Of a stretch of 34,365 nucleotides of DNA, positions 1-34,365 are shown in pieces. Numbering within the stretch: position 1 is the stretch's first letter; each line of letters starts with the position of its first letter. The stretch spans positions 1 through 34,365 of IMG/VR virus record IMGVR_UViG_3300009104_000065. One strand, written 5' to 3'. The position numbers were made by a program, and so were the translations under genes. This stretch comes from a virus. The notes beneath the pieces are model-generated. The model did no database searches. It was not told the DNA's origin and saw only the letters and a program-made list of their open reading frames with translations.

Positions 1-162
1 TTAACTCCATTGACCTGAATGGTCTTCTCGTTCACCACAATGTGGACAATATAACTTATACGGTTTCCATTCGTCCATAACTGCAATGCTCCAAAACCCA
101 TTGCACTCTGAGCAAGTGAAATGCCAGATGATTTCTTTATTGGGCTGAGGTTTATTAATCAT
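1..162 (-). CDS. small zinc-ribbon protein (53 aa)
   Basis: A 53-residue protein with two CxxC knuckles, TCSEC near residues 16-20 and YCPHCGE near 38-44. This is the usual spacing of a one-zinc ribbon. Such ribbons bind nucleic acid or protein, and the target here is unknown. The ATG overlaps the end of the upstream lipoprotein gene by 8 nt, so the two are probably translationally coupled. The stop codon is the first three bases of the window. Function is not recognised beyond the metal site. Confidence 0.75.
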   Translation of the reverse strand: MINKPQPNKEIIWHFTCSECNGFWSIAVMDEWKPYKLYCPHCGEREDHSGQWS

Positions 163-370
163 GGATAGGTAAACTTATATATTCACAATAAACATTCTTG
201 TCGTCACAAATTAAAACATTCGTCATTAGTTTGCAATCCTCAAGTGTCCCGCTCTGGTCGCACCTGAGTTTAACTAGGTTGTCTCGTGGATAGACTGTAA
301 GACCAGCACAACTCTGTAGTAGTAGCAGTAGAGTGAAGATTATCATTATCATTATCGCTGGGTATTTCAT
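155..370 (-). CDS. small lipoprotein
   Basis: A 71-residue protein with a lipoprotein signal: Met-Lys, a hydrophobic stretch at about residues 5-18 and a lipobox LLQSC with the modifiable Cys near 21. The mature part is short and Cys-containing (C37, C46, C55, C62), so it could be disulfide-bonded in the periplasm. The start is backed by GGAGG about 7 nt upstream of the ATG. Phage lipoproteins of this size act in lysis (o-spanin), superinfection exclusion or immunity. Nothing here decides between these. It overlaps the upstream 28-residue membrane peptide by 4 nt (ATGA). Confidence 0.75.
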   Translation of the reverse strand: MKYPAIMIMIIFTLLLLLQSCAGLTVYPRDNLVKLRCDQSGTLEDCKLMTNVLICDDKNVYCEYISLPIHD

Positions 371-453
371 ACGGAGCCTCCGTCATTATCATTATTATTT
401 AGATAGATTATAACCATCATTACTATTACCAACAGTGCTATTAAAGTATTCAT
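367..453 (-). CDS. tiny single-span membrane peptide (28 aa)
   Basis: A 28-codon gene whose peptide is one hydrophobic helix (about residues 3-18, Leu/Ile/Val/Met rich) followed by a polar Asn/Asp/Gly tail. It is supported by position: its ATG overlaps the upstream stop as ATGA (450-453), and its TGA overlaps the next ATG as ATGA (367-370). It therefore fills the gap between its neighbours with no untranslated base. Role unknown; small phage membrane peptides often act in lysis timing or exclusion. Confidence 0.6.
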   Translation of the reverse strand: MNTLIALLVIVMMVIIYLNNNDNDGGSV

Positions 454-623
454 ACTCGTTGCGACCAATCCTCACTGAATAAACATAACCTTTCTTGACC
501 GTCACATGTCTCATAGACAAACTGACTGGATAATATTTGTGTCACCTTTCCCGTGTGTTCTCTGTCAAAGTAAGGTTCTCTGTGAATTATCTTATCACCT
601 ACGCTCGGGAACTTTGGCTTCAC
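450..623 (-). CDS. small conserved phage protein, GTG start
   Basis: A 57-residue protein beginning KPKFPSVGDKIIHRE and ending in an LFSEDW-type motif. The short beta-strand-rich sequence (GKVTQILSSQFVYET) suggests a small SH3-like barrel, by inference. I chose the GTG at 621-623 because it overlaps the upstream stop as GTGA (620-623), the coupling used throughout this window, and AGGA lies about 11 nt upstream. A longer ATG-initiated reading to 725 would overlap the upstream membrane gene by about 100 nt and is less likely. Function not recognised. Confidence 0.65.
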   Translation of the reverse strand: MKPKFPSVGDKIIHREPYFDREHTGKVTQILSSQFVYETCDGQERLCLFSEDWSQRV

Positions 624-868
624 TGTGCAATATATCCTGCTAGGGTTCTCAATAAAAACATTAACCCCATAGCATTCAGCATAATCAACGCACGGTCTTT
701 CCATAGTATAGAGACCACCAACCACAAGGACACCCCTATGGTAGACGCTACAAGGTCAAAGACAGTAAACCCATCTACCCCTCTAACCGACATAGCAGAT
801 AGAATAAAGATACTTGCTACCCACTTAAGATACCAATCAGCAGTAAACTTTTTATGCTTCTCTTTCAT
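620..868 (-). CDS. small two-helix membrane protein
   Basis: An 82-residue protein starting MKEKHKKFTADWYLKWVAS. It has a basic N-terminus, then hydrophobic segments at about residues 15-27, 37-54 and 61-77, so it is an inner-membrane protein with two or three spans. The ATG at 866-868 follows the upstream stop (870-872) by one base. An upstream TTG at 889 is open but would overlap the 46-residue gene. It precedes the GTG-started gene by a 4-nt overlap. Function not recognised. Confidence 0.65.
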   Translation of the reverse strand: MKEKHKKFTADWYLKWVASIFILSAMSVRGVDGFTVFDLVASTIGVSLWLVVSILWKDRALIMLNAMGLMFLLRTLAGYIAQ

Positions 869-869
869 A

Positions 870-1010
870 TTAGGAAAACAATCCCGCAATTAAAAGATAA
901 GGCAAACCTAAAAAGAATATCATGATAGCATACAAGCCGTAGATAAGAAGTTCCAACCGTCTAAAACGATAGTCTCTTTCGTCAAATAACTTATCAATTT
1001 TCTTTGTCAT
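870..1010 (-). CDS. small membrane protein (46 aa)
   Basis: A 46-residue protein with a charged N-terminal half (KKIDKLFDERDYRFRRLE) and a single hydrophobic span at about residues 21-44 rich in Leu, Ile, Phe and Tyr. This suits a cytoplasmic-in, single-pass topology. It ends one base before the next gene. An extended -10 element lies just upstream of its ATG with almost no leader. Function unknown. Confidence 0.6.
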   Translation of the reverse strand: MTKKIDKLFDERDYRFRRLELLIYGLYAIMIFFLGLPYLLIAGLFS

Positions 1011-1016
1011 GACACC

Positions 1017-1025
1017 ATTATACCA
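1017..1025 (-). promoter_or_regulatory. extended -10 promoter (TGGTATAAT)
   Basis: On the minus strand TGGTATAAT matches an extended -10 element perfectly, and no good -35 box is seen. Six bases separate it from the ATG at 1010, so the transcript would begin at or next to the start codon of the 46-residue membrane protein gene. Confidence 0.45.
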
Positions 1026-1052
1026 TATACATACCCACACTGACTAGAGGGT

Positions 1053-1457
1053 TTATTGAGAAAACCGTTCCATGACTAGGTCAAAAAGAAAGTCCTCGTG
1101 CTTCCGTGCTGGATTCTCATACATGTATTCACCTCGTGCAGCCTGACGAACATGTATCATTTCGTGTGAAAGAGTCTCCAAGAGCGGCACTCGTACACCA
1201 TACATGTCCTTGCGGGCTAGTTCAACTACAATATCCTTACAATTATTTTCGGTATCTATGTCATTACACGGATAACAACACCCCACGGCGTCTCTGAACT
1301 CGTCTAAGAACTGATTATGCACAATAATATCCAGTCGTATGTTATCGTGTTTATCCAGTCCTAGTATAGGAATAGAGTGCAGAATAAACTCTTCTATCTT
1401 ATCATGCTCTCTCACTTCTCCCCCGCGAGGGCCAGATATATCAATTTTAATACTCAT
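1053..1457 (-). CDS. zincin-like metallopeptidase (HEMIH)
   Basis: A 134-residue protein with the HExxH zinc motif in LSHEMIHVRQ (about residues 98-107) and Glu/Asp-rich segments after it that could give the third ligand. It has the shape of small SprT-like or ImmA-like phage peptidase domains, but it is not assigned to either. AAGGAAA lies just upstream of the ATG. A second, different HEMMH protein is at 13666-13980. The substrate is unknown, and activity is inferred from the motif only. Confidence 0.65.
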   Translation of the reverse strand: MSIKIDISGPRGGEVREHDKIEEFILHSIPILGLDKHDNIRLDIIVHNQFLDEFRDAVGCCYPCNDIDTENNCKDIVVELARKDMYGVRVPLLETLSHEMIHVRQAARGEYMYENPARKHEDFLFDLVMERFSQ

Positions 1458-1605
1458 ATTTTTCCTTTCACGGGGTATTTTTTCCCGAGAATTTTTTTTG
1501 GTTGGTCGTTATAAAGCCGGTCAAAGATATTCACTAGGGGGCTTGAGGCCTCTCTCAGATTTTATAGGAGTCCCAAAACACTGTTTAAAGGCCCTCAGGC
1601 TGAGT

Positions 1606-1779
1606 CTAAGAGACCTTGCGGTACTCTACTATATGACCTTTCGCGCCGTATTTAATTGCAACAGCGGCCGCGTCTGCGAGCTTCAGCGGTGTTTTTGACC
1701 GTAGTTCTAACTCGTAGGAGCCATCTATTGTTATAATCTTAGGATTTATAGTATAAATTTCGAATAAAGATTCACTCAT
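1606..1779 (-). CDS. small hypothetical protein (57 aa)
   Basis: A 57-residue protein with two beta-strand-like stretches (IYTINPKIITID, YELELRSKT), then an Ala-rich helix (LADAAAVAIKYGA) and a final strand (HIVEYRKV). It looks like a compact alpha/beta domain. Its ATG lies inside the end of the upstream Cys-rich gene (8-nt overlap), and AAGGA occurs about 16 nt upstream. Function not recognised. The 148 nt downstream, to the zincin gene, hold a GC-rich inverted repeat but no gene. Confidence 0.55.
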   Translation of the reverse strand: MSESLFEIYTINPKIITIDGSYELELRSKTPLKLADAAAVAIKYGAKGHIVEYRKVS

Positions 1780-1948
1780 CTTTTGATTTATTATCCTTGT
1801 AATGGGCGCTGATACGGGCCGGCAATACTAATACATCATTGCAGAATTCACAGCAGCGGCCGTTGGTGAATAGGGGATAGGGATTGTGACCCATATCCAA
1901 GAGGTTGTCATCACATATGACACATTGTTTCATTTCATCTAATATCAT
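1772..1948 (-). CDS. small cysteine-rich (zinc-binding) protein
   Basis: A 58-residue protein with CVIC at residues 9-12 and CCEFC at 32-36, separated by an Asn-Pro-Tyr-Pro turn. This is a typical layout for a phage zinc-knuckle protein. The first ATG (1946-1948) lies only 7 nt after the -10 of its promoter, so it would be read from a nearly leaderless mRNA. The alternative is the second Met (1933), which would leave about 15 nt of leader. Neither has a clear ribosome-binding site. It is probably an early gene of unknown target. Confidence 0.6.
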   Translation of the reverse strand: MILDEMKQCVICDDNLLDMGHNPYPLFTNGRCCEFCNDVLVLPARISAHYKDNKSKDE

Positions 1949-1955
1949 AGTCTGT

Positions 1956-1985
1956 ATAGTAGCACATATAGCGAGGCGCTGTCAA
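1956..1985 (-). promoter_or_regulatory. sigma70-like promoter P1
   Basis: Minus-strand TTGACA (1980-1985), 18-bp spacer, then TACTAT (1956-1961) preceded by TGC, an extended -10. It drives the Cys-rich gene at 1772-1948 and belongs to a family of four promoters with the same CTTGACA core and spacer. Confidence 0.7.
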
Positions 1986-2000
1986 GGCCTATTATGTGAC

Positions 2001-2209
2001 CCTCTGAGACCCTTTGTTTATAGGGGTTTCAGAGGTATGCACTGTTTTGGTGCATAAATTGGTCTTGAGAACCACCCTATCCAATCCTTAGATGGCTCTC
2101 AAGATAACATAATATGTGGGAATCTCTCTCATGTTCCCGCGACCTTCTCGGTAGATAACCCCAGTGACTTCATTTATAGTGAGAGATTGTCACGATAGGA
2201 GTCTCTCAC
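2001..2209 (-). ncRNA. tandem hairpin region, possible structured RNA
   Basis: Five inverted repeats follow one another. 2001-2035 has 12-nt arms with one G-U pair. 2036-2056 is TATGCAC/GTGCATA. 2063-2104 is TCTTGAGA/TCTCAAGA. 2116-2140 is GTGGGAA/TTCCCGC with one wobble. 2179-2209 is GTGAGAGA/TCTCTCAC. There is no open frame. The extended -10 at 2261-2269 could start a minus-strand transcript through it. The strand and the RNA nature are inference, and a set of protein-binding palindromes is the alternative. Confidence 0.35.
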
Positions 2210-2260
2210 AGGCGCAATCCACGGTCATATCCACTGGTCAATACCGTTTCATATACTAAT

Positions 2261-2269
2261 ATTATACCA
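2261..2269 (-). promoter_or_regulatory. extended -10 element (TGGTATAAT)
   Basis: Minus-strand TGGTATAAT, identical to the element at 1017-1025, with no recognisable -35. Transcription from here would run through the five-hairpin region. Confidence 0.35.
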
Positions 2270-2303
2270 CAATCGTCCATTCTATACTAGGCCCTTTCCT
2301 ATA

Positions 2304-2504
2304 TTAGTAGGGGCAATCAGGAAGATTGTCGTATCGAAGCTTTATTAGAGTGTCGATCAGGGTGTCCGTATCTAGCTTATTAGGGATTTTATCGATACCA
2401 TAGTCGGCAATGTCTTTGATTACCAGCCATATATCCTTATCCGCCAATGCACATACAGCATCAGTGATCGCATCTATGTTGTTGTCATTTACTATATTAC
2501 TCAT
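2304..2504 (-). CDS. small acidic hypothetical protein (66 aa)
   Basis: A 66-residue, Asp-rich, mostly helical protein (ITDAVCALADKDIWLVIKD, then TDTLIDTLIKLRYDNLP). No signal, span or metal motif is visible. It has its own strong promoter just upstream (2514-2543), so it is probably expressed early and alone. Small acidic early phage proteins often bind host enzymes, but nothing in the sequence shows a partner. The leader is only a few bases and has no ribosome-binding site. Confidence 0.6.
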   Translation of the reverse strand: MSNIVNDNNIDAITDAVCALADKDIWLVIKDIADYGIDKIPNKLDTDTLIDTLIKLRYDNLPDCPY

Positions 2505-2513
2505 TATGTATAC

Positions 2514-2543
2514 AGTATATCAAATATGCGGAGGCATTGTCAA
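2514..2543 (-). promoter_or_regulatory. sigma70-like promoter P2
   Basis: Minus-strand TTGACA (2538-2543), 18-bp spacer, TATACT (2514-2519). The ATG of the 66-residue gene begins nine bases further on, so the leader is at most a few nucleotides. Confidence 0.7.
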
Positions 2544-2554
2544 GTATTTCGTAA

Positions 2555-2566
2555 CCTCTGAGACCC
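2555..2566. repeat. second copy of CCTCTGAGACCC repeat
   Basis: The same 12 bases occur at 2001-2012. In both places the repeat lies 11-15 nt upstream of the -35 box of a minus-strand promoter (P1 and P2). In minus orientation it reads GGGTCTCAGAGG. An operator or activator site is one explanation. Confidence 0.5.
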
Positions 2567-2703
2567 TTATAGGGCGGGCTATAGGAGAGAGCGCCTCTTA
2601 TAAAGCACTCTTTTTATCTACGGGGAGTAGTATCGACCTTTTCCGTTTCCCCATCTCTGGCCGTTACATTCAATTCATTTCATAATTTCCCATTTACTAA
2701 GAC

Positions 2704-2733
2704 ATTATAGCAGAAGCTTGGGTGCATTGTCAA
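2704..2733 (-). promoter_or_regulatory. sigma70-like promoter P3 (orphan)
   Basis: Minus-strand TTGACA (2728-2733), 18-bp spacer and a perfect TATAAT (2704-2709) with TGC before it. It is the strongest match in the window. The roughly 160 nt downstream, to promoter P2, contain no gene of more than about 18 codons. Confidence 0.7.
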
Positions 2734-2944
2734 GGCTTTTTTACCTGTCGTAGCCGTATTACAGGGAGGCAGAAGAAGCGCGCAGAGCTCTCGAGCTTCT
2801 CAAAATCCCTCCGAAATGCCTTGACTCCTAACTAAATATGTGCTTAGCCTCCCCAAACAACACGCCCTGTAAGCAGAATTTCACCATTATCACCATTAAC
2901 CATTCTGCGTATTATTTTCCATTATCCTCTGTATATCTCGGAGA

Positions 2945-2951
2945 ATAAATA
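2945..2951 (+). promoter_or_regulatory. T4-like late promoter motif, plus strand
   Basis: ATAAATA lies 6 nt before the ATG of the plus-strand oxygenase gene. It matches the T4 late consensus TATAAATA except for the first base. A start at the usual distance would give a nearly leaderless mRNA. It is the only promoter candidate directly upstream of this gene. Confidence 0.45.
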
Positions 2952-2957
2952 TTCATT

Positions 2958-3551
2958 ATGGACTTCTTGCCCTTCGAAATATATTCTGCACCCTTTCCAC
3001 GGGGAAAATATGGGCGCATATGGGAGATTCCGAACTATCTCAGTGACGAAGAATTGTGGAAAATCACTGATAATATTACTTTGAATCATACTCCTATATC
3101 CTCTGACATCTATCCGAATAACTCTCATTATGTAGACCACACTAATAAATCTCTATCCATTCTCGCCGCAGCTACTGAGATATTCCGTTACCACTTAGAG
3201 AATAATGATATAAACGCTTCTTATGCCTTTGGAGGTCTTGAGGGCCTTGAGTCTCGTAAGTTTATGCTAGATGAGCGGGTTCAGGGTAGTCCTAAAGGCA
3301 TGAGGGAGTATCCGCCTCATACAGATGGTGGTAAATTCCTGACTTGTTTAGTACCGCTGAGTCCTGTAAAGTCTGTTCCGACTTCGTTCTTTGGCTTAGA
3401 TAATAGAGAGAAGGTTGTGTCTATACCATGGAAGGTTAACCATGCTTATTTGTTTTGTTCTAGTCGGGAGTATTCATGGCACGGATATGCTGGAGATAAG
3501 AAGCACGACAGATGGGTTCTTAATGTGAATTTATTTCAAGATGATTCTTAA
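2958..3551 (+). CDS. 2OG-Fe(II) oxygenase, plus strand
   Basis: A 197-residue protein with a complete facial triad and co-substrate Arg of the 2-oxoglutarate/Fe(II) family: H121-x-D123 in PPHTDGG, H175 in SWHGY and R185 in HDRWVL. The family hydroxylates or demethylates proteins, nucleic acids or small molecules using 2OG and O2. The substrate is unknown. It is the only confident plus-strand gene in the window, and its 3' end overlaps the opposing 3520-4125 gene by 32 nt. GGAG lies 14 nt before the ATG and ATAAATA lies between them, so a late, nearly leaderless transcript is possible. Confidence 0.75.
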   Translation: MDFLPFEIYSAPFPRGKYGRIWEIPNYLSDEELWKITDNITLNHTPISSDIYPNNSHYVDHTNKSLSILAAATEIFRYHLENNDINASYAFGGLEGLESRKFMLDERVQGSPKGMREYPPHTDGGKFLTCLVPLSPVKSVPTSFFGLDNREKVVSIPWKVNHAYLFCSSREYSWHGYAGDKKHDRWVLNVNLFQDDS

Positions 3552-4125
3552 CAGTTTTAAATCGTATGGTGTTTATTTCTAGGTTGTTATCCCATTCGAA
3601 ATATATGTCTATGGCCATTGAATATCGCGGGTCTTGTCCAGTGTTTTCATAAACGGCATGGTCTAAGTCGCAGGTGAATATATGAATATCACCCACCTCA
3701 TTCTCATGCATTCCATAATCCTCATACCATGTTAGATTATATTCACCGCCGAGGAATATATTTGCATTGTAGAACATATGGCGTCTCATGAATTCATGCT
3801 GTACCGTTCTGCCATGATAGTGGAGTAGGAGTTCTTCTCCTACTGATAGCTTATTGCCCCAGCACTGGAGTATCATATATTTCCATTCCCTGAATTCAGG
3901 TAGATTAAATAATCGTTGTTCTATATTGAGGTGTTCGAGTGATTCGTTATATAGCCAGTTGTATACGGGATAGGTTGCAGTGAGCCCTTCGTATCCAGTG
4001 TTCTCACCGCGAGGCACATTGTCCTTATCCTTTTCGAATACGGATATGATATGCTCGCATTCTTCGGGTGTTAAAAATTGTGGATAAGACTTGTGATATC
4101 GTTTATTAGCTGGTGGTCTCGGCAT
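3520..4125 (-). CDS. 2OG-Fe(II) oxygenase-like protein, divergent
   Basis: A 201-residue protein with the order expected of a jelly-roll oxygenase. There is a His-rich segment LLHYHGRTVQHEF (about 100-112), a strand ANIFLGGEYN (121-130), then VGDIHIF and LDHAVY (H156), and R167 in DPRYSM as the possible 2OG-binding Arg. The canonical HxD is absent; H102/H104/H110 could substitute. Activity is therefore less certain than in its neighbours. Its start overlaps the upstream coiled-coil gene by 20 nt, and its 3' end overlaps the convergent plus-strand oxygenase. Confidence 0.5.
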   Translation of the reverse strand: MPRPPANKRYHKSYPQFLTPEECEHIISVFEKDKDNVPRGENTGYEGLTATYPVYNWLYNESLEHLNIEQRLFNLPEFREWKYMILQCWGNKLSVGEELLLHYHGRTVQHEFMRRHMFYNANIFLGGEYNLTWYEDYGMHENEVGDIHIFTCDLDHAVYENTGQDPRYSMAIDIYFEWDNNLEINTIRFKTVKNHLEINSH

Positions 4126-4363
4126 CTTCCCATTCTATATCTGCTTCAAATGCACCGCTATAATCCATTTCTGTATCTACAGTGTATTTCTCATACCCAT
4201 GTTGATTATAGTTCCTAGCATTCTGCCTATTCTCTAATGCAGCCAGCCTATCTTCAATTTGCTCTAGTCTTTCTATAAGGTGTGGAAATCGTGTTGCTTG
4301 CTTCTGCTCAATCTTTTTAATCTTAGTCAATAAGACTCTATTGCTTAATACTGGTGTAGTCAT
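4106..4363 (-). CDS. small coiled-coil protein
   Basis: An 85-residue protein. The N-terminal half is a basic helix leading into a heptad-like segment (IERLEQIEDRLAALENRQ, about 30-47). The C-terminal half is acidic and unstructured-looking. It probably oligomerises. It is linked by ATGA to the upstream 28-residue membrane peptide and overlaps the downstream oxygenase-like gene by 20 nt. Function not recognised. Confidence 0.6.
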   Translation of the reverse strand: MTTPVLSNRVLLTKIKKIEQKQATRFPHLIERLEQIEDRLAALENRQNARNYNQHGYEKYTVDTEMDYSGAFEADIEWEDAETTS

Positions 4364-4446
4364 AGATTTATTTTAAATACTCCTATCATGCTCACTAAAA
4401 ATAAGATAACACTTAATCCAAAGATTATCTTAACTGCTGTGTTCAT
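4360..4446 (-). CDS. tiny single-span membrane peptide (28 aa)
   Basis: A 28-codon gene encoding one hydrophobic helix (about residues 6-23) after a short polar start. Its ATG shares a base with the upstream stop (TAATG at 4444-4448), and its TGA overlaps the next ATG as ATGA (4360-4363), so it exactly fills the space between its neighbours. A near twin in size and arrangement is at 367-453. Role unknown. Confidence 0.6.
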   Translation of the reverse strand: MNTAVKIIFGLSVILFLVSMIGVFKINL

Positions 4447-5342
4447 TATAATACCCACCATCGGAGATATTCGTCTTCTTCAAGATTATCTGTATCTCCT
4501 TCAAAGGTTATCCAACTTGCTTGCCTAGAGATATCTCTATACTCATGTTCCTTGTGAAACAATGCAGATTCTTCGTCACCACCTAGTCCTCTCCAACCAT
4601 AGCCATCTACTGGTGGATTGAAGTGTGGTCTGACATTCTCTTCCCATAGTATATTGCGCTGTTCTTGTTTTTCCCAATCGTTAGGTGCATATGGGATATT
4701 GACACCGTGTGCATGAGCAAGATAAAAGAATTTGGGTTCTAATTCACATTCGAACCATTGCTGAGCACCATATGGTGTGGCGTCATAGTCCTCTATTATT
4801 TGTTCATAGTTATCTTCAAACTCATTATATATCATTCCAGCGGTTGAGGAGGCAACACCAATATAGAAAGGTGACATATCTGATTCTTCATTCCACCAAT
4901 TATCAAACTGCTGAATTGGGTAGAGGTCATTCTCTAATATTAATATTTTATCTTCAGCTGGAATAGATTTAGCAGCGTTTTCTGTTTTTCCTTGTTCAGG
5001 GACGGATTCCATGGACGGCATTGCCATCAAGTCTCGTCCTACTGTGGGCGCATTCAAGACAACTACTTTATTATCTCCATGTAATTGTCGTTTTGCTGCT
5101 TTAAAGCAGTTCATATATGACCAAAACCCTTCAAACTTATCTGCATCATATTCAATGACACGACAATGCCTTTCGAACATGGATTTATCTATGTTGGTTA
5201 ATACGAACAAGTCGACTAACTTAACCCCGTCATGGGTATACCATGTTCTCTGAACGGAGAATGAATCGGATAGTCGATTTACATCATCTACCGACCAACC
5301 ACCTTCTCCACAATATACATAAAAACTAACTACTGCATTCAT
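4446..5342 (-). CDS. hypothetical protein, possibly glycosyltransferase-like
   Basis: A 298-residue protein that I do not recognise with certainty. The N-terminal 125 residues alternate strands and helices (AVVSFYVYCGEGG, DLFVLTNID, NKVVVLNAP), followed by KILILENDLYP, a short acidic motif after a hydrophobic strand like the donor-binding site of GT-A enzymes. The C-terminal third is rich in Trp, Asp and Glu (QQWFECELEPKFF, NDWEKQEQRN). A sugar-transfer role would fit the neighbouring sulfotransferase, but this is inference. AGGAG lies 12 nt before the ATG. Confidence 0.4.
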   Translation of the reverse strand: MNAVVSFYVYCGEGGWSVDDVNRLSDSFSVQRTWYTHDGVKLVDLFVLTNIDKSMFERHCRVIEYDADKFEGFWSYMNCFKAAKRQLHGDNKVVVLNAPTVGRDLMAMPSMESVPEQGKTENAAKSIPAEDKILILENDLYPIQQFDNWWNEESDMSPFYIGVASSTAGMIYNEFEDNYEQIIEDYDATPYGAQQWFECELEPKFFYLAHAHGVNIPYAPNDWEKQEQRNILWEENVRPHFNPPVDGYGWRGLGGDEESALFHKEHEYRDISRQASWITFEGDTDNLEEDEYLRWWVL

Positions 5343-5378
5343 TTTATATTTTCACTCCTAATAATATATTCATTCATT

Positions 5379-5385
5379 TATTTAG
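5379..5385 (-). promoter_or_regulatory. T4-like late promoter motif (CTAAATA)
   Basis: Minus-strand CTAAATA, 36 nt upstream of the ATG at 5342. Here the predicted transcript has a normal leader containing AGGAG, unlike the leaderless cases further right. Confidence 0.4.
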
Positions 5386-5390
5386 TTTGT

Positions 5391-5882
5391 CTAAAGAGCA
5401 CCCTTTAGAATAATATTGTCACTTCCGTCAGCATTCTTATCGTTTAGCACACAAACTTCTTCAAAGTTATTCTTCCCTTGTGCTGCGCCTCTTGCTACAG
5501 CATTATTGAGCTTCGTCCCTATAAGACAATAGCCACCCATATCTTTTGCCCATTGCAGAAGTAAAGGAATGGGTCTTTTATGTTCTCCGCCCCAATTATC
5601 TTTGCTGGTTTTTCTATATTCAGGTATCACTAGCATTTGCCTTATCCATATATTGTTTTCAATACGACAATTAATAGAATATCCAAACCAACACTCCTCT
5701 ACATTATCCCACATGCCGAATGCATATTCATAGGTATTGATTCTATATAACCATTCCTCTTCTGATAATGACGATAAGAATATTCCCGTGCCTCCTTTAA
5801 GCTTTGGGCCTTCAATTAATTCCATTTCCATTAACCATGGAATATCTTTCTCTTGGAGCTTAATTAAATTGTATCTATCCAT
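5391..5882 (-). CDS. possible GNAT-type acetyltransferase
   Basis: A 163-residue protein with features resembling an N-acetyltransferase fold: a strand and turn IRQMLVIPEYRK (about 80-91), where GNATs place the strand before the acyl-CoA loop, then a helix PLLLQWAKDMGG and the segment IGTKLNNAVARGAAQ. The glycine-rich pyrophosphate loop is not clean, so the call is tentative. Its start overlaps the end of the upstream oxygenase gene by 19 nt. In this island an acyl-transfer role on a glycan or small molecule would fit, by inference. Confidence 0.35.
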   Translation of the reverse strand: MDRYNLIKLQEKDIPWLMEMELIEGPKLKGGTGIFLSSLSEEEWLYRINTYEYAFGMWDNVEECWFGYSINCRIENNIWIRQMLVIPEYRKTSKDNWGGEHKRPIPLLLQWAKDMGGYCLIGTKLNNAVARGAAQGKNNFEEVCVLNDKNADGSDNIILKGAL

Positions 5883-6490
5883 CCTGTGTATATGTATTTC
5901 ACTCCTTTTAATGGTGGGTTTCCTCTATGCTGGTGAGTGAATCCACTGGGCCAGAGTAATAAATCTCCTTGTGCTGGTTTAATTCTTAAAGATTGATATA
6001 GAAATTCCAGTTCACCACCCTCTTCAACATCATTTAAAAAGACTGCCCATGCAAGTATTGACCTGTAGCTGTCTAACTGATTAGAATGTTCCATATGCCA
6101 GTTATGATATCCTTCGGTCATTTTGGTCTTTTGCATTTTTGCACCACCTACACCTATCCAACTATATTGTCCTTGTATTGGATACTTTCTAAGGAATTCA
6201 GGCATGACCTCATTGTTAACAATATCCACTATTGGTCTAACTACTGGTAATGAACTAGGTGGTATTGTTTGGTGAACAATAGCTTCGTCCTGAATATTCA
6301 ATGCACTTGCTCCCATATTGTCAAGTCTGTCTACTGTCATTCCAGCTTCTGAGGCTTCTTCAAATATTCTAATTGCGTCTTCACATAGTTCTCTAGGGAC
6401 ACAATTCTCAAAACGATATATGTGTTCACCTAAATCATGTATTTCCTTTTGGTCTTCAGCCCTTTCAAAATTTACTGGTCTTGGATTCAT
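5864..6490 (-). CDS. 2OG-Fe(II) oxygenase (prolyl-hydroxylase-like)
   Basis: A 208-residue protein with the double-stranded beta-helix order: H132-x-E134 in NWHMEH (Glu in place of the usual Asp), strands AWAVFLND and GGELEFLY, then GDLLLWPSGFTHQHRG with H186 as the distal ligand and a Lys near 195-198 as the likely 2OG anchor, as in prolyl-4-hydroxylases. Glu in the triad is tolerated in some phage members but may alter activity. It is linked by ATGA to the upstream membrane gene. Confidence 0.7.
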   Translation of the reverse strand: MNPRPVNFERAEDQKEIHDLGEHIYRFENCVPRELCEDAIRIFEEASEAGMTVDRLDNMGASALNIQDEAIVHQTIPPSSLPVVRPIVDIVNNEVMPEFLRKYPIQGQYSWIGVGGAKMQKTKMTEGYHNWHMEHSNQLDSYRSILAWAVFLNDVEEGGELEFLYQSLRIKPAQGDLLLWPSGFTHQHRGNPPLKGVKYIYTGWIDTI

Positions 6491-6729
6491 CGTAGAGGTT
6501 CCCTTTGTTCAAACCACCGCAAGAGAATATACACTCTGATATATGCAATAATGGTCATAAAGAATGTGACCATAGTTCCTGCTATAAATGTGCTCTCTAC
6601 TAACATAAAGTCTATAAAAAACCACAACAATAAGAGATTGAGTGGGTAGTTAATAATCAACCCAGTGAATACTGTTGCAGAAACCTGCTTATGGGTTTTC
6701 TTGTGTTCTTCTATCATACTAAAATTCAT
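6487..6729 (-). CDS. small membrane protein (DUF7220-like)
   Basis: An 80-residue protein with a charged N-terminus (EEHKKTHKQV), then hydrophobic segments at about 17-43 and 47-69, and a basic end. The segment INYPLNLLLLWFFIDF resembles a small membrane family often seen in marine phages (I recall it as DUF7220; unverified). It lies between the tRNA and the oxygenase gene, which it overlaps by 4 nt. Function unknown. Confidence 0.65.
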   Translation of the reverse strand: MNFSMIEEHKKTHKQVSATVFTGLIINYPLNLLLLWFFIDFMLVESTFIAGTMVTFFMTIIAYIRVYILLRWFEQREPLR

Positions 6730-6741
6730 TTCCTTTCCTTT

Positions 6742-6817
6742 TGGTGGAGCTGATAGGAATCGAACCTACGACCTACTGGATGCAAACCAGTCGCTCTCCC
6801 TACTGAGCTACAGCCCC
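6742..6817 (-). tRNA. tRNA-Ala (UGC), CCA encoded
   Basis: The full cloverleaf is readable on the minus strand. The acceptor is GGGGCTG/CAGCTCC with one G-U pair, the D arm is GCTC..GAGC, and the anticodon stem is ACTGG/CCAGT around TTTGCAT (anticodon TGC). The T arm is GTAGG-TTCGATT-CCTAT. The discriminator is A and the 3' CCA is encoded at 6742-6744. Its first 10 bases also encode the last codons and stop of the upstream sulfotransferase gene. Confidence 0.93.
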
Positions 6818-7455
6818 ATATCATAACCAAATGTTTCATAATCTTCTCTGTAATATTCTTGCACGAGTTTCAAACTCTCTTCTGTCCAGTCTATTGGTGT
6901 ACGGGGTATCGCATATCTTAGTTGTGGTTCTATGTCTAATGCTTTCCATATTGTTTTGTCTTCTAACCTATGCCATTGTACTGTTGGGAAATAGTTTTTG
7001 TTTAAACCAAGCATTTCTACCTGTGTATATCTAAACATGGTATTATCAATCATTGTTGTTGGTCTCATATAATTACCATGAACTATGAACTCTTTAACAA
7101 ATTGATTAAACTCTGTATTGACCCAAGGGATACCATTTTCACTTGAATAAGTTAATATCCTATGCAGACTTTCCATTCTATCCTCGGGGTGTCTCACTGT
7201 TGCATAATATTTGTAGTGAGGTCTCAACTTTTTTAACTCTTCAAAAGTTGCATGTTTCTTATGAAACTCAACTGTGCCTCTCATGCGTTTACTATCTAAT
7301 GTGTTAACACTTCTTAATGTCCATATTGCATCAGGAATCGACTGCACCATCAGCTGTCCTTTAAACCCATGCTTTTTTATAAGTGCATGTTCTACACTGG
7401 TTCCGCCTGTTCTAGGTATGTGAACATATCCTATAAGTGCTTCGTCTAATATCAT
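6808..7455 (-). CDS. sulfotransferase family protein
   Basis: A 215-residue protein with the two PAPS-binding signatures: the 5'-phosphosulfate loop HIPRTGGTSV near the N-terminus (about 12-21) and the 3'-phosphate segment VRHPEDRMESL (about 90-100). It should move sulfate from PAPS to a hydroxyl on a sugar or small molecule, acceptor unknown. I prefer the ATG at 7453-7455 over the TTG two codons upstream. The last two sense codons and the TAG lie inside the 5' end of the tRNA-Ala, so gene and tRNA must be processed from one transcript. Confidence 0.75.
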   Translation of the reverse strand: MILDEALIGYVHIPRTGGTSVEHALIKKHGFKGQLMVQSIPDAIWTLRSVNTLDSKRMRGTVEFHKKHATFEELKKLRPHYKYYATVRHPEDRMESLHRILTYSSENGIPWVNTEFNQFVKEFIVHGNYMRPTTMIDNTMFRYTQVEMLGLNKNYFPTVQWHRLEDKTIWKALDIEPQLRYAIPRTPIDWTEESLKLVQEYYREDYETFGYDMGL

Positions 7456-7513
7456 TTGCAAATCTCATGTATATAATATAGTCCAATGTGATACCAAAAT
7501 GTACTTAAATAAC

Positions 7514-7726
7514 TCATTTGAATACTATCTTTGCCAGTCCCAGTTTGTTTCTTCGGTCTATCTCTACTCTAACCTTCGCTCTGAGCTTAGGTTTGATGCC
7601 CTCTTTGTTATATGCTTCAATTAAATCTGCATTTGATTTACATTTCATATAATCGTGGACAACACTTGTTTTGCCTGTCACACGGTCATATTGATTTGAT
7701 GATTTACTAAATTTAATCGGTGGCAT
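7514..7726 (-). CDS. small basic conserved phage protein
   Basis: A 70-residue Lys/Arg-rich protein starting MPPIKFSKSSNQYDR and ending in KLRAKVRVEIDRRNKLG. It resembles a short basic protein I recall from marine T4-like phages, often next to oxygenase genes; unverified. The ATG at 7724-7726 has GAGGAG about 5 nt upstream, and a GTG codon directly before it is the alternative. It overlaps the upstream oxygenase gene by 14 nt. Function unknown. Confidence 0.65.
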   Translation of the reverse strand: MPPIKFSKSSNQYDRVTGKTSVVHDYMKCKSNADLIEAYNKEGIKPKLRAKVRVEIDRRNKLGLAKIVFK

Positions 7727-8387
7727 CACTCTCCTCTAGTTTAATGTCTATTGGTAATCGAATAGCGTTCTCTATATATAAATCGTTTAACTCCTCATTA
7801 GGGATTGGCTCACCGAACCATATTGCAAGACAATACCTTTCTCCATACTGTATGGGTTCAACAGTGTGCCAAACTTCTGTTGAATTATTAAATGCAACTA
7901 TGGTTCCTCTTTTAGTTAAGAATCTATGGCCACCGACATTGAGTTGACCACCTATGAAATGGTCGTTTAAGAATACTATTGCTGTCCCAGTGTCATTATC
8001 ATCAGCAATGTCCATATGCCAAGGGAAATGACTGCCCTCTTCATACTTTATTATCTGCATGTAATTGATTCTTCCAAATGCCCACCCTTTGGGTAATGCC
8101 CATTCAATTCTTTCTAGGATATAATCTCGCTCTGGGCCGGCATATACATTGCAATGTATTTTACCACCGTGTTCATAAGCGTGGTTTTGACCGTCAAACT
8201 CTTTATCTACTGGTGTAAATTTACTATCGGCGATTGACTCTACTTCAACGAATGGTATTTCATTAAACACATTTATTATTTCATCACATATCCACCCTTG
8301 TAATACTTCGTCATGAATAACCATAAAGTTACCACTATTCTGTTTTGGTTGATCGGTCTGTGTGCCTGTTACGGTTTGTTTGGGCAT
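7713..8387 (-). CDS. 2OG-Fe(II) oxygenase (PKHD-type)
   Basis: A 224-residue protein with a canonical triad: H124-x-D126 in PWHMDIA, H174 in VWHTVEP and R184 in GERYCLAIW. The strand pattern TAIVFLND, GGQLNVGG and GTIVAFNN is that of prolyl-hydroxylase-like PKHD enzymes. The first 20 residues look disordered. The substrate is unknown. It follows the next oxygenase gene directly with a one-base overlap (TAATG), so the two are co-translated. Confidence 0.8.
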   Translation of the reverse strand: MPKQTVTGTQTDQPKQNSGNFMVIHDEVLQGWICDEIINVFNEIPFVEVESIADSKFTPVDKEFDGQNHAYEHGGKIHCNVYAGPERDYILERIEWALPKGWAFGRINYMQIIKYEEGSHFPWHMDIADDNDTGTAIVFLNDHFIGGQLNVGGHRFLTKRGTIVAFNNSTEVWHTVEPIQYGERYCLAIWFGEPIPNEELNDLYIENAIRLPIDIKLEESDATD

Positions 8388-9076
8388 TATTTTATCCTCG
8401 GGTAATAGAACATAACTTGTGAGTATCTATAGTTGTCTTTGTATACATTATAATCTGTTATATATGCACCATGCATTTTATTGCCTGTGAATAGAGCTGC
8501 ACGATTAAATTTAGCTGGTATGATATGTTTTAAATCCATCATTTCTTCTACTGGTTGTAGTAATCCCTCTTGTTCCATATTTGGAACCCAACCCGCTTCA
8601 TATACTGCAGTTCCACCATTCTCTTGTTTATCAAGATAGACTAACATATTAATAACTGCTTGATTGTCGGGGTCTTCAAAGTTTCCGTCTATGTGTGGGT
8701 AGTGTTGCAAGTGAGGGTCAAAGACATTAATAGTCTTGAAACAATTAACCTCTATATCATCTCGGTATTCATAGTCTCCTTTCCACCATTTCTCTCTACA
8801 TATTTCAAGGATTCTCTCATTTGCGTTTCTCCATAGTCTTGTAGGGTGTCCTACCTTATCAACTATCCTTGCATCAATATAATCTATTCCATTAGGTGAT
8901 TGTCTTTCTTCATTGTATTTCCATAATGGAATATCTCTTTTGGAGATATGAGCATAGACAGCTTCAGGGTCTTCATAATAATTGTCTATTGTGAAACACT
9001 GTAAATCTTCATGCCATTCAATATCCCATTCCTCTGAAGCTTGCTTGTATAAACTGTCGATACTATAGAAACTCAT
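8387..9076 (-). CDS. 2OG-Fe(II) oxygenase (DUF6445-like)
   Basis: A 229-residue protein with H128-x-D130 in YPHIDG, H202 in KMHGAY and R217 in YRYSQVMFYYP, which completes an oxygenase active site. Strands AVINMLVYLDK and GGTAVYE sit between the ligands. The segment DPEAVYAHI and the overall layout resemble the DUF6445 group (unverified). Its start overlaps the end of the neighbouring oxygenase gene by 14 nt, giving three consecutive oxygenases from 7713 to 9800. Confidence 0.72.
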   Translation of the reverse strand: MSFYSIDSLYKQASEEWDIEWHEDLQCFTIDNYYEDPEAVYAHISKRDIPLWKYNEERQSPNGIDYIDARIVDKVGHPTRLWRNANERILEICREKWWKGDYEYRDDIEVNCFKTINVFDPHLQHYPHIDGNFEDPDNQAVINMLVYLDKQENGGTAVYEAGWVPNMEQEGLLQPVEEMMDLKHIIPAKFNRAALFTGNKMHGAYITDYNVYKDNYRYSQVMFYYPRIK

Positions 9077-9800
9077 ATGACAACTCCGTCCCTTCTTCGT
9101 TATTGTTTATAGGGCTGTTATGTTTTAAGTTAAATGATATTGCAACTCGTCTAAAGTCACCTTCCTCTCGATTGATAGAATGAAATACATTACTCGGCCA
9201 CATAAAACATTCTCCTTGAGTCGGAGTGATTTGTATATCTTGGTGATTGCCCGTTTGTCCTATAGCCACTGTGTTCGGCATATGTTCTTGTTTCATTTCG
9301 TCTCTTTTATGTCCCCAACTAAATTGTGATTGAATATTTGGACTGTGGAAATTTATGGGTTGGCCACCGTCATTCACTGGATAGTATGTTCCACTGACCA
9401 TTGAGTCTTGGTGATTATGTGGTAGGTGGTCGAGGTCTGCTTGCCAAACACTAACCCAAGAGAATAGGTGAATATCATGTCTGCTTAAATTAGAGACTTC
9501 CATATGCCATTGGGATTGAATGAAAGATATGTAAGTATCTTTAACTTGATTTGCAAAATCTTCATACCAAGGAAACTCACACATTTCTTGTCTTTGTTCT
9601 TCAAAGAAATAGGTTGTGTAATATCGTCTTGGGTCGTCTTCGAATTGTTTGATTTTATCAATCAGTGATTCACAATCTTTTGCCACACCTTCATGTGGTA
9701 AAAGAAGACCACCTCTTAAAAAAGGTGTGGGGAATATGTAGTCAACTACATATGAGAATGGTTGAAAACTATTCTCGTTATTGATTATCGGGGGCTTCAT
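9063..9800 (-). CDS. 2OG-Fe(II) oxygenase (2OG-FeII_Oxy_5-like)
   Basis: A 245-residue protein with LPHNHQDSMVSGTYYP (H128/H130, D132), then GECFMWPSNVFHSI (H207) and R218 in FRRVAISFNL. This is the pattern of the 2OG-FeII_Oxy_5 / TIGR02466 group common in marine phages. The N-terminal IFPTPF is also typical of that group. It starts the three-oxygenase run. A CTAAATA motif lies 30 nt upstream of its ATG. Confidence 0.75.
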   Translation of the reverse strand: MKPPIINNENSFQPFSYVVDYIFPTPFLRGGLLLPHEGVAKDCESLIDKIKQFEDDPRRYYTTYFFEEQRQEMCEFPWYEDFANQVKDTYISFIQSQWHMEVSNLSRHDIHLFSWVSVWQADLDHLPHNHQDSMVSGTYYPVNDGGQPINFHSPNIQSQFSWGHKRDEMKQEHMPNTVAIGQTGNHQDIQITPTQGECFMWPSNVFHSINREEGDFRRVAISFNLKHNSPINNNEEGTELSYEFL

Positions 9801-9829
9801 TCTTTATCACTTTTTTCATGTTATAACAT

Positions 9830-9836
9830 TATTTAG
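9830..9836 (-). promoter_or_regulatory. T4-like late promoter motif (CTAAATA)
   Basis: Minus-strand CTAAATA upstream of the oxygenase gene starting at 9800. A short leader of about 24 nt would result. It is supported only by similarity to the other motifs of this set. Confidence 0.35.
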
Positions 9837-9846
9837 TCGTCAAAGT

Positions 9847-10002
9847 TCAGTCTTCAAATGAAACTACTATCTCACATATATGGTCTGTATCATTACAAAA
9901 TTCTTTTACGAAATCTGAAGCAAAGAGTAATTCCTCTCTGCTTCTGACTTCTAATCTGACAACATTTCTGTTATCAATTTCGGTTGAATTGCTTTTGACC
10001 AA
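9847..10002 (-). CDS. possible small protein, uncertain start
   Basis: An open frame with coding-like composition (RNVVRLEVRSREELLFAS, then VKEFCNDTDHICEIVVSFED), open from about 10063 down to a TGA at 9847. No ATG or GTG is in frame; the first usual start is the TTG at 10000-10002, giving 51 residues and no clear ribosome-binding site. An ATG at 10017-10019 lies in another frame, so a frameshift or decayed gene is possible. Apart from this frame and the late motif, 9801-10046 holds nothing I can name. Confidence 0.3.
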   Translation of the reverse strand: MVKSNSTEIDNRNVVRLEVRSREELLFASDFVKEFCNDTDHICEIVVSFED

Positions 10003-10046
10003 TTCATCGGTGAGCTCATTACGATTTCTGAATTGTCGTAAGAGGC

Positions 10047-10325
10047 TTACTCTTTTGGGCTTTCTGTCGCTTCTTCACCTTGTATCGCATTAGTTTCTTC
10101 ATCGATGTAATCGGCAGCTTCCGCTACAACACCTGCTGTGGTATCACCCACAAATGCAGCTGCATCAACAACATCTTCTGTTACTGCTGAAACAATTTGA
10201 GAAGTACCAGTTACAACTGAATCAACAGTGCCTGTGACAACAGTTTTACCTGCTTCCCAAACTCCGCCGACTGTTGAACAACCAGCAATTAAGACTAGAA
10301 AACTTATAGCTATTAAGTTTTTCAT
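10047..10325 (-). CDS. lipoprotein, Val/Ala/Thr-rich
   Basis: A 92-residue protein with a lipoprotein signal (MKNLIAISFLVLIAGC, Cys 16 modified). The mature part is low-complexity (repeated TVVTGTVDS, VVTGTSQIVS, VVDAAAFVGD units, about 28-70) and ends in an acidic tail. It looks like an amphipathic helix on a membrane anchor. AAGGAAG precedes the ATG, directly next to a run of seven TTA triplets. It lies downstream of the spanin genes. The role is unknown; a lysis or envelope role is inference. Confidence 0.7.
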   Translation of the reverse strand: MKNLIAISFLVLIAGCSTVGGVWEAGKTVVTGTVDSVVTGTSQIVSAVTEDVVDAAAFVGDTTAGVVAEAADYIDEETNAIQGEEATESPKE

Positions 10326-10337
10326 ATCTGTTCTTCC

Positions 10338-10358
10338 TTATTATTATTATTATTATTA
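10338..10358. repeat. seven tandem TTA triplets
   Basis: Seven perfect TTA units (TAA on the minus strand). They abut and overlap the ribosome-binding site of the lipoprotein gene at 10333-10339. Slippage would change the leader, not the reading frame. Confidence 0.8.
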
Positions 10359-10409
10359 CTGCTCAAACTGAGCCAGTAGATTATTTGCACTCCATGTGCA
10401 ACAATATAG

Positions 10410-10416
10410 TATTTAG
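10410..10416 (-). promoter_or_regulatory. T4-like late promoter motif (CTAAATA)
   Basis: Minus-strand CTAAATA, followed by the hairpin-rich leader of the lipoprotein gene starting at 10325. Confidence 0.4.
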
Positions 10417-10419
10417 GTG

Positions 10420-10554
10420 TTAATGGTTCTCCAAAAGCTCATTTAAATGGGCTGTGTGATACCAAATGTCATACATTATCTCCAGTGCATGAAGCACTAG
10501 CATAATAGACAATAGCAATGCACATATCTTTAACCACTTTATCTGATGTTTCAC
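10420..10554 (-). CDS. small membrane protein (44 aa), GTG start
   Basis: A 44-residue protein with one hydrophobic span (about residues 8-25, ICALLLSIMLVLHALEI) and a His/Glu-containing tail (WYHTAHLNELLENH). The GTG overlaps the stop of the o-spanin-like gene as GTGA (10551-10554), which fixes the start. A small membrane protein directly after spanins could belong to the lysis set, for example as a holin-like or antiholin-like peptide, but this is inference from position. Confidence 0.6.
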   Translation of the reverse strand: MKHQIKWLKICALLLSIMLVLHALEIMYDIWYHTAHLNELLENH

Positions 10555-11099
10555 TCTTTATCTTTATCTCGTGGGAATAGACCGACACTTGGTCTTCTTG
10601 ATTCATCCTCTAATTTCACTCCAACACCGACTGCTGGTTCATCTTTAATGGTGACATTCCTATAATATATAATGACTTCACCCATCTGTTTGATGTATCG
10701 TCTTAATTCTTGCATATTTGCAGACATGGCTTCATAGTCACCAATCGTAGTTGCAACAAATACGACGCTTCCACCATTCTTATCTTTAATGTCATCTAAG
10801 AATCTATCAAGATAAGTATAACCTTCTGGCCAATCAGGATTCTCTTTACCCAGTTTACAAGATTTGTCTTCATTTCTTTCTCTTATACCTTCCTCATTCT
10901 TGAGACAAGGATTGGCAATCTTTGCTTCAGATACAACATACCATTGTGGTTCAATCAAATTGATTTCCCTTGGTAATTGAGGTTGCATGATTTCAATCTC
11001 TATGGGTTTGGAAACTATCTCCACCTCTTTGGTTCCCATTAGGGAACACGAACTAAGGAGTGTTACCGCTATTAAGGCTGCTAAGCTCTTTGCTATCAT
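10551..11099 (-). CDS. putative o-spanin lipoprotein
   Basis: A 182-residue protein with a signal and lipobox LLSSC (Cys about 18), a Pro-rich linker (MQPQLPREINLIEPQWYVV), and a periplasmic domain with strands GGSVVFVATTIGDYEAM and GEVIIYYRNVT. Its start lies inside the 3' end of the upstream i-spanin-like gene in another frame (47-nt overlap), the arrangement of many Rz/Rz1 pairs. The outer-membrane spanin joins the inner partner to fuse the two membranes at lysis. It is longer than Rz1-type o-spanins, so the extra domain may do something more. Confidence 0.6.
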   Translation of the reverse strand: MIAKSLAALIAVTLLSSCSLMGTKEVEIVSKPIEIEIMQPQLPREINLIEPQWYVVSEAKIANPCLKNEEGIRERNEDKSCKLGKENPDWPEGYTYLDRFLDDIKDKNGGSVVFVATTIGDYEAMSANMQELRRYIKQMGEVIIYYRNVTIKDEPAVGVGVKLEDESRRPSVGLFPRDKDKE

Positions 11100-11433
11100 C
11101 TTCTATACTCTTAAATACATCAGCTGTTCCTTTGTTTATTCGGATTTCAATTAAGCCCGGCCTTGCCTCTGCCAACTGATTTAAATTATGCCTACGAAAT
11201 ATATCTAAGTATTCGTTCTTCTCCTGCTCAATCTGAGCATTACGAGCTGTCATTTGCATTAAGGATTGACCTTGCTTCTCATATGACTCTTTCATCACTG
11301 CCATTGCAGCTGTCTGTTCTTCGATTGCAACTTCGAGCTTATAGTTATTTGCTTTCAGTGTTTGATTATCACTGTATAAGAAATAACTAAAAAGACCAAG
11401 TGCAACCAGTAAACCTATTAATACTTGTTGCAT
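11053..11433 (-). CDS. putative i-spanin (Rz-like)
   Basis: A 126-residue protein with an N-terminal anchor (VLIGLLVALGLFSYFLY, about 4-20), then a long coiled coil (about 25-85, rich in Gln/Glu/Lys) and a C-terminal segment LAEARPGLIEIRINKGTADVFKSIEDDSKEL. This is the topology of inner-membrane spanins. The C-terminus encodes the start of the lipoprotein partner in another frame. It is joined by TAATG to the gene upstream. The role, outer-membrane disruption during lysis, follows from the family; the assignment rests on layout. Confidence 0.65.
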   Translation of the reverse strand: MQQVLIGLLVALGLFSYFLYSDNQTLKANNYKLEVAIEEQTAAMAVMKESYEKQGQSLMQMTARNAQIEQEKNEYLDIFRRHNLNQLAEARPGLIEIRINKGTADVFKSIEDDSKELSSLNSGNTP

Positions 11434-11705
11434 TATACTTCCTCTATTCGATAGTTTAATCCAGCTGCTGAACGAATCACTACTGGACTTTTATCGTTAT
11501 CTATGAACTTGAGTTCATTTGTTGTTTGTTTTGTGATTTTTCGGACATCTTCAAAGTATTGGTCATCACTATCACCCCATTCACTATTGTAAGATACATG
11601 TATATTATATCTCGTAACAAAAAGAGACCGAACCCACTCATATAGGGTTCTCATTATTTTCTTAAATTTAAGATAAAACTTTCTCTTTCTTGTCATTTTG
11701 CCCAT
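11433..11705 (-). CDS. conserved small phage protein
   Basis: A 90-residue protein with a very basic N-terminus (KMTRKRKFYLKFKK), an amphipathic segment and a C-terminal half with VRKITKQTTNELKFIDNDKSPVVIRSA and LNYRIEEV. Its fold is not recognised. It is the first gene after a terminator, and a perfect TATAAATA ends 5 nt before its ATG, so it should open the late lysis transcript with essentially no leader. There is no ribosome-binding site in front of the ATG. Confidence 0.65.
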   Translation of the reverse strand: MGKMTRKRKFYLKFKKIMRTLYEWVRSLFVTRYNIHVSYNSEWGDSDDQYFEDVRKITKQTTNELKFIDNDKSPVVIRSAAGLNYRIEEV

Positions 11706-11710
11706 ACTGT

Positions 11711-11718
11711 TATTTATA
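11711..11718 (-). promoter_or_regulatory. T4-type late promoter (TATAAATA), leaderless geometry
   Basis: A perfect TATAAATA on the minus strand, 5 nt before the ATG at 11705. In T4 the last A of this element is at -6, which would put +1 on the A of the ATG. It sits just after a terminator and opens the 11705-to-10047 gene group. Confidence 0.7.
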
Positions 11719-11723
11719 GCATA

Positions 11724-11747
11724 AGAAAAACCACCCGAAGGTGGTCT
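11724..11747 (-). terminator. rho-independent terminator with UUCG loop
   Basis: On the minus strand ACCACC-TTCG-GGTGGT is followed by TTTTTC. Two smaller hairpins (GTTGGG..CCCAAC and CCCTTTCTAGGG) come just before it. It ends the ligase transcript and separates it from the late promoter at 11711-11718. Confidence 0.85.
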
Positions 11748-11805
11748 TCCCTAGAAAGGGCGGTTGGGTAATGAACCCAACTCTTATACTAGACTCATGT
11801 AGCCC

Positions 11806-12888
11806 TTAATCCTCTCTTTTTCCAACACCCCAATCAATTACGACTGGAAATCTTGGAATGTTATCTACTGACCTTTCGAAAAATCGACAAGTCACCCATG
11901 TTGGTTTCACTTCTTGTTCTAGAAGTTCTTTCAAGGTTTCTTGATTACCTCTAACACCACTATTAAATGTTTCTGTTCCGTCTGTAAGAATAAAGTGTTT
12001 AGCATATCCAGCCCAGTTACCTGAACCTTCTAATACTTCTACAACATCAAACTCTTCTGTGATAAACTCTTTTCTTTTAAGAAGATTCTTACTTCTCTTG
12101 TTGTCATATGGTGTGTCGTTACGAACCATTTGTCCTTCGTAACCAGCTTCTGTGTATTCTGAATACAGTTCGTCTAACTGTTCTTGGTCATTACAAACAG
12201 AAGTTTCAACAGTAACTATTGGAAGTTCAAACATTTGGTCTTCTATAAACATCATTCTATCTAGAAAATTATCTGTTCCCGCCATATCATATACATGATA
12301 TTGAACTTTATCAAATGTTTCAATCTGTTCTTCTTCTGTTGGTTTTACTTTCCTAACAAGACTTACAATCTTTTGGAAGTCTGACTTTAATTCGTGATTG
12401 TAAAGCTCACCGTCTAAAATAACATCAGGGTACTCTTTAAAAAACGGTTCAAGTGCTACGAATATATGTTCACAAGTTGTAATCTCTTTACCAGCTCTTG
12501 TGTAAAGTCCGTCTTTCCTTGCAATGCACCTAATACCATCTAACTTAGGTTGACTAATACCACTTGATTGTGGTCTTTTTGTGTAGTCATGTGCAAGTTG
12601 TGGTTTAAACTTATCGTAGGTATCAATCTTTTTAATATCTTCAAAGTATTCTTTTTCTACTTTTTTATCCCAATCTGCATTAGCTTCTTTGACTGCTTGT
12701 TCAAAAGCAGTAGTAGCATTAGCTTTACCTTCATTCTTAGGGGTGGCTTCTTTCCAACCACTCTTAACTAAGTTACCTTCATGAATTCCAGCAATCGTTC
12801 TAGTTGCAGCATCTTTATATTGGATAGTCCATTCACGAACCTTTCCAGTTGTATCTCTTTTATAGAGGGTTGGTAAACTATTAATCAT
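11806..12888 (-). CDS. ATP-dependent DNA ligase
   Basis: A 360-residue protein with nucleotidyltransferase motifs in order: motif I KLDGIR (K115, the adenylated Lys), motif III LDGELY (about 158-163), motif IV EGQMVR and motif V LLKRKEF. A C-terminal OB-type region follows. The first 75 residues (LYKRDTTGKVREWTI, GWKEATPKNEGKAN) resemble a WGR-like DNA-binding domain. It should seal nicks during replication and repair. The ATG at 12886-12888 overlaps the upstream stop as ATGA; a longer in-frame start would overlap that gene by 85 nt. A strong terminator follows downstream. Confidence 0.85.
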   Translation of the reverse strand: MINSLPTLYKRDTTGKVREWTIQYKDAATRTIAGIHEGNLVKSGWKEATPKNEGKANATTAFEQAVKEANADWDKKVEKEYFEDIKKIDTYDKFKPQLAHDYTKRPQSSGISQPKLDGIRCIARKDGLYTRAGKEITTCEHIFVALEPFFKEYPDVILDGELYNHELKSDFQKIVSLVRKVKPTEEEQIETFDKVQYHVYDMAGTDNFLDRMMFIEDQMFELPIVTVETSVCNDQEQLDELYSEYTEAGYEGQMVRNDTPYDNKRSKNLLKRKEFITEEFDVVEVLEGSGNWAGYAKHFILTDGTETFNSGVRGNQETLKELLEQEVKPTWVTCRFFERSVDNIPRFPVVIDWGVGKRED

Positions 12889-13388
12889 TTGTTTCTTAAT
12901 TCCTTTAATGCATTGATTGTATCTCTTGCACAAGTGTGAACAATTCCAATACCACCAGCATCTTCCCAAGCTTTAATGTTCTTTGGTCTGTCGTCTATCA
13001 ATACATTGCCCGGCAATGCATATGCAGCCTTCTGTGTTCCAGTAAATGTGCAGTTGACTACAACACTCGGGTCAACCCATTTAGCAGTCCAAGCTTTCTT
13101 GTCATAAACTACTAACTCTCTGTTTACTAAACCAGCAGCAGTCAAAATCTCCCATGGCAATCCAGTGTGCTTGATATATGCAACCAAGTCATACATGTCA
13201 ATCATAGGTGGAAGATTTGCAAACATTCTTTTGTTCGTTAATTCTTCCTTTCTCTTGTCATAGTCGGAGTGACCTTTGTCGTCATTAGTCATAGGGTGAC
13301 CAATATATTCCTCACAACCCTTCAAAAAGTCGGTAAGAACACCGTCCATGTCCACAAAAATATAATTTATCTTTGTATTTTCTACCAT
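12885..13388 (-). CDS. HAD-family phosphatase, 5'-nucleotidase-like
   Basis: A 167-residue protein with HAD motif 1 VDMDGVLTDF (nucleophile D13, acid/base D15), a cap region rich in Lys and Met, a Thr-containing strand EILTAAG for motif 2, and motif 4 NVLIDDRPKNIKAWE. The order and size fit 5'(3')-deoxyribonucleotidase-like HADs, which dephosphorylate nucleoside monophosphates. It lies next to ligase and near the reductase genes, in keeping with nucleotide metabolism. The substrate is inferred. Confidence 0.75.
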   Translation of the reverse strand: MVENTKINYIFVDMDGVLTDFLKGCEEYIGHPMTNDDKGHSDYDKRKEELTNKRMFANLPPMIDMYDLVAYIKHTGLPWEILTAAGLVNRELVVYDKKAWTAKWVDPSVVVNCTFTGTQKAAYALPGNVLIDDRPKNIKAWEDAGGIGIVHTCARDTINALKELRNK

Positions 13389-13609
13389 TCTTTGTAGAAC
13401 CCTTCTTTTTCGTTATCGTTATAACCTTTCATGTAAATCTTTATTTCATATGGAGTTAATTCTGTCACCCTAGGGCCGTTATAGGTTCCAAGGGGAAAGT
13501 AGTGAGGATTTATACCTCGTCTATAATAAGAGTCGCAAGTACCTCTATCGTAAAGACCACCATTGACTGTATGTTTTTCTGCAATTCCTTCTGTATTATA
13601 TGGACTCAT
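13382..13609 (-). CDS. conserved small phage protein
   Basis: A 75-residue Tyr/Gly-rich protein beginning MSPYNTEGIAEKHTVNGG and ending GYNDNEKEGFYKEW, with YYRRGINPHYFP in the middle. I recall similar short proteins in many marine phages, function unknown. I chose the ATG at 13607-13609 because AAGGAG stands 5-6 nt before it and promoter P4 lies just upstream; a longer frame to 13669 would run through the promoter. It overlaps the HAD gene by 7 nt. Confidence 0.75.
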   Translation of the reverse strand: MSPYNTEGIAEKHTVNGGLYDRGTCDSYYRRGINPHYFPLGTYNGPRVTELTPYEIKIYMKGYNDNEKEGFYKEW

Positions 13610-13639
13610 AATTACTCCTTTTTTCCCATTTCTACATAC

Positions 13640-13669
13640 ATTATACTTAAAAATGGAAGGCATTGTCAA
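13640..13669 (-). promoter_or_regulatory. sigma70-like promoter P4
   Basis: Minus-strand TTGACA (13664-13669), 18-bp spacer and TATAAT (13640-13645), both consensus. The TGA stop of the upstream zincin-like gene lies within the -35 box. It gives a 30-nt leader with AAGGAG for the gene starting at 13609, and probably feeds HAD and ligase expression. Confidence 0.8.
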
Positions 13670-13980
13670 GGCAAAAAGGGCTGTTTTTCGTAAATATATG
13701 CCTCATTTTCGTCTATTTTTCCGTCAATTAGCACCTGTTTTAGGTGCATCATCTCATGAGCAAGGGTTATTTCCTTCTCATCGTCCATTTTGATATAAAT
13801 GTCAATATAAGTCCTTTTTCCTAGGACTCTAGGGTACTCTATAAGGCCCTTTTGGGACATAGATGGGGGTAACCTCTTGATATGGACTATAGCGTCCTTA
13901 GAATCGACGCTAAGTGCCTTAGAATGCATTACTGCAAGGTCAAGTAATCTGTCTTGTTTACAGTAAATCTCCATTATCAT
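13666..13980 (-). CDS. zincin-like metallopeptidase (HEMMH)
   Basis: A 104-residue protein with LAHEMMHLKQ (about residues 74-83) as the zinc motif and ENEAYIYE soon after, whose Glu could be the third ligand. The preceding strand TYIDIYIKMDD runs along the active site as in zincins. It is smaller than most peptidases, so it may be a minimal catalytic domain or a binding protein. It starts inside the end of the zinc-knuckle gene (overlap about 20 nt). The substrate is unknown. Confidence 0.6.
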   Translation of the reverse strand: MIMEIYCKQDRLLDLAVMHSKALSVDSKDAIVHIKRLPPSMSQKGLIEYPRVLGKRTYIDIYIKMDDEKEITLAHEMMHLKQVLIDGKIDENEAYIYEKQPFLP

Positions 13981-14131
13981 ACTCTAGTTCTTCGACTTGG
14001 TCAGGGTCGACTTCACAACCACAAAATGGACAATGACATACAACATAATGGTGGATATCCATTTCATGTTCTATATCACACTCTGATTTGCAATTTGAAC
14101 AATAACACTTAATTATTTGAGATTCAGTCAT
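13958..14131 (-). CDS. small zinc-ribbon protein (57 aa)
   Basis: A 57-residue protein with CYCSNC at 9-14 and CHCPFCGC at 32-39, two Cys clusters suited to one zinc ribbon. His and acidic residues lie between and after them (EHEMDIHH, DPDQVEELEYDNGD). Its ATG overlaps the upstream stop as ATGA (14128-14131). It lies directly upstream of the HEMMH zincin-like gene, so the two small metal proteins are probably made together. Function unknown. Confidence 0.7.
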   Translation of the reverse strand: MTESQIIKCYCSNCKSECDIEHEMDIHHYVVCHCPFCGCEVDPDQVEELEYDNGDLL

Positions 14132-14373
14132 GATAGTTTCTTTTCTCCTATCGCTTCAGTGAATAAATTTTCCATACTTTTCTTCTTGCCGTTGATAGTC
14201 GCGTATGGAAGTGGGTGTGGACTATCACTTAAATAAAAATCTAGACCCTCTATATAGACACGAACTTCTGCACTTGTATTGTCTATGCGAATGCTTCTAA
14301 AGATATGCTGATACCTCATACATTCTACATCCCAATCCTTTTCTTTGGGAAGATATAATTTAAATTTCTTCAC
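14128..14373 (-). CDS. hypothetical protein, GTG start
   Basis: An 81-residue protein, KKFKLYLPKEKDWDVECM at the N-terminus, with strands IFRSIRIDN and AEVRVYIEGLDFYL suggesting a small alpha/beta fold. The start is GTG (14371-14373) with GAGAG about 8 nt before it. It overlaps the upstream gene by 14 nt and the downstream zinc ribbon by 4 nt. Not recognised. Confidence 0.55.
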   Translation of the reverse strand: MKKFKLYLPKEKDWDVECMRYQHIFRSIRIDNTSAEVRVYIEGLDFYLSDSPHPLPYATINGKKKSMENLFTEAIGEKKLS

Positions 14374-14593
14374 CTACATATCTCTCTTTAAGATACTTTT
14401 GCCATAACCAATCAGTATATTTAGCAACATAGGCTTCTCTATCTAATCTATTTGGTGCTGATAATGGGTCGTTGTGTTCGTCACAATAGTCTAACCACAT
14501 TCTTGTGCAGAATGATCTAAACGGTGCTTCTGTTCTATCCACCATGACTTTCGTGACTTGGCCAGATATTTTTGGGTCTACTGCTTGAAACAT
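14360..14593 (-). CDS. conserved small phage protein
   Basis: A 77-residue protein with VDRTEAPFRSFCTRMWLDYCDEHND and REAYVAKYTDWLWQKYLKERY, aromatic-rich helices seen in small marine-phage proteins of unknown function. The ATG at 14591-14593 has GAGG 5 nt upstream. A later ATG (14543-14545) would overlap the glutaredoxin stop by only 11 nt and is the alternative. As annotated it overlaps the glutaredoxin gene by 59 nt, more than its neighbours. Confidence 0.55.
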   Translation of the reverse strand: MFQAVDPKISGQVTKVMVDRTEAPFRSFCTRMWLDYCDEHNDPLSAPNRLDREAYVAKYTDWLWQKYLKERYVGEEI

Positions 14594-14819
14594 TACCCCT
14601 CTTCTCATGCCATTTTCTAAATTCATCATATCCGCCAATGGCTTCACCATTAACTCTTATTTGTGGGAATGTTCTTGCATTAGGGAACTGTTCAAGTAAT
14701 TCCTCTCGTGTAAAATCTTCGTCTAATTGTTTGTATATAAATTGATACCGTTGTGTCTGACACAAGAACTTTGCTTTCTCACAAAATGGACATTGTGGTT
14801 TACCAAATATTTCAATCAT
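14535..14819 (-). CDS. nrdC: glutaredoxin
   Basis: A 94-residue protein beginning MIEIFGKPQCPFCEKAK with the dithiol active site CPFC (10-13), the cis-Pro loop in RTFPQIRVNG and the Gly-Gly site GEAIGGYDEF. This is a complete glutaredoxin fold. It should reduce the ribonucleotide reductase coded a few genes upstream. The ATG is fixed by GGAGG 5 nt upstream. The tail beyond KWHEKRG is longer than usual because the frame runs on into the next gene. The symbol follows T4 usage. Confidence 0.87.
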   Translation of the reverse strand: MIEIFGKPQCPFCEKAKFLCQTQRYQFIYKQLDEDFTREELLEQFPNARTFPQIRVNGEAIGGYDEFRKWHEKRGNVSSSRPKNIWPSHESHGG

Positions 14820-14919
14820 ATTCCCTCCAAAAATCATTTTCGAAGGCAACTTGAATTCCTACATGTATTGCACTATCAACAAGTATTAATACTCCAAACA
14901 TAATCCAACCTGATATCAT
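14812..14919 (-). CDS. tiny membrane protein (35 aa)
   Basis: A 35-residue peptide with a hydrophobic helix (about residues 3-26, WIMFGVLILVDSAIHVGIQVAF) and a charged end NDFWREYD. Its ATG overlaps the upstream stop as ATGA (14916-14919), and it overlaps the glutaredoxin start by 8 nt, so it also carries the glutaredoxin ribosome-binding site. Role unknown. Confidence 0.6.
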   Translation of the reverse strand: MISGWIMFGVLILVDSAIHVGIQVAFENDFWREYD

Positions 14920-15074
14920 CTTCCTTGTCCTCTGTATGCTTTGTGTGATTTCTTTTTTGATTTGTTCATCGTTGACATTGATATCTTAGTTTTTCTACCT
15001 CTACCACCTTGTCCAATAGAAGATGCTTTTGGTGTAGTATCTCTTACATGTCTGAATAGTCCTGATTTTCTCAT
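14916..15074 (-). CDS. small very basic phage protein (52 aa)
   Basis: A 52-residue protein of mostly Arg, Lys, Ser and Gly: KSGLFRHVRDTTPKASSIGQGG, then RGRKTKISMSTMNKSKKKS and a final KAYRGQGR. It is probably a disordered nucleic-acid-binding protein. I recall a similar short sequence near glutaredoxin and reductase genes of marine T4-like phages; unverified. AGGAG precedes the ATG at the right distance. Confidence 0.7.
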   Translation of the reverse strand: MRKSGLFRHVRDTTPKASSIGQGGRGRKTKISMSTMNKSKKKSHKAYRGQGR

Positions 15075-15086
15075 TGCTCTCCTGTG

Positions 15087-15353
15087 TTAAAGTTTAATTG
15101 CTAATAGTATGAATATCCCAAGTAGTGTGATTTCAACTAAAAACATTAGGCCAGCAAGAATGGTATGATACCATATCCACCTAGTCGCATATGCATTTTC
15201 TATTGATACTTCATCAGGGTCAGGTGAATATCTGTAAGACGGTTCATCTGTTATATCTCCCATGCCATGTAGTTTCTCTTCTACTTCTTGAATTCTTGTA
15301 ACGAGTTCGTCTTCCTCTTTGCTTCCCCATAATATGTGATACCATTTTTTCAT
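15087..15353 (-). CDS. membrane protein
   Basis: An 88-residue protein with a soluble acidic N-terminal half (EEDELVTRIQEVEEKLHGM, then PDPDEVSIENA) and one hydrophobic span at about 58-86 (WIWYHTILAGLMFLVEITLLGIFILLAI). This is a tail-anchored topology. It overlaps nrdB as ATGA (15350-15353) and so lies in the reductase operon. Function not recognised. Confidence 0.65.
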   Translation of the reverse strand: MKKWYHILWGSKEEDELVTRIQEVEEKLHGMGDITDEPSYRYSPDPDEVSIENAYATRWIWYHTILAGLMFLVEITLLGIFILLAIKL

Positions 15354-16447
15354 AACTTAAAGTCCGTAAATGTGTCGTCATCGACATCTTGTTTAATTCC
15401 ACCAATGACATACGATTCTATTTCGGTCTCTTGTGGTGCGTTCTGTAATCCTCTACTCGTAAACCAATGTTGTGTCCATGGTAAAGGGTTATTAACACTG
15501 GATATATCATAAAGTGGTGATAATCCTAGCATTCTTAGTCTTTTATTTGCAATGTATTCTATATAGTTTCCCAGTAATGGAACTGATAGTCCAATCATTG
15601 AACCGTCTTTGAATAGGAACTCTGCCCATTCTTTCTCTTGTGTTACTGCGTCCTCATACATTTGATAAACTTCTTTCTCACAATCCTTCATAACCTTTGT
15701 CATGAGTTTATCCTTTTCGGTATTTTTATATGCTTTCAGGATATGCTGTGTTATGCCCAAATGTTGGCTCTCGTCTCTCGCTATCAACGAGATAATCTTT
15801 GCACTTCCTTCCATGAGTTTTAACTCACCAAATGCAAATGAACATGCAAAGGATACAAAGAATCTAATACCTTCTAAGATATTAACTGATATCAATGCAA
15901 GGTAAAGTGCCTTATATAAATCATAATCGTCTACTTTAAGGTTCAGTAATTTCCTTCTACCTAGAGCTATGAAATGGTCATACTTTGCAGTCACCATTTC
16001 TGCTCTCTTAACGATTGCCTCTTCTTGTAATATTGTATCAAAGATATCACTTGGGTCTGAATACACATTCTTGATAATGTGTGTATAAGACCTACTGTGT
16101 ATCGTCTCCATAAAGTCCCAAGTGATAATACAAGATTCCAGTTCAGGGAGAGTCACAAAAGGTAGAAATGCTATGCTTGGAGCTCTACCCTGAACGGAAT
16201 CCAGTAAGGTTTGATACCTCAAGTTTGAGGTAAATATATGTTTCTGTGCTTTGTTTAATGTCGTATAATCAGCACGGTCTTTCTGTAAGGACACCTCTTC
16301 GGGTCTCCAAAAGAATCCTAATTGTTTCTGTGTTAGTTTATCAAACACTGGATATTTGAATTCATCAAATCGTTGGGTGTTAAGTGGTTCTCCAAAAAAC
16401 ATTTTCTGTTTCGTGAAGTCTACTTGATTTTTATTAAATACTGTCAT
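15350..16447 (-). CDS. nrdB: ribonucleotide reductase class Ia, small subunit
   Basis: A 365-residue protein with the full di-iron site: D83 in LLDSVQGR, E114 and H117 in METIHSRSY, E192 in LEGIRF, and E226 and H229 in RDESQHL. Y121 is the radical Tyr. The length fits E. coli NrdB (376). It makes and passes the tyrosyl radical to NrdA for NDP reduction. The C-terminal tail, which docks on NrdA, is present (GGIKQDVDDDTFTDFKL). Its ATG shares a base with the stop of the upstream oxygenase gene. Confidence 0.95.
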   Translation of the reverse strand: MTVFNKNQVDFTKQKMFFGEPLNTQRFDEFKYPVFDKLTQKQLGFFWRPEEVSLQKDRADYTTLNKAQKHIFTSNLRYQTLLDSVQGRAPSIAFLPFVTLPELESCIITWDFMETIHSRSYTHIIKNVYSDPSDIFDTILQEEAIVKRAEMVTAKYDHFIALGRRKLLNLKVDDYDLYKALYLALISVNILEGIRFFVSFACSFAFGELKLMEGSAKIISLIARDESQHLGITQHILKAYKNTEKDKLMTKVMKDCEKEVYQMYEDAVTQEKEWAEFLFKDGSMIGLSVPLLGNYIEYIANKRLRMLGLSPLYDISSVNNPLPWTQHWFTSRGLQNAPQETEIESYVIGGIKQDVDDDTFTDFKL

Positions 16448-17520
16448 TATGCTGGTGTCTGTCTCGGGGTTTTAACTATTTCAGCGTTCTTGTGTTGTGT
16501 CTCAAAGATATTGGGGTCGTTTTCTACAACCTTTCCGTCCACTATTTGTTTAAATTCTTGATATCTATTAACGAAATCTGACTTTTGATGCACAGCCCAT
16601 ATTTCTTTATTGTGCCATACATCTGACATTAATTTCTCGTGTGATTTGAATTCCCAACTGTCTACATCTTGAGGGTGATATCTAGACCGTCTTCCATCAA
16701 ATCTACAAGGGAAAACTGGGTCATTTTGTGCTCTAATATGCTGGGGTTGAGTGTCTGCTACTCGGTCTGCGCCAGGCATTGAAAGCATGTTAGTGGTTTT
16801 GTTATAAAAATGTAAAAACATATGATAACTTTCATTACCTAAAAGATACTCTCTCCAGTGTGCAACATTTGGGCCTTGATACATTAATACATCACCAACC
16901 TCTAAATCTATTCTCTTTGCATTCTTTCTTTGTCTAATAGGAACTGCTTGAGTATTTTCCCAAATTTCATTTGGAGTATTAATCCAGTCTTTACTATTAT
17001 CAACCCATATTGGCCATGGTCTATTGTCGTCTGTCTTATAATCTAGACAAATTGTTGCACTGACTTCACATGAAGGTCTATCAGCATGTGCTTTAAGATA
17101 TGCACCTCTTTGATACTTTCTTGTGTACGAATATGTTTCTTGAAGGTTAAGGTCAATTACATCTTTTAATGCTTCCCATAACCACCTATGTAATGCAACA
17201 CCCATAGGTGAACACCACATACCATTTGATTTGTAAAATGAATCCTCGGGAGCTTTTTTATCAATGATTAACTCTTCTAACTCTAAATGTTGTGACATGT
17301 CAGGGTCGAGTTCCATTCTCTTCCATGCGTCCAAAGCCATGTTGATAATGTCTTTAGGAATGAAATCTCTTAATATGACATACCCCTCTTTCATGAATTT
17401 CCATGTTTCGGGATTAGTTGAACCAGCTAATACAGTCCCACCCTTACCTTTCTTAATGTCTTCTGAGATTGCGTTTTCTACAATATACTGTATCGTTCTG
17501 TCTTCAAATTGAACAGGCAT
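16447..17520 (-). CDS. 2OG-Fe(II) oxygenase within the nrd operon
   Basis: A 357-residue protein with LKAHADRPSC (H145, D147), a strand SATICLDY, then GDVLMYQGPNVAHWREY (H221) and YHMFLHFYN. This is the jelly-roll of phage 2OG oxygenases; the 2OG-binding residue is less clear. The C-terminal third (about 250-357, DPVFPCRF.., SDVWHNKEIW) is outside the core. I prefer the ATG at 17518-17520, 6 nt after GAGGAAG, over one at 17544. It overlaps nrdA by 17 nt and nrdB by 1 nt, so it is made with the reductase. The substrate is unknown. Confidence 0.75.
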   Translation of the reverse strand: MPVQFEDRTIQYIVENAISEDIKKGKGGTVLAGSTNPETWKFMKEGYVILRDFIPKDIINMALDAWKRMELDPDMSQHLELEELIIDKKAPEDSFYKSNGMWCSPMGVALHRWLWEALKDVIDLNLQETYSYTRKYQRGAYLKAHADRPSCEVSATICLDYKTDDNRPWPIWVDNSKDWINTPNEIWENTQAVPIRQRKNAKRIDLEVGDVLMYQGPNVAHWREYLLGNESYHMFLHFYNKTTNMLSMPGADRVADTQPQHIRAQNDPVFPCRFDGRRSRYHPQDVDSWEFKSHEKLMSDVWHNKEIWAVHQKSDFVNRYQEFKQIVDGKVVENDPNIFETQHKNAEIVKTPRQTPA

Positions 17521-19807
17521 CGCAGTCTTCCTCACTTTCTTCATTGAATGGGTCTCTAGGTAAATCTTCTAGAACCACATCTTCTACTTTACCGTCCATG
17601 GTGTTTTGGTAATAAGATGTTTTCCACCCATACTTATATGTAGTCAATAAATCTTTTGCCATAATAGATATTGGCACTTCATGATTATCATAGTTTTCGG
17701 GATTATATGACCAGTTTCCGCTGATTGCTTGGTCAAAGAACTTTTGCATGATTGCAACTACTTTTATATAACCATCATTATCTTCCATGTCCCACAACAA
17801 TGTATAAAAGTTTTTTAACATTGAATACTGAGGGACAACTTGTTTAAGGGTTCCTTTTTTACTCTTCTTAACAGACAAGTGGTCTCTAGGTGGTTCTACA
17901 CCATTCGTTGCATTAGAAACGACGCTAGAACTCTCTGACGGCATTTGTGCAGTCAAGGTTGAGTGTCTTACACCATGTTCTTTTATGTCTTTTCTTAAGG
18001 TTTCCCAGTCCATATTGTATACTGGTTTAACTAACTCGTCTACCTCTTGTTTGTATGTGTCTATTGGTAATAGACTGTCTGCATACTTGGTTCTATGGAA
18101 GTATTCACATGCACCTTTCTCTTGTGCAAGTTGATTGCTTGCTTTTAGAAGATAGAATTGGAACCGCTCTGTTAGTTCATGCACCAGTTTTAATGCTTCG
18201 GGGTCGTTATATTTAACCTTGTTTTTTGCAAGGTAATGTGCCAGTCCAATGTATCCTATACCAAGACTTCGTCTTGCTTTAGTAGATACTTCTGCAGCTA
18301 TAACTGGATACTCTTGAAAGTCTATCAGTTCTTCAAGTCCTCTCACTGCTAAGTCACAAAGAGATTCCAGTTCTTCTTCTTTAACAATACCCACATTAAT
18401 TGCACTTAATATACACAATGCAATTTCACCTTCTCCTTCTATATTTTGGATAGGGTCTGTGGGTAATGTTATCTCTTGACAAAGATTACTCATGTTTACT
18501 TTGTCTTTAAAACTACTGTGTGTATTACAGTGGTCTATATTCATAATGTAAATACGGCCAGTCTCTGCTCGTTCTTTTAATAAATCTGTTATGAGTTCTC
18601 TTGCACTAACCTTTTTCTGTGGGATAGAATATGCTCTCTCATACTTTTCATACAATTTGTCAAACTCTTCTGTCCCAAATGCTTCGTATAAGCCGGGCAC
18701 TTCATGAGGTGAGAATAAAGTAATGTCTTCATTCTTTAAGAACCTTTCATAGAAGAGCTTACTGAATTGAATCGAGTAATCAAGTTTCCTAACACGGTTG
18801 TCTTCCGTGCCTTTGTTGTTCTTAAGGACAATAATGTCTTCAATCTCTTGGTGCCAGATTGGGAAGTGGACAGTTGCCGATCCACCTCTAACACCATTCT
18901 GTGTGCAACATCTAACTGTGCTCTCAAATTTTTTAAGGAAAGGGATAAGTCCTGTATGTTGGACTTCTCCACCTCTAATTTTGCTACCAATTCCTCGAAT
19001 TCTTCCTGCGTTAATTCCGATACCCGCTCTCTGCGCAACATATTTTCCAATGGCATGGTCACTTGAGAAGATACTGTCGAGAGTATCGTCTGAATCGACA
19101 AGTACGCAGCTCGCAAATTGTCTAAGTGGTGTTCTAACTCCTGCCATAATTGGCGTCGGTATGTTAATTTTGAATTGACTGATCGCATCATAGTATCTTT
19201 TGACATAATCTAATCTTACCTCTTTGTCATAATTTTGAAATAGAGTCATTGCAATTAGCATATACATAAACTGTGGAGTCTCATAAACTTCTGCAGTTGA
19301 CCTATCTTGAACCAAATACTTGTCTACTATCTGTTGAAGACCAGCATATGTAAAAGTTAAATCTCGTGCATGTTTAATATATGTGTTGCACTTCTCTATC
19401 TCTTCTTTTGTGTATTGATCTAATATATCTTTATCATATACACCCCATTCTATATTTCTCTGTATTATTTCATACAGTGGTGGATAGATTGTATTATCTT
19501 TCCACTTCGTATTAAACACCTGCTTTTGTATTGCAAACAATAAGAGTCTTGCAGCTACAAATTGATAGTTAGGATTGTCTAATGTTATTAAGTCATGTGC
19601 TGACTTAATTAAAATCTGTTGAATTTCTTTTGTGGTTATTCCTTCATAGAATTGAAGACCACTATTCATTTCTATCATTGACTCACTGACACCTGTGATG
19701 TGTCTACATGATTTTTCCACCATTACATGAATTTTATCTAAATTTATTGATACTTTTGACCCGTCTGCTTTGACAACCTTTATTCCACCATTCCCGTTAT
19801 AACTCAT
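17504..19807 (-). CDS. nrdA: ribonucleotide reductase class Ia, large subunit
   Basis: A 767-residue protein, near E. coli NrdA (761). An ATP-cone spans about residues 8-95. The active-site residues are C234 in FASCVLVD, the N-x-C-x-E centre in MSNLCQEITLP (radical Cys), and the second redox Cys in IALCILSAINVG. A C-terminal Cys pair, CDACSI, takes electrons from glutaredoxin. It reduces ribonucleoside diphosphates together with NrdB. It is joined to the primase gene as ATGA, so primase, NrdA, oxygenase and NrdB form one operon. Confidence 0.96.
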   Translation of the reverse strand: MSYNGNGGIKVVKADGSKVSINLDKIHVMVEKSCRHITGVSESMIEMNSGLQFYEGITTKEIQQILIKSAHDLITLDNPNYQFVAARLLLFAIQKQVFNTKWKDNTIYPPLYEIIQRNIEWGVYDKDILDQYTKEEIEKCNTYIKHARDLTFTYAGLQQIVDKYLVQDRSTAEVYETPQFMYMLIAMTLFQNYDKEVRLDYVKRYYDAISQFKINIPTPIMAGVRTPLRQFASCVLVDSDDTLDSIFSSDHAIGKYVAQRAGIGINAGRIRGIGSKIRGGEVQHTGLIPFLKKFESTVRCCTQNGVRGGSATVHFPIWHQEIEDIIVLKNNKGTEDNRVRKLDYSIQFSKLFYERFLKNEDITLFSPHEVPGLYEAFGTEEFDKLYEKYERAYSIPQKKVSARELITDLLKERAETGRIYIMNIDHCNTHSSFKDKVNMSNLCQEITLPTDPIQNIEGEGEIALCILSAINVGIVKEEELESLCDLAVRGLEELIDFQEYPVIAAEVSTKARRSLGIGYIGLAHYLAKNKVKYNDPEALKLVHELTERFQFYLLKASNQLAQEKGACEYFHRTKYADSLLPIDTYKQEVDELVKPVYNMDWETLRKDIKEHGVRHSTLTAQMPSESSSVVSNATNGVEPPRDHLSVKKSKKGTLKQVVPQYSMLKNFYTLLWDMEDNDGYIKVVAIMQKFFDQAISGNWSYNPENYDNHEVPISIMAKDLLTTYKYGWKTSYYQNTMDGKVEDVVLEDLPRDPFNEESEEDCDACSI

Positions 19808-20829
19808 GTTTTCTTATACTCCGTAAGTTTTGCTTTTGCTGAGAGGCCGTTGTAAGTATTCGAAGTAATTATTTCAACTACATCATCTGTTGTCAATCCA
19901 CCTTGAATCATGTCATTGATATCTTTAAATTCAGATACCCGTCTATCATTCCAAATACAGACATTCCAACCGAGGTTAATAACTTCCTCTAGTTTTTTAA
20001 TTATCTCTGTATTTCTTGGTTCGTTATCATAAATGATTATTGCGTTGTCTTTAAATTTAATATCTAATTTCTTAAAGTCACTACCACCAACTGCAATACT
20101 GTTGGGAAGGAATAAACTATCTATTGGCCCCTCTGTTACAAAGATAGTTTTTGAGTTGTCCACATTATTAATGTTATAGATGAGTGGAACATCATCTACG
20201 AATCTCATGGTTAAGTATCGTAATGGCGAGTCATTAATAGCACGACCACTTACACCAATCAAATCACCTTTAGTATCATAGAAAGGTATGACTATGCGTG
20301 GGTCGTTTCCTAAAACTCTATCTTTATACTTTTCAGATAAGTTTCCAAGAGTTTGAGCTTGTCTAACGAACCACAATTTTTTGATTTCTTCCGTAGGAAT
20401 TTTCCTAGATTCAAGGTATTCCCTAGACTCGTGGTTTTCGATTGCACGAAAACACAATGCGGTTAAATCAACTTCCTTCATATTTAGAAGTTCTTTTCGC
20501 GGAGTAAACTTGAAATCGTTAGAACTTCTTGTCTTTTTTGCTCTTGGAGTTTTACCACTTTCTTTTAACCATTCTTTAATGTATTCTTTGTGAATAACGG
20601 GAAAATGGTCTTTGAGAAAGTTCACACTTGAGGTAGATTTACCACAATTATGACACTTGTATATGAAGTTTTGTTCCACGGTAAAGTGGAATCCCCGAGC
20701 CTTGTATTGATTCTTCTGTGAATCTCCACAATAAGGACAACGGTGATTTAATGTGTTCTCATTCTTCCACTTCGCCTGATCCAGTGAGGATAGGACTTGG
20801 GAAAGATACTTTCTTTCCAACCATAGCAT
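19804..20829 (-). CDS. 61: DNA primase (T4 gp61-like)
   Basis: A 341-residue protein with a zinc-binding domain (C31, C34 in CPYCG; C59, C62 in CHNCG), a linker, and a Toprim domain with the catalytic Glu in FVTEGPIDSLF and an acidic strand AIIIYDNEP. It matches T4 gp61 (342 residues). It makes RNA primers with the gp41-type helicase, not in this window. The start is ATG at 20827-20829, with a TATAAT-like stretch just before it and no clear ribosome-binding site. Confidence 0.88.
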   Translation of the reverse strand: MLWLERKYLSQVLSSLDQAKWKNENTLNHRCPYCGDSQKNQYKARGFHFTVEQNFIYKCHNCGKSTSSVNFLKDHFPVIHKEYIKEWLKESGKTPRAKKTRSSNDFKFTPRKELLNMKEVDLTALCFRAIENHESREYLESRKIPTEEIKKLWFVRQAQTLGNLSEKYKDRVLGNDPRIVIPFYDTKGDLIGVSGRAINDSPLRYLTMRFVDDVPLIYNINNVDNSKTIFVTEGPIDSLFLPNSIAVGGSDFKKLDIKFKDNAIIIYDNEPRNTEIIKKLEEVINLGWNVCIWNDRRVSEFKDINDMIQGGLTTDDVVEIITSNTYNGLSAKAKLTEYKKT

Positions 20830-20859
20830 ATATAATATTATACTATAAAAGGGTGGTTT

Positions 20860-22044
20860 CTACAAGGTGGTTTTCCTGATATCGTCCATTTTCTTTTTCG
20901 GCACCTGTAGTATATATCGTTGTTCTACTACCTTGGGCTTTTCCTCTTCTACCCTACGAGCAATTAACCCAACAGAAGTGATTAGAAGAAGTATTGCCAG
21001 TGGGTCAAATACGAATATCAGAGCAAAAATGACAGCCCTAATGGCATTGTCAAGATACTTGACACTCTCGTCTTGACCGTATATTACTTCTGCAATATAC
21101 TTGATTGGGCCTACTTCCCTTTCAAATCCTAGTATTTCTTGGTCAAATACAAACTTTTCTTCCTTTAATTCTTCTATTGTATCATATATCTCATCGATTT
21201 GTCCAGTGTATTCTTCTGTGTCTGCAATTATATTATCTTGTGAATCTGTGTTTTGTGTCTGCAGTCTTCTAATTTCTGCATTTGCTTCATTGATAACTGT
21301 CTGTGCTTGTTCCCTGTATTTGTCAATGTTATCCTGTTGTTTGCTTATATCACTTGCAATTCGTTCTCGTTGGTCTCTTTGTTGTTCAAACAATTCGTTT
21401 GCCTGTGCAATATAATCAATCTTCTCTACCTCTCCAGCATCGAATATAGTAGCTTCCTCTAGTCTTATTATTTCAACACCTTTGTTTCTTAATTCATTTA
21501 CGGCAGCGTCTAAGATAGTCAGCTGACTTCTAATACTTGTTATGTTTCCTTCTGCATACTCAATATCACCCTGAACTCTCTCCCATGCACCATCTCTTAT
21601 GGTTATTTGAGCATTAACTGCGTCTGTTATATCATATTGTCCTGTCCCTAGAGATTCTATCCTGTTCTCTAGCGTGAGAATCTTATTCTCTTCTCGCTCA
21701 ATAATGTTTTCTATTCGGGTAATCTCTGACTGTGCAACACCAGTTGCATATGAAGTGTCTGAACTAGCTTTGGCAAGGTATCCAAAAATACCTAATGAGG
21801 TGATTAACATGAGAACAAACACGGAGAGTGCAAGGTAGTATTTCATGAAACCTAACCTGTCCCATACTAAGTGTAAGTATGCAGCGGTAACTATCTTTCC
21901 AAATTCTAGAACAGATGCCATGACTACGACACCAAGATATGCTCCAGCAAATATGGTTGCGAGACCAAGAATACTAAAGTATGCAGCGATGCCTGCAATG
22001 CTTAGGCTTGTGAATAGTGCTAACAGATTCAATAATTTCATCAT
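20860..22044 (-). CDS. membrane-anchored coiled-coil protein
   Basis: A 394-residue protein with three N-terminal spans (about 4-22, 26-50 and 70-90), a long coiled coil (about 100-330, Glu/Gln/Ile-rich with repeated QRDQRER, KQQDNID and EEYTGQIDEI stretches), a further span near 336-362 (AVIFALIFVFDPLAILLLI) and a basic cytoplasmic tail. The layout recalls phage and bacterial DUF4407-like membrane proteins. The role is unknown; tethering or membrane remodelling is inference. Confidence 0.65.
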   Translation of the reverse strand: MMKLLNLLALFTSLSIAGIAAYFSILGLATIFAGAYLGVVVMASVLEFGKIVTAAYLHLVWDRLGFMKYYLALSVFVLMLITSLGIFGYLAKASSDTSYATGVAQSEITRIENIIEREENKILTLENRIESLGTGQYDITDAVNAQITIRDGAWERVQGDIEYAEGNITSIRSQLTILDAAVNELRNKGVEIIRLEEATIFDAGEVEKIDYIAQANELFEQQRDQRERIASDISKQQDNIDKYREQAQTVINEANAEIRRLQTQNTDSQDNIIADTEEYTGQIDEIYDTIEELKEEKFVFDQEILGFEREVGPIKYIAEVIYGQDESVKYLDNAIRAVIFALIFVFDPLAILLLITSVGLIARRVEEEKPKVVEQRYILQVPKKKMDDIRKTTL

Positions 22045-22078
22045 AAATTATGTTAGTTCTATGACATAGAGTTTCTCA

Positions 22079-22651
22079 TTAATATACATCTTCTGCACTC
22101 ACAAAGACTCTGTTTGTTCCAACAAACCCTTCGTAAACAGAAATACCAAATACTTTAGTGACTTCACCTTTAATTTCTACTGCTGTTTTAGGTTTGTATA
22201 ATGTTTCATCAAATTCATTCTTGAAACGGAGTCTATATGTCCCCTTGTGTAGGTTAGGTAAATCTAATGTCTCTGTAATAAGTTCAGGATTAAAGTTATC
22301 ACTCTCCTTTAAATATCTGTAGAACTTTTCATAAAGTTCTTCAGCTTGTTCGTCAGAAAGTTCACAATGTTCCTTAAGTAATGCAAGTGCTACAGCGTAT
22401 GAAGCAAACTGTGTTTTACCGAATGGAACTTTGTTGATAATCCTTTTTAAATTGAAAACTAATCTATGCAACATAGTAAGAGAGCTCTTTTCTATCTTAG
22501 TCTTTGGAACATTCTTTGTCCCGTCTGCAAGTGTCTTAATTCTCTTTCCTTTTGCGTCAATAAACCCAAGTTGGTATGCCTTTTGTTTATTCCAAGGTGT
22601 TACCAATAATTTGAGTATGCGAAAGACTATTAGTGTATCTATAATTCTCAT
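22079..22651 (-). CDS. conserved phage protein, late
   Basis: A 190-residue protein: LLVTPWNKQKAYQLGFIDAKGKR near the start, a helix LHRLVFNLKRIINKVPFGKT (about 61-80), an Ala-rich helix, then strands (TYRLRFKNEFDE, AVEIKGEVTKVFG). I recall this arrangement from conserved virion-region proteins of T4-like marine phages. No enzymatic motif. A CTAAATA motif ends 5 nt before the ATG with no ribosome-binding site, so it opens a late, probably leaderless, transcript. Confidence 0.65.
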   Translation of the reverse strand: MRIIDTLIVFRILKLLVTPWNKQKAYQLGFIDAKGKRIKTLADGTKNVPKTKIEKSSLTMLHRLVFNLKRIINKVPFGKTQFASYAVALALLKEHCELSDEQAEELYEKFYRYLKESDNFNPELITETLDLPNLHKGTYRLRFKNEFDETLYKPKTAVEIKGEVTKVFGISVYEGFVGTNRVFVSAEDVY

Positions 22652-22656
22652 ACAAC

Positions 22657-22663
22657 TATTTAG
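22657..22663 (-). promoter_or_regulatory. T4-like late promoter (CTAAATA), leaderless geometry
   Basis: Minus-strand CTAAATA, 5 nt before the ATG at 22651. No Shine-Dalgarno is present between or just before them. Confidence 0.6.
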
Positions 22664-22669
22664 GTATTT

Positions 22670-23041
22670 TTAGAGTTCTCTTAATCGAGATGCTAGAGGT
22701 TCGTCTATTTTTATATCAGTTTTCCATGATTCATCTATATACCCTAGGTATAATAACATGGTCTTTATTGAAGTCCAATATTTGTCGTCTTTGATTTTAA
22801 AGTCTAGCATTCTCATGCATGGATCATAGCCAAATACATTAAAGAGACAAATAAGGTGGTTTAACATGAGTCTTTCTCTCATTTCACCATTCGTATGATA
22901 ACGGTGTAGTAACCGTTTGAGATATCTGAACCTTCTTAAGTCTTCTTGGAAGTCCTCAACCGACTCACATTGTGGGTCGTCATAATGCTTCATTGCATAT
23001 GCTTGAAAGTTCTTTGCAGTGATTTTGTCAAATAGACTCAT
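22670..23041 (-). CDS. conserved phage protein (DUF7207-like)
   Basis: A 123-residue helical protein: AMKHYDDPQCESVEDFQEDLRRFRYLKRLLHRYH, then RERLMLNHLICLFNVFG and YWTSIKTMLLYLGYI. I recall this pattern in T4-like phages as a DUF7207-type protein of unknown function in the virion gene region. A CTAAATA motif is 10 nt upstream of the ATG. Confidence 0.7.
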   Translation of the reverse strand: MSLFDKITAKNFQAYAMKHYDDPQCESVEDFQEDLRRFRYLKRLLHRYHTNGEMRERLMLNHLICLFNVFGYDPCMRMLDFKIKDDKYWTSIKTMLLYLGYIDESWKTDIKIDEPLASRLREL

Positions 23042-23051
23042 AATATATTAA

Positions 23052-23058
23052 TATTTAG
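23052..23058 (-). promoter_or_regulatory. T4-like late promoter motif (CTAAATA)
   Basis: Minus-strand CTAAATA, 10 nt before the ATG at 23041. The leader would be about 5 nt. Confidence 0.5.
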
Positions 23059-23162
23059 ACACCCCGAAGGGATAAGATATACGACCTCTGACTTGGCCTT
23101 CACTATTAAGAAGTAGGGCCGTATCTCTACGGGACTCCTCTCTTCCCTAATTATCTCTTGGT

Positions 23163-23201
23163 ATTAGTCTCACCCTTTCTTCAAAGTGGGTTTAGACTAA
23201 T
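23163..23201. other. long hairpin at gene end
   Basis: ATTAGTCT/AGACTAAT arms (8 bp) with an inner ACCC/GGGT step, spanning the stop of the 23192-23614 gene. No T-run follows on either strand, so it is not a classical terminator; 3'-end protection or processing is possible. The remaining 120 nt to the next late promoter hold smaller hairpins (CCGT..ACGG) and no gene. Confidence 0.5.
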
Positions 23202-23614
23202 GAGCCGTATACCTTATAGCAACCATTTTCTAGTTGCTCGTATCTCACATGAAGTGAGACAACCTTCTCTTCCTTTTCGATTTCATCGATTTCTGAGTCA
23301 ACAGTTTTACCGATAATCTCTCCATATCTAGAGAAGTTTAAATCGAACTCACCTGATTCGGTGAATTCTAACTCGGCATCTGCAGACTGCCGATTTAAAC
23401 CTAATTGACTAAGTTTTGCAGCCATTTGTTCAACTGCTGCTTGTGGGTTCATGTATTCTGATACTGCAGTATGTCCCAATATTGCATTAACCTTAGCCTT
23501 GACATCTGCATCATCGATGTCGTGAGGAATTTGCTCTGAACTTAGTCCAGCTGTGTCATGGTAATCCGAAGAACCATGCATTTCACTAATAAATGTTTTA
23601 AATGATTTTGTCAT
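23192..23614 (-). CDS. late protein with capsid-targeting-like N-terminus
   Basis: A 140-residue protein starting MTKSFKTFISEMHGS. The first 11 residues resemble the T4 capsid-targeting leader (MKTYQEFIAEA), ending in the I-S-E form cut by the gp21 protease. The rest has a helical middle (AVEQMAAKLSQLG) and strands (ELEFTESGEFDLNFSRYGE, VVSLHVRYEQLENGCYKVYG). It may be a packaged or head-associated protein; this is inference. A hairpin covers its stop. Confidence 0.6.
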   Translation of the reverse strand: MTKSFKTFISEMHGSSDYHDTAGLSSEQIPHDIDDADVKAKVNAILGHTAVSEYMNPQAAVEQMAAKLSQLGLNRQSADAELEFTESGEFDLNFSRYGEIIGKTVDSEIDEIEKEEKVVSLHVRYEQLENGCYKVYGSLV

Positions 23615-23618
23615 AACC

Positions 23619-23882
23619 TTACTCTATGTTTGCGACACCTACTCCTAAAACTTCTGCGTTAGCTGCAAAGATTTCATCTGATTGGGTTTTCCCAACAATC
23701 TCAACAGCACCACTCTTTAGAGTAAATGTTCCGATTAATACACCTGCTGAGGTTTCTACTGATATTAATCTATCAGTTGTTCCACTGTTGCACAGCCTAA
23801 CCGCGGTAGATTTACCGAAGTTTGAGCCGTTCGTTGTGGAAGTTCCACATGCAGCTTCTGTGCCTAAAACTTTAACTTTCAT
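23619..23882 (-). CDS. small virion structural protein (putative)
   Basis: An 87-residue protein, Gly/Ser/Thr/Val-rich, with strands LISVETSAGVLIGTFTLKSGAVEIVGK and DEIFAANAEVLGVGVANI. Short beta-sandwich proteins of this kind (decoration or head-fibre-like) accompany virion genes in marine myoviruses. The call rests on composition and on its place next to the Ig-like protein. Confidence 0.55.
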   Translation of the reverse strand: MKVKVLGTEAACGTSTTNGSNFGKSTAVRLCNSGTTDRLISVETSAGVLIGTFTLKSGAVEIVGKTQSDEIFAANAEVLGVGVANIE

Positions 23883-23896
23883 GATTTAACTTCCTA

Positions 23897-24475
23897 TTAT
23901 GCTACTACTGTAATTGTTCCAGCAGTTGTTCCGATTCCAGCAGAAGAAGTAATGGTTGCGTTTCCACCACCAACTGTATCTACTATTGTTGAACCACCTG
24001 CGTGAGCTACAGCATTTGCACCAAAACTCAATACATCATCAGCATTAGTCGCAGCGTTTGCAGCTCCGATTGCTAATGAGAAAGTGAGTTGGTTAGTTGT
24101 TGAACCTGAAGCGTATACTAATACATGTGGGCCTCTACCTGATCCACTACCTTGGTTTCCGTTAGTAACGGATAAAGTAGGTGAACCTGTAACGGTAACA
24201 GCTTCGTTATAACTTACTGTTGCAGATAATGTTCCACCAGCACTCTTATCGAATTCTGTTGATACCCAATCTATAGCAGTAATGTCTGCTTGGCCAATAT
24301 CTGTTGCAAGACCAGTATTACTTCCGACTGCTACTAAAAGTTCCTCTTGGGTTCTAGACCCTACAACTTTTCTTAGCACCCAACCGGCTGCACTTGCAAA
24401 TGTATTAGATTTATCTGTTGCTGATAAGTATTTTGGTTTTGCTTCATCAGCGTCTGATACTCCCCATAATGCCAT
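23897..24475 (-). CDS. virion structural protein with Ig-like repeat
   Basis: A 192-residue protein. The N-terminal segment (MALWGVSDADEAKPKYL, about 1-40) is typical of marine myovirus structural proteins. At about 76-145 there is a beta-sandwich with the signature of SwmB-like Ig repeats (GTLSATVSYNEAVTVTGSPT, then VLVYASGSTTNQLTFSLAI). It is rich in Gly, Ala, Thr and Ser. It is probably surface-exposed on the particle. The role in attachment or capsid decoration is inference. Confidence 0.65.
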   Translation of the reverse strand: MALWGVSDADEAKPKYLSATDKSNTFASAAGWVLRKVVGSRTQEELLVAVGSNTGLATDIGQADITAIDWVSTEFDKSAGGTLSATVSYNEAVTVTGSPTLSVTNGNQGSGSGRGPHVLVYASGSTTNQLTFSLAIGAANAATNADDVLSFGANAVAHAGGSTIVDTVGGGNATITSSAGIGTTAGTITVVA

Positions 24476-24490
24476 TTTATTTTCCTCTCT

Positions 24491-25066
24491 TTATGATGCG
24501 ACTTTTAAAATATCTTTAAAAGTCTTTTTAAATGATTTTGCGTCTTTTTGCAATAGTCTAGTGTATTTATCACGAATGGGAGCCTTAAGAGTCATTAAAG
24601 CGTCATGAACTTTGATTGCATCTTTATATTTGACTTTAATCTTTTTCATGTCGTCTGTTCTGACTTCATCATTCCTTTTCGTGTCAGTAAACTTCCTTAA
24701 TTGCATTAACATGTTTGCATCAGGTCTTAATTGCATTCCCTGTGCTTTACTGTTAAATGCATCGATAGCTCTATCTATTACTTCGTCTTCTTGAGCTTCA
24801 GAATATTTATTTCCTCCACCCATATTAGCAATTTTATCTATCTTTGCAAGAAGGTCTTTCTCGTTCTTTGCCTTTGCAACTGCTCGGGCAATCTTCTTAT
24901 TACCAGCATCGGACATCATTCCGAAGTCTGCAGTCTTTTCCATAACTGCATTGACTAACTTAGCGTCCTTTACATAACCTAACTTCTTTAACTTTTCCTT
25001 AAAGAGCTTAGTTCTAGCGTCTGTAGTAAGAATTTTTTGAACTTCTGCTGCCGTCAACTTATCCAT
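24491..25066 (-). CDS. hypothetical late protein, helical and Lys-rich
   Basis: A 191-residue protein, almost all helix, high in Lys, Ala and Asp (LFKEKLKKLGYVKDAKL, KKIARAVAKAKNEKDLL, CT-end KSFKKTFKDILKV). AGGGA precedes the ATG. It lies between structural genes and could be an internal or assembly protein. Not recognised. Confidence 0.6.
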   Translation of the reverse strand: MDKLTAAEVQKILTTDARTKLFKEKLKKLGYVKDAKLVNAVMEKTADFGMMSDAGNKKIARAVAKAKNEKDLLAKIDKIANMGGGNKYSEAQEDEVIDRAIDAFNSKAQGMQLRPDANMLMQLRKFTDTKRNDEVRTDDMKKIKVKYKDAIKVHDALMTLKAPIRDKYTRLLQKDAKSFKKTFKDILKVAS

Positions 25067-25075
25067 GGTAGTTCC

Positions 25076-26869
25076 CTACTTGTATAAGTGTCCACCGTGA
25101 TATGCACGAGGATATTTAGCAACATAGTCTATGTATCTTTGGTCTGTGACATTACCTCTTGCCCCTTTTGCTGGTGCTTTCCAGCCGGCTGGTTTAAATA
25201 TGTCACCTGTTTCTATTTCTATAAATGCATGGATAGAACCTGCTCTGCCCATTTCATGTTCTTCAACACGGTAATATTTACTAGCCTTTCTGGCTACTAT
25301 TTTGGTTCCTCTTTCTTTATGCATCTTTGCAAACTCACCACTGTTGATCTGTTTGTTAATGGCATCTTCATACTTCTTAACACCATCTTCAATAGAATGG
25401 TCAGATTGCACTCCACCAGTCATTGTTGATGGTAATACTGGTGCTTCTTGGATACTCTGTATGGGTTTTTCCTCCCCAGCTTTCCAACTCTCTTCCTGTA
25501 AACTCATATTTCTGAAAGAATCCATAACATTTAACTGTTCTTGGTAAGGATAGCCCTTTTTCTTAAGTGGATTTTGGAATTTCTTTGCACCTAATGAATC
25601 GTCGCCTTCACTAATTGATTCTTCTTTAAATAAAGCACCGATATCTCCGCCTGAAACATAATCTGGCAACATTTTTTCTAAATCATTATGAGTGACTTTT
25701 TTCATCTTCTTAACTTTAGAAGCAAACCCTTTCATTGTTTTGGACTTCATCATCTTCTTAGCAATGTCTTGGCCATTATGAGGTGTGTCCATAGGGTCTT
25801 TCTTCTCAACGACTTTTCTTTGGTCTTTTTCTGCAACTCTTCGTCTTGCACCGTCTTTAGATATCCACTCGTTTTGTTCGTCTTCCTCTTTCATGCCCAT
25901 AACTTTATGTGCAAGTTTAACTAGAGTTTCTAGAGGTGCCTTTTCGATTTTCTTTTTGTTTGAATCGTTGACTTTATCGTATGCTTTTACTACAACACTT
26001 GCAGTAAACATGTCAACCATGGTTCCTTTAATCTTTTGTGCTTGTTTGTTTTTAACTATGTCTTGCATTACTGCAAATGCAGAAGCTTCCATTAAAGTTT
26101 TTCCGTCACCATAATCAAAACTGTTGTATTGAATCAATGATAACTTAGGCATATTCATTAGTCTTCTTCCAGTAGACATTATCTTTCTCATACTATTGAG
26201 AACTTTATCAACATCTTTTTCTTTACCAACTACTATGAATGAGTCATTACCAACTATTCCACCATGTTTCATTGGGCCATTATATCCTAATAGTCCTTTC
26301 TTTGCAGCTGCCTTTAACATTTTCTCTGCTTTTTCAGGGTCAGAAGAATTGAATTGAATCTTAACTAATTGGTCTAGGAAAGGTTCTGCTCCTTCGGGAA
26401 GGGTATTATCTAACCACTGGTCAAATTCATCAGGGTCGTCTGTTTTGATTTCACCATTTTTGATTGCCCAGTATGCAAATGCCATTGCAGCGTCTTGTGA
26501 TAGACCTTTATTGTTGTTGTAATTCTTAATATCCTTTTTAAACATTTGGAATAATTGTTTGAGGGATTTTCCTTCATTGATTTCATAAGATTCGTTTGCA
26601 TACTTCAATGCAAATTTAACTTCTTTGGAGTTTCTTACCTTTTTTCCGTAGAACTTTTGAATTTCTTTTCCAGCGACATCCATTGCTCCACCAAGGTCTA
26701 ATGCAACCTCGACAGCCTTTCTAATTTCAGGGTCTTTAACTTTGTATTTACGGAAATATGCAGAAACTTCTTTACCCGAGAGTTTTGATTTACCCATAGG
26801 CCCTAGAGCATCGACTTTACCGTCTTTGTCTAGAATTTTTCTTTCTTTTAGGTCTTGCCAGATATTCAT
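25076..26869 (-). CDS. large late protein, possible internal virion protein
   Basis: A 597-residue protein with three parts. About 1-120 is helical and Lys-rich (KVKDPEIRKAVEVALD). About 120-330 is a globular domain (DAAMAFAYWAIKNGE, KHGGIVGNDSFIVVGKEK, SLIQYNSFDYGDGK). After a charged linker comes a small C-terminal domain ending in IHAFIEIETGDIFKPAGWKA.. and YHGGHLYK. I recall that last motif as a recurrent module in phage proteins. E-G sites after INE and ISE (YEINEGKS, ESISEGDD) look like prohead protease sites. AGGAG precedes the ATG. Confidence 0.6.
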   Translation of the reverse strand: MNIWQDLKERKILDKDGKVDALGPMGKSKLSGKEVSAYFRKYKVKDPEIRKAVEVALDLGGAMDVAGKEIQKFYGKKVRNSKEVKFALKYANESYEINEGKSLKQLFQMFKKDIKNYNNNKGLSQDAAMAFAYWAIKNGEIKTDDPDEFDQWLDNTLPEGAEPFLDQLVKIQFNSSDPEKAEKMLKAAAKKGLLGYNGPMKHGGIVGNDSFIVVGKEKDVDKVLNSMRKIMSTGRRLMNMPKLSLIQYNSFDYGDGKTLMEASAFAVMQDIVKNKQAQKIKGTMVDMFTASVVVKAYDKVNDSNKKKIEKAPLETLVKLAHKVMGMKEEDEQNEWISKDGARRRVAEKDQRKVVEKKDPMDTPHNGQDIAKKMMKSKTMKGFASKVKKMKKVTHNDLEKMLPDYVSGGDIGALFKEESISEGDDSLGAKKFQNPLKKKGYPYQEQLNVMDSFRNMSLQEESWKAGEEKPIQSIQEAPVLPSTMTGGVQSDHSIEDGVKKYEDAINKQINSGEFAKMHKERGTKIVARKASKYYRVEEHEMGRAGSIHAFIEIETGDIFKPAGWKAPAKGARGNVTDQRYIDYVAKYPRAYHGGHLYK

Positions 26870-26878
26870 AGGGGTCTC

Positions 26879-27538
26879 CTAGTATCCGAACATCATATCG
26901 AATAGTTCAGGGTCATGTTTGTCTATGATTTGACCAATTTCTTCTCTAGGCATTGTTTCCATACCCATGAATAATTTGTCCATCAATTTGATAGACCTCT
27001 TACTAAGGATTTCCATGTCATCATACATTTCTGTCTCGATGCCTTTCTTGAATTCCTTAATAAATTGTTCGATCTCTTTAGTATCAAACCCTTCTTTCTT
27101 CTCTCTCTTTAAGATTTTGGTAGTATCTTGAACTATTTTATTTGCTTTCGGGGATTTGTATTTGCCTTTCTTAGCTTCATCTAAAGACTCGTCTTTTGTC
27201 CAATTCTTTTCAATGTAGTTATAGAATTCTTTTTCTTTATCACCTTTAAGTTCTGATGGAGAACTAACACCAAACTTTTTCAGTGCAGCTTTAAAGAACT
27301 TTTGATATGCAGACTGGTCATCTTCTTCGATGCCCAATTTCTTCATTTCTTTTCCGATTTTCTTATCGATTTTTAGGACTGATGCAGAAGTAGGTTTTTG
27401 ACCATCTCCTATTAGTCTAGCTTTTTGTAGTAATAGGTCTGAATATTTAAGGTATTTACCTTCATTCATTTCTTCTTGATATAGTAAGAGCTCCTTAACG
27501 GAATCAACTAATCCAGCTGGTAAATCTTTTATACTCAT
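26879..27538 (-). CDS. late helical Lys/Glu-rich protein
   Basis: A 219-residue protein starting MSIKDLPAGLVDSVKELL, then EEMNEGKYLKYSDLL, a charged middle (KIDKKIGKEMKKLG, KKFGVSSPSELKGDKEKEF) and an acidic C-terminus ending HDPELFDMMFGY. It is mostly alpha-helical. DESLDEAKKGK and EEMNEGK hold possible prohead-protease sites. It overlaps the acidic gene upstream as ATGA. It could be a scaffold or internal protein; the function is not recognised. Confidence 0.6.
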   Translation of the reverse strand: MSIKDLPAGLVDSVKELLLYQEEMNEGKYLKYSDLLLQKARLIGDGQKPTSASVLKIDKKIGKEMKKLGIEEDDQSAYQKFFKAALKKFGVSSPSELKGDKEKEFYNYIEKNWTKDESLDEAKKGKYKSPKANKIVQDTTKILKREKKEGFDTKEIEQFIKEFKKGIETEMYDDMEILSKRSIKLMDKLFMGMETMPREEIGQIIDKHDPELFDMMFGY

Positions 27539-27963
27539 TGTTGGAGTTCTCCTTTCTCAAAGTAGTTAAACATTTTCTGTTTACCTTCTTCATTGAGCTT
27601 TAATTGCTTTGCAAGACGGCCTAACATGTTTCTTTCTGTTAGTTTTTCGATAGTCTTTTCAACTGAAACTTTTTCTTCTTTTACTTGTTTATCAACACCG
27701 TCTGAATCAGGGTCAATACCGTCTGAATCTTTGTCGATTTCTTCTTCAACAGACTCTTCTTGTGCTTCTGCAACGATTTCCTGACCACATGACTCACATG
27801 TTTCGGGTTTTTCAGCTGCTTCAGCAAATGCAGTCTTTAACTCTTCTTCGATTTGATCGTTTAAAATATCGTCTGCACTTTTCTCTACTGAACCTTCTTT
27901 TAGTGCGACATGATTTCTAACTTGTGCTAGTTTATCTTTCCAGTTTTCTGATTTGAATGTCAT
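27535..27963 (-). CDS. acidic protein with tandem DxDxDG loops
   Basis: A 142-residue very acidic protein. Residues 77-91 (DKDSDGIDPDSDGVD) are two adjacent DxDxDGxD loops, the calcium-binding pattern of type-3 thrombospondin and EF-hand-like repeats. A CESCGQ pair at 56-61 could bind metal. LKEG (21-24) is a possible prohead-protease site. It is opened by a perfect TATAAATA 8 nt before the ATG. The function is unknown; calcium-dependent assembly is inference. Confidence 0.55.
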   Translation of the reverse strand: MTFKSENWKDKLAQVRNHVALKEGSVEKSADDILNDQIEEELKTAFAEAAEKPETCESCGQEIVAEAQEESVEEEIDKDSDGIDPDSDGVDKQVKEEKVSVEKTIEKLTERNMLGRLAKQLKLNEEGKQKMFNYFEKGELQQ

Positions 27964-27971
27964 AACAGTAT

Positions 27972-27979
27972 TATTTATA
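27972..27979 (-). promoter_or_regulatory. T4-type late promoter (TATAAATA)
   Basis: A perfect TATAAATA, 8 nt before the ATG at 27963. The TAA stop of the upstream cupin-like gene lies inside it, so the promoter was fitted into coding sequence. Confidence 0.7.
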
Positions 27980-28253
27980 TAATCTCCAACCTAACGACAA
28001 GATTTCCTTGACCTTTAAGGACACGGTAAAACTTGTTTTTAGGAATATTATATTGTTTTCCTATCTCCATGATTACTGGTTGGTCTTCACCTATCTGTAA
28101 TTCCCAACCGTTGCTTGTAAATACTCTAACTCTTTTAGTGTCCTTTTCTTTAAACCATAAGTCATCACATTCGTTTTCGAAAGTTCTAATTGTATAGGAC
28201 TGGTTTGTCCCATGTTTTATAAAGCTCTCTTCTGTATATGGTTTCATGGTCAC
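27975..28253 (-). CDS. small cupin-like protein, GTG start
   Basis: A 92-residue beta-rich protein: LWFKEKDTKRVRVF, SNGWELQIGED, MEIGKQYNIPKNKFYRVLKGQGNLVVRLEI. The Gly-x-x-Tyr-x-Ile-Pro turn and the closing strands are like those of a small cupin barrel, with no obvious metal-binding His cluster. I kept GTG at 28251-28253 because CTAAATA ends exactly 5 nt before it, as at the other leaderless-type starts. The ATG two codons later (28247) is the alternative. Confidence 0.55.
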   Translation of the reverse strand: MTMKPYTEESFIKHGTNQSYTIRTFENECDDLWFKEKDTKRVRVFTSNGWELQIGEDQPVIMEIGKQYNIPKNKFYRVLKGQGNLVVRLEII

Positions 28254-28258
28254 TAAAG

Positions 28259-28265
28259 TATTTAG
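28259..28265 (-). promoter_or_regulatory. T4-like late promoter (CTAAATA), leaderless geometry
   Basis: Minus-strand CTAAATA, 5 nt before a GTG at 28253 and 11 nt before the next ATG. The spacing to GTG equals that at the other leaderless-type genes, which supports the GTG start. Confidence 0.55.
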
Positions 28266-28271
28266 TGTGGT

Positions 28272-28880
28272 CTATTTTACCTCTATATCCTCATTGTATG
28301 GATAGTCCTTTAAAGGATTGCCAAATACTTGAGAAAAATGTTTCTTAACCTTGTTCTTTTGTTCTTGAAAGAATTTTGTTTGCACTTCTATATACTCGTC
28401 CATGTCTTGGCCGGGCGTATCTTCTTGATAGGCTTTTCTTATCTCGTCTGTTCCCATCTCATGGACTCCGTTATCGTGTTTATTACCGTATGATTCCCAC
28501 CTCTTTCTAAGACCTTCGTCCTTCTTTTTCTTTTTCATTGTGGGAGGCATTGATATACTTGGCCCTGTGGAATTCATTGGTGCTTCTTCTACCATATCAC
28601 CTTCTTTACTTGAGGTGACCCATACCCTAGACCCTTTGGTCTCGTTATGTAGTTTCAGCATGTCTTCTTTAGACCCTGTTTTAACTACTTTGTTATCTAC
28701 AACTAATGCATAGGTTATCTCATCAGAAGTTTTACCTATTGCGTCTTCACCTACTTTGATAGTTTTTGACTCTTTTTTAAATTGTTTCCAAAAGGCAGCT
28801 CTTACTTTTTTAGATATCCTTGCTCTACCTTCCCAATCAGAAGACCTCTGTTTCAATCTATTTTCTCCAAATGACTTCAT
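28272..28880 (-). CDS. hypothetical late protein
   Basis: A 202-residue protein starting MKSFGENRLKQRSSDWEG, with a strand-rich middle (EITYALVVDNKVVKTGSKEDML, GSRVWVTSSKE), a Pro/Lys-rich linker (PSISMPPTMKKKKKDEGLRKR) and a charged C-terminus. The N-terminus starts like the capsid-targeting group but lacks a clear cleavage site. GAGGAAA is upstream. It overlaps the previous gene as ATGA. Function not recognised. Confidence 0.55.
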   Translation of the reverse strand: MKSFGENRLKQRSSDWEGRARISKKVRAAFWKQFKKESKTIKVGEDAIGKTSDEITYALVVDNKVVKTGSKEDMLKLHNETKGSRVWVTSSKEGDMVEEAPMNSTGPSISMPPTMKKKKKDEGLRKRWESYGNKHDNGVHEMGTDEIRKAYQEDTPGQDMDEYIEVQTKFFQEQKNKVKKHFSQVFGNPLKDYPYNEDIEVK

Positions 28881-29206
28881 TCTATTTCCTCATGTTCGTC
28901 CACATGATCATCAAATTCTTCTTGTAATTTCTTAACATCGTCTTGTAGATATTCAATATTTAAATCTTGAACGGCATCATCAGGTAAAGCTCCCAGCTCA
29001 CCTCTTGGCCATTTGATTCTAAATTCTTCATTCATTTCCACTGCATCTTGCATACGAATTACATCTAACTGTAACTGAGCTATTTGACCTGTTAATGTGA
29101 AATAGACTCCAGCTATAGATAATATTACAGCAAGTATTCCTATTAGACTTTTTACATCTATAGTTACTTGACTATTTTCTGTTATCGGTTTTACCTTGGG
29201 GCTCAT
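28877..29206 (-). CDS. membrane-anchored coiled-coil protein
   Basis: A 109-residue protein with one span (about 22-44, SLIGILAVILSIAGVYFTLTG), then a coiled coil (IAQLQLDVIRMQDAVEM, YLQDDVKKLQEEFDDHVDEHEE) ending acidic. The ATG at 29204-29206 overlaps the upstream stop as ATGA; a longer start at 29221 is less likely. The size and shape are like inner-membrane spanins or holin partners, but a spanin pair is already present elsewhere. Function unknown. Confidence 0.6.
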   Translation of the reverse strand: MSPKVKPITENSQVTIDVKSLIGILAVILSIAGVYFTLTGQIAQLQLDVIRMQDAVEMNEEFRIKWPRGELGALPDDAVQDLNIEYLQDDVKKLQEEFDDHVDEHEEIE

Positions 29207-29952
29207 TGTGCGTCCTTCCATGCAGCGAATGCCATTTGTCTAATCTTCTTATCAGACTTACCTTTGAATTGTGGTGCGTCTGATTTCCTAAAATCTTTTA
29301 TGTAATCTCCAACATCTGCATCTGCACCTAATGCCTCTGTTACTTTAAGTCCCAATTTCTTTTGATACTTATTAATCTGTTTTAATATTTTCTTTTTCTC
29401 GTTCTTATTCTTTGTATTAAGATACTTCTGCATAAGGTCAATCATTGCATCAGAATCGATACCTTCATTAACTTCTTCGTTCTGTGCAGCTTTTCTAGCG
29501 GATTCTCTCTCTGCTTCTATTGCCTTATTCTGTGCTTCTTTTTCTTTATCTAATGCAATCTTCTCGTTTTCTCTTTCATGTCTCTCTTTCATAGCATCCA
29601 TTTCTTCCACTTGTTTTCTCTTAAGTGCTTCCATTTCCTCTACTTGTTGTGCTTTTAACTTTGCAGCTCTAACAGCAGCGTCTTCTTCGTTAAGTATTTC
29701 TTCGGTAAGGTTATCACCAAACTTAAGGAATAGTTTTCCTTGCTCTTGTTTCTTGTCTGTGACTTTGAAGTTAATCATTGCACCAATAGTATTAATATCT
29801 GCAATACCCCTCTCTCTATTCTTTTGAAAACTTTTCGTGAGTTTCTTTCCAAGGGTCTCCAAAAGAAACTTAAGAATCTTATTCCATTCCATAACAAGCT
29901 TACCCTCGTCTAAAGGGTTTTTGAACTCTTCTCTGTATCTTTTAGTAGCCAT
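29203..29952 (-). CDS. late coiled-coil protein with shared C-terminal module
   Basis: A 249-residue protein. A possible protease site NPLDEGK is near residue 16, and a long charged coiled coil at about 90-155 contains imperfect repeats (QVEEMEALKRK, QVEEMDAMKER). The end has the module DFRKSDAPQFKGKSDKK..MAFAAWKDA, which I recall from several marine-phage virion-region proteins. GATAAATA ends 5 nt before the ATG. It probably assembles as an oligomer in or on the head; the role is unknown. Confidence 0.6.
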   Translation of the reverse strand: MATKRYREEFKNPLDEGKLVMEWNKILKFLLETLGKKLTKSFQKNRERGIADINTIGAMINFKVTDKKQEQGKLFLKFGDNLTEEILNEEDAAVRAAKLKAQQVEEMEALKRKQVEEMDAMKERHERENEKIALDKEKEAQNKAIEAERESARKAAQNEEVNEGIDSDAMIDLMQKYLNTKNKNEKKKILKQINKYQKKLGLKVTEALGADADVGDYIKDFRKSDAPQFKGKSDKKIRQMAFAAWKDAQ

Positions 29953-29956
29953 AATA

Positions 29957-31246
29957 CTATTTATCCCCTTTCTTCCTTAATAACATGCGTTCACGCCATT
30001 TCAGTGCAAGTTTGTTTGAGGGAAACTTAGAAGTCCATGTCATTAATTTACCATATAATGTGTTTGCTTTCTTATCTAAAGAAGCTAGGTCATCGTCATT
30101 CTTAATCTCTATGAAATCCTTTTTGAATATAGATTTATATTCGGCTGCATTCTTTTGTGCAGCGTCCCAGTCACCTTTAACAATTTCGGGTGGGAGTTTT
30201 CTTGCACGAAGTTGATTTCTTTTCTGTGCATTGTCGAGACTTGCATTTACAAATACCATTTTGTATTCGTATCCTAACTTATCTAATAGTTTCTTATATC
30301 CTTTAATTTTAGATGATCTTGCACTGGTAGTATCAAAGATTAATCCTAACCTTCCACCAATATAACTTTCTAAACTTTTCTTTGTAATTGCTTTTGCCTT
30401 TGCACGAATTGGGTCACGAAGGGCAGCGTCCATATCTCTTAAATCGAGACTAAGTCCAGCCTTCTTAAGTCCATTCTCAAATGCTTTATCAGTGTTGACC
30501 ATTCTTAGTCCTAGTGCTTTCAGAGCTAACTTCTTAACAACTGCAGATTTACCACTGCCCGGCCCACCTGATAGGAATACTGCTTTGAATATACCTTGGT
30601 CATATACTCCTTCTTTAACTAAGTCTTCTAGGATATATGTGGGTAGGACTCCTTCATTGATTCCCATACCCTTTCTAATTGCTTTGTATAGTGCCTCTTG
30701 GTCTCTCTTATTCTTAGAAGGGACTCCTTGTTTAAAGTTATCAAAGTCATCGTCTTCTGCATATGCTCTCATTTTACTTGCAGACATTCCTGATACATCA
30801 TCTGCGTCAGGGTCACGCTCTCCAGCTGATACAATGTTAATTGATTTGAAGTTATAAAACCCGTGTCTTGCTTTTACATTATTGTATTTTGTTATAAGGT
30901 TCTGAAATTCTTTTACTCTATCTGAACCGACAACCATGTTAATTGAACTATATCCTTTTTCATGTAAGAAATTACAAATGTCAAATACAGTTCTTATAGC
31001 TGAATCATTAATCATAACTTTCTTACCAAAGAACTTCTTAAGATATTTTATCTTGTCTTTGTGTGTAAGAGGATTCTTTTTCTTATCATTAGAATGAGAA
31101 GTAAATAACATAATGTCATCTGCTCTAACCTTTCTTAGTTTCTCTACTAATTTTGCGTGTCCTGTGGTGGGTGGATTAAAGCGACCAAAAGTGAATGTCA
31201 CACTTTTATCTTTTGCTTCTGTTAGCCATTTACCAAATTGTTTCAT
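29957..31246 (-). CDS. nucleotidyltransferase-kinase fusion (NadR-like)
   Basis: A 429-residue protein with two enzyme domains. About 14-200 is a cytidylyltransferase-type domain: GRFNPPTTGH (21-30, the TTGH nucleotide site), VVGSDR and SGMSASKMR (152-160). About 220-400 is a P-loop kinase: GGPGSGKS (227-234). The order matches NadR-like NMN adenylyltransferase/ribosylnicotinamide kinases, so NAD salvage is the best guess. The N-terminus MKQFGKWLTEAK resembles the T4 capsid-targeting leader, and INEG (196-199) between the domains is another possible gp21-type site. Its ribosome-binding site GGAGGG lies in the end of the upstream gene. Confidence 0.72.
   Translation of the reverse strand: MKQFGKWLTEAKDKSVTFTFGRFNPPTTGHAKLVEKLRKVRADDIMLFTSHSNDKKKNPLTHKDKIKYLKKFFGKKVMINDSAIRTVFDICNFLHEKGYSSINMVVGSDRVKEFQNLITKYNNVKARHGFYNFKSINIVSAGERDPDADDVSGMSASKMRAYAEDDDFDNFKQGVPSKNKRDQEALYKAIRKGMGINEGVLPTYILEDLVKEGVYDQGIFKAVFLSGGPGSGKSAVVKKLALKALGLRMVNTDKAFENGLKKAGLSLDLRDMDAALRDPIRAKAKAITKKSLESYIGGRLGLIFDTTSARSSKIKGYKKLLDKLGYEYKMVFVNASLDNAQKRNQLRARKLPPEIVKGDWDAAQKNAAEYKSIFKKDFIEIKNDDDLASLDKKANTLYGKLMTWTSKFPSNKLALKWRERMLLRKKGDK
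29958..29965 (-). promoter_or_regulatory. T4-like late promoter (GATAAATA), leaderless geometry
   Basis: Minus-strand GATAAATA, 5 nt before the ATG at 29952. The TAG stop of the nucleotidyltransferase-kinase gene overlaps its end. Confidence 0.65.
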
Positions 31247-31986
31247 ACGCCCTCCATGATTAATGTAGGGTGAAAATCTTGTTTAAAAAACATGTTATAT
31301 TTTCTAAAATTTGCTCTGACTATTCCTCTTTTATGAAAAAAGAATGCAAAAATACTTTTAAAGGTTTTCCCTTTCCATAGTTGTTTATCGTGTTTTAACA
31401 TCATAAGTGAAATAACAAATGCAGTATAAAAGAGACCTAAACTTTTCCTTAACATGATTCTCTTTCTTGATTTTGAATCTCCTGACACCTGATTATAAAC
31501 ATCAAATGCAACTGACTTGTGTTCGATTTCTTCTGTAGCATGCCATTCCCAAAGTTTTGCTACGGGATTTTTATTATAACGGGAAAGGTTTAAATAATAG
31601 TAACTCTGTAATGCAGTTAAGTGTTCCATGCCTACAGTGGTTGCTAACTTAGTAAGTTTATCTTCATTTGCAAAGAGTCTTTGATATTTCTTTTCAAATT
31701 TTTCTTGGTCATATCCTCTAAGGTCACATAATAGTTTATTATACTTTGTATGTTCTCGAATATGCATGGCTTCTTGTTTGCAAAAGAGGTCTATATCTTT
31801 TAATAATTTTTTGTCTGTAATATCATTTCTGTATGCTCTTACTGACGCAATAAATGATTTCTCACCTTCGGGAAAACTAAGACTTATTGCATTATAGAAT
31901 GCAGTGAAAAATTTATTATTAAAATTCCAATCCTTTAATAACCAATCTTCTAAATCAAACTTCATGTCTCTAACTACCATTGTCAT
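31243..31986 (-). CDS. PF10118-like metal-dependent hydrolase (ferritin-like)
   Basis: A 247-residue helical protein with the metal ligands of the predicted metal-dependent hydrolase family PF10118: FPEGEKSFIASVRAY (E42), QEAMHIREH (E72, H75, E78), VGMEHLTAL (E121, H122) and EWHATEEIEHKSVAFDVY (E152, E155, H156). A ferritin-like di-iron helical bundle is expected. The catalytic role is not well defined even in bacteria. It is unusual in a phage virion block, between the RNA-ligase-like gene and the nucleotidyltransferase-kinase gene, with which it overlaps as ATGA. Confidence 0.7.
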   Translation of the reverse strand: MTMVVRDMKFDLEDWLLKDWNFNNKFFTAFYNAISLSFPEGEKSFIASVRAYRNDITDKKLLKDIDLFCKQEAMHIREHTKYNKLLCDLRGYDQEKFEKKYQRLFANEDKLTKLATTVGMEHLTALQSYYYLNLSRYNKNPVAKLWEWHATEEIEHKSVAFDVYNQVSGDSKSRKRIMLRKSLGLFYTAFVISLMMLKHDKQLWKGKTFKSIFAFFFHKRGIVRANFRKYNMFFKQDFHPTLIMEGV

Positions 31987-33195
31987 TTACTTGTCCCAAC
32001 TCTTGATTGCAGTAAAGTTATTATAGGCAAACTCCATTCTGTCAACGAGTTTAACTGCTTTGCCTTTCCTATCGATTGCAACATAACCTTCGGGGTTGAC
32101 AACTTCAAACCCAGTTGCAGTCTTTTTAAAGGTTCCTATGCTCTTTACTCTATTTAGGGCAACGATAATAATCTGCTTTGCTATAACCAACTGTTCCATG
32201 AACTTGGTAAGGTTGGTTATGAATTTTTTAAGTGAAAGTAGTTCGCTGAATATTTGTTCACCAATTTCTCTTTTAATTTCTTTTGTCTTTTCCATTTTAA
32301 CTTTACCAACTACTTTATCTCTCCAGTAGTTTTCAAAATGTTTTAAATACCCGTCAGCTGTGGGTTTATAATTACCAGCACGGATTAATGAATTTGTGTA
32401 TGTTTTATATGAAGCACCAGCAGCTCCCTTTGCACCCATAGCAGTTTGTAATTCCTGAAACTTTTTCAAGTCATTCTTCTTGATACCATGAAATGCTTTA
32501 CCTACTAGAGATAATGTTTTACTTAATTTAACACTCTCCTTTGCAGTCATAGTAGAATTACCACTCACATCTTTATAGGTTGCATCGTCAACCCACACAT
32601 CATTATTGTGTCCTAGTTTAGATATATTTGCACCAAAAGAAGCACCAAGGTCTTCTATGGTTGAACCTGTATATGAGGTATGAAATACTATGCCTAGTTT
32701 TGCATTTGCAATCTTAGCTCCTAGGTCTGACTCTATGTCTACTGCATAAAGAATAGTATTGGGTTGGAATGTAACATAAGATTTACCGTCTATTGTCTGC
32801 ATTTTCTTATCAGAAGAGGTAAACATTAGGTCACCTTGTAGTATCTTGTCAAATGATAACTTTGAAAGATACTTAAAGGATTGTAGGAACTTATCTTGTA
32901 GGTCACCCGAGAGTTCAGGTGCGTCTTTTATTGCTTTTTCAGAAGTGTAATGTAGTTGTTGTTTGGTGAATAATGATTTCTTTGCAACAAAGAATTGTCC
33001 AGTCTCGGGGTGTTTGCCTGCCCAAATTGCTGGAGCTCCGTCCCATTTTACAGTCATGTTGACTTTACTATTGGAATTCCCTTTCATCATGTCTCTAAGA
33101 CCTTGAAGAAAGTTTATTGCACCACGACCACCATCAATACCTTGATTGATAATTTCGTCTTCTAAATGCTCTAAATGTAGATTTTTCGCTGCCAT
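31987..33195 (-). CDS. covalent nucleotidyltransferase, RNA-ligase-like (DUF6267-like)
   Basis: A 402-residue protein with a KxDG motif I (KWDGAPAI, K50), a following VAKKSLF strand, LQGDLMF and ILYAVDIE (motif III-like), and, unusually far on, EGYVAI (E369, motif IV) and AVKLVDR (K382, motif V). These are the marks of the ligase/capping superfamily, which forms a Lys-NMP intermediate. The about 150-residue helical insertion before motif IV is unusual. The N-terminal HLEHLEDEIINQG and the overall pattern resemble DUF6267. An RNA-repair role next to a polynucleotide-kinase-like gene is inference. Confidence 0.65.
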   Translation of the reverse strand: MAAKNLHLEHLEDEIINQGIDGGRGAINFLQGLRDMMKGNSNSKVNMTVKWDGAPAIWAGKHPETGQFFVAKKSLFTKQQLHYTSEKAIKDAPELSGDLQDKFLQSFKYLSKLSFDKILQGDLMFTSSDKKMQTIDGKSYVTFQPNTILYAVDIESDLGAKIANAKLGIVFHTSYTGSTIEDLGASFGANISKLGHNNDVWVDDATYKDVSGNSTMTAKESVKLSKTLSLVGKAFHGIKKNDLKKFQELQTAMGAKGAAGASYKTYTNSLIRAGNYKPTADGYLKHFENYWRDKVVGKVKMEKTKEIKREIGEQIFSELLSLKKFITNLTKFMEQLVIAKQIIIVALNRVKSIGTFKKTATGFEVVNPEGYVAIDRKGKAVKLVDRMEFAYNNFTAIKSWDK

Positions 33196-33197
33196 AA

Positions 33198-33229
33198 TAG
33201 TATTCTATCACAAATGTTGTGGAATACTA
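33198..33229 (-). promoter_or_regulatory. 5' leader hairpin before ligase-like gene
   Basis: An outer stem TAGTATTC/GAATACTA (8 bp) and an inner stem CACAA/TTGTG (5 bp) around an ATG loop. It lies between the late promoter (33231-33238) and the ATG at 33195. It fills almost the whole leader and sits 2 nt from the start codon. Confidence 0.65.
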
Positions 33230-33230
33230 C

Positions 33231-33238
33231 TATTTATG
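33231..33238 (-). promoter_or_regulatory. T4-like late promoter (CATAAATA)
   Basis: Minus-strand CATAAATA, 35 nt before the ATG of the ligase-like gene. The resulting leader of about 30 nt is mostly the hairpin at 33198-33229. Confidence 0.6.
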
Positions 33239-33253
33239 CTTTTTTATAATTTA

Positions 33254-33670
33254 CTAAAGTGCGATATCGGGTGCATCGTTATCGATGTTATCTTGTAGAT
33301 TATCAGAATCCGCTTGGTAAACTGCCAAGTCTGCCTTTAGTTTGGTCAGAGCAGCTGCACCTTCTTGAGCTGCGACATCTTCACCATTGTCACTCCAATT
33401 TTTCCACACCTTATAGACTCCCCTAACTAAGGAAGTTGCTCTAGTGCTACCACCAGTTGTGGTTTCATCAGCTGTCGGAAATTGAGTTCTCCACCATGCA
33501 AAATACGCATCACCACCACCCGTTGTTGTAGTTGTGTGTGCTAATGCCTCCGCATCAGTATCTCCATTTGGGCCAAAGGTATTTGAATTAACACCTTCTA
33601 TCCAGTCAATGGCTCTTTGGATTCCTAAAATTTTTTCATCTACACTTGCTTTTTCATCTGCATATGCCAT
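33254..33670 (-). CDS. putative small virion protein
   Basis: A 138-residue protein starting MAYADEKASVDEKILGIQRAIDWIEG, with a Thr/Gly-rich stretch (about 46-75, AHTTTTTGGG, ETTTGGSTR), then helices (VYKVWKNWSDNG, ALTKLKADLAVYQADSDNLQDN). The composition and strong AGGAGG ribosome-binding site suggest a highly made structural protein; this is inference. It lies between two late promoters. Confidence 0.6.
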   Translation of the reverse strand: MAYADEKASVDEKILGIQRAIDWIEGVNSNTFGPNGDTDAEALAHTTTTTGGGDAYFAWWRTQFPTADETTTGGSTRATSLVRGVYKVWKNWSDNGEDVAAQEGAAALTKLKADLAVYQADSDNLQDNIDNDAPDIAL

Positions 33671-33693
33671 ATGCTTCCTCCTAAATATAGAAC

Positions 33694-33700
33694 TATTTAG
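33694..33700 (-). promoter_or_regulatory. T4-like late promoter (CTAAATA)
   Basis: Minus-strand CTAAATA, 23 nt before the ATG at 33670, leaving a normal leader with AGGAGG. The TAA stop of the upstream coiled-coil gene forms part of the motif. Confidence 0.6.
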
Positions 33701-33876
33701 GTTTTCGAAAGGGGTGAGGAGTGAAGTTTATCTTCTAATTGATCTATTTTTAGCTGAATAAGTTGAACCTTGCGTTCTTCCCCATTAGTCTTAGCTTCTT
33801 TCAATTTTTTCTTGAGCGCAATTTTATGTGTTATCGTTTCAATAACTTCGTCTGATTTTAAAGTCTTTCTTATCAT
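33697..33876 (-). CDS. small coiled-coil protein
   Basis: A 59-residue protein, almost all helix with a charged heptad-like pattern (THKIALKKKLKEAK, KVQLIQLKIDQLEDKL). The ATG at 33874-33876 shares a base with the upstream lipoprotein stop (TGATG), which I prefer over a longer start. The stop lies within the late promoter for the next gene. It probably forms a helical hairpin or dimer; the role is unknown. Confidence 0.6.
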   Translation of the reverse strand: MIRKTLKSDEVIETITHKIALKKKLKEAKTNGEERKVQLIQLKIDQLEDKLHSSPLSKT

Positions 33877-34091
33877 CACGCCACCATTATGCACGATTCT
33901 AATTGCTCTTCTAAAGACTCTAATGGATTACATAGTGGTTCCTCAATAGGCTCTTGAATTGGTATCTCTTCTAGTTCAGGTGGACATAGAAATGTCCCTT
34001 CTCTGTCATTATAACAAAGTCCGTCCAATACTTCCATAGAACCACATGCAAATAACGATGCTGTCAGAAATAATATAGTCAAAATTCTCAT
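33876..34091 (-). CDS. lipoprotein, Glu/Pro-rich
   Basis: A 71-residue protein beginning MRILTILFLTASLFACGSM, a clear lipoprotein signal with Cys 16, then an acidic Pro-rich chain (PPELEEIPIQEPIEEPLC). I chose the ATG at 34089-34091, 5 nt after CTAAATA; a longer start at 34130 would hide the signal and cross the promoter. Five Cys remain in the mature part. A late lipoprotein could act at lysis or in exclusion; not decided. Confidence 0.65.
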   Translation of the reverse strand: MRILTILFLTASLFACGSMEVLDGLCYNDREGTFLCPPELEEIPIQEPIEEPLCNPLESLEEQLESCIMVA

Positions 34092-34096
34092 AATAC

Positions 34097-34103
34097 TATT
34101 TAG
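34097..34103 (-). promoter_or_regulatory. T4-like late promoter (CTAAATA), leaderless geometry
   Basis: Minus-strand CTAAATA, 5 nt before the ATG at 34091, with no ribosome-binding site in between. Confidence 0.6.
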
Positions 34104-34110
34104 GGTTACT

Positions 34111-34365
34111 TTAGAAGTCTCCATCTGCAACTTGAACTACAGTGGTTCCTCTTGCTCTCCACATATCAACGACTTTGTTCCTATCGTCAAATACAAGGTC
34201 AATTTTACCACCAATTTCTTCAAACTTGTCAGCAAGTTCTGCTTTGAATACTTCATCAGGGTCATATGAACCATCAGGTCTAAGAAAAAGACCTTGATGA
34301 CCATCACCAATCCACTCATGAATTTGTGATTCGGTAACAGCTCTTTCTGACTCATTCCTTGCTGA
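34111..34365 (-). CDS. polynucleotide kinase 3'-phosphatase-like protein, C-terminal part
   Basis: Only the last 84 residues lie in the window; the gene continues past the right edge. The segment LVFDDRNKVVDMWRARGTTVVQVADGDF matches the end of the HAD phosphatase domain of T4 PseT-type polynucleotide kinase, with the acidic motif 4 DD and the closing GDF. The preceding HEWIGDG..FLRPDGSYDP fits the cap region. It should remove 3'-phosphates from RNA or DNA ends; whether a kinase domain is present cannot be seen. It is a likely partner of the ligase-like protein at 31987-33195. Confidence 0.72.
   Translation of the reverse strand, partial: SARNESERAVTESQIHEWIGDGHQGLFLRPDGSYDPDEVFKAELADKFEEIGGKIDLVFDDRNKVVDMWRARGTTVVQVADGDF

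Follow-up and report, generated by a model that had tools for sequence, protein, structure and literature searches.

A predicted Fe(II)/2-oxoglutarate-type oxygenase gene conserved between nrdA and nrdB in a clade of uncultivated T4-like marine phages

The junction between nrdA and nrdB is a described place of insertion in T4-type phages: mobE/Hef endonucleases of these phages lie there, and phage U5 is reported to carry a homing-endonuclease-like gene in place of T4 mobE (PMC3322345). Here we describe a gene, X, at the same place in a clade of uncultivated T4-like marine phages; unlike the mobE/Hef cargo, it matches no endonuclease family and is conserved across the whole clade. In the openly readable part of the literature, we found no published description of an oxygenase between nrdA and nrdB.

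The closest described relatives of X are the proteins of phrog_2954, or T4-like gene cluster 615, of cyanophages and pelagiphages, which have the same R-x-Y, H-x-D and H-W-R signatures and the same fold. They differ in being mostly about 180-260 residues long (X has 357), in mostly lacking the C-terminal extension and in lying mostly in other neighbourhoods, often beside other oxygenases; two inspected members, of 362 and 453 residues, carry a second domain. An earlier table lists cluster 615 as hypothetical and notes a 'ferrochetalase' domain (PMC3037559), and in two further papers phrog_2954-type genes are treated as ferrochelatases that accompany 2OG oxygenases (PMC9599517, PMC11561400). 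By structure, the predicted fold and HxD...H triad of X are common to the Pseudomonas putida prolyl hydroxylase P4H, which acts on EF-Tu, and to PHD2, although identity is about 10-16% and the position that usually anchors 2OG is not conserved as a basic residue in X. The top structural matches (Z 13.3-14.2) are small-molecule enzymes, SnoN and those of the BesD/HalA type, at a low identity of 8-12%.

The gene and its overlaps with nrdA and nrdB

The window analysed here is the whole 34,365-base virus record IMGVR_UViG_3300009104_000065. Its minus strand holds a gene run of primase, nrdA, X, nrdB, a small ORF and glutaredoxin (Table 1), and a glutaredoxin homolog is present in 48 of 51 distinct X-bearing loci. 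The original prediction, made from the letters alone, had placed an oxygenase gene between nrdA and nrdB, and this was confirmed by an open frame on the minus strand with Pfam-identified neighbours on either side. Gene X runs from an ATG at 17520 to a stop at 16447. An alternative in-frame ATG at 17544 would give 365 residues; we prefer 17520 because GAGGAAG lies 6 nt upstream of it. Elsewhere in the window, a second 2OG oxygenase is encoded at 9063-9800 (PF13759, E 3.5e-13). An ORF at 8387-9076 matches phrog_1644 'minor coat protein', whereas its Pfam matches are DUF6445 (E 2.4e-8) and, short of the cut-off, 2OG-FeII_Oxy_3 (8.5e-5); its product is possibly another oxygenase under a wrong label. 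A single ORF at 29957-31246 encodes a cytidylyltransferase-like part and, after it, an ATPase/kinase-like part (phrog_3041, phrog_12810, phrog_2071).

Table 1. Coordinates of gene X, its neighbours and its sites in the window
Feature	Position	Strand	Basis
nrdA, class I ribonucleotide reductase large subunit	17504..19807	-	PF02867 E 3.5e-136; ATP-cone PF03477
Gene X, Fe(II)/2OG-type oxygenase, 357 aa	16447..17520	-	open frame; phrog_2954 E 1.6e-31; DSBH AlphaFold model
nrdB, ribonucleotide reductase small subunit	15350..16447	-	PF00268 E 6.2e-54
Glutaredoxin, downstream, same gene run	14535..14849	-	PF00462 E 1.8e-12
SD-like GAGGAAG inside nrdA, 6 nt before X start	17527..17533	-	sequence
17-nt nrdA/X overlap; X ATG within codons of NrdA C-terminal Cys-Asp-Ala-Cys tail	17504..17520	-	sequence
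TAATG, one base common to X stop and nrdB start	16445..16449	-	sequence
His145, first Fe ligand of HxD	17086..17088	-	invariant in 52/52 rows of A2
Asp147, second Fe ligand of HxD	17080..17082	-	invariant in 52/52 rows of A2
His221, distal Fe ligand	16858..16860	-	invariant in 52/52 rows of A2
Arg223 of family motif H-W-R	16852..16854	-	invariant in 52/52 rows of A2 and 16/16 rows of A3
C-terminal extension specific to nrd-located X, residues 286-357, N-x-[YF] motif	16447..16665	-	homolog comparison

The overlaps of 17 nt (nrdA/X) and 1 nt (X/nrdB) reported for this locus are real. Of 56 distinct X-bearing nrdA genes, 36 combine an ATG at the position of the 17-nt overlap with an SD-like motif upstream, as against none of 31 X-less ones; these counts are not independent, since the rows are related. 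The pair is missing in the other 20 X-bearing genes. The ATG alone was rejected as proof of a start, since it is found inside the nrdA end in 4 of the 31 X-less genes as well as in 39 of the 56 X-bearing ones, and only ATG plus SD-like motif fully separates the two groups. At the other end, the X frame runs 1-23 nt into nrdB in 43 of 51 distinct loci. Two loci (L026, L030) have the X start 15 nt past nrdA, with X intact on re-reading, and in three others (L024, L087, L078) an additional oxygenase ORF, rather than X, overlaps nrdA. The start signals and the X/nrdB overlaps support translation of X from the overlap, as judged from the sequences.

It had further been argued that coupling implies a pathway shared with the reductase. 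This step was not supported: 20 of the 45 adjacent pairs in the window's chain of 46 minus-strand ORFs overlap (a somewhat overcounted figure, as the starts are mechanical), and X-less phages carry unrelated genes at the same junction. Because overlaps are this frequent in the window, the overlap by itself does not say what X does.

Predicted fold, iron site and the ferrochelatase label

No Pfam model matches gene X at E <= 1. An AlphaFold model built from an alignment of 52 distinct homologs (A2) reached a pLDDT of 89.3 and a pTM of 0.87 and forms the double-stranded beta-helix (DSBH) of Fe(II)/2-oxoglutarate oxygenases. Left out of A2 were a fusion (L050) and a cut copy (L083); L026, L028, L030 and L031, in which the ORF script misread X because a joined BLAST hit extended beyond the X stop, are absent from the 53 distinct X, from the 52-row alignment and from the distinct-X overlap count, and are counted as nrd-flanked. 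The top PDB matches of the model, by Foldseek and by VIA-align, are 2OG oxygenases. The top Foldseek ranks include HygX and the P. putida P4H, alone (E 9.1e-9) and in its EF-Tu complex (2.0e-8). In VIA-align, SnoN (Z 14.2, rmsd 3.6, 209 aligned), a BesD-like hydroxylase (Z 14.0, rmsd 3.5, 202 aligned) and PHD2 (Z 13.4, rmsd 3.5, 189 aligned) are effectively tied. The assignment of X to the Fe(II)/2OG-type oxygenases is thus borne out by the predicted fold and the HxD...H triad.

Several other assignments were considered and rejected. A homing endonuclease is contradicted by the DSBH fold and by the lack of any endonuclease match in Pfam (E <= 1) or PHROGs (E <= 0.01). In BesD/HalD-type 2OG halogenases Gly or Ala replaces the Asp of HxD; X keeps Asp147 in 52/52 rows. 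Matches by phmmer to solved structures (SconeE, uricases) were short or repeat matches and were taken as chance, a profile search of solved-structure sequences with the X family gave no match, and an NCBIfam match to AMP nucleosidase (E 0.065) fell far below cut-off.

The signature HxD...H[WFY]R is present in 170 of 172 family members, the remaining two being L083, which is cut, and L195. In 2OG oxygenases an Arg or Lys about 10 residues past the distal His, on the next strand, usually binds the 2OG carboxylate. In X, this position is not basic: the sole conserved basic residue among residues 226-239 is a His (52 rows of A2). This is the one point in favour of a catalytically dead member of the fold that is used for binding, which we consider very improbable given that the full HxD...H triad is invariant in 52/52 rows. 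Arg223, two residues past the distal His, might serve as co-substrate anchor.

The name most often attached to this family is ferrochelatase. X matches phrog_2954 ('ferrochelatase') at E 1.6e-31, as do all 52 rows of A2, and many GenBank phage records give relatives of X this product name. However, the ferrochelatase profile of Pfam (PF00762) was absent among matches at E <= 1 in three sets: the 52 A2 rows, 16 mixed rows and 28 stand-alone phrog_2954 members. The stand-alone members came from viral contigs (28 aligned of 57 extracted ORFs) and all 28 match phrog_2954. The model obtained from these members (pLDDT 93.0) again has the DSBH oxygenase fold, with SnoN as best match (Z 17.3, rmsd 3.5, 184 aligned) and the P. 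putida P4H as third (Z 16.5, rmsd 3.0, 161 aligned). That ferrochelatase is missing from the listed structural matches is no proof, and it is the sequence-profile test that carries this point. Some records (S-SCSM1, S-SCSM2R, S-CREM1) already name a relative a 2OG-Fe(II) oxygenase. That X is a ferrochelatase is, with both models folding as DSBH oxygenases, hardly credible. Because the stand-alone relatives have the oxygenase fold and triad, the label looks wrong for phrog_2954 members in general (L230, L212-L275 and the phage records), which on the models appear to be oxygenases. We found no published description of this mislabel in the openly readable part of the literature. ORFs of the HxDRPxCE/HWR oxygenase family also occur on four contigs titled as bacterial MAGs (L177, L188, L191, L196).

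A C-terminal part outside the core fold had also been pointed out, and this holds in part. The tail after the D-x-R motif is specific to nrd-located X: of 70 nrd-located homologs 64 have N-x-[YF], as do 4 of the 96 others, and the median length after the core is 88 residues versus 27. The D-x-R motif itself (275-277 in X) is common to the wider family, in 65/70 nrd-located homologs and 83/96 others. In the model, residues 241-330 have block-mean pLDDT values of 86-97; pLDDT is low for residues 340-357 and for a loop around 21-30.

Gene order, phylogeny and other cargo at the junction

A scan with X-derived patterns, blind to position, yielded 76 viral loci, near-copies included, with 50 distinct X by the ORF script. 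Conservation of gene order had been set beforehand as a check, and the orthologs keep it: in 74 of the 76 loci nrdA lies directly or one gene upstream of X and nrdB downstream, on the same strand. The two exceptions are L083, whose contig ends inside X, and L081, where a short ortholog of 231 residues (3968-4663) lies elsewhere, with no nrd gene in its flanks and a PF13640 oxygenase ~1 kb downstream. A search without positive control gave no nrdB match in the 64.7-kb L081 record, which may be incomplete. Since this ortholog lies away from nrd, the position of X is not obligatory. The order nrdA-X-nrdB also occurs in L174, L198-L211 and L277-L280, contigs that are partly the same. Part of this conservation, in order as in start signals, is due to common descent, since the nrd-located rows are related and some are near-identical.

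Seen from nrdB, 11 of the 80 loci listed among 600 pattern matches carry X, all with nrdB identity of at least 73%; the remaining 69 listed loci, at identities up to 69%, have no X match at E 1e-4. This comparison misses known X-bearing loci. A wider scan for the X core (80 listed of 587, with flanks of up to 4 kb, shorter on small contigs) found nrd genes absent from the flanks of 64 core-only homologs (L212-L275) among the matches listed. X matches 144 of 50,697 phage records; every one of these matches covers less than 80% of X and is below 60% identity. Many of those listed are ACG-2014f strains, one of which is among the 12 records inspected; it has nrdA and nrdB ~2 kb away. Eleven of the 12 are annotated, and the other ten of these have no nrd gene annotated in the stretch; tblastn of the stretch in the unannotated twelfth revealed no nrd gene either. 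There is one X match per record in 6 nrd-located records of 82-151 kb. The observation named beforehand as refuting, a gene at unrelated loci in most relatives, does not hold for orthologs and is true only of distant relatives: at ~24-40% core identity, most of them have the gene elsewhere.

In a quick tree of core sequences from 149 of the 172 family members, a tree with long branches, the nrd label changes 2 times, against a shuffled mean of 46.2. The clade of all 58 nrd rows includes one other row, that of L081 (SH-aLRT 97). Left out were L083, L178 and L195 by name, L184, L190 and L192 as too short, and 17 duplicates. This topology is compatible with the nrd position having been gained once and left once, by L081.

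The nrdA-nrdB junction attracts oxygenases, but other genes too. A PF13640 oxygenase lies between nrdA and X in L024 (2802-3383) and L087 (1431-2006), and a PF13759 oxygenase in L078 (3201-3917); in X-less L111 an HxD-type ORF with a weak PF13759 match (1658-2185) lies between nrdA and nrdB. Other X-less phages have at this place ribosomal protein L7/L12 (L112:2316-2687, PF00542 E 3e-16), a Bax-inhibitor-1 homolog (L133:3643-4323, Bax1-I E 1.1e-50), an arginyl-transferase-like (ATE_C-like) gene (L113:4250-4999, E 2.8e-5) or a weakly kinase-like gene (L097, E 0.019, below cut-off). The genes downstream of nrdB vary; in two relatives nrdB is followed by a cytochrome c gene, a redox gene in the reductase run (L003:4046-4489, PF00034 E 6.4e-8; L005:7075-7518, 3.8e-9). 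L050 (4001-5770) encodes a fusion of X with a class I methyltransferase-like domain (PF00398 E 1.5e-5, PrmA 1.3e-4), and this fusion still overlaps nrdB by 4 nt at its end.

These observations bear on whether X is a passenger, serving some unrelated host-takeover task at a junction that is simply a landing site, with its order kept only by descent. The unrelated genes of X-less relatives, the endonuclease-like gene reported in phage U5 (PMC3322345), the frequent overlaps in the window and the single gain on the tree are all in keeping with this. However, among the matches listed X is never replaced, being present in 11/11 loci with nrdB identity of at least 73%; it is kept while the genes downstream of nrdB vary, and X-bearing phages alone have the start signals within nrdA. 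We regard the passenger explanation as a real possibility that falls short of being probable.

Selection on X and its relation to ribonucleotide reductase

X is under purifying selection, yet changes faster than its neighbours, as estimated from sequence pairs: one pair gave a dN/dS of 0.28 for X and 0.07 for primase, nrdA and nrdB, and a second gave 0.16 for X and 0.03 for nrdB. The X values are thus about 4 and 5.5 times those of nrdB. Because the frame is under selection and the gene order recurs, gene X is more than a chance open frame. Across 24 loci, of the 52 rows, its mean protein distance is 3.7 times that of NrdB; the core is its slowest part, and change is fastest at residues 246-270 and beyond residue 286. 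Spearman correlations of distances in these loci were 0.61 for X-NrdB, 0.69 for X-NrdA and 0.82 for NrdA-NrdB.

Such rates are unlike those of a tight partner, and they weigh against the proposal that X serves ribonucleotide reductase directly, by hydroxylating NrdA, NrdB or a nucleotide, or by managing iron or O2 near the di-iron subunit. Its fixed place and overlapping frames, the entry of other oxygenases into the junction (L024, L087, L078 and the weakly matched L111) and the downstream glutaredoxin homolog would suit this role, as would distances that track NrdB and NrdA, though shared descent alone would produce the latter too. On the other hand, the NrdA-NrdB distances correlate better, a similar reductase is present in X-less phages, and, in records that may be incomplete, PF00303 (thymidylate synthase family) was found in 0 of 10, namely 9 X-bearing ones (53-151 kb, none known to be complete) and X-less L098, and PF02511 in 0 of the 9 X-bearing ones. 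This absence speaks weakly against DNA modification. We consider a direct role of this kind unlikely. The residues that differ between X-bearing and X-less phages in NrdB (7 positions) and NrdA (10) were tried as candidate targets of X; they look like lineage divergence, and none of them stood out as a target.

The explanation we favour, at a probability of roughly 0.6, is that X is an oxygenase or hydroxylase recruited once and co-translated with ribonucleotide reductase. X would be a true non-heme oxygenase of the Fe(II)/2-oxoglutarate type, with a predicted fold like that of prolyl hydroxylases. It would have entered the nrdA-nrdB junction once, in an ancestor of a single clade of uncultivated T4-like marine phages. 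There it would have gained its longer C-terminal part and start signals inside the nrdA end, and it would be translated with both reductase subunits while the phage makes deoxynucleotides. We infer that X is an active enzyme that uses 2OG and O2 to hydroxylate a substrate, and that its translation is coupled. Given the nearest folds, we think that this substrate may most likely be a protein side chain or a small molecule, and less likely a DNA base.

Taken together, these results indicate that X is a lineage-fixed oxygenase, probably active and probably co-translated. A stronger form, which we find decidedly improbable, would make it a dedicated third component of the phage ribonucleotide reductase operon, a hydroxylase modifying NrdA, NrdB or a nucleotide; the X-methyltransferase-like fusion in L050 would fit a two-step modification of this type. 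If that were true, X would make the phage reductase differ from that of its host through post-translational or substrate-level control, and to our knowledge control of ribonucleotide reductase by such a hydroxylase is known nowhere else. For the wider family, the published readings of phrog_2954 genes as ferrochelatase auxiliary genes, as given in PMC9599517 and PMC11561400, deserve revisiting. Finally, 2OG oxygenases belong to the common unexplained genes of marine phages, and the X subfamily between nrdA and nrdB provides a concrete, testable context for one of them.
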